From NCBI GenBank assembly GCA_947461635.1, contig CANHMH010000003.1, positions 1-49,287 on the forward strand: a stretch of 49,287 nt of DNA. Reading direction: 5' to 3'. This stretch comes from Flavobacteriales bacterium. Its GTDB lineage: Bacteria > Bacteroidota > Bacteroidia > Flavobacteriales_D > Crocinitomicaceae. The notes beneath the pieces were generated by a model. The model worked only from the letters and a program-made list of their open reading frames with translations, was not told the origin of the DNA and did no database searches. Both the position numbers and the translations under genes were made by a program. Positions 1-49,287 of the stretch are shown piece by piece. Every line of letters starts with the position of its first letter. The stretch's first letter is position 1.

Positions 1-116
1 AGCTAAATTACGAAATTTCAGGAAACCAAAAATACTGGTCAAACATGCCTAAAACGATTGTGACCGTTTGTTGGAATTGTTGTAATTTTAAGCTTCAAAT
101 TCGATTTAAGTTCCTT

Positions 117-3100
117 ATGAAAAAAACGATTCTATTCTTTGGATTACTTACCACCATTGGTATTTTTGCTCAAAAAAAATCTACAATTACGGAGGTTGTA
201 AAACCCCCGTTCGATGCTGGCACAGTTGGCGCTTTGTCGTTTCGTATGGTTGGACCAGCCTTAACCTCTGGACGTGTAATTGACATTGCTGTTCATCCAA
301 CAAATAAAGACATGTGGTACGTAGCTGCTGCATGTGGAGGTGTATGGACAACCAACAATCATGGAATTACCTTTTCCCCCATTTTTGATGGATATGGTTC
401 TTATTCGATTGCTTGTGTTGAACTTGCGCCATCCAATCCAAATACCGTTTGGGTAGGAACAGGAGAAAATAACAATCAACGTTCGGTTGCATATGGTGAC
501 GGAGTATATAAATCCTTGGATGGTGGAAAATCATTTACCAATATGGGTTTAAAAACTTCGGAGCACATTGGAAATATCATCATTCATCCAACGGATGAAA
601 ATACCGTTTGGGTAGCTGCTTACGGTCCACTCTGGAGCGGTGGGGGTGAACGTGGAGTATACAAAACGACTGATGGAGGAAAAACGTGGACAAGAACCTT
701 GTTTGTTTCCGATAACACGGGGATTTCAGAAATTGCTATCGATCCTTCGAATCCAAATATTCTATATGCTTCAGCTCACCAACGCAGACGTCACGAATGG
801 ACATACATTGGTGGTGGGCCAGAATCTACAGCTTACAAATCCACGGATGGAGGAATGACATGGCGTCCAATTATAGCGGGATTACCAAAAGGAGACATGG
901 GGAGAATTGGACTTGCCGTTTCACCGGTTGATCCAAACTATGTTTATGCAATTGTAGAGGCGCGTTATGGTAAAGCGGGTGTTTACCGTTCAACAAATAA
1001 AGGAGAAAATTGGAGCAAACAAAGTGATTTCAATACAAGTGGAAATTATTACCAAGAAATCATGTGTGATCCATCCAATAAAAATAAAGTATTCGCAATG
1101 GATACCTACATGCATCATACAGAAGATGGTGGAAAAACATTCAAAGCAACAGGGGAAACCAACAAGCACGTGGATAACCATGCGATTTGGATTGACCCTA
1201 GCAACACAGACCATTGGCTTGTCGGCTGCGATGGTGGATTATACGAAACGTATACACATGCAAAGGAATGGAAATACTACGCGAATTTGCCGATTATTCA
1301 ATTCTATAAAGCTGTAACTGACAATGCGACTCCGTTTTACAATATTTACGGGGGAACGCAAGATAATAATTCCATGGGTGGCCCTGCAGCAACAAACAAT
1401 GCAGCCGGAATTCTGAATTCAGATTGGTTCATTACCAATGGTGGTGATGGATTCGAATCCGCAACAGATTGGTCAAATCCTAACATTACCTATGCACAGG
1501 CGCAATACGGTTGGATCGTACGTTATGACCGTGCTTCAGGTGAAAAAGTTCCAATTCAACCAATGTCAGGGAAAGGAGAGCCTGCTTATCGTTGGAACTG
1601 GGATGCACCGTTAATTGTTTCTTCTCACGATGCATCTACCTTGTATTTTGCTGCTAATAAATTATTCAAATCCACGAATCGAGGTGATGACTGGCAAACG
1701 ATTTCTCCAGATTTAACGCAGCAAATTGACCGCAATGAAATCGAAGTGATGGACCAAGTATGGACGATTGATGCGGTGATGAAAAATGCATCAACTACGA
1801 TTTACGGGAACGTTGTTGCGTTAGATGAGTCACCGAAGAAAAAAGGATTATTGTACGTAGGAACAGATGATGGACTCATTCAAGTGTCGGAAAATGATGG
1901 TCAAACATGGAGTAAATACGCAACATTCCCAGGTGTGCCGGTTAACGCTCGTGTGAACATGCTAACAGCCTCTTTACATGACGAAAACACCGTCTATGCT
2001 GTATTTAACCCGCAACGCTCAGGAGACTTTAAACCATATGTTTTGCGTTCACCAGATAAAGGGAAAACGTGGGTAAATATCACCGCAAATCTACCTGTAA
2101 GAGGTAATTCATATTGCGTGAAGCAAGATCATGTCGATCCAAATTTATTGTTTGTTGGAACGGAGTTTGGCGCATTTTTCACCAATGATGGTGGCTTAAA
2201 TTGGACGAAATTAGCAGGATTGCCGACAATCGCCGTGTATGACTTGGATATTCAAAAACGTGAAAACGATTTGGTTGCAGCGACATTTGGACGTGGGTTC
2301 TATGTTCTGGATAACTACACTCCTTTGCGTTCGTTGTCTAAAGTGAATTTGGACAAGAAAGCATATTTATTCCCGGTGAAAGATGCACTTTCTTACGTGC
2401 CAGCTGATCCACTCGGACTCGACGGAACAGGATTCCAAGGACACAACATGTGGGCTTCGGAGAATCCATCGTTTGGTGCGGTATTTACACTTTATGTCAA
2501 GGATGAATACAAAACATTGAAGGATTCACGTCAGGAAAAAGAACAAGCGTTAGAGAAAGATAAAAAGGATGTTGTTTATCCGACCTTTGATGAATTACGT
2601 AAGGAAAAACTAGAAGAAGCCGCGAAGATAATTTGGATCATTTCAGATGCTTCCGGAAAAGAGGTCCGCCGTATGTCAGGTAATCCAGCAAAAGGAATCT
2701 CACGTACCGTTTGGAACCTTCGCTCAAACGTGACGAATCCAATTGGTTCGGGTGGAAATGGATTCTTGGTGGCACCGGGAACCTATTACGTCAGTGTTTC
2801 TTTAGTTAAAAACGGTGAAGTTGAGGAATTGATCTCAAAAACTGCATTCGAAATCAAAGCCTTGAACAACCAAACATTGGTAGCGAAAAACCCACAGGAA
2901 TTGGCAGCCTTCAGAACGGAAGTTGCTGAATTGAATCGAAAAGTTTCTGGTGCTGGAAAATTAATGGGTGAAACAACAGATGAGATTGAATTAATGGAAA
3001 AAGCATTAATCACCTATCCAAATACAGATATGTCGCTTTTGAAAGAAATCAAAGAATTGAAAACGATCATGTACGATTGCAACATCTTGATGAATGGAGA

Positions 3101-3359
3101 CGGCGTACGTGCTGCACATGAATTTGAGGTTGCACCGAGTATTCAGTCACGTTTAGGAATGGTGGAATACCAACTTTATGACAATACAGCGGGAGTAAGT
3201 AATACGCACAAAGCAAACAAAGCAATTGTTGAAGCTGAATATGCGGAACTCCGAGTGAAATTAGATGAGGTCATCAAACGTGTGAAGTTACTTCAAACGA
3301 AGTTGGATGCAGTTCCAATTCCGTACACAAAATCAAAAGAAAACTGGAAGGAGGATTAA
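117..3359 (+). CDS. Secreted VPS10/sortilin-like beta-propeller protein (glycosyl hydrolase-like)
   Basis: The 1080-residue product starts with a clear signal peptide (MKKTILFFGLLTTIGIFAQ). That is why the ATG at 117 is preferred over an in-frame start at 45, which would add 24 polar residues before the hydrophobic core. The body carries about nine Asp-box (BNR) motifs of the type S/T-x-D-x-G-x-x-W, for example STDGGMTW, SENDGQTW and SPDKGKTW. These mark beta-propeller blades of the sortilin/VPS10 and sialidase type. The last 200 residues are charged and helical, and no T9SS sorting domain is visible, so periplasmic or outer-membrane placement is inferred. Databases often call such proteins glycosyl hydrolases, but no catalytic site can be identified here. 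It stands alone, ends at a strong bidirectional terminator, and converges with fabI. Confidence 0.85.
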   Translation: MKKTILFFGLLTTIGIFAQKKSTITEVVKPPFDAGTVGALSFRMVGPALTSGRVIDIAVHPTNKDMWYVAAACGGVWTTNNHGITFSPIFDGYGSYSIACVELAPSNPNTVWVGTGENNNQRSVAYGDGVYKSLDGGKSFTNMGLKTSEHIGNIIIHPTDENTVWVAAYGPLWSGGGERGVYKTTDGGKTWTRTLFVSDNTGISEIAIDPSNPNILYASAHQRRRHEWTYIGGGPESTAYKSTDGGMTWRPIIAGLPKGDMGRIGLAVSPVDPNYVYAIVEARYGKAGVYRSTNKGENWSKQSDFNTSGNYYQEIMCDPSNKNKVFAMDTYMHHTEDGGKTFKATGETNKHVDNHAIWIDPSNTDHWLVGCDGGLYETYTHAKEWKYYANLPIIQFYKAVTDNATPFYNIYGGTQDNNSMGGPAATNNAAGILNSDWFITNGGDGFESATDWSNPNITYAQAQYGWIVRYDRASGEKVPIQPMSGKGEPAYRWNWDAPLIVSSHDASTLYFAANKLFKSTNRGDDWQTISPDLTQQIDRNEIEVMDQVWTIDAVMKNASTTIYGNVVALDESPKKKGLLYVGTDDGLIQVSENDGQTWSKYATFPGVPVNARVNMLTASLHDENTVYAVFNPQRSGDFKPYVLRSPDKGKTWVNITANLPVRGNSYCVKQDHVDPNLLFVGTEFGAFFTNDGGLNWTKLAGLPTIAVYDLDIQKRENDLVAATFGRGFYVLDNYTPLRSLSKVNLDKKAYLFPVKDALSYVPADPLGLDGTGFQGHNMWASENPSFGAVFTLYVKDEYKTLKDSRQEKEQALEKDKKDVVYPTFDELRKEKLEEAAKIIWIISDASGKEVRRMSGNPAKGISRTVWNLRSNVTNPIGSGGNGFLVAPGTYYVSVSLVKNGEVEELISKTAFEIKALNNQTLVAKNPQELAAFRTEVAELNRKVSGAGKLMGETTDEIELMEKALITYPNTDMSLLKEIKELKTIMYDCNILMNGDGVRAAHEFEVAPSIQSRLGMVEYQLYDNTAGVSNTHKANKAIVEAEYAELRVKLDEVIKRVKLLQTKLDAVPIPYTKSKENWKED

Positions 3360-3379
3360 TTCCTAAAAGTTGAGCGCAT

Positions 3380-3413
3380 AAAAAAGCCCCTGACGACTGT
3401 CAGGGGCTTTTTT
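3380..3413. terminator. Bidirectional intrinsic terminator
   Basis: A 15-bp perfect stem, AAAAAAGCCCCTGAC paired with GTCAGGGGCTTTTTT, has a GACT loop. It has A/T runs on both sides, so it can work on both strands. It separates the propeller gene (+) from convergent fabI (-). Confidence 0.9.
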
Positions 3414-3429
3414 AGGTTTTTGAATTTGG

Positions 3430-4242
3430 TTATTCACCAAATTTTTCAATCACTTGTTGCGTTACGCCTGTATTAGAGAATCCACCATCGTGGAATAAAT
3501 TCTGCATTGTAACGTATCTTGTTAGGTCGGAGAACATTGTTACACAATAGTCAGCACAAGCCACTGCAGATGCGTTTCCAAGTGGAGACATTTGTTCAGA
3601 GAAGTTAATGAATTCTTTGAATCCTTTGATTCCTTGTCCAGCCGTTGTAACCGTTGGAGATTGTGAAATCGTATTCACACGAACTTTTTTCGCAATTCCA
3701 TAGTGGTATCCGAAAGAACGCGCGATGGATTCAAGTAAAGATTTCGCATCAGCCATGTCATTATAGTCAGGAAAAATACGTTGTGCAGCGATATAAGAAA
3801 GTGCAATCACAGATCCCCATTCATTCATGGCGTCTTGTTTGTAAAGTGTAGCTAAGGTCTTGTGTAAAGAGATAGCAGAAACATCCATGGACTGATTGTA
3901 GTAATTGTAATCGTTTTCCGTGTAGTGTTTTCCTTTGCGCACGTTTGGAGACATTCCGATTGAATGTAAAACGAAATCAATTTTTCCACCAAGAATTTCT
4001 TGAGCATGTGTAACAAGGTTTGTTAAATCTTCAATACTTGTTGCGTCCGCTGGAATCACTTGACTTCCTGTTTCCGCTGCTAAAGCATTTATTTCACCCA
4101 TTCGCATTGCGATTGGAGCGTTTGTAAGAACAAATGTTGCTCCTTCTTCGTGTGCTCTTTGAGCGACTTTCCAAGCAATGGATTGGTCGTTCAATGCACC
4201 AAAAATAATTCCTCGTTTTCCTTTTAGTAAGTTATTTGCCAT
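3430..4242 (-). CDS. fabI: Enoyl-[acyl-carrier-protein] reductase (NADH), FabI
   Basis: The 270-residue product is a short-chain dehydrogenase of the FabI type, which reduces trans-2-enoyl-ACP in the last step of each fatty-acid elongation cycle. The N-terminal segment GALNDQSIAW matches the FabI nucleotide-binding loop. The catalytic pair is Tyr160 and Lys167 with the family spacing Y-x6-K, inside LSYIAAQRIFPDYNDMADAK, which closely parallels E. coli FabI around Tyr156 and Lys163. Length is normal for the family. It is the last gene of a minus-strand series (uvrB, DUF3817, SRPBCC, fabI), but a TACTTTTG box 17 nt upstream of its ATG suggests its own promoter. The enzyme class is the triclosan target; sensitivity cannot be judged from sequence alone. 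Confidence 0.95.
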   Translation of the reverse strand: MANNLLKGKRGIIFGALNDQSIAWKVAQRAHEEGATFVLTNAPIAMRMGEINALAAETGSQVIPADATSIEDLTNLVTHAQEILGGKIDFVLHSIGMSPNVRKGKHYTENDYNYYNQSMDVSAISLHKTLATLYKQDAMNEWGSVIALSYIAAQRIFPDYNDMADAKSLLESIARSFGYHYGIAKKVRVNTISQSPTVTTAGQGIKGFKEFINFSEQMSPLGNASAVACADYCVTMFSDLTRYVTMQNLFHDGGFSNTGVTQQVIEKFGE

Positions 4243-4259
4243 GTATCTTCAATTTTAAA

Positions 4260-4267
4260 CAAAAGTA
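4260..4267 (-). promoter_or_regulatory. Candidate -7 promoter box for fabI
   Basis: On the minus strand the sequence TACTTTTG matches the Bacteroidota -7 consensus TAnnTTTG exactly and ends 17 nt before the fabI ATG. A TTG lies 16 nt upstream of the box, inside the end of the SRPBCC gene. The spacing is slightly short, so the -33 element is uncertain. Confidence 0.5.
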
Positions 4268-4274
4268 ATCAATC

Positions 4275-4814
4275 TTATTTTTCCAACACCGATTTTAATT
4301 TTTTGAGTCCGTCATCTAAGTCTTTCCCAATCATTTCATCCATCTTCAATAAGTAGGTTATGGCATTCCAGGGATAAGGAGAATTCCCTTCAAATCCCCA
4401 AATGACACGCGTGTTTTCCGCATTAATACTACTCGTTTCAAAGTAAGCATCGTCTTCATTTTCAAAAGGAACTTTGAAGCGTATGTGCATATCAATTCGT
4501 TCACCAGGTGTTAATTTTATTAATTCCATGGCTCCAGTTCCAACTTTTTTGTCTTTACTTTCCCATGCAGAAACGAATCCTACGATTCCATCTTGTCCAG
4601 TGTACGTTTTTTTCATTTTTGGATCCTGTCGCGCCCAAACACTAAATTGATCTTGGTTCTTGAGAAATTTCAAATACTGATAGACACTGTCTTTGGGTTG
4701 TGAAACTTGAATACTGCGTTCAATTTTAAATTTTCTCGGGGCAAAAAGCCCAATGATTAGAATCAATGCAACAAGGCTTAAAATCAATAAGAAAAATCGT
4801 TTAATCCATTTCAT
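4275..4814 (-). CDS. SRPBCC-family protein with N-terminal membrane anchor
   Basis: The 179-residue product begins with a positively charged end and one hydrophobic helix (about residues 6-24), which is either a membrane anchor or a signal sequence. The rest fits the SRPBCC (START/Bet v1-like, polyketide cyclase-type) fold: an IERSIQVSQPKDSVYQYL entry strand and helix, and a long C-terminal helix (MDEMIGKDLDDGLKKLKSVLE). The fold binds hydrophobic ligands, but the ligand is unknown. It lies between a DUF3817 membrane protein gene and fabI. In the gap upstream (4830-4846) a short inverted repeat, AACTGC-TTTAC-GCAGTT, could be a weak attenuator; it has no U-tract. Confidence 0.8.
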   Translation of the reverse strand: MKWIKRFFLLILSLVALILIIGLFAPRKFKIERSIQVSQPKDSVYQYLKFLKNQDQFSVWARQDPKMKKTYTGQDGIVGFVSAWESKDKKVGTGAMELIKLTPGERIDMHIRFKVPFENEDDAYFETSSINAENTRVIWGFEGNSPYPWNAITYLLKMDEMIGKDLDDGLKKLKSVLEK

Positions 4815-4864
4815 AATTTGTTTGTTTTGAACTGCTTTACGCAGTTATCGGTAAAAAGTTATTT

Positions 4865-5143
4865 TTAAGACCTTAAGTACCTTTTCTCTGCCCAGAATGT
4901 ACCAAACGGAACGAAAGCGGCAATAAACAAAATCAACGCTTTCCCAAATGAAAATTGTTTTGAAAAGAAAAATACTGCCAAGTAGATGCAAAATGCAATA
5001 AACAAAATGCCGTGTATCCATCCCACAATTTTGTTTGGCCAAATCAGCTCGAATTGGTACTTCAAAACCATCGTGATGATCAATCCTATCCATGAGAATC
5101 CCTCCGCAATGGCAATTTTCTGAAATTGTTGTAAACGTGACAT
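4865..5143 (-). CDS. DUF3817 small integral membrane protein
   Basis: This 92-residue protein matches the DUF3817 (YdzA-like) pattern. It has an N-terminal amphipathic start, then three hydrophobic segments (about residues 14-30, 42-58 and 69-83), with the typical AEGFSWIGL opening and a WAEKRYL end. Function is unknown; the family consists of small inner-membrane proteins. The ATG lies 2 nt after the uvrB stop, so it is almost certainly translated from the uvrB transcript. An overlapping 82-residue frame at 4845-5093 is a shadow of this gene. Confidence 0.85.
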   Translation of the reverse strand: MSRLQQFQKIAIAEGFSWIGLIITMVLKYQFELIWPNKIVGWIHGILFIAFCIYLAVFFFSKQFSFGKALILFIAAFVPFGTFWAEKRYLRS

Positions 5144-5145
5144 AC

Positions 5146-7167
5146 TTATTTTTTTAGTTGTGTTTCAAGTTCTTTTAATTGGTCACGGAACCGAGCTGCT
5201 TCGATGAAGTCAAGTTCTTTCGCTGCTTTTTCCATGGCTCTTCTCGTTGCTTTCAACCGTGCTTCCAGTTCCTTTGGATTCAAGTAGGTCTGTACTGGTT
5301 CCGCAGCGAGTTGTGCTTGCGTTTCTTGTGTGTATTTTAACTGGCGACTTGCGGTATCACCATCTGCAACCTTTGTCGATTCCATGATTTTCTCCTTGGA
5401 TTTATTCAAGGCAGTTGGAACCAATCCGTGTTCTAAATTATAGGCAATTTGCATCGCTCTTCTGCGTTCTGTTTCGGAAATCGTTCTACGCATAGACTCC
5501 GTCATTTTGTCGGCATACATCAATACTTTTCCATTGACATTTCGCGCAGCGCGTCCAACTGTTTGTACCAATGAACGTTCATTGCGAAGGAATCCTTCTT
5601 TGTCAGCATCTAAAATAGCGACCAAAGAAACCTCAGGAAGGTCTAGTCCCTCACGAAGTAAATTAACTCCAATGAGTACGTCAAAATCACCTAGTCTTAA
5701 TTGACGAAGTATTTCTACACGCTCAATCGTATCGATTTCACTGTGGATGTACCGACACAGAATTCCAAGCTTGTCAAAATATTTCTGTAATTCTTCCGCC
5801 ATTCTTTTGGTTAAGGTGGTAACCAAAATACGCTCTTTTACAGCGATTCGTTCTTGAATGGCAGCCATTAAATGGTCAATTTGATGCTTGGAAGGATGCA
5901 CTTCAATGATTGGATCTAAAAGTCCTGTTGGACGAATCAATTGCTGCACCATGATTCCATCAGATCGTTGCATTTCATAATCCGCTGGAGTAGCGGAAAC
6001 ATAAATCGTATTATTTAAGAATCCTTCGAATTCTTCAAACTTCAGTGGACGATTGTCGATTGCTGCCTGCAGTCTAAATCCGTAGTCAATTAAATTGGTT
6101 TTTCGTGCTCTATCTCCTGCGTACATACCACGTACTTGTGGGAGTGTCACGTGACTTTCGTCAATGACCAGGAGAAAATCATCTGGAAAATAATCAAGTA
6201 AACAGAAAGGACGTTCGCCCGGTTGACGTCGATCGAAATAACGAGAGTAATTTTCAATTCCCGAGCAATAACCCAATTCTCGAATCATTTCCAAATCGTA
6301 ATTCACGCGTTCATCCAACCGTTTGGACTCCTCCAATTTACCATCTTCTTTGAAGTTCTGTACTTGAACGACAAGGTCATCTTGGATTTGTTCAATGGCT
6401 TGTCTTGTATTGTCTGGACTCGAAACAAATAAATTGGCTGGGAAAATATCAATCTCCTTAAAAGTTTCAATTCGTTCACTCGTTTCAGGATCGATGGAAG
6501 AAATGGTTTCGATTTCATCTCCCCAAAATCCAATTCGAATCGCATAATCGGCATAAGCGAGGAAAATGTCTACCGTTTCTCCGATGGCACGAAACATGCC
6601 TCGCTCAAATTTATCTCCTGCTCGTTGGTACAGGTTTTCTACCAATCTGAATAGAAATTTGTTTCTAGCGACGGATTGTCCGACGGTCAAATGCAAAATG
6701 CTTTCTCGGAATTCCTGTGGATTCCCAATACCATAAATGCAGGAAACAGATGCTACAACGAGCACATCTTTACGGCCAGATAAGAGGGCAGAGGTTGCTG
6801 ATAAACGCAATTTTTCAATTTCATCGTTGATTTGCAAGTCCTTTTCAATGTAAACTCCGGTAGTCGGTAAATAAGCTTCCGGTTGATAATAATCGTAGTA
6901 AGAAACAAAATACTCAATGGAATTCTCTGGAAAAAACTGCTTGAATTCCCCGTATAATTGAGCGGCAAGCGTTTTGTTATGAGAAAGAATTAAGGTTGGA
7001 CGTTGAATTTGCTGAACAACGTTCGCAATTGTAAACGTTTTCCCGCTACCAGTCACACCCAGCAAGGTTTGGTCGGATACCCCCGCAGCTAATCCAGCCA
7101 CTAATTGACGTATCGCATCCGGTTGATCACCAGTTGGCTGAAAGTCGGAAACAAGTTGAAAGTCCAT
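5146..7167 (-). CDS. uvrB: Excinuclease ABC subunit UvrB
   Basis: UvrB is the damage-verifying helicase-like subunit of nucleotide excision repair. The 673-residue product has Walker A at residues 37-44 (GVTGSGKT), the beta-hairpin region YYDYYQPEAYLP that wraps damaged DNA, the DESH helicase motif (LLVIDESH), motif VI with VGRAARN, and a C-terminal UVR coiled coil (about residues 635-670) that contacts UvrC. Length is standard. A GTG at 7173 would add two residues, but it lies inside the -7 box TACATTTG (7180-7173), so the ATG at 7167, 5 nt past that box, is the better start. It heads the minus-strand cluster with the DUF3817 gene 2 nt downstream and is divergent from the AHSA1 gene. Confidence 0.97.
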   Translation of the reverse strand: MDFQLVSDFQPTGDQPDAIRQLVAGLAAGVSDQTLLGVTGSGKTFTIANVVQQIQRPTLILSHNKTLAAQLYGEFKQFFPENSIEYFVSYYDYYQPEAYLPTTGVYIEKDLQINDEIEKLRLSATSALLSGRKDVLVVASVSCIYGIGNPQEFRESILHLTVGQSVARNKFLFRLVENLYQRAGDKFERGMFRAIGETVDIFLAYADYAIRIGFWGDEIETISSIDPETSERIETFKEIDIFPANLFVSSPDNTRQAIEQIQDDLVVQVQNFKEDGKLEESKRLDERVNYDLEMIRELGYCSGIENYSRYFDRRQPGERPFCLLDYFPDDFLLVIDESHVTLPQVRGMYAGDRARKTNLIDYGFRLQAAIDNRPLKFEEFEGFLNNTIYVSATPADYEMQRSDGIMVQQLIRPTGLLDPIIEVHPSKHQIDHLMAAIQERIAVKERILVTTLTKRMAEELQKYFDKLGILCRYIHSEIDTIERVEILRQLRLGDFDVLIGVNLLREGLDLPEVSLVAILDADKEGFLRNERSLVQTVGRAARNVNGKVLMYADKMTESMRRTISETERRRAMQIAYNLEHGLVPTALNKSKEKIMESTKVADGDTASRQLKYTQETQAQLAAEPVQTYLNPKELEARLKATRRAMEKAAKELDFIEAARFRDQLKELETQLKK

Positions 7168-7172
7168 GTTCA

Positions 7173-7180
7173 CAAATGTA
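7173..7180 (-). promoter_or_regulatory. Candidate -7 promoter box for uvrB
   Basis: TACATTTG on the minus strand matches TAnnTTTG and ends 5 nt before the uvrB ATG at 7167. The mRNA would therefore have almost no leader. No convincing -33 TTG was found at the expected distance. The box rules out the GTG at 7173 as start, because that codon would lie within the promoter. Confidence 0.5.
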
Positions 7181-7199
7181 AGGAATATCAGGGGATGGG

Positions 7200-7229
7200 T
7201 TGAACGAATTCACACTTTTCCTATCTTTG
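7200..7229 (+). promoter_or_regulatory. Promoter for the AHSA1-like gene, probably giving a leaderless mRNA
   Basis: TTG at 7200-7202, 19 nt of spacer and TATCTTTG at 7222-7229 fit the flavobacterial promoter consensus TTG-N17-23-TAnnTTTG. The ATG at 7234 starts only 4 nt after the -7 box, about where transcription should begin. A leaderless or nearly leaderless mRNA is therefore expected. The promoter is back to back with that of uvrB. Confidence 0.65.
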
Positions 7230-7233
7230 TTTT

Positions 7234-7647
7234 ATGGAAAAAGAATGGATTGAAGTAGAAGCAATGATTGAAGCCCCAATCAATGAAGTTTGGGAGAAAT
7301 GGACAAGGGATCAGCACGTCACAAAGTGGAATTTCGCACATGAGTCTTGGTGTTGTCCAAAAGCAACAATCGACTTACGTAAAGGGGGTGCCTTTTCTTT
7401 TCGAATGGAAGCAGTAGATGGTTCAGCTGGATTTGATTTTCATGGCACATATAATACGATTGAAGATCAAGAGTTTTTAGCAATTACCCTGGCGGACGGA
7501 AGAAAATGGGAAGTTGAATTTTCCGACTTGGGTTTATCCACACATGTCACAGAACGATTTCATCCAGAATCGGAAAATAGCCATGAATTACAACAAGCAG
7601 GATGGCAAGCGATATTAAATCAATTCAAATCCTATTGCGAAGCGTAG
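7234..7647 (+). CDS. AHSA1/SRPBCC-domain protein
   Basis: The 137-residue soluble protein has the AHSA1-like SRPBCC signature: an IEAPINEVWEKWT entry, WCCPKATIDLRKGGAFSFRMEAVDGS in the central sheet, and a C-terminal helix containing GWQAILNQFKSY. Family members bind small hydrophobic ligands or act as stress-related folding cofactors; no specific ligand can be named. There is no signal peptide, so it should be cytoplasmic. A DUF1801 gene follows after 4 nt. These two families are often found side by side in Bacteroidota (recalled, not checked), which suggests one small operon. Confidence 0.85.
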   Translation: MEKEWIEVEAMIEAPINEVWEKWTRDQHVTKWNFAHESWCCPKATIDLRKGGAFSFRMEAVDGSAGFDFHGTYNTIEDQEFLAITLADGRKWEVEFSDLGLSTHVTERFHPESENSHELQQAGWQAILNQFKSYCEA

Positions 7648-7651
7648 TCTT

Positions 7652-7987
7652 ATGCATCCAGAAGTAGCTGAACATATCAATTCCTTCCCAAAAGAAACAC
7701 AGGAAAAACTTTTAGCTCTCCGTTCCTTTTTATTGAATGCTGTGGAGGGATTGGAAGAAACCAAAAATTATGGTATTCCCACGTTTAAATTGAACGGGAA
7801 GAATTTCATTCATTATGCTGGATACGCGCACCACATTGGACTTTATCCGGGTGCAGGACCAATCAAAGCATTGAGTGAGGAATTGACTGGGTATAAGTTC
7901 GCGAAAGGATCCATTCAATTGCCACTGAAAGGTGAATTACCTTTTGAGTTAATCCAAAAGATTATCGATTTAAAATTGAAGAGATAA
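7652..7987 (+). CDS. DUF1801-domain protein (YdhG-like)
   Basis: The 111-residue protein matches the DUF1801/YdhG family: an opening helix with FPKETQEKLLALRSFLL, then EETKNYGIPTFKLNGKNFIHYAGYAHHIGLYPG and a KFAKGSIQLPL strand near the end. The family has an iron-chaperone-like fold by analogy with frataxin-type proteins, but its biochemical role is unsettled. It is cotranscribed with the AHSA1-like gene 4 nt upstream. Confidence 0.85.
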   Translation: MHPEVAEHINSFPKETQEKLLALRSFLLNAVEGLEETKNYGIPTFKLNGKNFIHYAGYAHHIGLYPGAGPIKALSEELTGYKFAKGSIQLPLKGELPFELIQKIIDLKLKR

Positions 7988-8005
7988 AAAAAGCGCCAAA
8001 GCGCT
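7986..8005 (-). terminator. Intrinsic terminator after the MazF toxin gene
   Basis: On the minus strand the stem AGCGC-TTTG-GCGCT is followed by a run of seven T. It lies about 30 nt past the toxin stop codon. On the plus strand the same hairpin lacks a T-run, so it serves the toxin-antitoxin transcript. Confidence 0.75.
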
Positions 8006-8033
8006 GGTAAGTTATCTGATCAGTATCGCCGTT

Positions 8034-8381
8034 TTAGTAACCTAGGTCCAACACAATTTTAATATTCTGTTTCACCTTTTCTGCAAGATCCAACGGAAGA
8101 TCTCCGATTTTCTTGATCAATCTTTTATTATCGATTGCTCTTAGTTGGTCAATCATTACGTCGCACGATTCTTTCACTTTTGCTGTTCCCTTTTTAATGT
8201 GCACCCTCAAAATTCGACTTTCTAATTTGATGTTTGTAGTAATTGGGCAGATCAGTATTGAAGGATGGACTTTATTTAAAACATCGGTTTGCACGATCAA
8301 TACTGGATGAGTTTTTCCCGTTTCTGTTCCAATTCTCGGATCGAGGTTCGCTAGCCAAACTTCGTATTTTCTAGCTATCAT
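8034..8381 (-). CDS. mazF: MazF/PemK-type mRNA interferase toxin
   Basis: The likely product is 115 residues, starting MIARKYEVWLANLDP. This is the standard opening of PemK/MazF toxins, ribosome-independent or ribosome-associated endoribonucleases that cut mRNA at short sequences. Family landmarks include G-x-E-x-x-K-T-H-P-V-L-I-V-Q after the first strand and CPITTNI in the core. A longer reading from 8405 would add eight residues before this conserved start. The ATG at 8381 overlaps the antitoxin's 3' end by 11 nt, which gives translational coupling. A terminator follows. Confidence 0.85.
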   Translation of the reverse strand: MIARKYEVWLANLDPRIGTETGKTHPVLIVQTDVLNKVHPSILICPITTNIKLESRILRVHIKKGTAKVKESCDVMIDQLRAIDNKRLIKKIGDLPLDLAEKVKQNIKIVLDLGY

Positions 8382-8604
8382 AATCCTCAAGATTTTCAAA
8401 TTCATGTAAAACCTTTATGGATTCTTCACTTACTAGTTTTGAATCTTGAATCAGCATTTGTTCAATTAATTTCTTTTTTTGGATTTGATTGTAATAGTGA
8501 AGCGCTTCATTGATGTATCGATTCCTCGTCTTTTGGATTTTATCTAAAAGTTGTTCGGTCTCTTCAAAAACGCTGTTGTCAAGTTTTAAGGATAAGGTTT
8601 TCAT
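8371..8604 (-). CDS. Ribbon-helix-helix antitoxin partner of MazF
   Basis: The 77-residue protein starts MKTLSLKLDNSVFEETEQLL, a short beta strand then a helix, followed by KTRNRYINEALHYYN, the second helix of a ribbon-helix-helix (CopG/MetJ-like) DNA-binding fold. The acidic C-terminal tail (residues 50-77) would be the toxin-neutralising part. It precedes and overlaps the toxin gene, the usual type II order. It probably represses its own promoter through the inverted repeat at 8620-8642. Confidence 0.8.
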   Translation of the reverse strand: MKTLSLKLDNSVFEETEQLLDKIQKTRNRYINEALHYYNQIQKKKLIEQMLIQDSKLVSEESIKVLHEFENLEDYDS

Positions 8605-8619
8605 CTGACTTGTTTATTA

Positions 8620-8642
8620 AGTATATATCAAAAGTATATACT
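8620..8642 (-). promoter_or_regulatory. Toxin-antitoxin promoter with overlapping inverted-repeat operator
   Basis: AGTATATA and TATATACT form a perfect 8-bp inverted repeat around a 7-nt spacer. On the minus strand, TACTTTTG (8636-8629), an exact TAnnTTTG box, lies across the spacer and the edge of one arm. Binding of a ribbon-helix-helix dimer here would block the promoter. The antitoxin ATG is 15 nt downstream of the repeat. Confidence 0.6.
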
Positions 8643-8686
8643 AATTTGGAATTTATTGAAGAAAAGAAGTGGAAATTCTTCAATGC

Positions 8687-8723
8687 AAAAAAAAATCCCT
8701 GACACAATTGTCAGGGATTTTTT
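8687..8723 (-). terminator. Intrinsic terminator after the 49-residue gene
   Basis: The perfect 15-bp stem AAAAAATCCCTGACA / TGTCAGGGATTTTTT has a CAAT loop. Read on the minus strand it is followed by a run of about nine T. It starts directly at the stop codon of the small minus-strand ORF at 8722-8871, and no plus-strand gene ends nearby. It also insulates the toxin-antitoxin pair. Confidence 0.85.
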
Positions 8724-8871
8724 AGTTTTTGCAAATGAAGACTTTTTGTTTTTTTAGTTTTTTCACTTCCAAGGACTTGCTGTAGCTTAATATAAAGTCT
8801 AAAGCAGCTTTCGAAGGTCTTAACTTCGCTTCATTTCCCACTAACGTTTCGGAGTAAAATTTTTGAACCAT
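8722..8871 (-). CDS. Small uncharacterised protein, 49 residues
   Basis: This ORF runs from an ATG at 8871 to a TAA at 8722 and encodes a basic protein that starts MVQKFYSETLVGNEAKLRPS, continues KAALDFILSYSKSLEV and ends with a Lys-rich tail. A strong intrinsic terminator begins right at its stop codon, on the correct strand, which supports it as a real gene. From memory, short proteins with a P-x-K-x-x-x-x-F-I-L-x-Y-S-K-x-L-x-V core recur in Bacteroidota; this was not checked. No Bacteroidota -7 box was found upstream. Function is unknown. Confidence 0.6.
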   Translation of the reverse strand: MVQKFYSETLVGNEAKLRPSKAALDFILSYSKSLEVKKLKKQKVFICKN

Positions 8872-9036
8872 AGGCTGATTTAATGTTTTACTCTTTAACG
8901 TATGGATTTACAGAATATTGTTTAACGTTTATATTTTCTTTCGATTTTTAACAATGGTTTAATAGAAGCCATATCTGAGGGTTGTTAAGGGTTCGTTTCA
9001 TGTGAAAATATCATGTGCGTTTTGACCTAATTTTAC
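8872..9036. other. Intergenic region upstream of fba and the small gene
   Basis: This AT-rich, non-coding stretch lies between divergent genes. Two copies of TTTAACGT and a 7-bp inverted repeat (TTAACAA at 8948-8954, TTGTTAA at 8982-8988) are present, but both could arise by chance at this composition. No convincing RNA gene was seen. Confidence 0.4.
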
Positions 9037-9044
9037 TACTTTTG
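9037..9044 (+). promoter_or_regulatory. Candidate -7 promoter box for fba-accD
   Basis: TACTTTTG matches TAnnTTTG exactly and ends 20 nt before the fba ATG. A TTTG lies only 12 nt upstream, too close for a standard -33 element, so only the -7 box is supported. Confidence 0.5.
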
Positions 9045-9064
9045 CGACATCAATCAACAACACA

Positions 9065-10132
9065 ATGAGTAATTTAATTAAATCAGGAGTAGCAACAGGG
9101 GACGAAGTTCAAGCGATCTTCAAACTTGCTAAGGAAAAAGGCTTTGCCCTTCCAGCCGTAAATGTGACTAGTTCTAGTACAGTGAACGGAGTCATGGAAA
9201 CAGCAGCCAAGTTAAATTCACCTGCCATCATTCAGTTTTCCAACGGTGGATGTCTATTTTTTGCGGGGAAATCACTTTCCAATGAAAATGAGAAAGCAGC
9301 GATTCTTGGAGGTGTGGCGGGAGCAAAACACGTTCATGCCTTAGCAGAAGCTTATGGAGCAACCGTGATTTTACATACCGATCATTGCGCCAAAAAATTA
9401 CTACCGTGGATTGATGGTCTTTTAAATGCTGGCGAACAGTTTTTTAAAGAAACAGGAAAGCCACTTTACAGTTCACATATGATTGACTTAAGTGAAGAAT
9501 CTTTGGTTGAGAATTTGGACATCTGTAAAAGTTATTTAGAGCGCATGTCTAAAATGGGCATGACCTTGGAAATCGAATTAGGAATTACAGGTGGAGAAGA
9601 AGATGGGGTAGATAATTCGGATGTCGACAATGCTAAATTGTATACGCAGCCTGAAGAAGTTGCCTACGCATACGAAGAGTTGATGAAAATCAGTCCTAGG
9701 TTTACGATTGCGGCAGCTTTTGGAAATGTTCACGGTGTTTACAAACCGGGAAATGTGCAATTGACTCCGATTATTTTGAAAAATTCACAAGAATTTATTC
9801 AAGAGAAATATCAGACTGGATCAAATCCAATTGATTTTGTTTTTCACGGGGGTTCAGGCTCTACAGTGGAGGAAATCCGCGAGGCAATCGGTTATGGTGT
9901 GGTGAAGATGAACATCGATACAGACTTACAATTTGCCTTTACGGAGGGTGTTCGTGATTACGTTGAAGAAAATATGGAGTATCTTCGCACACAAATTGGA
10001 AATCCTGAAGGGGAAGAATTACCAAATAAAAAATACTACGATCCTAGAAAGTTCATGCGTGAGGGTGAATTGACATTCATCAAACGTCTTTCGCAATCTT
10101 TTGAGGATTTAAACAATATTAATACACTTTAA
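9065..10132 (+). CDS. fbaA: Class II fructose-bisphosphate aldolase (class IIA type)
   Basis: This zinc-dependent enzyme splits or forms fructose 1,6-bisphosphate in glycolysis and gluconeogenesis. The 355-residue length and the segment [18 protein letters not shown] match the E. coli FbaA (class IIA) type very closely. That segment carries the catalytic Asp and a zinc His. Further zinc ligands sit in [10 protein letters not shown] and VFHGGSGS, and the phosphate-binding stretch [12 protein letters not shown] is intact. The ATG at 9065 follows a -7 box by 20 nt. accD begins 10 nt after the stop, so glycolysis and fatty-acid synthesis genes share a transcript here. Confidence 0.95.
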
Positions 10133-10142
10133 ATTGAAGGAA

Positions 10143-10988
10143 ATGTCTTGGTTTAAACGAAGTAAAGAAGGAATTACAACAGCAACAAGTGATAAAAAAG
10201 AAGTGCCTGAAGGACTTTGGGTACGCTGTTCAAATTGTAAAACATTATTTACCAGTGATGATCTGGCTAAAAATAATTACGTGTGTGATCGCTGTTCACA
10301 TCATGAACGAATTGGTTCGGAAGAATATTTCCAATTGATTTTCGACGATGGAAAATACACGGAAATCGCTGCGGACTTAATTTCCGGAGATCCACTTGAG
10401 TTTACGGATACAAAAAAATACGTAGACCGAGTTTCCGCAACACAAAAAGCAACTGGATTGAAAGATGCTGTTCGCACAGCAAAAGGAACGATTGACGGAC
10501 AAAAATTGGTCATTTCAGCAATGGACTTTCAATTTATTGGTGGATCAATGGGTTCTGTAATGGGAGAGAAAATTGTTCGTGGAATTGATGAAGCAATCAA
10601 ATCGAATGCGGCGTTCATGATCATTTCCAAATCAGGTGGAGCGAGAATGATGGAGGCAGGATATTCGTTGATGCAAATGGCAAAGGTTTCTGGTAAACTT
10701 GGTCAATTATCGGAAGCGAAGTTACCTTACATTTCATACTTGACGGATCCAACCACTGGAGGAGTCACTGCATCATTTGCCATGTTAGGTGACATTAACA
10801 TCGCTGAACCAGGAGCATTGATTGCGTTTGCTGGACCACGTGTGGTGAAAGAAACAATTGGACGCGATTTGCCAGATGGATTCCAAACTTCAGAGTTTTT
10901 ATTAGAACATGGATTCCTTGATTTTATCGTTGATCGAACAGAAATCAAAGCAAAATTAAGCTTGGCTGTAAAGATGTTCATGAGCTAG
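10143..10988 (+). CDS. accD: Acetyl-CoA carboxylase carboxyltransferase subunit beta
   Basis: AccD is the beta subunit of the carboxyltransferase that moves carboxyl from biotin to acetyl-CoA, making malonyl-CoA. The 281-residue product has the N-terminal four-cysteine zinc ribbon (Cys29, Cys32, Cys48, Cys51) and the crotonase-like core with [20 protein letters not shown] and [19 protein letters not shown]. An upstream in-frame TTG at 10134 is rejected, because the ATG at 10143 gives the family's usual start MSWF and has GAAGGAA just before it. accA is not in the window. It lies between fba and an MBL-fold gene on the same strand. Confidence 0.95.
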
Positions 10989-10994
10989 TTCTCA

Positions 10995-11690
10995 ATGAAA
11001 ATCACCAAATTAAATGCGGATAGTTCTTGGCTTTGGGAAATCAATGGACTAAAAATATTGGTTGACCCCTGGTTTTCTGAAAGTCAAGTCGATTTTCATC
11101 CTCGGTTTTCCACGCAGTACCATTTGGATAAACAACCTGAAGTGTACGAAATCCCTCGTCCGGATTTTATTTTTATTTCTCATCCCTTCACCGATCATTG
11201 TGATCGGGAAACCTTAATCAAATTTTCGGCTGAAATCCCTGTTATTTGTTTGCCTAGTATCCAGCGAAAAATCCAAAAATGGAAACATTTTAAGCAGTTT
11301 ATTTCACTAGGTGATGCGCCATTTCAGATGGAAAAAATCTCCAAAACAGGTATTTTGGATTTGGTACATCATGCCTATTTCATTTCAGATGGTACTTCAA
11401 GCATGTGTTACGCTCCTCACGGGACCAGAAGGATAGAAGAAGGGAAGCAAGTGGCAGTTTTACTTACAACAGTGACGACCTACGAACTTCCTTTTTACTT
11501 AGGTGGAACAGTTAATCTCGGTTTGAATAAAGCCATTCAATTAGCTGAAAAACTGAAAGTTAATACCCTTATCTCTACACATGATGAGCAAAAAAGACAA
11601 GCTGGACTTGTGGCGCGTTTGTCCAAACGAAAATATACACTATCAAACGAGTTTCTCACCTTGACTCAAGGTCAGTCTTTCGAGTTTTAA
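10995..11690 (+). CDS. MBL-fold metal-dependent hydrolase
   Basis: The 231-residue protein has a metallo-beta-lactamase fold of the UlaG/L-ascorbate-lactonase-like type. It opens with ITKLNADSSWLWEINGLKILVDPWF, the common strand plus Asp24-Pro25 turn, followed by SHPFTDHCD. In that motif His63, Asp67 and His68 match H-x3-D-H; the middle His of the canonical HxHxDH is Phe65, so metal binding may be partial. A later His in ISTHDEQK could be another ligand. No signal peptide is present. It starts 6 nt after accD, which implies cotranscription. Substrate is unknown. Confidence 0.75.
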   Translation: MKITKLNADSSWLWEINGLKILVDPWFSESQVDFHPRFSTQYHLDKQPEVYEIPRPDFIFISHPFTDHCDRETLIKFSAEIPVICLPSIQRKIQKWKHFKQFISLGDAPFQMEKISKTGILDLVHHAYFISDGTSSMCYAPHGTRRIEEGKQVAVLLTTVTTYELPFYLGGTVNLGLNKAIQLAEKLKVNTLISTHDEQKRQAGLVARLSKRKYTLSNEFLTLTQGQSFEF

Positions 11691-11743
11691 TATTTTTTTA
11701 AGTCGGCACTAATCCGTATTTTAGAGCATTCTAAAAAAATATT
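11689..11743 (+). promoter_or_regulatory. Long inverted repeat in the leader of the PNGase F-like gene
   Basis: AATATTTTTTTA at 11689-11700 and TAAAAAAATATT at 11732-11743 are perfect 12-bp inverted arms 31 nt apart. The right arm ends at the base before the ATG at 11744; the left arm overlaps the preceding stop codon. Read-through RNA could fold and hide the start. The arms are pure A/T, so chance cannot be excluded. Confidence 0.35.
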
Positions 11744-14700
11744 ATGCGAAAAATAATACTTTACTTTTCATTTTTGATTCTTGGATTTCAGTTAAGTGCA
11801 CAAGATACTACTTGGGTGCAGACCTTTACATTCGATTCTATTACTGCGCGAAGATCTTGGTTCCAGTTTCCTCAAGAGTTGGATACCATGCGTTTTGAAA
11901 AGGTAATGATGTATTACAAGTTGAAATGTAGCCCCTTAACTTCTTGGGATCAATACGATTGTGGAGAATGGGATTACTTAACTTACACGCGTGTTTTTGA
12001 TCACACAGGTCAATTTGACTCGATAGCACAGAATTCTAGCCGTTTTTTATCCAACTGGACATCACCTAATGTCATTGATTTCACGCCTGTACCTTACGCT
12101 CAAATGAACATACAGTTAAGAGATGAATGGACAAGATCCATAAGTGGACTAAGTTATTCGACAACTAACTCCGTGACGAGTGCTCAAAATTGGCCCTTTA
12201 AAACGGACGAAAAAGGTAGTCGATTTCAACTGTTACTTACCCAAGCGCAGTTGGCACAAGCAGGGGTTCAAGCTGGAGATTTGCAGTCTTTGCGTTTGTA
12301 TTTGAACGACATAGCTGTTGACGGAAAGTTATTTTACCCGAACATCCGAGTCAAAGCAACGAATGATACCGAACTTTTGAATTTTCATTCGACGGGATTC
12401 ACAGAAGTGTACAATGCATCTGCAGGAATACCTGGTGGGTTAAGTCCGCTAGTTGCTGGACTAAACGAATTAGCCTTTTATCAAACATTCACTTGGGATG
12501 GGAATTCGAATATTGTCATTGAGTTTTACTTCGAAAACGACATCCCTTCAGCGAACTCATTGAGTTTCGAAACAAGTTCAATAACTACGAATCAGGCTTT
12601 GTCATACCAAGGAAAAAATGGATACTTATCCTTCAATGGAAATAACTACACCATGTTGGAGTATTCCGATGAAAATATGGGTAACGAAGTAACCATTGAA
12701 TGTTGGGTCAAAGGAAATGGAGTGGCTGGAACAAATACGAGTTTCCTTGAAGCCTATGACACACTAGGTAATCGCATCTTGAACATTCACATGCCATGGA
12801 GTAATAATAATTTGTATTGGGATGCCGGTAATCAAACTGGTTACGATCGCATTAATAAAGCAATGGCTGCCAACGAAATTGATAATACTTGGAATCATTG
12901 GGCATTTGTGAAAAAACAAAGTACAGGTGAAATGTTCATTTACAAAAATGGACAATTGTGGCATTCTGGAACCAATTTGAATCGATCCATGGGATACATT
13001 CATCGCTTCATTCTCGGCGCTAGCAAAGATCAATCCATCAAATGGAAAGGTAGCATTGATGAATTCAGGGTGTATAACGCAGCGCTTCCACAAGCAACAA
13101 TTCTCGCTAATTATCAGAAAAAAATAGACAATAGTCATCCGAATTGGGGGAATTTAAAAGTGTACTATGATTTTGATAATCTGAACTATGCAGTGGATAA
13201 AACACCTAATCAATTTAAGTTAATGCCGTCTGAATTTGGGATGATTAAATTCGATGATGTACCATTAGCAGGGGTAAAACAAGAGTCTTTTATGCCATTA
13301 ATTTCTTTTGGGCAAGGATTAAGCAATGCAGCTGTTCAAACTTCTGTAGTGAATCAAAAGAAATTCATCGAACCTATCATTATTTTCTCGCAAATGCCTT
13401 TGTTTAGACATTTTGATATAGTTGAAAGTTTTGTCGGTGTACCACAAGGTAATTCATATGTTTTTGATCAAAACAATGTTGTCATCAATCAATCCCCATA
13501 CACGACTACTACTCAATTGGTCAATGCGCCGATTGTTTGTTATAATCCACCATATGAATTGATTAAAGATGTTGAAATTGCACGATACATCACACCTTAT
13601 GGAATTCAATTCGATCTTGGGCCAAATGGTTTCACTTGGAAATATGATGTAACGGATTATCAAATGTACTTGAAAGGTTTAGTGGATTTAGCAGCGCATA
13701 ACACACAAGAATTAATTGACTTGAAATTTGCCTTCATTAAAGGAATTCCACCTCGTGATGTACATGCGCGTCAGCCAATTTGGAGCGACTTTAAATCGTA
13801 TAATTTTGCTCAAATGGCCAATGATGTGGTCCTACAAGAGAAGCCAATTATTCTGTCAGATACTTCAGAAACTTTCAAAATTAAAACAAGAATGTCTGGT
13901 CACGGGCAAGTAGGAGATTTGGCATGTTGTGAATGGGTGGCGAATGATCATCAGATCAAAGTGGATGGTGTTCCTCGTTTTAACTGGAACATCTGGCAAT
14001 CTACAGAGTGTGGTGATAATCCAAATATCGGACAAGGTGGAACGTGGCCGTATGCACGGGAGGGATGGTGTCCAGGTGATCGTGTGAAAGAACATGAATT
14101 TGAATTAACACCATATGTAACCCCAGGAGATACAGTGAAATTAGATTATGCAATTAATGCCGTGCCAGGAAATGACCCGGGTCAGGCAGGAGGAAATTAC
14201 ATTGCAGCCTATGATTTGATTTCTTACTCTGCACCTAATTTTCAAAATGACGCATCTATTTCAGATGTATTAAATCCAAATAATTGGGAATATTATGGTA
14301 AATGGAATCCAACCTGTCAGAATCCACGTGTGGTATTGAAAAACACAGGTGCTCAACCATTGACATCTTGTCGCATCTTCGCTTGGATTACCTACGGTGA
14401 TAACATTGTTTATGACTGGACAGGTAATTTAGGGTTCTTGGAAGAGGTCGTGATTGAATTACCTGTTGACAACATTGATTGGTGGACCGATTTATATAGT
14501 AACCAAACTTTTACGGCTTGGGTTGCTGATGTAAATGGTATTATTGGTGAAGATGAATACAATCAAAACAGTTTGAAATCTACCAAATTTGAAGCGCCAG
14601 AGCGCATCGATGGTCCATTTTTCATTTGGTTGACGACAAACAACAAAGCAAGTGAAAATAAATACCGCATGGTAGATCATGCAGGAAACATTTTGTTTGA

Positions 14701-15214
14701 ACGCGATAATTTGACAAATCAGACACAATATAAGGATACATTCAACTTAGCACCAGGATGTTATTCCATTATCATCGAAGATTCAGATGACGATGGACTT
14801 GGATTCTGGTATTCGAATCAAGTGGAAGGAGAAACGACTGGTCAAATGCGTTTGCGTCAAGTTGGTGGTTCGTACATTGAATTTTTCCCGGCTGATTTCG
14901 GAAGTTACCATCGCTATGATTTCTCAGTTGGTTTTACGCTTGATGTGAAAGAAGAAGAGTTGGCTCATGAAATCGCGATTTTCCCTAATCCAACCAGCGG
15001 TGTGACAACAATTGAAGTAAGCGGCTCTGTTTATAACGATGCCTCCATTGAATTATATGATTTATCCGGAAGAAAATTACTCCAGGACAAAATGAATGCA
15101 ACTGAGTTTTTTGCGGAATCGTTTTTGGATCTTTCTTCGATGAATGCAGGTACGTATTTGGTGCGAATTATCACAAATCAGCGCGTATATACAAAGGAAT
15201 TAGTGAAATACTAA
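11744..15214 (+). CDS. T9SS-exported PNGase F-like protein with an internal LamG domain
   Basis: The 1156-residue product has a signal peptide (residues 1-19, cleaved near SAQ) and a C-terminal type A T9SS sorting domain (about 1076-1156, IAIFPNPTSG to the end). Residues about 21-275 resemble the PNGase F N-domain: CGEWDYLTY parallels CDEWDRY of the Elizabethkingia enzyme, and Asp77 aligns with catalytic Asp60. Residues about 690-835 resemble the C-domain: SGHGQVGDLACCEW places Glu730 at the position of Glu206, and GTWPYAREGWCPG matches the GNW-RAGWCPG motif. A LamG/concanavalin-like domain (about 290-465) sits between them. Predicted role is removal of N-glycans from glycoproteins outside the cell. 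The enzyme assignment rests on motif recall, and activity is unproven. Confidence 0.8.
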   Translation: MRKIILYFSFLILGFQLSAQDTTWVQTFTFDSITARRSWFQFPQELDTMRFEKVMMYYKLKCSPLTSWDQYDCGEWDYLTYTRVFDHTGQFDSIAQNSSRFLSNWTSPNVIDFTPVPYAQMNIQLRDEWTRSISGLSYSTTNSVTSAQNWPFKTDEKGSRFQLLLTQAQLAQAGVQAGDLQSLRLYLNDIAVDGKLFYPNIRVKATNDTELLNFHSTGFTEVYNASAGIPGGLSPLVAGLNELAFYQTFTWDGNSNIVIEFYFENDIPSANSLSFETSSITTNQALSYQGKNGYLSFNGNNYTMLEYSDENMGNEVTIECWVKGNGVAGTNTSFLEAYDTLGNRILNIHMPWSNNNLYWDAGNQTGYDRINKAMAANEIDNTWNHWAFVKKQSTGEMFIYKNGQLWHSGTNLNRSMGYIHRFILGASKDQSIKWKGSIDEFRVYNAALPQATILANYQKKIDNSHPNWGNLKVYYDFDNLNYAVDKTPNQFKLMPSEFGMIKFDDVPLAGVKQESFMPLISFGQGLSNAAVQTSVVNQKKFIEPIIIFSQMPLFRHFDIVESFVGVPQGNSYVFDQNNVVINQSPYTTTTQLVNAPIVCYNPPYELIKDVEIARYITPYGIQFDLGPNGFTWKYDVTDYQMYLKGLVDLAAHNTQELIDLKFAFIKGIPPRDVHARQPIWSDFKSYNFAQMANDVVLQEKPIILSDTSETFKIKTRMSGHGQVGDLACCEWVANDHQIKVDGVPRFNWNIWQSTECGDNPNIGQGGTWPYAREGWCPGDRVKEHEFELTPYVTPGDTVKLDYAINAVPGNDPGQAGGNYIAAYDLISYSAPNFQNDASISDVLNPNNWEYYGKWNPTCQNPRVVLKNTGAQPLTSCRIFAWITYGDNIVYDWTGNLGFLEEVVIELPVDNIDWWTDLYSNQTFTAWVADVNGIIGEDEYNQNSLKSTKFEAPERIDGPFFIWLTTNNKASENKYRMVDHAGNILFERDNLTNQTQYKDTFNLAPGCYSIIIEDSDDDGLGFWYSNQVEGETTGQMRLRQVGGSYIEFFPADFGSYHRYDFSVGFTLDVKEEELAHEIAIFPNPTSGVTTIEVSGSVYNDASIELYDLSGRKLLQDKMNATEFFAESFLDLSSMNAGTYLVRIITNQRVYTKELVKY

Positions 15215-15942
15215 TGACTTTTATTCAATGCGTTCAGGCTGATGGTAATATCCTTCATCATTTCTATTTGAATCTCTTGGATTTCAAATAAATCTCTTTG
15301 TTGGTGGATGATTAAATGATCTAATTTTTCATGTAACGTTCTGATTTCTAGTTCAGATTTTAAGTTGATCATGTAATCAAGTTTCGATCGCTCCCTGTCT
15401 TTTTCTTCCTGACGATTTTGACTCATCATAATGATGGGTGCTTGTAGTGCTGCAATACACGATAAAATGAGGTTTAATAAAATGAATGGATAAGGATCGA
15501 ATCCTTTATTTAGCAAAAAAGCGGTGTTCATGATAATCCAAACACACAAGAAAAATCCAAAGGAAATAATAAAGGTCCAGCTACCTCCAAAAGTAGCTAC
15601 GTGATCCGCCATTTTTTGTCCGCGAGATAGAGGAGTATTGTCCTGACTCAAAGCAAGATTGCTAATCTGGTCACCATTCGTTAGTGTTTCAATTACCAAT
15701 TTCTCCATCGAAGATAATTCCCCAATTTGTCCCTTCAGTTTTGAAGAAATAAATTGAACACGAATTGCGCTTAATTCGCTTATCGATAAGCAACTGTTTT
15801 CGTTGAAATTCGGATTGTTGATTTGAATAAATTTGAGTAAACTTTCCGAGATGGATTGAGATGAAACTCTTTGGAATACTGAAAAGGATTGTTGACTTAA
15901 ATCACTGATAAATTCACTTGGAACAGACATACTTTTTTTCAT
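15211..15942 (-). CDS. DUF1003-domain membrane protein
   Basis: The 243-residue protein matches DUF1003. The core runs GQKMADHVATFGGSWTFIISFGFFLCVWIIMN, then a second hydrophobic segment DPYPFILLNLILSCIAALQAPIIMMSQNRQ, then a charged helix EEKDRERSKLDYMINLKSELEIRTLHEKLD. That gives two membrane helices (about residues 123-142 and 155-175) and a cytoplasmic coiled coil. Residues 1-110 are a soluble N-terminal region. Function is unknown. Its stop overlaps the stop of the PNGase F-like gene by 4 nt tail to tail. The start at 15942 gives MKKSMSVP; a second Met lies four codons in. Confidence 0.8.
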   Translation of the reverse strand: MKKSMSVPSEFISDLSQQSFSVFQRVSSQSISESLLKFIQINNPNFNENSCLSISELSAIRVQFISSKLKGQIGELSSMEKLVIETLTNGDQISNLALSQDNTPLSRGQKMADHVATFGGSWTFIISFGFFLCVWIIMNTAFLLNKGFDPYPFILLNLILSCIAALQAPIIMMSQNRQEEKDRERSKLDYMINLKSELEIRTLHEKLDHLIIHQQRDLFEIQEIQIEMMKDITISLNALNKSH

Positions 15943-16091
15943 GGGCTGAATTTTAGTCTAAGTTAGTCTTTTTACTTTTTGATGAAGGAATTAAATAATT
16001 GTGAATTTTACTTCTATTGATCTTGAATGAGTCTTGTTACAACGTTTTTAAACAAGGTCAAAAATTCCGGAATTTTGCTTATTTTTACTTC

Positions 16092-16190
16092 ATGAATTGG
16101 AAAGAAACGATCATTAAATATTTCCCTGATGTTTGGCAGTATTTGATCATAATTGTCATTTTTATTTTCGCAGCAATTTTTATTCTTTGA
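16092..16190 (+). CDS. Possible small single-span membrane protein, 32 residues
   Basis: ATG at 16092 to TGA at 16190 encodes MNWKETIIKYFPDVWQ followed by a strongly hydrophobic helix (residues about 17-32) that reaches the C-terminus. The shape is typical of small bacterial membrane proteins. The stop lies 7 nt before the ATG of the next gene, compatible with cotranscription. No promoter box or ribosome site is clear, and a 60-residue minus-strand frame covers the same bases, so this call is tentative. Confidence 0.4.
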   Translation: MNWKETIIKYFPDVWQYLIIIVIFIFAAIFIL

Positions 16191-16197
16191 GGACATA

Positions 16198-18543
16198 ATG
16201 ATGCTTGTATTTCGCTACTTAATTTTGAGTATAGTTCTTTTTATCTTTGGATTCAATTCCTTTGCGCAATTGAACATTGACTCTTTGTCTCATATTGATT
16301 ACCAACAACTGCATCAGGCTAATCTCAATGATGTTTGGGGTTATGTGGATGAACTTGGAAATGAATACGCGATTGTTGGGACTTCGAAAGGAACTTCGAT
16401 TGTTAATATTACAGACGGAGCAAATCCACAAGAGGTGTTTTGGTTGGCTGGAACTGAGTCGATTTGGCGAGATCCTTGCGTGTATGGTGATCATGCTTAT
16501 GTGACCACAGAAGCGGAGGACGGACTATTGATCATTGATTTAAGTCCTTTGCCTCAATCAAACAACCTTTCATCAACTCTCTACACTGGTCCTAGTTCAA
16601 ATCCTTGGCAGTCAGCGCATACCTGTTTCACCTCACCGGATGGTTATGCTTATGTTTTTGGAGCTAATCGTGGAAATGGTGGAGTGATTATTCTTGACCT
16701 TCATTCCAATCCAATGAGTCCTGTGGAAGTTGGGATATATGATCCTTACTATGTTCACGATGGATTCGAACGAAATGACACCTTGTATGTCGGACACATT
16801 TACGATGGCTTTTTTAGTATTCTTGATGTTTCTGATAAGGCAAATCCGCTTTTGTTAGGAACGAAGACTACACCAAATTCATTTACGCACAACATTTGGC
16901 CGTCTTCTAATGGACAAGTTGTTTATACGACAGATGAAATTTCAGGTGCGTACATTACAGCTTTTGACATTACCGATGGACAAAATATTACAGAACTTGA
17001 CCGCGTTCAAAGTTCTGCAAACTCTTTTGTAATTCCACATAACGTTCACGTGCGTGGTGAGTATTTAATAACGAGTTATTACAGTGATGGCGTCATTATT
17101 CATGATGCAACTTATCCATACAACTTGATTCAAGTTGGAAACTATGATACATATATCGGTCAAACACCAGGTTTTGACGGATGTTGGGGTGTATATCCAT
17201 TTTTCCCTTCAGGAAAAGCTGTAGCGGCAGATATCACCAAAGGATTGTATGTCCTTGGGATGAACTACAACAAAGCATGTTACTTAGAAGGAACGGTAAC
17301 TGATGCCGTAAGTGGACAAATGCTATCAGATGTAAGTGTTCAACTTTCGAGTGCAGTGATGGAAGAGAAGACGAATCAACTTGGATTTTATGCAACGGGA
17401 ACAGCTGCTTCCGGGATTTTTACGGTGAGTTTTTCAAAAGCAGGATATTATCCAATGTCACTTTCCGTTTCCTTAATTAATGGTGATTTGACAACGATAA
17501 ACGTTCCGTTAATTCCAATAACACCATTTACCGTGCAAGTGAATGTGCTAGAATTCGGCACGAATAACCCAATTACAGATGCGCAAATTCGATTAAGCCA
17601 TCCATTAATCAATCATTCAGGGATAACCAACGGATTAGGAGTGGAGGATTTCACACTTTATTACCAAGAAAACTACCGGTTGACCGTAGGGAAATGGTCG
17701 TATAATACGTTTTGTTTGGATACTATAGTAACAGAATTCACTAACATTATAACAGTATATTTGGTTCCAGGTTATTATGATGGCTTCGATTTTGACTTCG
17801 GTTGGAGTGTGAGTGGAACAGCTCAAACAGGGATGTGGGAGCGGGGAGTACCTAATCCAACGACCAATACTGTTCCCGCTGTCGATGCAGAATGGGATTG
17901 TGGGAAAGAAGCATTTGTGACAGGAAATGATTTTGGTTTAAATCCTGATTTTGATGATGTAGATGAAGGATACACGCAATTACTGTCGCCGCAAATGGAC
18001 TTTAGTTCGTATGCGACACCATACATCAATTTTGCGCATTCGTTCTTTTGTTACCATGGTCCGGGAACATTTGATGATACGATGAGTATTTATTTACTGA
18101 ATGGCACAACGAGTGTACTTTTACAACAGGTAATTGGTCCACAAGGTGATTTAATGGAATTCAACTATTTCAGTTTCCCTGTTTCCGGAATCATTCCATT
18201 GACAAATACAATGCAGCTGAAGGTCTTAATCTCTGACATTAGTCCAAATGTAAACATAACCGAGGCTGGATTCGATCATTTTACGGTCACGAATCAACCT
18301 ACAGCAAATGTCGAGGTGAATTCACTTGATAAATGGGTGCTTTATCCAAATCCAACAAATGAAATGCTCTTCATAAACGGAGCTAAATCCATCGGTGAAT
18401 GGACGGTTTTTGGGATGAATGGACAGGTACTCGTTCAAGGATCCACCGAAAATTCAAACCTGGAGGTCTCTGTTGAATCCTTGAAATCTGGAATGTATTT
18501 TATTCGTTTTCAAAACGAAGTTCGTTCGTGGATAAAACAATAA
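16198..18543 (+). CDS. Choice-of-anchor B family T9SS secreted protein
   Basis: The 781-residue product starts with a signal peptide (MMLVFRYLILSIVLFIFGFNSFAQ). This favours the ATG at 16198 over the in-frame start at 16153, which would place 15 residues before it. Residues about 25-370 are LVIVD-like propeller repeats (NDVWGYVDELGNEYAIVG, GTSIVNITDGANPQEV, DGLLIIDLSPL) of the choice-of-anchor B group. Next come carboxypeptidase-regulatory-like domains (about 375-530), a jelly-roll-like region with DGFDFDFGWSVSG, and a T9SS type A sorting domain (VLYPNPTNEMLFINGAKSIG to the end). It is probably cell-surface or released. Substrate is unknown. Confidence 0.85.
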   Translation: MMLVFRYLILSIVLFIFGFNSFAQLNIDSLSHIDYQQLHQANLNDVWGYVDELGNEYAIVGTSKGTSIVNITDGANPQEVFWLAGTESIWRDPCVYGDHAYVTTEAEDGLLIIDLSPLPQSNNLSSTLYTGPSSNPWQSAHTCFTSPDGYAYVFGANRGNGGVIILDLHSNPMSPVEVGIYDPYYVHDGFERNDTLYVGHIYDGFFSILDVSDKANPLLLGTKTTPNSFTHNIWPSSNGQVVYTTDEISGAYITAFDITDGQNITELDRVQSSANSFVIPHNVHVRGEYLITSYYSDGVIIHDATYPYNLIQVGNYDTYIGQTPGFDGCWGVYPFFPSGKAVAADITKGLYVLGMNYNKACYLEGTVTDAVSGQMLSDVSVQLSSAVMEEKTNQLGFYATGTAASGIFTVSFSKAGYYPMSLSVSLINGDLTTINVPLIPITPFTVQVNVLEFGTNNPITDAQIRLSHPLINHSGITNGLGVEDFTLYYQENYRLTVGKWSYNTFCLDTIVTEFTNIITVYLVPGYYDGFDFDFGWSVSGTAQTGMWERGVPNPTTNTVPAVDAEWDCGKEAFVTGNDFGLNPDFDDVDEGYTQLLSPQMDFSSYATPYINFAHSFFCYHGPGTFDDTMSIYLLNGTTSVLLQQVIGPQGDLMEFNYFSFPVSGIIPLTNTMQLKVLISDISPNVNITEAGFDHFTVTNQPTANVEVNSLDKWVLYPNPTNEMLFINGAKSIGEWTVFGMNGQVLVQGSTENSNLEVSVESLKSGMYFIRFQNEVRSWIKQ

Positions 18544-18555
18544 ATGAATTATTGG

Positions 18556-18563
18556 TAACTTTG
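18556..18563 (+). promoter_or_regulatory. Candidate -7 promoter box for the glycosyltransferase operon
   Basis: TAACTTTG matches TAnnTTTG and ends 8 nt before the ATG at 18572. No TTG lies at the standard -33 distance. It heads a tightly packed four-gene run. Confidence 0.5.
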
Positions 18564-18571
18564 AATCTCCT

Positions 18572-19525
18572 ATGACAGAAGAAATAAACGTCTCCATTGT
18601 GATACCGCTCTTTAATGAGTCGGAATCTTTGCCTGAGTTACATCGTTGGATTCAAGGTGTGATGCATGAACATTCCCTGAGTTACGAAGTGATTTTTATT
18701 GATGATGGCAGCAAGGATGGATCATGGGGGATTATAGAGGACTTAAGAGCTAAGGATTCTCATGTAAAGGGAATTAAATTCCAACGTAATTATGGTAAAT
18801 CCGCGGCTTTACACGTTGGATTTGAGAAAGCTGAGGGGAAAGTTGTCATCACAATGGATGCAGACCTCCAAGACTCCCCTGATGAAATACCTGAATTGTT
18901 CAATATGATTGTTCATCAAGATTTTGATGTGGTATCTGGATGGAAAAAGAAACGTCATGATCCAATTTCAAAAACAATACCAACTAAACTATATAATTGG
19001 GCTGCACGCAGAATTACAGGAATTTACTTACATGACTTTAATTGTGGCTTGAAAGCTTACAAAAATTCTGTAATTAAAAGCATTGAGTTATATGGTGACA
19101 TGCATCGCTACATTCCTGCCTTGGCTAAGTATGCCGGATTCACGAAAATCGGTGAGAAAGTAGTGCAACATCAAGCACGAAAGTATGGCGTCACAAAATT
19201 CGGCTTAAATCGGTTTTTAAACGGACCATTAGATTTGATGACTGTTGCGTTTATGGGGAAATTTGGAAAAAAACCAATGCATTTCTTTGGTGCTTTGGGC
19301 ATGCTCATGTTTGTATTAGGATTTGGATTATTCCTGTATATGGGCGTAGATAAGTTGTTCTTTAATAAAGCTGCGCAACGTCTTTCTGAGCGTTCTGAGT
19401 TTTTTGTTGCGTTGGTCGCAATGATTATCGGAATTCAATTTTTTCTTTCGGGTTTTATCGCTGAATTAATCGGACGAAGTTCTTCCACTCGAAACCATTA
19501 CCTTGTTGAAAACGAATTGTTCTAA
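18572..19525 (+). CDS. Family 2 glycosyltransferase (polyprenyl-phosphate sugar transferase type)
   Basis: The 317-residue membrane enzyme has a GT-A domain starting VSIVIPLFNESESLPEL, with IDDGSKDGS (residues 43-51) and the DXD-type motif MDADLQDSP (Asp96, Asp98). Two hydrophobic segments near the C-terminus (about residues 232-258 and 275-298) are typical of the DPM1/GtrB/ArnC group, which moves a sugar from a nucleotide donor to undecaprenyl phosphate. The sugar cannot be deduced. The next gene overlaps by 1 nt (TAATG). The four-gene run suggests surface glycan work. Confidence 0.9.
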   Translation: MTEEINVSIVIPLFNESESLPELHRWIQGVMHEHSLSYEVIFIDDGSKDGSWGIIEDLRAKDSHVKGIKFQRNYGKSAALHVGFEKAEGKVVITMDADLQDSPDEIPELFNMIVHQDFDVVSGWKKKRHDPISKTIPTKLYNWAARRITGIYLHDFNCGLKAYKNSVIKSIELYGDMHRYIPALAKYAGFTKIGEKVVQHQARKYGVTKFGLNRFLNGPLDLMTVAFMGKFGKKPMHFFGALGMLMFVLGFGLFLYMGVDKLFFNKAAQRLSERSEFFVALVAMIIGIQFFLSGFIAELIGRSSSTRNHYLVENELF

Positions 19526-20064
19526 TGGGGAAATTGGTTCACGTAAATAGTAGCTGGACCCTTTTTCTTGACAGAGATGGCGTAATAAATGAACGTGTCT
19601 TTGGTGCTTACATTTTGAAATATGAAGATTTTCGGTTTAAAAAAGGAGTGCTTGAAACATCCAAAGAGTTGTTCGGGAAATTCGGCAGAGTTATTGTGGT
19701 TACGAATCAACAATGTGTTTCAAAAGGTCTGATTTCGAAGGATTCATTGAATGTGTTGCATCAAAAAATGACGCTGGACTTTCAAAATGCGGGCGCCCGA
19801 ATTGATCAGGTATATGCGGCAATTGAACGAAAAGATGAAGCGCCTTTTATGCGTAAACCGAATCCGATGATGGCAGAACTAGCACAAATGGAATTCCCTC
19901 AAATTGATTTCAATAAGTCAATTATGGTGGGAGATACAGATGGAGATCTGAAGTTTGGAAAAACCCTAGGTATGAGAACTGTTCTCATTCGCAGCGCGGA
20001 AATAATTACGGTTGAACCTGATTTAGAATTAGATCAATTGGGAGATTTAATAGAATTCATATGA
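19525..20064 (+). CDS. HAD-IIIA family phosphatase (GmhB/HisB-N-like)
   Basis: The 179-residue protein has all four HAD motifs: FLDRDGVINE (Asp16 nucleophile, Asp18), VVTNQQ (Thr), RKPNPMM (Lys) and MVGDTDGDLKFG. This pattern is typical of D-glycero-D-manno-heptose 1,7-bisphosphate phosphatase and the HisB N-terminal domain. The cysteine zinc loop normally found before RKP in those enzymes is absent (IERKDEAPFMRKP), so the substrate may differ. It overlaps the glycosyltransferase by 1 nt and the next gene by 4 nt (ATGA), so translational coupling is likely. Confidence 0.85.
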   Translation: MGKLVHVNSSWTLFLDRDGVINERVFGAYILKYEDFRFKKGVLETSKELFGKFGRVIVVTNQQCVSKGLISKDSLNVLHQKMTLDFQNAGARIDQVYAAIERKDEAPFMRKPNPMMAELAQMEFPQIDFNKSIMVGDTDGDLKFGKTLGMRTVLIRSAEIITVEPDLELDQLGDLIEFI

Positions 20065-20813
20065 AAAACGTTTATATCATTTGTTTGTTTTTCTTTCAAA
20101 CATCCTTTGCACAGGTAAATCAAGTCGATGCCAAAGGGTTAAAACAAGGACTTTGGCAAAAGAGTTACCCTGGTTCGAAAATTTACATGTATGAAGGTAA
20201 TTTCAAAGATGACAAGCCTGTCGGAAAATTTGTTTACAAGTATCAATCAGGTGTAGTTAAGGCCGTAATTGACAATAAACCGAATTCAAATGTATCATTT
20301 GTAAAGTTGTATTTTGAAAATCAAGCTTTAATGGCCGATGGATTCTATCGAAATCAAAAAAAAGACTCTATTTGGATGAATTACAACGAACGAGGGGAGT
20401 TAGTAAGTGGTGAAAGCTACAAAAATGATAAATTAAACGGTAAAAAAATCACTTATTACCTGAATGATCAATTGGAAAACGGTGAATTAAAAGTTCTTTC
20501 AGTAACAATTTTCAAAGATGACATTAGGGATGGAGTCTTTAAAGAGTACTATCCAAATGGTACAATGAAAATGTCCGGAAACTATGTCAACGGTCTTCGC
20601 ACCGGTGAGTGGGTGGAATATTATAATACAGGTCAAGTAATGTCTCGAGTTCTTTACAAAGCCGATTACCTTCATGGTTGGTCGTACTTTTACGATAAAA
20701 ACGGAACTGAACTTTCCAAAAATTTATGGAAAAAAGGCGATAGATTAGAAGGCAAAGAGCTAGAAACGTACTTGAAATGGTGCCAAGATAAAAACATAGA
20801 TCCAAATCAATAG
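20061..20813 (+). CDS. Secreted MORN-variant repeat protein (YwqK-like)
   Basis: The 250-residue product has a short signal peptide (MKNVYIICLFFFQTSFAQ) and then repeated MORN-variant units such as GNFKDDKPVGKF, SYKNDKLNGKKITYY, DGVFKEYYPNGTMKMSGNY and NGLRTGEWVEYYNTGQV. Databases often name these toxin-antitoxin system YwqK family antitoxin, but the signal peptide and the lack of any toxin partner make that name unhelpful here. It is a periplasmic or surface repeat protein of unknown role. It overlaps the HAD gene by ATGA. Confidence 0.8.
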   Translation: MKNVYIICLFFFQTSFAQVNQVDAKGLKQGLWQKSYPGSKIYMYEGNFKDDKPVGKFVYKYQSGVVKAVIDNKPNSNVSFVKLYFENQALMADGFYRNQKKDSIWMNYNERGELVSGESYKNDKLNGKKITYYLNDQLENGELKVLSVTIFKDDIRDGVFKEYYPNGTMKMSGNYVNGLRTGEWVEYYNTGQVMSRVLYKADYLHGWSYFYDKNGTELSKNLWKKGDRLEGKELETYLKWCQDKNIDPNQ

Positions 20814-20815
20814 TT

Positions 20816-21961
20816 TTGAGTAAACTTGAAAAAATTACTTTTTTCTCTGCCTTACCACCTTTTAGAGGGGGTATTGCTCAGTTTAGTGAGCAATTTCGTC
20901 ATTCCTTGGCAAAAAAAAGAGAAGTAGATGCCTTTACATTTCAAAATCAATATCCTAACTTTCTTTTCCCAGGTCAATCTCAGTTCGAGGAACGGACGCC
21001 AAATTTCAAACATCCGAGAATTGTCTCAACTTTTCGACCTTGGACCTATTTCAGATCATTACGAATTTTTAAAAAATCGAAAGGCGATTTATTTATAACG
21101 AGTTATTGGATGAGTTTCTTTGGTCCCATGATGGGGTTTTGGGCACGATTTTTATCCAAGAAAACGGTTAAGATTGCCTTGATTCACAATTTAATTCCTC
21201 ATGAAAAACGTTTTTTTGACACTGTCTTTAATCGTTATTTTCTCCATCAGTATGATGGCTTTATCTTACTCTCAGATGCTGTGAAAAATGATGTGTTGGG
21301 CCTTAAACCGCATGCTAAAACGCTTGTGTTGAAACATCCAAGTTATCAGCAATTTGGTGAGAAATTTGATAAAAAACTGGCAAGGGAAATTCTTCAAGTG
21401 AATCCAGCTAAAAAAACACTTTTGTTTTTTGGTTTAATTAGAGATTACAAAGGCTTAGACTTATTGCTAGAGGCTTTTTCATTCCTTGATGCGTCTTTTC
21501 AATTAATCATAGCAGGTGAAGTTTATGGCGAAAGAAACGATTACGATAAACTCATTCAAGCGTCCAAAAATCAACAAATTTTCTTTGTGGATCAGTTCAT
21601 TCCGACAGATGACGTAAAAGTATACTTTAGTGCTGCAGATTTGTGCATACTCCCTTATAAGTCAGCGACTCAATCTGGCATAAAAGCAATGTGTGATGCC
21701 TTTCATTTGCCTACGCTCGTTAGTTGTGTTGGTGGATTGCATGAGGAAATTTCTGAAAACGAAAATGGATTTGTTATTCGGGATGTTTCAGCAATTTCAC
21801 TATCGGAACAAATCGGAGGGATTTTTTCAGGTTCTCGAATCGAAATCGTCTCGCAAAATATCCAAAATCAACTTGATAACAAAGAAAATGAGTGGGATGA
21901 ATTTGCGGATTCCGTGCTGAAATTTGCAGACACGATTCAACAATCGAAAAAATCACACTGA
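20816..21961 (+). CDS. Family 4 glycosyltransferase
   Basis: The 381-residue protein is a GT-B fold glycosyltransferase of family GT4. The N-terminal glycine-rich loop is in ALPPFRGGIAQF. The C-terminal half has LLFFGLIRDYKGLDLLLEAF and SAADLCILPYKSATQSGIKAM, where the E-x7-E motif of the family is replaced, and the closing strand ENGFVIRD. The start is taken as TTG at 20816, 2 nt after the previous stop, because the conserved first strand follows at once and no nearby ATG exists. It ends a four-gene operon with a GT2 enzyme, a phosphatase and a MORN protein. Donor and acceptor are unknown. Confidence 0.85.
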   Translation: MSKLEKITFFSALPPFRGGIAQFSEQFRHSLAKKREVDAFTFQNQYPNFLFPGQSQFEERTPNFKHPRIVSTFRPWTYFRSLRIFKKSKGDLFITSYWMSFFGPMMGFWARFLSKKTVKIALIHNLIPHEKRFFDTVFNRYFLHQYDGFILLSDAVKNDVLGLKPHAKTLVLKHPSYQQFGEKFDKKLAREILQVNPAKKTLLFFGLIRDYKGLDLLLEAFSFLDASFQLIIAGEVYGERNDYDKLIQASKNQQIFFVDQFIPTDDVKVYFSAADLCILPYKSATQSGIKAMCDAFHLPTLVSCVGGLHEEISENENGFVIRDVSAISLSEQIGGIFSGSRIEIVSQNIQNQLDNKENEWDEFADSVLKFADTIQQSKKSH

Positions 21962-21996
21962 TTATCTCGGTGATTGTTCAGGAAAGGTAAATTTAA

Positions 21997-22028
21997 TTTG
22001 ACTTTCAGGATACTAAATTCTATATTTG
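21997..22028 (+). promoter_or_regulatory. secDF promoter
   Basis: TTTG at 21997-22000, a 20-nt spacer and TATATTTG at 22021-22028 fit the Bacteroidota consensus TTTG-N19-21-TAnnTTTG in full. The expected transcription start (about 22034) is downstream of an in-frame start at 21974, so translation must begin at 22061. Confidence 0.75.
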
Positions 22029-22060
22029 CAACCTTAATTAAATTTCAAACACGAATTAAC

Positions 22061-25042
22061 ATGCGTTTAAAAGGATTTTTTTGGTTTCTGACGATTGTAT
22101 TGACTGCTGTGTGTGTATATCAGCTGTCCTTTACTAGTGTAGCAAGTAGCGTAGAACGCAAGGCAGAAAAAGAAGCCGTACTTAAAGTAGATCAACTTAA
22201 AAGAGAAGCAAAAGAAACAGGTGACTCTGTTCTATTGCCGAATAACACGAAAGTTGACATCTTCTCTCCAGAAGGTGCTGAATTAGCCAAATCTGCTTAC
22301 ATCAATGAGATTTTACGTTCGAAAGCGGAAAAACCAGTGTATCCAGTTTTAGGAGCAACGTTTTCTGAAGTTAAAAAACTTTCCTTAGCATTTGGACTTG
22401 ACCTTGTAGGTGGAATGAGTGTAACAATGGAGATTTCTTACCCAGATTTAGTTCGCTCACATGTTAAGAATCAAAAGGATCTTAAATTCACGAAGCCTTT
22501 TGAAGCTGCAATGGCAACATATGGTCGTAATGGCGGTGATTTCTTAGATATTTTCATTGCTTCTTATCAAAAAATAAATAAAGGACTTCCGTTGAACTAC
22601 ATTATCAAGGCGGATGGAATGGGAATCAAATCCTCAGATAGCGACATTGAATCTTACTTCAGAAAGTTGATTGCGTCTTCAATGGATGGAGTAGAGCAGA
22701 TCATTAGTCGTCGTATCAATCAATTTGGTGTAGCACAACCGAACATTCAACGAGATTTATCTACCAACAGATTGTACATCGAACTTCCAGGAGTTCAAGA
22801 TGAAAATACGGTTGCTAAGAAAATTCAATCAACGGCGAACTTAGAGTTCTATGAAACATATATGCCAGATCAACTTCAAATCCAATGGCAGGACGCAAGT
22901 CGCTTGTCTATGCAGAAAGAAGTAGAAGAAGTGGCAGAGGTAGTGACGGATACTTTGGCAAAAGATACGACACTCACAGAAAGCAAACCAGATGCTGGAC
23001 TTTCTTTGAAAAACATGAACAACAAAACGAAATCATTAGCAGATTTAGTAAAACCTGTTGGTGGCTTCGCAATGGGATATGCTGAATTAGCGGACAAAGT
23101 GAAAGTGGATGCGATTTTGCGTCGTCGTGATGTTCAACGTGCTTTCCCAGAGGATGTGCAATTCATGTGGTCAGCAGAACCTGAAAAAGTAGATGATAAA
23201 TCGAAGAAAACAGCTTATTTCCTTTACGCTTGTCGTATTCCTGAAGACGGAAAAGCGCGTGTGAATGGATCACATATCTCAAAAGCATCTACAGGATTTG
23301 ATTCTCAAGATGGAAAAATTACGGTTGACTTGGAAATGACCGCAGAAGGTTCAGACGAGTGGGGTAGAATGACAACAGAAAATAAAGACCGTATCATTGC
23401 GATCTCTATGGATAGCGTAGTTTACAGTGCGCCACGCGTAATCAATCCAATTACCACAGGAAGAACACAAATTTCTGGAAGCTTTACCTTCCAAGAAGCG
23501 GAAGACTTAGCAGGATTATTGAATGGTGGAGCTTTGCCTGCACCATGTGTGATCAAAGAATTACAAAAAGTTGGACCAACTATTGGAGCAGAAAACTCAC
23601 AAGCTGGTTTAATATCGTTTGCTTTTGCGTTCTTGGCAGTATTGATTTACATGTATTTCTACTACGGAAAAGCCGGTATGGCAGCAAATATTGCCTTAAC
23701 GGTCAATGTGGTGTTAATCTTTGGATGTTTGGCTTCATTCGGAGCTGTATTGACTTTAGCAGGTATCGCAGGTATCGTATTAACGATAGGTACCGCGGTC
23801 GATGCGAACATCTTGATATTTGAGCGTGTTCGTGAAGAACAGGCGGCAGGATTAGATTTAACATCAGCTATTGCGGTTGGATTTAAAAAAGCGTTACCGT
23901 CTATCATCGATGCGAACGTTACTCACTTCTTGGTTGCCTTGATTTTGAAAATATTTGGAACTGGTGAGATCGAATCTTTCGCAACAACATTGATCATTGG
24001 TATCTTTACTTCATTGTTCTCCGCAATTGTTATCGGTGAGTTGATCATCAATACATGGTTGGCAAAAGGGAAATCAGTTTCCTTCAATACAGCTTATTCT
24101 AAAGGTCTTTTCCAAAACTTTAACTTCAACTGGGTTGGTAACCGTAAGTACTTCTACATCTTCTCAATTTCCGTAACGATTATTGGAATGGTTGGTTTAT
24201 TCTCTCGTGGATTAAAACAAAGCGTTGAGTTTACTGGTGGATATACTTTTTCTGTGAAATTTGATAAGAAAGCGGATATCGAATACATCCGTACGAACTT
24301 GGAGAAGGTTCTTATCGAAAATAACGAGGTGGCTTCTATCGACTTAAAAACGAAGTCCAACGACTACAACGTTGATATCGTTACCAACTATTTGTTAAAG
24401 AAAGAAGGTGCGATGGAAGAAGTGAAAACGAAATTGACAGAAGGACTAAATGCGTGTGACTCAAAATTAGGAGATCATAAAATTACGGGTCAACGATTTA
24501 TTTCCGCTTCTGTATCAAGTGAATTATGGTCCTCTTCAGCGATTGCGTTATCATTGGCGATGTTAGCAATCTTTGCATACATCCTATTACGTTTTGGTCA
24601 CTGGCAGTATTCCATCGGTGCAATTGTTGGATTAGCGCATGATGCATTCTTTGTCATTTCGATTTTCTCTTTACTTCATGGTTACTTGCCATTCAGTTTA
24701 GATGTCAATCAGGCCTTCATAGCCGCGATCTTAACGGTTATCGGTTATTCGATGAATGATACCGTGATTGTGTTTGACCGTATTCGTGAGAACTTACGTA
24801 AGAGCTCAGATTCAGAAAGTCAACACGACATCATCAATCGTTCATTAAACAAAACTTTGAGTCGTACCTTCAACACATCGATGATCTTGTTTGTGGTTGT
24901 TTTGATCATGTTCATCTTCGGTGGACCATCAATCAAAGGATTCTTGTTTGCCATGCTTGTGGGAGTTGTTATTGGTACATACTCTTCACTATGCGTTGCA
25001 ACGCCAATTTTGATCGACTTCTCTAAAAAATTGAAAGCATAA
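22061..25042 (+). CDS. secDF: Fused protein translocase subunit SecDF
   Basis: SecDF uses the proton gradient to pull proteins out of the SecYEG channel on the periplasmic side. The 993-residue product joins SecD and SecF, as is common in Bacteroidota. The SecD half has a first membrane helix (GFFWFLTIVLTAVCVYQL), DLVGGMSVTMEI, a large periplasmic domain and TIGTAVDANILIFERVREE. The SecF half has FTGGYTFSVKF, VGLAHDAFFVISIFSL and YSMNDTVIVFDRIRENLRK. Each half has six expected membrane helices. The longer frame from 21974 is rejected, since those 29 codons lie over and upstream of the promoter. A terminator follows. Confidence 0.95.
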   Translation: MRLKGFFWFLTIVLTAVCVYQLSFTSVASSVERKAEKEAVLKVDQLKREAKETGDSVLLPNNTKVDIFSPEGAELAKSAYINEILRSKAEKPVYPVLGATFSEVKKLSLAFGLDLVGGMSVTMEISYPDLVRSHVKNQKDLKFTKPFEAAMATYGRNGGDFLDIFIASYQKINKGLPLNYIIKADGMGIKSSDSDIESYFRKLIASSMDGVEQIISRRINQFGVAQPNIQRDLSTNRLYIELPGVQDENTVAKKIQSTANLEFYETYMPDQLQIQWQDASRLSMQKEVEEVAEVVTDTLAKDTTLTESKPDAGLSLKNMNNKTKSLADLVKPVGGFAMGYAELADKVKVDAILRRRDVQRAFPEDVQFMWSAEPEKVDDKSKKTAYFLYACRIPEDGKARVNGSHISKASTGFDSQDGKITVDLEMTAEGSDEWGRMTTENKDRIIAISMDSVVYSAPRVINPITTGRTQISGSFTFQEAEDLAGLLNGGALPAPCVIKELQKVGPTIGAENSQAGLISFAFAFLAVLIYMYFYYGKAGMAANIALTVNVVLIFGCLASFGAVLTLAGIAGIVLTIGTAVDANILIFERVREEQAAGLDLTSAIAVGFKKALPSIIDANVTHFLVALILKIFGTGEIESFATTLIIGIFTSLFSAIVIGELIINTWLAKGKSVSFNTAYSKGLFQNFNFNWVGNRKYFYIFSISVTIIGMVGLFSRGLKQSVEFTGGYTFSVKFDKKADIEYIRTNLEKVLIENNEVASIDLKTKSNDYNVDIVTNYLLKKEGAMEEVKTKLTEGLNACDSKLGDHKITGQRFISASVSSELWSSSAIALSLAMLAIFAYILLRFGHWQYSIGAIVGLAHDAFFVISIFSLLHGYLPFSLDVNQAFIAAILTVIGYSMNDTVIVFDRIRENLRKSSDSESQHDIINRSLNKTLSRTFNTSMILFVVVLIMFIFGGPSIKGFLFAMLVGVVIGTYSSLCVATPILIDFSKKLKA

Positions 25043-25060
25043 GCTTTTATTCAATAGTTG

Positions 25061-25089
25061 AAAAGCCGTCCAATTAGGACGGCTTTTTT
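25061..25089 (+). terminator. Intrinsic terminator of secDF
   Basis: Stem AAAAGCCGTCC / GGACGGCTTTT has an AATTA loop and ends in a run of six T, 18 nt past the secDF stop. Confidence 0.9.
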
Positions 25090-25102
25090 ATTTGTAAAAA
25101 CA

Positions 25103-25688
25103 ATGCTGACGAAAAATAACTTACTTATCTTCTTTATTTCTTGTATTTCTTTTGTTGCTCAAATATAGGTGACACGTCCAGATTTTAAATCGCTTATTCC
25201 ATCAATCGAAAAGGAAGACTGGAAATACACGTTTAAGCGATCAGGAGCGCTTTTAGCTTGGAATCCAAATGACACCTCGGAAATGCATGCGATGATGGTT
25301 TATATTCGTTTGTTTTCAGGCGCGGGGCTGGTCAGTAAACATAAGTTGAGTTATAAAAAACTAGAAGAAGCGGTTCGACCATTAATGGACAACATGTTTT
25401 AAAGGCTGCTCATCCCTACTTAAAAGGTGAGGGTGGAGGATTGAATGCGACATATTTTGAAAAAGACTTAACTATGTGGACTGCTTTTATGGCTGCAGCA
25501 AATCAAGACAGAACCAGCATCTTTTGTATGGAACATATGAAGTTGAAAAAGCGCCCTTACCCTTTAAAGAAAAAACAGTTATTCGATGTGGAGGAATACT
25601 CCAAGGAATTGAATTCAATCCTAACGAATCAACTATTTGGATTATGCGACTTACAGTGACTAATGCGTTTGTTCGATCTACTCAGTAA
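25103..25688 (+). pseudogene. Decayed gene for a secreted protein of unknown function
   Basis: Three reading-frame pieces look like one broken gene. ATG at 25103 gives a signal peptide (MLTKNNLLIFFISCISFVAQ), stopped by an in-frame TAG at 25166. The same frame continues at once with TRPDFKSLIPSIEKEDWKYT and on to 25402. Near 25390 the sense moves to another frame (VLKAAHPYLKGEGG, then LNATYFEKDLTMWTAFMAAA). Near 25510-25550 it moves again (LLYGTYEVEKAPLPFKEK, then GIEFNPNESTIWIMRLTVTN) to a stop at 25688. The joined protein would have about 195 residues. One nonsense change plus two frameshifts argues for a true pseudogene over sequencing error. The family was not recognised. Confidence 0.65.
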
Positions 25689-25692
25689 GCAT

Positions 25693-25719
25693 AAAAAAAG
25701 CCAAGCGATTGCTTGGCTT
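25693..25719 (-). terminator. Intrinsic terminator of the SprB-repeat protein gene
   Basis: On the minus strand AAGCCAAGC-AATC-GCTTGGCTT is followed by a seven-T run, 23 nt past the stop at 25742. The plus strand lacks a T-run. Confidence 0.85.
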
Positions 25720-25741
25720 ATATCGTTGAAGGAACAAATTT

Positions 25742-28700
25742 TTATTCTTTCACAAATTGTTTAACAACAGCTTTGCCATTTTGGTATAAACCAAGGTAAT
25801 AGGTTCCAGCCGCTAATTTCTTACTCATTTCAATGGTTTCTTTTACCTTGCCTTCTTGAACTTTTAATTCGAAGGAACTAACGAGTTGTCCTGCAACATT
25901 GAACAATTTCCCGTCCACTTTTGAATCGGATATGCCATCAATTTCAAGTTCAAAGACTCCTTTGTTCGGATTCGGATAGAGGTTTACAAGCGTGAATCCT
26001 AATTCTTCTATGCCGTTTGAGTTGATGTTCACCTCCATACTCGTAACACAGCCGTTTGCATCTTTAATGTATACGGTATAAACGCCAATCGCTAAGCCTG
26101 AGAACAATGATCCAGAGTAGTAATTAGTTCCATCCAAACTGTACGTGTATGGAAGGTTTCCACCCGAACCAGTAACGGTAATTGTTCCGTTTGTTCCATT
26201 GGAAACAGTAGGCACACAAGTCAAACTCAATGGTGCTGGTTCGGTTATTGTCGTAGAGAATGATTGTTGACAACCATTTACATCCTTTACAGTAACTGTA
26301 TATGTTCCTGCTGAAAGACCATTAAACGTATTGGTAGTTTGAAATGTCGTTCCGTTAATGCTATATGTTAACGGAGCAGTTCCGCCTGAAGCACTAACGA
26401 AAATTTGTCCGTTCGTTAATCCAGCACAAGAAATCATCGTGGGCACCGCATTTATTCCAATTGCAGAAGGCTGAGTGATCGTGATTGTATTCGTTCCGAT
26501 ACAACCATTTGCATCTTGTGCATAGATTACATAGCTTCCTGCGCCTAAGTTGCTAAATACATTCGATGATTGATAGCTTGTTCCATTTGTCGAATAACTG
26601 TAAGCCGCTTGACCTCCCGTAGCAGAAACTGAAATGGAAGCATTCGTATTTCCATTACAGATGATTGTGCCTGTTTGAGTCAAATTTGCGGTAATGACAG
26701 CTGCTGGTGGAATAATAAAAGTGCCAAAACTAGAACATCCGCCATTCTCTGTAATCATATAGCTATATGATCCAGGTGCAAGGTTTCCGAATACAGGAGA
26801 AGATTGACTTGGACCATTATTTAATGAGTAACTATAAGGAGCTGTTCCTCCAGTTGCTGTCAACGTTATTTGTCCGTTGTTAGACGTACACGTAGGCAAG
26901 AAATTAATCGACATGCTTGAAGTGATGGATGAACCACCAATTACGTTAATACTGATCGTCTTCGAATCGTTACAAATATTGTCATCCGGTGAAATTCCGT
27001 TAACGGTTGTCGTCGAAAAGGTAATCGTGTTTGCCCCACTAACTAATCCATTTACTGTAACAAAAATGGTGTCAGTTGAACCCACTCCGTTTAATTGAGA
27101 GGTAGTGTAGTTTACTGAATTAATAGCACCACTTCCAACTTGCCAACTGATGCTACCAGAAGTTATGTTTGTACTTCCTGCTTGTTCAACGATCACCGCT
27201 ATTTGAGTAGAGGAACCACAACCAGTGCCTGTTCCAGGAACAAAAGTATTCGCGATAGAAGCATCTAGCACATCTGGATTCATACGGATAGCACTCACAT
27301 TCGTTTTCGTTTGTGAATTGTGGTAAACGCCTGTAAAGTAAAATGTTTTTTCGTCGAAGTCATCAATAGACATATGGTGGTAGTCACCCCAACGCGTGTC
27401 ACCTGTTTTGGAAGATGTTCCTGCAATTATGGTCGTTTCAGGCATGGTCATTTGCCCAAGGGGATCACACGGTTTTCTTCCCGTCATTTTGATTGAAGGA
27501 AAATCACCTGCTGTATTACTCGAAGTGGAATATGCCATAATGATGTTTCCGTACTTATCGATGTTAATCGCCGGCATCCATCTGCTAGTCCCTGTCCCTG
27601 GAGCGTATGTTCCTTCTTGATAATTAACCCAAGTTGGTGTTGTTACATTTGCAGCACGGCGTAATTCTACCCAGCGAACGCCTGCGCGGTCTGCACCGTC
27701 TACATCTGTTGCGAGCGCAGCCAATATTGTTTGGTGGTCATCAAAAACACGCATGGGAGCTTTGTACATGACCGTTTCTCTTAATGGATCGAGTGTATTC
27801 GTCGTTCCTGGTTGTTTGATACAAGCAAAACTCGTTAAACCACATAATTTGGAATCAATTTCGCCAATCACGACATCTTGAATTTTTGCGACAGTTGCTG
27901 TGTTGGCGGTCCAGTTTATGGTCATTTCCCAAAGTTCGATCCAATCGTTTGTTCCACTGTCTGGAGAGCCGTTTGAATGGGACTCATCATCACGGTGACG
28001 AATGAACAATGGTTTCATTCCAGCTGGTGCTGCGTTATCTCCTTCTAAGTCAACAGGTGTGATAGATTGAAAACCGAAGCCATTTAACGTATAACCAATT
28101 GTAGTTTTAATGAATGGTGATGTTGCACCGGTTAACATTGAACTAATTTTCATCGCGTAAACCGTTGGAGGGCCACCTTGATTTGTACTTGCAATGAATG
28201 CATCAGATGCCTCACAAAAACCATATTTTGGATAGTCAGGGAAGGATGTACACGTAAATGAATACGTGTAATATGCTCCTTGAGGATTACTCGTTTGAGA
28301 TACGTGAATCAATAACTTGTTACCTGAGCTTGAAAACTCCGTTAAAAACCATCTTCTCGCAGGTTTATAGTACAACACAATCGGGTCACCTAAACCAGCA
28401 ACACCACCTAAGGATTGCATGGTCAAAGAGCTAACAATCGTCGCGCCTGTATTTTTATTGAAAATGCGATACACAGCTCCTCCACTCGAATTAGTTGATT
28501 CGATTACAACATTACTATCCGCGTCCACTGTTGGGTCCGGCGGAGACAGGTTTGTTCCGAGTCCTTGAAATGCCCATAAAACACTTGCAGAGGCAATCTT
28601 TTCTGTCGTAGCATGTTGTTGCCAAACCCAATCCGGATTGTGCGTGTTACTTTGATCAACCTCAATTAAATCCCTTCCTTTAAAGTTTGGTTTAATGATG

Positions 28701-28846
28701 GGTTCGTGCGGTGCAATTTGACTTGGGCTCGCGGGAACCAAATGAGAAATAGTTGGAGTAAAATTTCCTAGGAATTCTGAACCTTGTGCAAAACTCAGGA
28801 AATTCAACAGGGTAAATAATCCAAGTTGGAGTAGTTTTTTTAGCAT
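25742..28846 (-). CDS. T9SS secreted protein with four SprB repeats
   Basis: The 1034-residue product has a signal peptide (MLKKLLQLGLFTLLNFLSFAQ), a large N-terminal beta-rich domain (about residues 80-530; VDADSNVVIESTNSSGG, VLYYKPARRWFLTEFSSSG) and a CARDB/Ig-like segment (about 550-630). Then come four SprB-type repeats (about 636-950) with the recurring pattern ATGGTAPYSYSLNNG, FGNLAPGSY, DANGC. It ends in a type A T9SS sorting domain (VNLYPNPNKGVFELEIDG to the end). SprB repeats are named after the gliding adhesin SprB. Here they more likely form a stalk that displays the N-terminal domain on the surface. It has its own terminator and is divergent from yaaA. Confidence 0.85.
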   Translation of the reverse strand: MLKKLLQLGLFTLLNFLSFAQGSEFLGNFTPTISHLVPASPSQIAPHEPIIKPNFKGRDLIEVDQSNTHNPDWVWQQHATTEKIASASVLWAFQGLGTNLSPPDPTVDADSNVVIESTNSSGGAVYRIFNKNTGATIVSSLTMQSLGGVAGLGDPIVLYYKPARRWFLTEFSSSGNKLLIHVSQTSNPQGAYYTYSFTCTSFPDYPKYGFCEASDAFIASTNQGGPPTVYAMKISSMLTGATSPFIKTTIGYTLNGFGFQSITPVDLEGDNAAPAGMKPLFIRHRDDESHSNGSPDSGTNDWIELWEMTINWTANTATVAKIQDVVIGEIDSKLCGLTSFACIKQPGTTNTLDPLRETVMYKAPMRVFDDHQTILAALATDVDGADRAGVRWVELRRAANVTTPTWVNYQEGTYAPGTGTSRWMPAINIDKYGNIIMAYSTSSNTAGDFPSIKMTGRKPCDPLGQMTMPETTIIAGTSSKTGDTRWGDYHHMSIDDFDEKTFYFTGVYHNSQTKTNVSAIRMNPDVLDASIANTFVPGTGTGCGSSTQIAVIVEQAGSTNITSGSISWQVGSGAINSVNYTTSQLNGVGSTDTIFVTVNGLVSGANTITFSTTTVNGISPDDNICNDSKTISINVIGGSSITSSMSINFLPTCTSNNGQITLTATGGTAPYSYSLNNGPSQSSPVFGNLAPGSYSYMITENGGCSSFGTFIIPPAAVITANLTQTGTIICNGNTNASISVSATGGQAAYSYSTNGTSYQSSNVFSNLGAGSYVIYAQDANGCIGTNTITITQPSAIGINAVPTMISCAGLTNGQIFVSASGGTAPLTYSINGTTFQTTNTFNGLSAGTYTVTVKDVNGCQQSFSTTITEPAPLSLTCVPTVSNGTNGTITVTGSGGNLPYTYSLDGTNYYSGSLFSGLAIGVYTVYIKDANGCVTSMEVNINSNGIEELGFTLVNLYPNPNKGVFELEIDGISDSKVDGKLFNVAGQLVSSFELKVQEGKVKETIEMSKKLAAGTYYLGLYQNGKAVVKQFVKE

Positions 28847-28893
28847 AGTTTATAGTTTTGAACACTAAAAGTAAGACATTCTTTTCAATTAAC

Positions 28894-28901
28894 TATCTTC
28901 G
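28894..28901 (+). promoter_or_regulatory. Weak candidate -7 box for yaaA
   Basis: TATCTTCG differs from TAnnTTTG at one base and lies 20 nt before the yaaA ATG. No -33 element is evident. Confidence 0.3.
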
Positions 28902-28921
28902 TAAAACAAAAAGTAAAATTC

Positions 28922-29683
28922 ATGAAAATCATCTTGTCACCAGCCAAAAACTTAAATGAACAAGTACGAGAAAATCATGGTTCTAACATTCCGCTTTTTG
29001 AGAAAGAGGCCAATGAATTAATTAAAGACCTAAAAAAAATAAAAAAGGTTGGGCTGCAAGAATTAATGGGTATCTCTTTAGATTTAGCAGAGCAAAATTT
29101 AATCCGCTATAAAAGTTGGAAAAAAGCTTCTCTTCAAGCAGATAAAGCACTTTCCGCCGTTTATGTTTTCGATGGAGAAGTTTATCGTGCACTGGATGTG
29201 AAATCTTTATCCGAAGATCATTTGCCAAAATTAAATGAAGATGTTCGAATTTTATCTGGTTTATATGGCATATTGAAGCCGATGGATTTGATTTACCCTT
29301 ACCGCTTGGAGATGGGAACTAAATTTTCAAGTAAAGCGGACCAAAAAAACCTGTATGAATTTTGGGGTGATAAAGTAACGAAGGCATTAAAAAAGGAACT
29401 TTCAAAAGATGAAGTTATTGTCAACTTAGCGTCCAATGAATATTTCAAAGTCATCAAAACAAATCTCCTTAAAAACAAAATCATTACACCCATTTTTAAA
29501 GAATTTAAAAATGGTCACTATTCGGTTGTGATGATGTATGCGAAGCATGCTAGAGGAGCAATGGCGCGGTACCTTGTTGAACAAAGTCTAACGGATATTG
29601 AACAGCTGAAGCTTTACGACGTAGATGGTTATCAATACAACGATTTACTGTCCACAGAAAACGAATGGGTTTTTACGCGCTAA
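28922..29683 (+). CDS. yaaA: Peroxide stress protein YaaA
   Basis: The 253-residue protein starts MKIILSPAKNLNEQ and contains LSGLYGILKPMDLIYPYRLEMGTKF, VNLASNEYFKVI and MMYAKHARGAMARYLVE. These are the hallmark segments of the YaaA/UPF0246 (DUF328) family, at the usual length. In E. coli YaaA limits damage from hydrogen peroxide by reducing free intracellular iron and binds DNA. It should be cytoplasmic. Its 3' end overlaps the end of a convergent DUF2452 gene by 11 nt, so the two genes are likely to influence each other at the RNA level. Confidence 0.93.
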   Translation: MKIILSPAKNLNEQVRENHGSNIPLFEKEANELIKDLKKIKKVGLQELMGISLDLAEQNLIRYKSWKKASLQADKALSAVYVFDGEVYRALDVKSLSEDHLPKLNEDVRILSGLYGILKPMDLIYPYRLEMGTKFSSKADQKNLYEFWGDKVTKALKKELSKDEVIVNLASNEYFKVIKTNLLKNKIITPIFKEFKNGHYSVVMMYAKHARGAMARYLVEQSLTDIEQLKLYDVDGYQYNDLLSTENEWVFTR

Positions 29684-30146
29684 AACTAAAATCCGGATTT
29701 CTATCTAGAATATCCCATGTGTGATCTGCAAGTAATTTAACGGTAGCGATAAAAGTTAACTCTTGACCGGACTTTCCCCATTGGGTGGGTCCAACCAAGG
29801 ACAATGAAAACTTCCCTGTATTTCTTTGATATAGATGATAAGTGTGATTAATGAACGGTTCGAAACGCATCTCCGCTTGGTAAATGAAATGAGAAATTTC
29901 TTTGCGTTCGTTTAATTTCTTTGCTTGTGAAGCCAACAATTGCATCTGCTCATATAATTGAGAAAGTTGCATATCAGTTTGATGCTCCATTGCACTAACG
30001 GCACGCCCTTTAATTTTTCCTTGATCTTCGGGCTTAATGATAGCTGAACCTGCGTGATGAGCGTATTCTAATGAATGCGGATTCTCGGTGATCTTGTCGG
30101 GATCAATTGGATTAATAAATGCTTTTTTTCCTTCAGGTTGACTCAC
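29673..30146 (-). CDS. DUF2452-domain protein
   Basis: The 157-residue soluble protein matches DUF2452: ENPHSLEYAHHAGSAIIKPEDQGKIKGRA, a long helix with MQLLASQAKKLNERKEIS, and a beta region YHLYQRNTGKFSLSLVGPTQWG. Function is unknown. Translation starts at GTG 30146, which overlaps the stop of the FAD oxidase gene (GTGA), so the two are coupled. The 3' end overlaps convergent yaaA by 11 nt. Confidence 0.8.
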   Translation of the reverse strand: MSQPEGKKAFINPIDPDKITENPHSLEYAHHAGSAIIKPEDQGKIKGRAVSAMEHQTDMQLSQLYEQMQLLASQAKKLNERKEISHFIYQAEMRFEPFINHTYHLYQRNTGKFSLSLVGPTQWGKSGQELTFIATVKLLADHTWDILDRNPDFSFSA

Positions 30147-31267
30147 GAAATTAAATTTGATAGTTGCTTACCAACAGATGCGCCGATTGCAACACCCATT
30201 CCTCCCATACGAACACCGAAAGCAACGTTTTTGTTCATTTTTTGAACAATTGGTTTTTTTTCGGACCCGACAGCCATGATTCCAGACCATGCATAATCGA
30301 TTTCAAATGGTGTATTTGGAAGAATGATTTCTTTGAGGTAATGTCTTAATTTTTCTTGAATGAGTTCCGTTGTGTCAAATTCTGTCGTCCTTTCTCCAAG
30401 AAAGTCTAAGTTTCTACCTCCGCCAAATAAAATTCGAGCACCAATATTGCGAAAATAGTAGTATCCAGCTTCCATGTGAAAGGTGCCCTTAATGGTTAAG
30501 TTAGGAATTTCTTTGGTAATGAGAACTTGCGCTCGAGCTGGCTGAATATCCGATAAAAATTCTTTCGCAAAGGCATTTGTACAGACTAAAAGATTCGCAG
30601 ATTTTAGCCTTCCCATGGATGTTGCGATTTCGACACTTGTATCACTCGAATCAAAAGAAAGTACATTTACACCGAAAAGGATTTGAATCCCTTGAATGGA
30701 GCAGGATCGCTGTAATTCTACAATTAATTTCCCTGTGTGTATAGCTCCCTCCAAACGATTGTAATATGCTGTTCTTATTCCTTTGAAACCAGATTCCAAG
30801 TGCTTTGTTTTGTCCTCTGTATATACCAATTTCTCGTTGGTGATTTCACTTAGTTTTTCATTCAAATAATCGATGAAATCCGGTGACAAGGGTTCTTCCT
30901 CATTTCTGATGATGTCCCATGAGCCACATGCATCGTATTCAATTTGAGTTTGATCAACGAGTTCGAATAATTCTCTTAGTCCATCTAAACGCATAGAAAC
31001 GGTATCCCAGACGCTGTTGTCGTTCATTTTACTTAGGTCATCTCTCAATTCAGTTGGACTACCAAAGCAGGTAAATCCGGCGTTTTTGGTGCTTGCGCCT
31101 GTAGGTAGGTATCCGCGTTCCAATATGACTATTTTCGCTTTTGGATGTGCTTTTCGAAGGTGTAAAGCTGTGCTTAAACCAACGATTCCAGCACCAATGA
31201 TTGTAAAATCATTCCCTTCGGTGTAAATTGATCGTTCCCAGTAACTTAAATTCGAAAAAGGAATCAT
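30143..31267 (-). CDS. FAD-dependent amino-acid oxidase-like protein (DAO family)
   Basis: The 374-residue protein is a DAO-family flavoenzyme. It has the dinucleotide fold GAGIVG at residues 25-30, ILERGYLPTGASTKNAGF for FAD ribose and flavin contact, and a late segment GVRMGGMGVAIGASVG that closes over FAD. Relatives include glycine oxidase, sarcosine oxidase and D-amino-acid dehydrogenase. The SxKNAGF segment suggests primary or secondary amine oxidation, but the substrate cannot be named. There is no signal peptide. It is coupled to the DUF2452 gene downstream through a GTGA overlap. Confidence 0.85.
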   Translation of the reverse strand: MIPFSNLSYWERSIYTEGNDFTIIGAGIVGLSTALHLRKAHPKAKIVILERGYLPTGASTKNAGFTCFGSPTELRDDLSKMNDNSVWDTVSMRLDGLRELFELVDQTQIEYDACGSWDIIRNEEEPLSPDFIDYLNEKLSEITNEKLVYTEDKTKHLESGFKGIRTAYYNRLEGAIHTGKLIVELQRSCSIQGIQILFGVNVLSFDSSDTSVEIATSMGRLKSANLLVCTNAFAKEFLSDIQPARAQVLITKEIPNLTIKGTFHMEAGYYYFRNIGARILFGGGRNLDFLGERTTEFDTTELIQEKLRHYLKEIILPNTPFEIDYAWSGIMAVGSEKKPIVQKMNKNVAFGVRMGGMGVAIGASVGKQLSNLIS

Positions 31268-31358
31268 TTTTTTAACTCGTTAATTTTTAGCAAATTTGTC
31301 TTTGAAACAAATGTAGGATTTTACGTTGATTCTATGTTTTGTTTTCAAAGTTACAGCT

Positions 31359-33896
31359 ATGAATAGACTCGTTTTTTTTCTTTTGTGTCTTGGTTTTCAA
31401 TCGATGGTGATTGGACAGACTCCAGTGTTAATTAAGTTGGAAGGTACAGTGCAAGATTTTGTGACTGGAAAAAAATTATACGGAGCAACGGTTAATGTTA
31501 TTCAGAAGGAAACTTCAATAACCAGAGTTATCACAGACATTAAAGGGAATTATTACCTATCAGCTAAAGTAAATCCAGCGGAAATCGTGGCCGTTGTTGT
31601 GGCCTCTAATGGGTACATGACGAAAAAATTATCTTTCGATCTGAAAACACTTGCTCTAAAACCAAATTCAACAAATGGAGTCAAATTAGTTGATCAACTT
31701 CCTCTGCAACTTTATGTAATCCGTCCAAATGTCGATTTGAATTTCACGAAAGAAAATTATGCGGAAAAGTTTGTTTGGGATCAGGCAACTTACAAGGCAA
31801 TTCCTGATGCTCAATTGAAAGCAGACATGGATAAAAAAGTGAAAGATGTATACAAGATTGCCAAGGACAAAGAGCGCGTAAAAGCACTTGTGGCGTCTGC
31901 TGATTTATCGGTCAGTCGCAAAGAATTTGAAAAAGCGATTAAATATTACGATTCGGCTTTAGTGGTCACGCCAATAGATGAGGCCGTAATTCAAAAGAGA
32001 AAATCTGTTCAAACGATTATAGACATCAATGAAAGCGAAGCAAAACGTAAAAAGGAATTTGACCGATTAAAATTGGAGGGAGACGCTGCCTTTACTGCGA
32101 ATAATTGGAAATTAGCTGAACAACAATATAAATTAGCGGATCAACAAATCCCAAAGGACCCTTATATCTCAGGAAAACTTACAAAAATCGCCGAGAATAT
32201 TGCTGCTGAAGAAAAAAATAAAGAAAACAAACAGAAATATGACAGTGCAAATAAAGCAGCTGGCGAACTTTTCACCAATAAAAAATACGATGAAGCAATA
32301 GCGAAATACAAAGAGGCTTTGCTGTTACAACCCACTGAAAAGGATAAAATTGAGGCGGAAATCGCTAAAATCAATGCCATTAAAGACGACATCGCAACTG
32401 AGATTGAAGTGAAAAAATCACTAAAATCCGCGAATGAATTGGTTACACAAAAGCAATACGATAAATCGCTGGAAATTTTTAAGAAAGCGGATTTGTATAT
32501 CGCGAAATTTAAAAAACAAAGTTTAATTGATCAATATTCTAAAGAGCTACAAATCGGAATGAAAAAGGTCATGGATTGGAAAGCTTCACAAGATCAAATA
32601 TATAAGGACCAACTTGGTAAGGCGAATGAAAATTTTGCGAAAGGACGTCAGTTTTATAAAATCGCAACAAATATTTTAAATACTGAACCAATGAAAAGCC
32701 GACAGAATGAGCCTGAGGTGATAGAGTTATTGGAAAAAATAAAAAAAATGGAAAAGTATTACGAAAATCGTAATGCGGCATATGCAACGGTGAAATCAAA
32801 GGATAATGTATTGGCGATAAAAGAATTAAAAGCAGTTCAGGCACTTGCTTCTGCCAATGCAAGTTCTTTGCCTACAACAGAACTTCCTCAACTACAAAAA
32901 AGCATTGATTCACTTACAAATTTGACAAAACCAGCGACACCTGTTGTCGTTAAAAATACAACTGAAGTAAAACAAGAGGTCATTGTCGGCACGAAACTAA
33001 AAGCACCAGGAGAACGTGTAACGGGGTCTTCCGACCAAGCCTACAATGAACTGAACAAAACAGCACAACAAAAAGCGGAACAACCACAAAAGCAAATTCA
33101 AGAAATAAAAGATGTTTTTGATTATCAAAATCATTTTAATCAAACAATGGCTTTTGTTCAACAGGAGGATGCAGTTAAAAAAATAGAGGAATTCAAGGTA
33201 GAGAAAACGTTAATTGATCTTAAAATACAAGAAGAATCAGTTGAGCGTCAAGCGGAACTTCAAAAAGTTGCTCAGAAAAACGAGGATGCGATTTATGCAC
33301 GAAATAAAGAACAAGAAGAAAAACAAGTTCAAAATGCACAAACCATCAATGCGTGGAAGGATGCAAAAGATGTTTCGTTAGCAAATGAGCAAAAAACAGC
33401 TGAAAAACGCGAGGAGGCAGGAATGGAAAATGTAAATCGCGCGAAAAACGAGGAGGCTGTACGCCAGCAAAAACTAAAAGAACAAGAACAGAAGAACCTT
33501 ACAGCTCAACAGAAAATGAAAACGGATTATGAAGTTACCGTTTATAAAAAGGAAAGTGAAAATGCTGCGAACCAAGAGCAACAACAAAAGCAAATTCAAA
33601 AAATCGCCGACTACAAACAAGAATTAACAAATACACCAAATAATTTAGCCGATGAAGATGGCGTTTTATATCCAAGAAACGCTATGACGGAACGTACATA
33701 CAAGTTGAAAAATTCAATGGGACTTACGACATCGGTTATTGTTCGCAGGGTAGTGGTAGATAAAAATGGATATGGAGTTGTTTTCGAACAAACAACGAAA
33801 GAGAATGGAGTAAATGATTTCACGCGTAATGGTCAAATAATAACAGAGTATATTTGGAATAACGAGTCCTCTGGTGTTAATGTAATTGAAAAGTAA
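31359..33896 (+). CDS. Large periplasmic TPR/coiled-coil protein of unknown function
   Basis: Starting at ATG 31359, which gives a signal peptide (MNRLVFFLLCLGFQSMVIGQ), the product has 845 residues. An upstream start at 31326 would add 11 residues before the signal and is not preferred. The N-terminal domain (about 24-115) looks like a carboxypeptidase-regulatory beta-sandwich (LEGTVQDFVTGKKLYGATVNV). Residues about 170-400 hold TPR-like helices (YYDSALVVTPIDEAV, KKYDEAIAKYKEALLLQP). Residues about 590-770 form a Gln/Glu/Lys-rich coiled coil. A compact C-terminal domain follows (YPRNAMTERTYKL to the end). No T9SS domain is present. A scaffold role at the envelope is inferred only from this design. 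Confidence 0.75.
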   Translation: MNRLVFFLLCLGFQSMVIGQTPVLIKLEGTVQDFVTGKKLYGATVNVIQKETSITRVITDIKGNYYLSAKVNPAEIVAVVVASNGYMTKKLSFDLKTLALKPNSTNGVKLVDQLPLQLYVIRPNVDLNFTKENYAEKFVWDQATYKAIPDAQLKADMDKKVKDVYKIAKDKERVKALVASADLSVSRKEFEKAIKYYDSALVVTPIDEAVIQKRKSVQTIIDINESEAKRKKEFDRLKLEGDAAFTANNWKLAEQQYKLADQQIPKDPYISGKLTKIAENIAAEEKNKENKQKYDSANKAAGELFTNKKYDEAIAKYKEALLLQPTEKDKIEAEIAKINAIKDDIATEIEVKKSLKSANELVTQKQYDKSLEIFKKADLYIAKFKKQSLIDQYSKELQIGMKKVMDWKASQDQIYKDQLGKANENFAKGRQFYKIATNILNTEPMKSRQNEPEVIELLEKIKKMEKYYENRNAAYATVKSKDNVLAIKELKAVQALASANASSLPTTELPQLQKSIDSLTNLTKPATPVVVKNTTEVKQEVIVGTKLKAPGERVTGSSDQAYNELNKTAQQKAEQPQKQIQEIKDVFDYQNHFNQTMAFVQQEDAVKKIEEFKVEKTLIDLKIQEESVERQAELQKVAQKNEDAIYARNKEQEEKQVQNAQTINAWKDAKDVSLANEQKTAEKREEAGMENVNRAKNEEAVRQQKLKEQEQKNLTAQQKMKTDYEVTVYKKESENAANQEQQQKQIQKIADYKQELTNTPNNLADEDGVLYPRNAMTERTYKLKNSMGLTTSVIVRRVVVDKNGYGVVFEQTTKENGVNDFTRNGQIITEYIWNNESSGVNVIEK

Positions 33897-33956
33897 ATTC
33901 ATAGTTCATTGTCAGTAACTATTCGCTCCACAATCTAATCCAACTTACCTTTCTTG

Positions 33957-33964
33957 TACTTTCG
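33957..33964 (+). promoter_or_regulatory. Weak candidate -7 box for the Mpl-type ligase gene
   Basis: TACTTTCG has one mismatch to TAnnTTTG and lies 14 nt before the ATG at 33979. Confidence 0.3.
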
Positions 33965-33978
33965 TTAAAATTCAGTTC

Positions 33979-35340
33979 ATGAGAGTACATTTTATTGCCA
34001 TTGGTGGAAGTGCTATGCACAATTTAGCCATCGCCCTAAACCGTAAAGGAATTCATGTAAGCGGTTCAGATGATGAGATTTTTGAACCATCGAGAACACG
34101 ATTGGAGAAAGAGGGTATCTTACCAGCGAAAATCGGTTGGGATGAGTCGCTCATTGATTCGAAATTAGACGCAGTGATCTTAGGGATGCACGCCCGTGAG
34201 GACAATCCAGAACTATTAAAAGCTAAGGAACTACAAATTCCTATTTTCTCATATCCGGAATACTTGTATGAGCAGAGCAAGGATAAAATGAGAATTGTTA
34301 TTGGAGGGAGTCACGGAAAGACAACGATTACTTCCATGCTTTTGCATGCCATCAATAAACTAGGTTTAAATGTCGACTATATGGTCGGCGCGCAATTGGA
34401 AGGATACGATTGCATGGTGAAATTGACGACTGATTCCAAGTTTATGATTTTAGAAGGTGATGAATACCTCAGCTCTCCAATAGACCGTCGTCCGAAATTT
34501 CATTTATATCATCCAAACGTTGCACTCATCAGTGGCATTGCTTGGGACCATATTAATGTATTTCCAACGTTTGAAAATTATACGAGTCAATTCGAAATCT
34601 TTTGTGACTTGATCGAAGCAAATGGAAGTTTGATTTACAATACGGAAGATCCTGAAGTGCGTAAGCTTGGTGAGAAATCACGCGAAGGAATCACTTCAAT
34701 TCCCTATCAAACACCAACTTTTGAGCCTACGGAAACAGGAACGCTTTTGCATTTCGAAGGACAATCCTATCCCTTGCTTGTTTTTGGCCCTCATAACCTG
34801 CAGAATTTGATGGGCGCGATGAATTTAGCGAAAGCAATGGGCATCGATAACGCTGACTTCTTACGAGCAATGTCGGATTTCACCGGTGCTGGAAAACGTT
34901 TACAAAAGGTGATTGAGCGTCCAAACTTCGTTATGTTTAAAGATTTTGCGCATTCTCCCTCTAAACTAAAGGCAACAACGACAGCGGTAAAACACCAATA
35001 TCCGAATAGAAAAGTGATTGCATGCATGGAGTTACATACGTTTTCTTCCTTGAAAAAAGAGTTTTTACCACATTACGAAGGTGCGATGCTTGCGGCAGAT
35101 GAAGCATTGGTGTATTTCAATCCGGAAGTCGTTCATCACAAGAAATTGGAACCGATTTCCATTCAACAAGTGTTTGATGGATTTGGTGGGGCAGTGACTG
35201 TAAAGGATAAAACCGAAGATGTTCTAGCATTTATTCGTGCTCAAAACTGGGATAATTCAGTGCTATTAATGATGTCCTCAGGCAACTTTGACGGCATCGA
35301 TTATGATCAACTAGGTGAAGAATTATGCGCTACATTGTAA
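33979..35340 (+). CDS. mpl: Mur ligase of the Mpl type (UDP-MurNAc:tripeptide ligase)
   Basis: The 453-residue protein has the three-domain Mur ligase layout. The N-terminal Rossmann part starts MRVHFIAIGGSAMHNLA, the central ATPase has P-loop GGSHGKTT (about residues 112-118), and the C-terminal domain has KDFAHSPSKLKATT. The short length, IAWDHINVFPTFENY and the N-terminal HFIAIGGSAM pattern fit Mpl, which attaches the recycled tripeptide L-Ala-gamma-D-Glu-meso-DAP to UDP-MurNAc. MurC is the main alternative; an isolated Mur gene outside the cell-division cluster favours recycling. The end overlaps the start of a class D beta-lactamase gene by 16 nt, which suggests coupled expression. Confidence 0.8.
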   Translation: MRVHFIAIGGSAMHNLAIALNRKGIHVSGSDDEIFEPSRTRLEKEGILPAKIGWDESLIDSKLDAVILGMHAREDNPELLKAKELQIPIFSYPEYLYEQSKDKMRIVIGGSHGKTTITSMLLHAINKLGLNVDYMVGAQLEGYDCMVKLTTDSKFMILEGDEYLSSPIDRRPKFHLYHPNVALISGIAWDHINVFPTFENYTSQFEIFCDLIEANGSLIYNTEDPEVRKLGEKSREGITSIPYQTPTFEPTETGTLLHFEGQSYPLLVFGPHNLQNLMGAMNLAKAMGIDNADFLRAMSDFTGAGKRLQKVIERPNFVMFKDFAHSPSKLKATTTAVKHQYPNRKVIACMELHTFSSLKKEFLPHYEGAMLAADEALVYFNPEVVHHKKLEPISIQQVFDGFGGAVTVKDKTEDVLAFIRAQNWDNSVLLMMSSGNFDGIDYDQLGEELCATL

Positions 35341-36110
35341 GTTTAGTTGTTTTATTGCTTTTCCTTGGGAGCTGTGGATTACCTAAATTTCAAGTTGAAA
35401 ATGCGGTTTCATTAGACTTAAAAAAGGAAGAAAGTAAATTTTATTCCTTTTCGGTGGTCATTTACGATTTGAAAACCAAGCAGTATTTTTACTACAATGA
35501 TTCCTTGGCACATGTTCCATTTACTCCGGCATCGACCTTTAAAATTCCGAATACGCTCATTGGATTAGAAACTCGTATTTTAAAAGATTCAACGACGAAA
35601 TTGAATTTGGGAGCTTTGGATGATCCAACGTTGAAATTAGCTTTTCAGAACTCCATTGTTCCGTACTACCAAGAATTGGCCAAACAAATAGGGGAGAAGA
35701 ACATGCAAACTTATTTGAAACGATTCAATTATGGGAACGCCTTGTCAACACCTGAGTTGACGACGTTTTGGTTGAAAGGTGACTTGCGTATTAGTGTTTT
35801 GGAGCAAATCGAATTTTTGAATAAAATAGAAAAGCGTCAATTGGGACTACGTTCAGAGACTTATCAAACCTTGATGGATATTTTTCAAGAACGACGCGAT
35901 GGAAACGTGAAGCTATATGGTAAAACAGGGTGGGGAGTCCAAGATGGACAAGACATCGGTTGGTTTGTAGGATTCGCAGAACATTATTCGGATCGCTATT
36001 TATTCGCAACAGTGATGACTTCTCCGGAAGAGGCGTATGGCAAATTTGACTTTGGAACAAAACGTATTTCACTAACAAATGCCGCTTTTCAGCAACTCAT
36101 TTATCGCTAA
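35325..36110 (+). CDS. Class D (OXA-type) beta-lactamase, predicted lipoprotein
   Basis: The 261-residue product has every class D landmark: PASTFKIPN with Ser70 and Lys73, NSIVPYYQEL (S-x-V), FNYGN, TTFWLKGDLRIS with the Trp that stabilises the carboxylated lysine, and YGKTGWG. It therefore looks catalytically intact and should hydrolyse beta-lactams, or act on related muropeptides. The N-terminus LLLFLGSC is a lipobox with Cys17, so membrane attachment is expected. The start overlaps the 3' end of the Mpl-type gene by 16 nt. The stop overlaps that of a convergent DUF4199 gene by 4 nt. No mobile element flanks it, which points to an intrinsic chromosomal gene. Confidence 0.9.
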   Translation: MRYIVSLVVLLLFLGSCGLPKFQVENAVSLDLKKEESKFYSFSVVIYDLKTKQYFYYNDSLAHVPFTPASTFKIPNTLIGLETRILKDSTTKLNLGALDDPTLKLAFQNSIVPYYQELAKQIGEKNMQTYLKRFNYGNALSTPELTTFWLKGDLRISVLEQIEFLNKIEKRQLGLRSETYQTLMDIFQERRDGNVKLYGKTGWGVQDGQDIGWFVGFAEHYSDRYLFATVMTSPEEAYGKFDFGTKRISLTNAAFQQLIYR

Positions 36111-36646
36111 TTACGAAAAACGATTCTTCTAAAAACGAGCGAAATCAATAAGGAATTCATCGTTGTGTAGAAAAGTAAAGCTAAAAGCGAAATCATCATA
36201 GTGAACTGAGGATCCAATTTGTTCTTCCAGTCCTTGATGGCTAATTCCTTGATTTCAACATCACTTTTATTTTCCAGTTCCGGTTGATTTTTTCGAATCG
36301 CATCTAATTCCTTTTTTGTGTCAATTCGAACATAGACTTCGTTCATTTTTTTTTCACGAAATTCCGGGAATATCTGTCCGTAATAGAAAAACAAAAATAC
36401 GCTGACTACAACGGTGTAAGGAACTCCGGCTAGCATGCCGTTTTTGATGTCCACCAACAAGTTGCTTTCGGTTTGTGTTCGCTTATTTTTGTAAATACTC
36501 CAAGTAATGACAAACGTGAGTAGGAACATATTCAGTAGTCCGAAGTATTTAATTTCGTACAAAGAGATGTGAAGGGCTAATGCGCCCATTTTCACGGCGA
36601 TCCAAACAAGACTAGCGATGAGTCCGTATTTTACGGCTTTGTTCAT
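36107..36646 (-). CDS. DUF4199 integral membrane protein
   Basis: The 179-residue protein matches DUF4199. It has four hydrophobic segments (about residues 8-26, 35-52, 75-90 and 150-172), a charged loop with FPEFREKKMNEVYVRID, and the pattern YTVVVSVFLFFYYGQI. Function is unknown. The ATG overlaps the rho stop by 1 nt (TAATG), so it is translated from the rho transcript. Its end overlaps the beta-lactamase stop tail to tail. Confidence 0.8.
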   Translation of the reverse strand: MNKAVKYGLIASLVWIAVKMGALALHISLYEIKYFGLLNMFLLTFVITWSIYKNKRTQTESNLLVDIKNGMLAGVPYTVVVSVFLFFYYGQIFPEFREKKMNEVYVRIDTKKELDAIRKNQPELENKSDVEIKELAIKDWKNKLDPQFTMMISLLALLFYTTMNSLLISLVFRRIVFRN

Positions 36647-38337
36647 TATTTATTCATTGAAATCAAAAATTCTTCATTCGACATGGTGTTTTCCATGTGT
36701 GATTTTAAGAATTCCATCGCTTCAACTGGATTCATATCAGCAATAAACTTGCGGATTAGCCAAACGCGTTGAAGTATGTCTTTCTTCACCAATAAATCCT
36801 CACGACGTGTACCTGAAGCGGTGATATCGATTGCTGGATAAATACGACGGTTAGATATTTTACGATCCAACTGTAATTCCATGTTTCCTGTTCCTTTGAA
36901 CTCTTCAAAGATGACTTCATCCATTTTGGAACCAGTTTCTGTCAATGCTGTTGCAAGAATAGATAATGATCCACCGTTTTCGATTTTACGCGCAGAACCG
37001 AAGAAGCGTTTTGGTTTGTGAAGAGCGTTTGCATCGACACCACCAGAAAGCACTTTTCCAGATGCTGGAGAAACTGTATTGTAGGCGCGTGCCAAACGTG
37101 TAATGGAATCCAGTAAGATGCACACATCGTGTCCACATTCCACCAAGCGTTTTGCTTTTTCTAGAACCATGTTTGCCACTTTTACGTGACGTTCAGCTGG
37201 TTCATCGAAAGTTGATGCAATGACTTCTGCTTTTACGCTTCTTGCCATGTCCGTTACCTCTTCTGGACGTTCGTCAATTAAAAGAACAATTAAATAGGTT
37301 TCAGGATGGTTTGCTGCAATCGCATTCGCAACATCCTTCAATAACATGGTTTTACCTGTTTTAGGCTGCGCAACGATCATTCCACGTTGTCCTTTACCAA
37401 TGGGAGCAAAAAGATCCATGACACGCGTGGAAAGTGTTTCTTGAGCGTGACCAGTTAATTTGAATTTCTCCGATGGAAATAAAGGCGTTAAATATTGGAA
37501 AGGTACTCTGTCGCGAATGTATGATGGATGACGTCCGTTGATTGATTCAACTTTGACCAATGGGAAGAATTTCTCTCCTTCTTTTGGAGGTCGAATGCTT
37601 CCTTTTACGGTATCCCCAGTCTTCAAGCCAAAAAGTTTGATTTGATTTTGAGAAACATAAATATCATCTGGCGAAGGTAAATAGTTATAGTCTGAAGAAC
37701 GTAAGAAGCCAAATCCTTCTTGAATAACTTCCAAAACACCTTCGGCTGAAACGATGCCAACTAAGTCGTAATTCGACTCATCCGGTTTTTCAGTCGACTC
37801 CACAGGAGTGTTTCGCTGGTGTTGTTGACGTTGGTGATTAGGATTCTGATTCTGATTCTGATTCGGGTTTTGTTGACGGTTATTGTCCCTTCTATTTTGT
37901 TGATTGGACTGACCTTCATTTTGTGTATGCGTGCGTTCAACACGTTCGTGACGGTGAACAGGTTTTTTCGCTTCTCTTTCAGGGCTTTCTTCTGTCGTTT
38001 CTGCGGGAAGAGTAATTTGTTTTTCTTCCGCTACAACATTCGTTGCTTCTTGAGCAGCAATGACTTCGGTTGTTTGACGAATTCGCGGTTTGCGTTCGTT
38101 TCGAACAGGAGCTTCAGATTCAATTGGTTTCGATGTTTTAGCGGGACGCGCAGTTTTTACTTCCTTAACATCTGCTGATTCAATTTCCTTTATTGATTCA
38201 ACCTGAACTGGTGCATCTCCAGCTATTTTGGAAAGGAGATCAGATTTCTTAAGTGTTTCACTATTTTCTATTCCCAGGGTTTGTGCAATAGTACGAAGTT
38301 CTGAGATTTTTTTTGTCTCTAATGTTTTACGATCCAT
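36646..38337 (-). CDS. rho: Transcription termination factor Rho with a long disordered insertion
   Basis: Rho is the hexameric RNA-dependent ATPase that ends transcription. The 563-residue product is much longer than the 419 residues of E. coli Rho. Residues 1-43 are the Rho_N helical domain. Residues about 45-185 are low-complexity and charged with an N/Q tract (about 147-176). Residues about 190-270 form the cold-shock-like RNA-binding domain ([15 protein letters not shown]). Then comes the ATPase with Walker [23 protein letters not shown] and [12 protein letters not shown]. In Bacteroides thetaiotaomicron a similar disordered insertion drives phase separation of Rho (recalled from literature). 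A DUF4199 gene follows by TAATG overlap. Confidence 0.95.
37842..37864. repeat. Hexamer microsatellite in the Rho N/Q tract
   Basis: Almost four copies of GATTCT stand in tandem (plus strand), encoding alternating Gln and Asn in Rho. Because the unit is 6 bp, copy-number change would keep the frame and only change tract length. Confidence 0.85.
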
Positions 38338-38407
38338 TAATGATTGTCTATGTAAATAACGTGTGATTTTGGAGATGCTTGAACCGATGGTTCGAAAGAA
38401 TTCACCG

Positions 38408-38435
38408 CAAGTTTACTAAAAAATGTTTATTCAAA
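38408..38435 (-). promoter_or_regulatory. Possible rho promoter
   Basis: On the minus strand TTTG (38435-38432), a 16-nt spacer and TAAACTTG (38415-38408, one mismatch to TAnnTTTG) lie about 70 nt before the rho ATG. The spacing is slightly short. A leader of about 65 nt would remain, long enough for Rho self-regulation. Confidence 0.35.
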
Positions 38436-38453
38436 CATCATTTTGTGAAAAAA

Positions 38454-39716
38454 CTATGTTTTTCTTTTTTTCTTTTTTGCAGCTGGGAACAGTATGTTGT
38501 TTAATATCAGCCTGTAACCTGGTGAATTCGGATGTAAGCTTAAGTCCGTAAATGGGTCTCCAACGTAATGTTGGTAATCCTCAGGGTCATGTCCGCCATA
38601 AAATGTCCATGTACCTTGTCCTAATTCTCCATGAATGTAACGTGCTGTATTGGCAATTTTGTTTTCACCGAGTATCAGAACATTTGATTTGATGAGGTCT
38701 TTTCTGAAATCGGTTGTTTGACCCATAAATCCGTTAACGACATCTACATGACATTGTGTCAACATGGTTGGAACAACATCCCATTTTGCGGAGAAATCAA
38801 AGAGCGTAAATTGATCCATTTTCTCTGTAATTTGTCCTTTGGTTCGAAGATCACTTGCATCGATGTCACTGTATTCATAAACCATTGGGTCTTGAACTAA
38901 ATGGAAATCATGAAAGGCAAACGTTTGATCGAAATTAAGTTTGTCCTGTGCCCGTGGGTCAGCTGGATCACCGTCGAAAACAGATGCGCATAAGTCGAGA
39001 CCCTGAGCAGCCAAGGCAATATCAAAGCTATCCGTTCCGCTACACATGGTAAATAAGAATCCACCTCCAATAACGAAGTTCTTTAAGTTTTGTGCAACGG
39101 CTAATTTCAATTCTGAAACCTTATTAAATCCAAGCATTTTTGCATTTTTTTCAGCCACAGCTACTTGTTCTTGATACCACGCTTGGTAACGTGCATTCGC
39201 ATAAAATTTACCATATTGGCCGGTGAAATCTTCGTGGTGAAGGTGTAGCCAATCGTATTTTGGTAATAGCCCCATAACGATTGCAGAATCATAAATTTTA
39301 TCGTACGGAATTTCAGCGTACTCCAAGACAAGGGTCACGGCATCATCCCAAGGTTGCTTATTTGGAGGGGTATAGACGGCAATTTTTGGCGCTTTCTCCA
39401 ATTGAACAATCTCCATGTTTACCTCTGGATTTGAGATTTCTGTACGAATTTGATTCACTTGTCCTTCCGCTAAAACTTGGTAACGAACATTGCGTAAGAT
39501 TAATTCCTCTTCTAATGTTTTCAAATGCGGAACAAGAAACGACCCTCCTCTGTAATTTAATAACCATTCCACTGTGATGCTATTCTCAAGGCACCAAAAT
39601 GCAATTCCGTATGATTTCAAGTGGTCTGTTTGAGCTTCATCCATGGGAATGAGCAACTGTGTACTTCGTCCTGAAAACGAAATCAAAAACAAGAAACTGA
39701 ATAGGATTATGCGCAT
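38454..39716 (-). CDS. Secreted protein of the Bacteroidota asparagine synthetase B-labelled family
   Basis: The 420-residue product has a signal peptide (MRIILFSFLFLISFSGRSTQ). Distinct segments are LKSYGIAFWCLE, WLLNYRGGSFLVP, KQPWDDAVTLVLEYAEIPYDKIYD, YDWLHLHHEDFTGQYGKFY, NFVIGGGFLFTMCSGTDSFDIALAA and YGGHDPEDYQH. Many Bacteroidota genomes label this family asparagine synthetase B (from memory), but no glutaminase Cys2 site and no P-loop SGGxDS synthetase motif is visible, and the protein is exported, so that name is probably wrong. CSGTD and GGHDPE could be parts of a catalytic or metal site. The C-terminal end is very basic (AKKKKRKT). It lies 3 nt after dnaB, so it is cotranscribed with the helicase. 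Confidence 0.75.
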   Translation of the reverse strand: MRIILFSFLFLISFSGRSTQLLIPMDEAQTDHLKSYGIAFWCLENSITVEWLLNYRGGSFLVPHLKTLEEELILRNVRYQVLAEGQVNQIRTEISNPEVNMEIVQLEKAPKIAVYTPPNKQPWDDAVTLVLEYAEIPYDKIYDSAIVMGLLPKYDWLHLHHEDFTGQYGKFYANARYQAWYQEQVAVAEKNAKMLGFNKVSELKLAVAQNLKNFVIGGGFLFTMCSGTDSFDIALAAQGLDLCASVFDGDPADPRAQDKLNFDQTFAFHDFHLVQDPMVYEYSDIDASDLRTKGQITEKMDQFTLFDFSAKWDVVPTMLTQCHVDVVNGFMGQTTDFRKDLIKSNVLILGENKIANTARYIHGELGQGTWTFYGGHDPEDYQHYVGDPFTDLSLHPNSPGYRLILNNILFPAAKKKKRKT

Positions 39717-39719
39717 TTG

Positions 39720-41276
39720 TTAAAAAGGATTATCGTCTGAGCCACTGTTATCAAATATGTCGGAGTCTTCACCTTCATCCATTTTACTTTTGATGGTATA
39801 GGTGTTAAAGTCCTGATTGAATGAATTCATACCAGCATTTGCATTCCCACCGGCAATATCTAGCTCCGGAACTTCATGTAGGTTCTCAAATCGTGCATAT
39901 TCCGGAACAAAACGCAATTGAACGGAATCCAAGGCACCATTTCTATGCTTCGCAATGATGATTTCTCCAATTCCATGTAACGAATTCCCATCGTCATCTT
40001 GGGTAATGTTGTAGTATTCTGGACGATAAATGAAAGATACGATATCCGCATCCTGCTCAATCGCTCCAGATTCACGTAAGTCAGAAAGCATTGGTTTTTT
40101 ATCTCCTCCACGTGTTTCTACCGAACGACTTAACTGAGACAAGGCAATAATAGGAACGTTTAATTCTTTTGCGATTTCTTTAATCGATCGGGAAATAGTT
40201 GAAATCTCTTGCTCTCGGTTTCCTCCGCCTTTTCCGTCCTTGGCAGACATTAACTGAAGGTAATCGATAATGATCATGTCAATATTATGTTGAGCTTTCA
40301 AGCGTCTACATTTCGCTCTAAAATCGAAAATACTAATTCCCGGTGTATCGTCAATAAAAATAGGAGCTGTGGCTAATTTTGTGATGCGTGAGTGCAATTG
40401 TTGGAACTCGTGTTCTTTCAAATCACCTTTTCGCAGTTTTTCAGCAGAAAGTCTTGATTCACTAGCAATCAAACGTTTCACTAACTGAACAGAAGACATC
40501 TCTAATGAGAATACAGCCACACCCATGTTATAGTCAACAGCTGAATTTCTAGCCATGGAAAGAACGAAAGCCGTTTTTCCCATACCTGGACGCGCTGCTA
40601 ATACAATCATGTCAGAACGCTGCCAACCGGATGTGATTTTATCCAATGCATGGAATCCAGTTGGAACACCGGATACACCATCTGTATTTTGAGCAGCTTT
40701 TTCAATTTCTTGAATGGCCTCACGGACAACGGATTGCATGGAGCTAACCTGCTTACTCATATTGTTTTCGGCGATCTGAAATAAATCGGATTCTGCCGCA
40801 TTTAATAAATCGAATACGTCTCGCGTCTCGTCATAGGCATCTCGAATGATTTCACTGCTAACACGAATTAACTCGCGTTTGATGAATTTTTCTGAAATGA
40901 TGCGCGCATGGTGTTGAATATGGGCAGAAGAAGCAACGCGATTTGTTAATCCAGCAATGTACGCTGCACCTCCAGCTGCCTCCAGTTCTCCATTTTTTTG
41001 AAGTCTTGAAGTAACCGTAACCAAGTCAATTGGATTTGTCGATGCAAATAATTCATGAATGGCCTTGTAAATAAATTGATGCTTTGGATCGTAAAAACTA
41101 TTTTGATTCAAGATGTCAATCGTGTCGTTCACTGCGTTTTTCTCTAACATCATGGCTCCAAGAACAACTTGTTCAATATCAACTGCTTGGGGAGGTATTC
41201 TCCCAAGATCGTTGATCAATTGACCTTGTGTTTTTAAGCGTGTGATTGGTTTTCGAATGTTATCAGGATTGTCCAT
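39720..41276 (-). CDS. dnaB: Replicative DNA helicase DnaB
   Basis: DnaB is the hexameric 5'-3' helicase at the replication fork. The 518-residue product has the N-terminal collar (GRIPPQAVDIEQVVLGAMMLE) and the RecA-like domain with Walker A AARPGMGKT (about residue 225), Walker B MIIIDYLQLMSA, IALSQLSRSVETR, LRESGAIEQDAD and the arginine finger IAKHRNGALDSVQL. The C-terminal 50 residues are acidic. No intein is present. On the minus strand TATATTTG ends 4 nt before the ATG, which suggests a leaderless mRNA. A second box and a palindrome lie about 70-95 nt upstream. The family labelled asparagine synthetase B follows after 3 nt. Confidence 0.96.
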   Translation of the reverse strand: MDNPDNIRKPITRLKTQGQLINDLGRIPPQAVDIEQVVLGAMMLEKNAVNDTIDILNQNSFYDPKHQFIYKAIHELFASTNPIDLVTVTSRLQKNGELEAAGGAAYIAGLTNRVASSAHIQHHARIISEKFIKRELIRVSSEIIRDAYDETRDVFDLLNAAESDLFQIAENNMSKQVSSMQSVVREAIQEIEKAAQNTDGVSGVPTGFHALDKITSGWQRSDMIVLAARPGMGKTAFVLSMARNSAVDYNMGVAVFSLEMSSVQLVKRLIASESRLSAEKLRKGDLKEHEFQQLHSRITKLATAPIFIDDTPGISIFDFRAKCRRLKAQHNIDMIIIDYLQLMSAKDGKGGGNREQEISTISRSIKEIAKELNVPIIALSQLSRSVETRGGDKKPMLSDLRESGAIEQDADIVSFIYRPEYYNITQDDDGNSLHGIGEIIIAKHRNGALDSVQLRFVPEYARFENLHEVPELDIAGGNANAGMNSFNQDFNTYTIKSKMDEGEDSDIFDNSGSDDNPF

Positions 41277-41280
41277 GAAA

Positions 41281-41288
41281 CAAATATA
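41281..41288 (-). promoter_or_regulatory. -7 box directly before dnaB
   Basis: TATATTTG matches TAnnTTTG and is separated from the dnaB ATG by TTTC only. Transcription would begin about at the start codon. No -33 TTG is found at 17-23 nt, so the promoter may be weak or need an activator. Confidence 0.5.
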
Positions 41289-41343
41289 CGGATTCGAAAA
41301 TCATCCTCCGATTCTCGGCTTCAATTTCTTATGAAAAAGATGT

Positions 41344-41371
41344 CAAAGGTACTTATGAACAATTGTTCATA
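41344..41371 (-). promoter_or_regulatory. Perfect 18-bp palindrome next to a second -7 box upstream of dnaB
   Basis: TATGAACAATTGTTCATA (41354-41371) is fully self-complementary and begins right after the nth stop codon. On the minus strand TACCTTTG (41351-41344), another exact TAnnTTTG box, follows after 2 nt. The palindrome thus covers the -13 to -30 zone of a possible distal dnaB promoter, as an operator would. It has no U-tract, so a terminator role for nth is less likely. Confidence 0.5.
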
Positions 41372-42016
41372 TCACTTTAGTTCTAATAATGCTTTCTTGG
41401 TTCCAATGTGTACGGTGATGTAATCAATTTCTTTTTTTGGACTTCGCGCAGGGGAATGTGATCTCCCGTAAAAGATGATTTGCAAATGAAGTTTGTTCCA
41501 TGATTCTCTGGGGAATAGTTTTTTGGCGTCCTTTTCAGTTTCCACTACGTTTTTTCCGCTGGTAAGTCCCCACCGAGTAAGTAGTCGATGGATATGTGTA
41601 TCAACTGGAAAAGCCGGATGTCCAAAAGCTTGTGACATCACAACCGATGCCGTTTTGTGTCCAACACCCGGTAAAGCCTCTAGGGCTTCAAATGAATTCG
41701 GAACTTGACCATCATGTTCATCTAAAATCATGTGGGATAAAGTCCAGATCGCAAATGCTTTTTTCGGTGAAAGTCCACAAGGACGTATAATTGCCTGTAT
41801 CTCCTCAATGCTGAGTTTGATCATATCCGTAGGATTCGATGCTTTTGCAAAAAGTATTGGTGTGATTTTATTCACGCGTTCGTCGGTACATTGTGCGGAA
41901 AGTAACACGGCAATTAACAAGGTGTAAGCGTCGTCGTGATCTAAGGGAATGGGTGTTTCTGGATAGACTTTATCTAGTTCAGTCAGAACATAGTGTGCTT
42001 TTTCTTTTTTGGTCAT
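41372..42016 (-). CDS. nth: Endonuclease III, iron-sulphur cluster-less type
   Basis: Nth removes oxidised pyrimidines from DNA and nicks the abasic site. The 214-residue product has the helix-hairpin-helix LEALPGVGHKTASVVM with the catalytic Lys, and VDTHIHRL with the catalytic Asp. The C-terminal four-cysteine loop for the [4Fe-4S] cluster is missing: after IFYGRSHSPAR the chain has no Cys. The start is placed at ATG 42016, 1 nt after the stop of the J-domain gene; a TTG at 42031 lies inside that gene and is not favoured. It is the last gene of the dnaX cluster. Confidence 0.92.
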   Translation of the reverse strand: MTKKEKAHYVLTELDKVYPETPIPLDHDDAYTLLIAVLLSAQCTDERVNKITPILFAKASNPTDMIKLSIEEIQAIIRPCGLSPKKAFAIWTLSHMILDEHDGQVPNSFEALEALPGVGHKTASVVMSQAFGHPAFPVDTHIHRLLTRWGLTSGKNVVETEKDAKKLFPRESWNKLHLQIIFYGRSHSPARSPKKEIDYITVHIGTKKALLELK

Positions 42017-42017
42017 T

Positions 42018-42857
42018 TTAATAAAATCCAAGGGTGAGTAAATGATACCAGCGGTCTTGACTCACTAAAAAATAGAGGAGCAAGATTCCACTCACGTAAC
42101 GCGTAAAATAAGATCCCATGATAAAAAAGGCATCTTTTTTTCGATAAAGTAGAAAGATGTTTGGGATGAGTAAAAATGGAAACAAAACAAATTGAGCCCA
42201 GTAAAAACTGAAATGAATCGGTATTACTTGCAAAACATTGTTGCCGTAGGAAAGGACGGATACAGGCTGATGTAAAATGGCTGTTTTTTCAATTTGAATA
42301 AAGGGATTGACATCGAAAAAAGTATTGGAAAAAGCATGGAGAAAAAAACTTTCTCCATCTTTTGTTTTGGCTAAACTGACCAAATTTCCGTTCATGCTTT
42401 GATAAACGTCGGTCGAGTAGGAGCTCATCACGCTAGAAACGCGAATATTCGGCAAAATGAGGTCTAAAATTAGTGCAACCATTACGACAATACTGGTTAT
42501 TGCGATGATGCGATGCAAAATAAATATTGGTCCGCTTTGCAAGCGTACATAAAGTTTTTCGAGTTCTTCGGCTTCTTTTTGTTTTCGAGCTTGGTATTTT
42601 TCTCGTGCATAGGATTGGTATTCTGCGTATTCGGTTTGGAAAGAAGGTTCTGAAGGAGTTTCAACTTCCTGTTGATGTTCAGGAGCTTGCATTAATAGCT
42701 CGTAGGCTTCTTGAATTTCAATGAATTTTTTTCCGGTATTCGGATTTTTGTTCACATCCGGATGGTACTTCTTTACCAACTCCCGATAGCGCTTTCGGAT
42801 TTCTTCCTCATTCGCCCCAGGATTTAAGCCAAAAAGTTTATAAGCTGATCCACGCAT
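42018..42857 (-). CDS. Membrane-bound J-domain protein
   Basis: The 279-residue protein starts with a J-domain (residues 4-60: AYKLFGLNPGANEEEIRKRY, the HPD motif at 32-34, and FIEIQEAYELLM), which stimulates Hsp70 ATPase. A charged linker (65-110) leads to a hydrophobic half with about four membrane helices (about 118-138, 208-224, 228-240 and 247-266). It is probably an inner-membrane co-chaperone; it lacks the Gly/Phe and zinc regions of DnaJ. The start at ATG 42857 overlaps the menE-like gene by 20 nt, and its stop is 1 nt before the nth ATG, so all are in one operon. Confidence 0.85.
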   Translation of the reverse strand: MRGSAYKLFGLNPGANEEEIRKRYRELVKKYHPDVNKNPNTGKKFIEIQEAYELLMQAPEHQQEVETPSEPSFQTEYAEYQSYAREKYQARKQKEAEELEKLYVRLQSGPIFILHRIIAITSIVVMVALILDLILPNIRVSSVMSSYSTDVYQSMNGNLVSLAKTKDGESFFLHAFSNTFFDVNPFIQIEKTAILHQPVSVLSYGNNVLQVIPIHFSFYWAQFVLFPFLLIPNIFLLYRKKDAFFIMGSYFTRYVSGILLLYFLVSQDRWYHLLTLGFY

Positions 42858-43845
42858 GAGCTTGTGTTTGTTCTAAGGTGAGTTTTCGCTGAATTTTACC
42901 GTTTGCAGTAAAGATCATGGGAACCGTTTGTGCAAATTTCGGTATTTCAAATGGGGAAAATTGCTGAACAAGATCTGTTTTCTGAAGGGTGATGGAATGC
43001 TCGGAAAGTAATACGAGTGCTTCTCCCCAAATTGGATGAGGAATCGAACTGAGTATAAATCGACCGGAAACGAAGGACGAAAGTCTTTTTTCCAGTTCCT
43101 CAGGATGAATTTTTTTTCCCCCGCTATTGATAACGAAATCCGCACGACCCTTCCAACGAAAAGTATGTTCATCCACTATTTCTACTTCATCTCTTGTCAA
43201 AATGGCATTTGCTTGAATTTCAGGATAATGAATCGCTAGGCAATTTTCTTCACTCGAAAAATGAATACCTGGTAATGCGTGGTATTCACTTGATTTTCCA
43301 ATTACACGAAGCGCTACATGTGAAATGGTTTCTGTCATACCGTAGCTTTGATAAGCGGTAATTTCATTTAAACGAAGCTGTTCGCATAATTCTTCAGTAA
43401 TATCAGCCCCACCAATAAGTATGTGTTTGACATTTTTCAACTTGGAAAGTGAACCAGGGTTTTTAAGAATAAAGGAAAGTTGCGCAGGAACTAAAGCGAC
43501 AAAATCAATCTGTTCATCAATCTGTTCAAATGGATCCAAAGTTGGATTGGTAATGAATAGTTGATAATTACCCACAAGTGCTCTGATGAGCATCATTTTC
43601 CCTCCAATTGTATCTGGTGAAAGGCAAAGCAATGCTTTTGTCTTTTCGTTTAAGTGAAAGCAAGCAATGGTTTTACTTGCTGAAACAACAACCTGATCTT
43701 TTGTAAACGTAATTTCTTTTGGCTTGCCTGTTGACCCAGAAGTTTGAATGCTCATGGCTTGCCCATTTTCCCAAATCTGGCAAAAGGTTTCAATTTTAGC
43801 CTGCAGTTCTTCTTTGAGTTGAATCGGTTGAAAAAGCGGATTCAT
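42838..43845 (-). CDS. menE: AMP-binding enzyme, probable O-succinylbenzoate-CoA ligase (MenE)
   Basis: The 335-residue protein belongs to the acyl-adenylate ligase superfamily. It has the phosphate-binding loop IQTSGSTGKPKEI, then SYGMTETISHVALR and WKGRADFVINSGGKKIHPEELE, and a C-terminal lysine in NGKIQRKLTLEQ. It is far shorter than typical ligases (about 500 residues) because it lacks much of the N-terminal subdomain, which fits the compact MenE of Bacteroidota. MenE activates o-succinylbenzoate in menaquinone synthesis. Other men genes are not in the window, so the name rests on family form. It starts 2 nt after dnaX and overlaps the J-domain gene. Confidence 0.75.
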   Translation of the reverse strand: MNPLFQPIQLKEELQAKIETFCQIWENGQAMSIQTSGSTGKPKEITFTKDQVVVSASKTIACFHLNEKTKALLCLSPDTIGGKMMLIRALVGNYQLFITNPTLDPFEQIDEQIDFVALVPAQLSFILKNPGSLSKLKNVKHILIGGADITEELCEQLRLNEITAYQSYGMTETISHVALRVIGKSSEYHALPGIHFSSEENCLAIHYPEIQANAILTRDEVEIVDEHTFRWKGRADFVINSGGKKIHPEELEKRLSSFVSGRFILSSIPHPIWGEALVLLSEHSITLQKTDLVQQFSPFEIPKFAQTVPMIFTANGKIQRKLTLEQTQAHAWISL

Positions 43846-43847
43846 TG

Positions 43848-44459
43848 CTAATATTCTATATCCAAGTTGAACAAGTTTTTCAAAGTATGCAAATTTGGAT
43901 TTTTTCGAGCAAGTGCTGAAAATTTATCTTTTCCCGTTAAAAATTTTGTTTCTTTTTCCGGTTCGTTACTCATGGAAAGTTGGATCTCTACATGGTAATT
44001 TTGTAAACTCTTGCGCATGAACTCAATGAATCCCATAAGTTCAGCCTGAATGTAGTCCATTTGCACTTGGTTGTCTACAACAATCCCCAAGACTTCTTCA
44101 CTGATTAAAACGGGATCTCTTTTAATTAAAGCATTGTAGAACGTTTCAAGTCCATTTTCCTTTACAACGTATGCATATTGTTTCCAAAACATTTTGACGT
44201 GCTCAATGCTAAATCCTTCGCGTGGTAAATCATCTAAATTCCCTGGTTGTTGGGATTCTTTGATTTTTTCAACAGATTCTTTTATAGATAGATGTCTTGT
44301 TTGAATAACTCCTTGCGGACTCGTTAATATTTTGGTTTCTTCCACCTTTTCTGGTGCAGTACTCACTGAACTTGCTGGTTTGTTTACAGGTGCAGTTGCT
44401 GTTGATTTTCGAAGTGTTTGTTTTGGAGATGGAAGAATATCAATTCTATCCGTCAGTCC
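43848..44459 (-). CDS. dnaX: DnaX tau-specific C-terminal region, reached by -1 frameshift
   Basis: From GGA at 44459 this frame is open and continues the DnaX protein: GLTDRIDILPSPKQTLRKST, a Pro/Ala/Ser linker, then 172 residues ending in LFNLDIEY. A database start would be GTG 44366, but that lies within the linker with no ribosome site. The folded part (FSIEHVKMFWKQYAYVVKENGLETFYNAL and later) resembles the tau C-terminal region of Bacteroidota DnaX, which contacts the polymerase core and DnaB. It is in the -1 frame relative to the upstream ORF, with no stop between. A -1 slip at 44465-44459 would give a 573-residue tau. Alternative explanations are a missing base in the assembly or a true mutation. 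Confidence 0.75.
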   Translation of the reverse strand, partial: GLTDRIDILPSPKQTLRKSTATAPVNKPASSVSTAPEKVEETKILTSPQGVIQTRHLSIKESVEKIKESQQPGNLDDLPREGFSIEHVKMFWKQYAYVVKENGLETFYNALIKRDPVLISEEVLGIVVDNQVQMDYIQAELMGFIEFMRKSLQNYHVEIQLSMSNEPEKETKFLTGKDKFSALARKNPNLHTLKNLFNLDIEY

Positions 44460-44469
44460 TTTTTTTTTT
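44431..44469 (-). promoter_or_regulatory. Predicted programmed frameshift element in dnaX
   Basis: On the minus strand ten A (44469-44460) and a G (44459) form the zero-frame codons GAA AAA AAA AAG. They hold the heptamer A-AAA-AAG, the same as in E. coli dnaX. The zero-frame stop TGA is one codon later. A 7-nt spacer (GACTGAC) leads to a hairpin, GGA(T)AGAAT / ATTCTTCC with loop TGAT (44451-44431): eight base pairs and one bulge. Spacing suits -1 frameshifting. No strong upstream Shine-Dalgarno-like stimulator was seen. Confidence 0.65.
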
Positions 44470-45568
44470 CAGACTCTTGTTTTAAGGAACAGAGTTGCAT
44501 GAGCGCTACTTCGATCAGTAGGCGTTGATTTTTCGAAGATTTATAGTCGACATCCGTCTTGCTTAAAATATTCAAGGCTTTCATGATTCGAAGCGCTTCG
44601 ATTTCTTTCGATTGTTCAATAAATCGTTGACGAACTGTTTCAGGAACATCCAATAAGTTAGCTGTTCGAGCATCCTTACAGACCAATAAATTGCGTAAAT
44701 GTTCTGCTAAACCAACGACGAAATGATGTCCATCGAATCCTTTTTCGTAAATGTCATTCAAAATCAATAGTGCAGTAGAAATATCTTCCTTTTCTGCTGC
44801 ATCAACAACTTTGAAGTAATATTCGTAATCAAGAATATTTAAGTTATCTAGGACATTTTTGTAAGTAAGTGTTGTTCCAGCAAATGTGACAATTTGATCA
44901 AAAATAGAAAGGGCATCTCTCAATGCGCCATCTGCTTTCATCGCGATTTGATGCAAGGCTTCAGGATCAGCTGAAACACCTTCTTTCGTGGCAATTTGAG
45001 CTAAATGATCAGCAATATCTTTGACGCGAATCCGACTAAAATCGAATATTTGACAGCGTGAAAGAATCGTTGGAATAATTTTATGTTTCTCAGTAGTTGC
45101 CAAGATGAAAATGGCATGTTTTGGTGGCTCTTCAAGTGTTTTCAGAAATGCATTAAAGGCACTATTCGATAACATGTGAACCTCATCAATGATGTATATT
45201 TTGTGTGTACCTAATTGCGGTGCAATGCGCACTTGGTCAATTAAACTACGTATGTCATCAACGGAGTTGTTTGAAGCAGCATCTAGCTCGTAGATATTGA
45301 GCGAGTTTCCAGTGTGAAAGGACAAACATGAATCACATTGGTCACATGCTTCTATTTGTTCGGTTGGATTAAAACAATTGATTGTTTTGGCTAAAATTCG
45401 AGCGGTGGTTGTTTTTCCTACACCACGTGATCCACAAAATAAAAATGCTTGTGCTAAATGTTCACTTTTGATTGCATTCTTAAGCGTGTTCGTAATCGTA
45501 TGCTGTCCAACAACCGTATCAAAGGTTTGTGGACGATATTTGCGGGCGGAAACGACAAAATCACTCAT
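44453..45568 (-). CDS. dnaX: DNA polymerase III subunit gamma (zero-frame DnaX product)
   Basis: DnaX is the ATPase of the clamp loader. The 371-residue zero-frame product contains domains I-III: Walker A GSRGVGKT (46-53), the zinc site with Cys65, Cys75, Cys78 and Cys81, IYIIDEVHML, and the SRC sensor TILSRCQIF. It ends ESEKKKD right after the slippery A10-G run, so it equals a gamma-length protein. The tau-specific part follows in the -1 frame. On the minus strand TATATTTG ends 4 nt before the ATG, implying a leaderless transcript. It heads the cluster dnaX, menE-like, J-domain gene, nth. Confidence 0.93.
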   Translation of the reverse strand: MSDFVVSARKYRPQTFDTVVGQHTITNTLKNAIKSEHLAQAFLFCGSRGVGKTTTARILAKTINCFNPTEQIEACDQCDSCLSFHTGNSLNIYELDAASNNSVDDIRSLIDQVRIAPQLGTHKIYIIDEVHMLSNSAFNAFLKTLEEPPKHAIFILATTEKHKIIPTILSRCQIFDFSRIRVKDIADHLAQIATKEGVSADPEALHQIAMKADGALRDALSIFDQIVTFAGTTLTYKNVLDNLNILDYEYYFKVVDAAEKEDISTALLILNDIYEKGFDGHHFVVGLAEHLRNLLVCKDARTANLLDVPETVRQRFIEQSKEIEALRIMKALNILSKTDVDYKSSKNQRLLIEVALMQLCSLKQESEKKKD

Positions 45569-45572
45569 GGAA

Positions 45573-45580
45573 CAAATATA
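45573..45580 (-). promoter_or_regulatory. -7 box directly before dnaX
   Basis: TATATTTG is an exact TAnnTTTG match, followed by TTCC and the dnaX ATG. The layout is the same as at dnaB (same octamer, 4-nt gap). No clear -33 element was found. Confidence 0.5.
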
Positions 45581-45598
45581 CCGTTTAAATTCTAATTT

Positions 45599-47164
45599 TT
45601 ACTGTTTGATGAGCTGATATTGATACCGTTTATTCGGTGAAATGATCAAGAGTCGATAACTTCCAGCAGGAATTGTTTCAAATTCTTGATTGGAAGTTTC
45701 TATTTTTCCATTTCGAATGGACTTTCCATCTGATGAAAGCACATAATATTCTGAACCAATGAATTCAGTAGGTACGAAAAATGCGTTCATGATTGGATTT
45801 GGAAAAACAAATTGACTTGGTTCTGGTAACGATTGAATGAAATTGGTCGTGTCATAGATTCCCCTTTTGCAAAAATAGATTTTCAAGCTTCCTGAACGAA
45901 CGTCTCCCCAGATGACATTTAAGGTGTCGTTTTTAAGGATAACGTTCATGAAATCGTTTCCAGAATCTTCTAAAATGGCTTGGTGATTCACCAATTGGTC
46001 ACTTACAGAGAAGTCCGGTAACCAATTCGAAGTAGTAGCATTACGAACGGTGCAAAATAATTCACTTGAAACGGAGTAGCCTGTACCTGTCGCATTTCTT
46101 CGGTCGCGCCAGCAAACAGCTAAATCCCCATTGGATGCATAATCAGCCCAAATTAAATCTTGAATTTTTCCATTTCCAATAGGATCTTGATTGATGCGTG
46201 CGGGACTGGTCCAAGATGTACCGTTGTTTGTGGTTTCAATAAACACCACATCTGTTTCTCCAAAGTCATCACTTAAAAAGAAATAAGCCAACTGATTGGC
46301 ATTGTTTGGATTGGATTTTAATAATGGACCTGCCTTAACAAGTGTGTTACTTGTCCCGAATCCCTGTCCTTGATAGGCAACATCATACGTGAACGTTTGA
46401 CCTTGGTTATTTGACTGCGCTCGAATCAATCGTGGAAGTAAACTTTGACTCGGTAAATAACTCGGATAAAGTGCAGTAAATCGACCATCTGCTGTAACAA
46501 CCGGTGAAGCCATAGGCTGCGGAATGACCGATCCAGAAAGAAATCCGGGAGCATCTAATTGTTCTGAGTTAAACGTTTGTCCTCCATTGCTACTAATGGA
46601 AATGTATGGATGATAGGGCGGAGTAATCATCATAGGTTGGTTGGCATTCATGTTCGTGACGTAAATGGTTCCAGCATTTGGTCCAGTTGTTTGATCGATG
46701 ACCATCCATGGGCGATCAATACAAACTTGATTTGGACAGGAAGCAATATCCAAAACGATGCTTGGATTTCCCCAGTTTAGTCCTCCGTCGCTTGACTTTC
46801 TAACGAGCACTTTCCCTTCACTGAAGTTGGTGTTGTCGTAATCAATGTAACACATAAAAAGATTTCCCAAATGATCAAAGGCGAGTGAAACATCCGCACT
46901 GGAAAAAGTAGGGGAAATGTGTGCTTGCCAAATGGGCGTAGACCACGAAATCCCTCCATTAGTTGATACAGACGATTTAATGACCACTTTATTATTAAAC
47001 TGAATTCCCATCCAAGCAGCAACCAAGTGTTGAGAATTTGATGGATTCATTGCAAGGTATGGTTCGCCTTCAAAGAGGTTTCCTTCGGAAACAAGTTGGT
47101 TTTGCGCACGGATTGTCGAACCCAAACAAATGAAAAGCAACACATTGAGAAGAATATTTTTCAT
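45599..47164 (-). CDS. T9SS secreted sialidase-like beta-propeller protein
   Basis: The 521-residue product has a signal peptide (MKNILLNVLLFICLGSTIRAQ) and a six-bladed-propeller-like body with Asp-box motifs STNGGISW, SSDGGLNW, SSNGGQTF, SNNQGQTF and TTNNGTSW. This is the exo-alpha-sialidase/BNR type. The catalytic Arg triad of true sialidases cannot be identified with confidence, so enzyme activity is open. The last 65 residues (FVFPNPIMNAFFVPTEFIG to YQLIKQ) are a T9SS sorting domain, so export to the surface is expected. The start is only 5 nt from a TACCTTTA sequence resembling a -7 box, placed between the gene and the upstream terminator. Confidence 0.82.
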   Translation of the reverse strand: MKNILLNVLLFICLGSTIRAQNQLVSEGNLFEGEPYLAMNPSNSQHLVAAWMGIQFNNKVVIKSSVSTNGGISWSTPIWQAHISPTFSSADVSLAFDHLGNLFMCYIDYDNTNFSEGKVLVRKSSDGGLNWGNPSIVLDIASCPNQVCIDRPWMVIDQTTGPNAGTIYVTNMNANQPMMITPPYHPYISISSNGGQTFNSEQLDAPGFLSGSVIPQPMASPVVTADGRFTALYPSYLPSQSLLPRLIRAQSNNQGQTFTYDVAYQGQGFGTSNTLVKAGPLLKSNPNNANQLAYFFLSDDFGETDVVFIETTNNGTSWTSPARINQDPIGNGKIQDLIWADYASNGDLAVCWRDRRNATGTGYSVSSELFCTVRNATTSNWLPDFSVSDQLVNHQAILEDSGNDFMNVILKNDTLNVIWGDVRSGSLKIYFCKRGIYDTTNFIQSLPEPSQFVFPNPIMNAFFVPTEFIGSEYYVLSSDGKSIRNGKIETSNQEFETIPAGSYRLLIISPNKRYQYQLIKQ

Positions 47165-47174
47165 TTTATAAAGG

Positions 47175-47209
47175 TAAAAAAAAACGCCATCCTTTAAAGA
47201 ATGGCGTTT
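47175..47209 (-). terminator. Intrinsic terminator of the M16-family gene
   Basis: On the minus strand AAACGCCAT / ATGGCGTTT, around a 10-nt loop that contains the palindrome CTTTAAAG, is followed by a run of T. It lies 23 nt past the M16 gene stop and just before the sialidase-like gene, which must therefore have its own promoter. Confidence 0.85.
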
Positions 47210-47232
47210 AAATTCAGTTTTTTATTCTCGAC

Positions 47233-49287
47233 TTATTCGAAAACTTTCAAATCTATTTTCCCGTTAACGGTAAGCGAAGTAACCGTACCTGAAAGTACCA
47301 TAGGACCAACAGATTGAGTAATGCTATGCGCAAATTTCATTCCGTTTACTTCTTTGAAATCGCCGTATGTAATCGTTGATTCCATGGTTTCTCCATCTCG
47401 TGTCATCACGTTGATGGTCTTTTCCTTCATGAACGTAGTTTTGTTGAAATAATCATAAGATTCATTTTTACCATCAACTGTTTTCAATACGTAGTAATCC
47501 ACACCATTTATGTTTTCAATGCCCACTAATTCGTGCGTCAAACCATTTTTCACAAAGTTCATTTCAGGAATAATTCCGTTTGATTTCGATTTAGAAGTTA
47601 ATTCTTCTTCTGTCAATTCAGTTTTTCCTGTCTGCATATTGAAGGTAAATCCTGTTTTCCCATCATAGAAAGATTTTTGGAAAACCATTCCTTGTCCTTC
47701 TAGTTTTTGTCCTTCCGTAAACGGTGCAACAAAAATCTCTGTAGATTTCAATGCGAATGGAATTTGATCACCTTTCAATTCATACACGCGTTCGAAGTTT
47801 TTGATTGCTTTTAACTTCTTTGCGGCAGCTTTTTTAGAATTAGTTCCAGTTAACGCAAACACATAATTGTCGATCAGTTGAGCGGAACTAATGTCTGCAG
47901 GTTTGGTATCCTTCATTTCATTTCCAAATGGATCTAACACTTCAATTTTTCCGTCTGCGTCAAAGCGCTTTAATTTTTCAAAGACCTCTTCGTTACCAAC
48001 AACGATGATGTTGCAATTTTTAGAAGTAAAATATTGCTGTGCCATTTGAAGGATATCTTCTTTCGTCACACTTTCGAGGCGTTGTAAATACGTTTGATAG
48101 TAATCTTTTGAAAGATCGTTTTTGATGATGTTTAAGGCAAAACGAGCAATGGTTTGTGGACGCTCTAATGAACGTGCAAATCCACCGGCCATATTTGTTT
48201 TTGTTAGATTCAATTCCTCATCTTTTACGTATTCATTGGTGATTTTTTGGAATTCCAACAAAATTTGCTCAATCGCTGAATCCGTTACAGCATTTTGGAA
48301 ATTTCCACCTGCCGACATCCATGAACCATCTTCGGTAATGTTTAAGCTCGAGTAACAACCATATGTGTAGGCTTTGTCCTCACGAAGATTTTGCATCAAA
48401 CGTGTTCCAAATCCACCACCACCAAGAATTCCGTTAAGTACGGTTAATGGCAATTGATTTTTATCACCCGTTTTCATTTCGATTGGAAATGTAACATAAA
48501 CAACGGATTGAACAGCCCCTGGTTTTTTCACAAACACAACACGGTTACCTTTGGTATAACTTCCCGCATTTGGTTGTTGGCGGTATACATCTCCACCGTT
48601 CCAAGCACCGAAGAATTTGGATACCATTTCTTTTGTTTGTTCTAACGTAATGTCACCAACCACCACTAAATAACTTCCGTTAGGTGTGAAGTTAGCAGTA
48701 TAGAACGAAACCACATCCTCTCTTGAGATGTTGTTTAAGGTTTCTTCTGACATCACATCGCTAAATGGATGATTTGGAAAGTTGATTTTTACCGTTGCAT
48801 TTTGAGCCATTGTTCCTGCGTCTGATTTTGCAGACATCAAACTTGAAACGTTTTGTTTTTTGATGCGATCAAATTCAGATTGCGGGAAGTTCGCATTTAA
48901 TAAGACATCAGACATTAAGCGAAGACCTTTGTCCATGTGTTTTGTTAAACAAGACATCGATAAGGATGATTTGTCTGCTCCCAAGGATGCACCAATAAAA
49001 TCTATTTCTTGATCCAATTGATCTTTTGTTCTGTTCGTGGTTCCAGACATAATGAGCGAACCAGCCATATCGGCAAGTCCAGCTTTTGAACCTTCTAAAC
49101 GTGGATCAGAACCCATGTTTAAGTCAAAAGAAACCCGTGGTAATTTGTGGTTTTCTGATAGGATAACCGTTATACCATTTGATGTTGTGAAAACTTCAGA
49201 GTCCTTGATGTTGATTTTTTTTGCTTGCGTTGGAGCAGGCATAACCGAGCGATCTACTTGAGCTGTTGTCCAAGTACCTAACGCTAG
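47233..49287 (-). CDS. M16-family (insulinase-like) protein without the zinc motif, 5' end outside the window
   Basis: The frame is open to the window edge. Codons 49287-49243 read LALGTWTTAQVDRSV, the end of a signal peptide and start of the mature protein, so the ATG at 49242 is internal and the gene is cut. The visible 684 residues hold two M16 domains (IDFIGASLGADKSSLSMSC; FGAWNGGDVYRQQPNAG; LNGILGGGGFGTRLMQNLREDKAYTYG). Where active members have HxxEH, this one has GLADMAGSLIMSG, so it cannot bind zinc and is probably the non-catalytic partner of an active M16 protein. Residues about 490-684 resemble a LolA-like beta domain. A periplasmic location is inferred. Confidence 0.88.
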   Translation of the reverse strand, partial: LALGTWTTAQVDRSVMPAPTQAKKINIKDSEVFTTSNGITVILSENHKLPRVSFDLNMGSDPRLEGSKAGLADMAGSLIMSGTTNRTKDQLDQEIDFIGASLGADKSSLSMSCLTKHMDKGLRLMSDVLLNANFPQSEFDRIKKQNVSSLMSAKSDAGTMAQNATVKINFPNHPFSDVMSEETLNNISREDVVSFYTANFTPNGSYLVVVGDITLEQTKEMVSKFFGAWNGGDVYRQQPNAGSYTKGNRVVFVKKPGAVQSVVYVTFPIEMKTGDKNQLPLTVLNGILGGGGFGTRLMQNLREDKAYTYGCYSSLNITEDGSWMSAGGNFQNAVTDSAIEQILLEFQKITNEYVKDEELNLTKTNMAGGFARSLERPQTIARFALNIIKNDLSKDYYQTYLQRLESVTKEDILQMAQQYFTSKNCNIIVVGNEEVFEKLKRFDADGKIEVLDPFGNEMKDTKPADISSAQLIDNYVFALTGTNSKKAAAKKLKAIKNFERVYELKGDQIPFALKSTEIFVAPFTEGQKLEGQGMVFQKSFYDGKTGFTFNMQTGKTELTEEELTSKSKSNGIIPEMNFVKNGLTHELVGIENINGVDYYVLKTVDGKNESYDYFNKTTFMKEKTINVMTRDGETMESTITYGDFKEVNGMKFAHSITQSVGPMVLSGTVTSLTVNGKIDLKVFE

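Follow-up and report, generated by a model that had tools for sequence, protein, structure and literature searches.

The dnaX gene in the window (the whole stretch of DNA analysed, 49,287 nucleotides) is split by a run of ten adenines (A10) at the border between its gamma-like part and its tau-specific tail, and both the split and the run are real and conserved. The gene is probably expressed by programmed transcriptional slippage on this run; we infer the slippage itself, the ratio of the products and both proteins from sequence. Across the class Bacteroidia, the length of the run is conserved and the frame of the tail is not. The parts of the gene are as follows.

44453..45568, minus strand: dnaX zero-frame open reading frame (ORF) encoding a gamma-like product of 371 amino acids with domains I–III (matches to AAA+ clamp loader profiles)
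44460..44469, minus strand: A10 slippery run, on the sense strand, at the gamma/tau border (from the sequence)
44453..44455, minus strand: zero-frame stop codon TGA ending gamma (from the sequence)
43848..44459, minus strand: −1-frame tail specific to tau (203 codons and a stop), with a putative linker and C-terminal domain (profile match, dN/dS and predicted fold)
44431..44451, minus strand: hairpin proposed in an initial annotation of this DNA; foldable in the window, not conserved as a whole and not counted as a working part

On the minus strand, positions 44470-44453 read GAA AAA AAA AAG GAC TGA: four bases past A10 comes the zero-frame TGA, which ends a gamma-like product of 371 amino acids and 41.7 kDa (45568-44453). 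In the −1 frame a TGA touches the 5′ side of the run, after which the frame is open as far as a TAG at 43850-43848, and a product of tau length would have 370 + 203 = 573 amino acids (64.7 kDa). As the zero and −1 frames overlap by just 13 nucleotides (nine As and GGAC), the change of frame must occur in or at the A-run; the third (+1) frame closes at a TAG a few codons past it. The initial annotation had described a dnaX split by A10 at this place, with a 371-residue gamma-like protein and 573 residues in total, and had held that the roles are reversed relative to Escherichia coli (gamma in the zero frame, tau recoded), making recoding necessary; sequence and frames agree with it.

The gamma-like product matches the Pfam families PF13177, PF22608 and PF12169 (239-367), and its domain III is followed directly by A10. 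Profile NF011531 matches it over positions 1-369 of 614 (E 2e-202; 674 bits, just below the whole-protein cut-off of 685) and TIGR02397 matches it above its own cut-off, while positions 473-613 of 614 in NF011531 are matched by the C-terminal 172 amino acids of the tail (E 1.3e-17). The tail is under constraint, with a median dN/dS of 0.05 (34 genus pairs). The predicted structure of the tail has a mean pLDDT of 77, about 60 up to residue 70 and above 90 at residues 81–160; it looks like a loose linker followed by a KH-like domain, the structure matches themselves being weak. Foldseek returned no match to the model at E ≤ 0.001; a second structure aligner matched DnaA domain I (Z 8.2, rmsd 2.7, 78 residues) and several KH-like folds (YphC/EngA, DciA, RbfA) at Z 6 to 7.5, with no tau chain among the matches listed. 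Domain V of E. coli tau has a KH-like fold, to which these predicted resemblances may weakly correspond. In sequence searches, Pfam gave no match in the window's tail and scattered single-member matches only when 49 members were scanned, and the best hit of a PDB sequence search with the tail profile had an E-value of 0.11.

Conservation was assessed in a 61-genome sample of the genus plus two further genus members, of which 57 yielded the region; no true dnaX match was found in six of the 61 sampled genomes (G012, G031, G034, G040, G047 and G050). The run is present in 57/57 (A10 in 54, A11 in three), as is a zero-frame stop three to four nucleotides past it, and the −1 tail was seen in 55 of the 57, the other two ending at a contig edge. 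Single-contig genomes of the family (G117, G184 and G194) carry A10 and a −1 tail as well. With 217 contigs and 83% completeness, the source genome is a fragmented draft, in which a mistake of assembly or sequencing, or a gene broken in this genome alone, might be suspected; the probability of either is negligible, because all 57 genus members keep A10 or A11 with a nearby stop; the single-contig genomes and the dN/dS of the tail also speak against it, and we rejected it. The initial annotation had called for a search for A10 and the split in close relatives, where a continuous dnaX free of A-runs throughout would point to error; both are kept, an outcome that favours its reading.

Runs of this length are scarce in the 2.38 Mb genome (83% complete), which holds only nine separate runs of ten or more As or Ts, several of them terminator tails or intergenic as judged by eye. 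Those clearly coding in the A sense lie in dnaX and in one other ORF, L191 (G000:C7, around 30313-30322), of 362 amino acids and glycosyltransferase-like by eye. At L196 (G000:C87, 9045-9054), A10 immediately precedes the start of an ORF that by eye resembles EF-Tu and lies behind a tRNA cluster; slippage or a leader effect is possible there.

We classified 265 genomes with one script. The window's order contributed 185, including 117 from its family; another 60 came from other orders of the class and 20 from other classes of the phylum. In split genes the run was sought in the ORF overlap, in single-ORF genes in a window of 300 nt placed where domain III ends. From the order-level matches (117), eight were left out (G127, G140, G144, G152, G176, G186, G187 and G198). 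Loci from other orders were picked at one or two per family from 113 matches, taking a long and a short ORF where both occurred, which inflates frame diversity and not run presence; those from other classes were mostly one per family, from 72 matches. L118 and L250, which end at contig edges before the run region, were counted as lacking the run. Named loci (L281-L360) overlap the genome set and were excluded from the 227/245, closure, 163/173 and 57/57 counts; they were included in the tree of 139 proteins and in the tallies of run length and of the base after the run.

A run of nine or more As lies at the gamma/tau border in 227/245 Bacteroidia genomes—174/185 in the window's order and 53/60 in other orders—and in 9/20 genomes of other classes; by family, it occurs in at least one genome in 55/62 Bacteroidia families and 6/17 others. 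Control windows (300 nt at most) taken from the order, class and outgroup sets had runs of this length in 0/258 loci upstream and in 2/256 downstream. The distribution of run lengths is two-peaked, with no 300-nt junction window having a longest A-run of exactly eight. Of the split genes, 163/173 carry at least A9 within the ORF overlap; the other ten are a run-less clade described below. The run is also absent from 11 of the 20 genomes of other classes and from six single-ORF Bacteroidia genomes (L213, L217, L224, L227, L243 and L245), which could represent losses, other routes to gamma or no gamma at all.

The frame of the tail behind this run varies. Counted by Bacteroidia families with the run, the tail lies in frame 0 in 41, in −1 in 21 and in +1 in seven, an order (0 > −1 > +1) that insertion-biased slippage would allow. 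Fourteen families (13 of them Bacteroidia) hold two or three frame states with the run kept, corresponding to at least 16 changes, and a tree of 139 proteins (14 without the run) gives at least 12 changes of tail frame. Close relatives differ in this way: Aquimarina mytili has frame 0 and Aquimarina sp. RZ0 has −1, both with A10; and one genus of the window's family includes L034 and L036 (A10 with a −1 tail) and L035 (A11 with frame 0). The genomes that combine frame 0 with the run include one of the window's own family.

Whichever frame the tail uses, the two others are soon closed. Off frames end within eight codons in 63/68 and 66/68 genes with the tail in frame 0, 142/144 and 134/144 with the tail in −1, and 18/19 and 18/19 with the tail in +1; in split genes, closure of gamma's frame is true by definition, so that the informative parts are the short distance and the third frame. 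Across all six combinations, closure is 93–99%, against 42–55% at random places in the same tails; counting a single locus for each family and frame gives 86–100%, against 42–60% in controls.

These patterns are what slippage would produce. RNA polymerase would slip on A10, where an rA:dT hybrid forms, and yield mRNAs with 10, 11, 12 or more As. Faithful A10 messages would give gamma (371 amino acids); messages with a net change of +1 (A11, A14 and so on) would bring the tail into register with gamma and yield tau (573 amino acids); and third-frame messages would stop at the TAG shortly past the run, again giving a product of gamma length. Across the class, genes with the tail in frame 0 would have tau as their default product and need slippage for gamma, as in Thermus, and those with the tail in −1 or +1 would have gamma as the default and need slippage for tau. 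The closure of both off frames fits slippage, which would feed all three frames, far better than a mechanism of the E. coli type.

That other mechanism, −1 programmed ribosomal frameshifting with roles reversed and a hairpin as aid, has points in its favour and is nevertheless quite improbable. The run holds both A_AAA_AAA and A_AAA_AAG, the latter in frame, either of which is usable for −1 ribosomal frameshifting. The only tRNA-Lys genes seen were Lys(UUU), as in E. coli, with three in the window's own genome (83% complete) and one in G117, among 30 loci scanned of 68 matches; and the tail is in −1 in 144/163 split genes with the run. But +1 tails, found in 19 genomes of seven families, are beyond the reach of a −1 shift, so an E. 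coli-type shift cannot yield tau in those genes. Moreover, a frame that such a shift would never enter is closed within eight codons in 63/68 genes (tail 0) and 134/144 (tail −1), against controls of 0.42 and 0.49, and G follows the run in just 143 of 299 loci (T in 91, C in 65; named loci included). Poor shifting at prfB and rare use of Shine-Dalgarno sequences in Flavobacterium johnsoniae, as described in the portion of PMC12421855 at hand, also argue against it. The −1 shift of the initial annotation is right about the DNA, where the tail does lie in −1; as a ribosomal reading it is less likely than polymerase slippage, the alternative offered in the same annotation, because relatives keep the run yet have the tail in any of the frames 0, −1 and +1.

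The downstream hairpin of the initial annotation has 13 pairs, can fold in the window and is kept in part in the genus, but as a conserved stimulator it is not supported: RNAalifold found no consensus pair among 30 members of the genus, and individual pairs of the window's hairpin are disrupted in as many as 23 of these 30. Folding energies downstream of the run in the genus range from −9.9 to 0. Pair retention in the same 30 members is 72% of pair cells, against 34–53% for slid versions of the hairpin, and tops 500/500 shuffles (mean 69.7%); six of the 13 pairs are changed on both sides somewhere in the genus set. As a needed stimulator the hairpin was therefore dropped for lack of a consensus structure, even though its pair counts exceed controls, and it is a fair prediction for the window's sequence alone. 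None of GGAG, GAGG, AGGA or AGGG, the Shine-Dalgarno (SD)-like motifs, occurs in the 14 nt upstream of the run in the window. An Rfam family for the dnaX frameshift element exists; an Rfam search with a limit of E = 10 found no dnaX element, its three matches being to snoRNA families and each short of the gathering score.

Over 157 loci, folding is slightly stronger near the run, where mean z is −0.60 downstream and −0.77 upstream (60 nt), than at a control position (−0.19); SD-like motifs, too, are more frequent upstream of the run than in controls (44/157 against 43/471). Such folding and motifs upstream of the run could act on polymerase or ribosome. Slippage might thus make most of the frame variants with ribosomes also shifting on the same run, a combination that is unlikely, if a little less so than ribosomal shifting by itself. 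Long A-runs (A10 to A12) are slippery for both machines and the enrichment of structure and SD-like motifs, weak as it is, would suit this account, but slippage alone explains the closure of both frames and the +1 tails, leaving the ribosomal part unneeded. A ribosomal share is possible because hairpin pairs exceed controls, folding is slightly stronger and SD-like motifs are commoner.

A further alternative dispenses with recoding: the tail would be translated from an internal start, with gamma and a free tau C-terminus as separate proteins. A run-less sister clade does have stop/start overlaps at the same spot, but over the first 117 tail columns of 54 genus sequences, ATG, GTG or TTG occurs in no column at above 30%; the tail protein is alike directly behind the run (KGLT...) with no conserved start; and the run would have no reason to be conserved. 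We therefore rejected an internal start in the window's genus, where it is very improbable.

The run-less dnaX occurs in sixteen genomes of the window's family, from genera g5, g9, g12, g21 and g23, at the following loci.

L108-L113, L115-L117, L119, L361-L373: run-less loci in which the gamma stop overlaps the tail frame

Genera g5 and g12 (thirteen genomes) form one clade with an SH-aLRT support of 100, beside run-bearing members supported at 97; the fork joining run-less and run-bearing groups is weak (45), and the outgroup rows all carry runs. At the junction, ATC stands four bases before the gamma stop in 13/16 (ATC-TTA-A and similar), and ATG or GTG lies at the stop in 3/16 (ATGA, GTGA, TAATG). 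L110, L112 and L113 have an AAGGAGG motif just upstream of the junction. Judged by its sequence, the junction seems to couple the translation of two separate proteins, with a rare ATC codon perhaps serving as the start, and a ribosomal shift is also possible; the run-less dnaX may be a permanent split with a non-standard start.

For the window's gene, slippage is the reading we prefer. A broader proposal, which we put forward tentatively, would see the A10 run as an ancient, class-wide and frame-blind switch of the Bacteroidia: since slippage would feed all frames, the frame of the tau half would be near-neutral and drift, with indels tolerated, and in the run-less clade the gene would be permanently divided, gamma and the tau C-terminus being translated separately by way of a stop/start overlap, in 13/16 with what appears to be an ATC start. 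If so, dnaX would tolerate single-nucleotide indels that are lethal to most other essential genes, and in a major bacterial class programmed polymerase slippage would be the regular, not the exceptional, way of decoding an essential replication gene. Plain reading of ORFs would then mislead, giving gamma only in split genes and tau only in single-ORF genes. The gene would offer a natural test of how coding frames drift once slippage removes the cost of indels, and would bear on the question of why such bacteria would rely on the polymerase for a task that E. coli leaves to the ribosome.

The window's gene belongs to a type that is already known. In the part of their article available to us, Antonov et al. 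(2013; PMC3711429) report 17 two-ORF dnaX genes from 12 genera in which tau needs recoding, nine of them with A10, suggest slippage for those nine, and state that no two-ORF dnaX was annotated as such in RefSeq. The window shares with these a zero-frame gamma that ends just past a poly-A run, a recoded tau and a tail in −1 at the DNA level, and is conserved and not a pseudogene; the Antonov set, in the same portion of the text, comprises split genes only, all −1, without single-ORF genes bearing the same run or +1 genes. In Thermus thermophilus, dnaX slips at A9 with an efficiency of about 50% (Larsen et al., 2000, as cited in passages of PMC5009743 and PMC1088944). The likeness lies in a sense-strand A-run of nine or more at the gamma/tau border, nearby stops in both off frames and two products from one gene; the differences are that Thermus has A9, tau in the zero frame and measured slippage, whereas the window has A10 and gamma in the zero frame, with slippage deduced. 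E. coli dnaX makes the same two products and has A_AAA_AAG, which lies in frame inside the window's run (PMC5009743 and PMC3711429, in part), but its roles are reversed, and in our material the conserved 3′ stem-loop (no consensus in the genus), the upstream SD-like motif (in the window) and an Rfam match are lacking and the tail frame moves. The relevant section of Atkins et al. (2016; PMC5009743) notes the reversed type and remarks that, with efficiencies near 50%, a single change can swap the roles. A poly-A tract frameshift in the dnaX of Blochmannia is likewise thought to be corrected by slippage (PMC3017870, in part); that gene, from an endosymbiont, has its frameshift within the part specific to tau, whereas the window's lies at the gamma/tau border and is conserved. 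The excerpt of PMC3971599 available lists dnaX as present in a flavobacterial endosymbiont and says nothing about a run. Within the limited set of literature searched, there was no report of a class-wide run in single-ORF genes, of +1 genes, of closure of both off frames or of drift of the tail frame. It is this class-wide, frame-blind conservation that is new here, and it is of more interest than the type to which the window's gene belongs.
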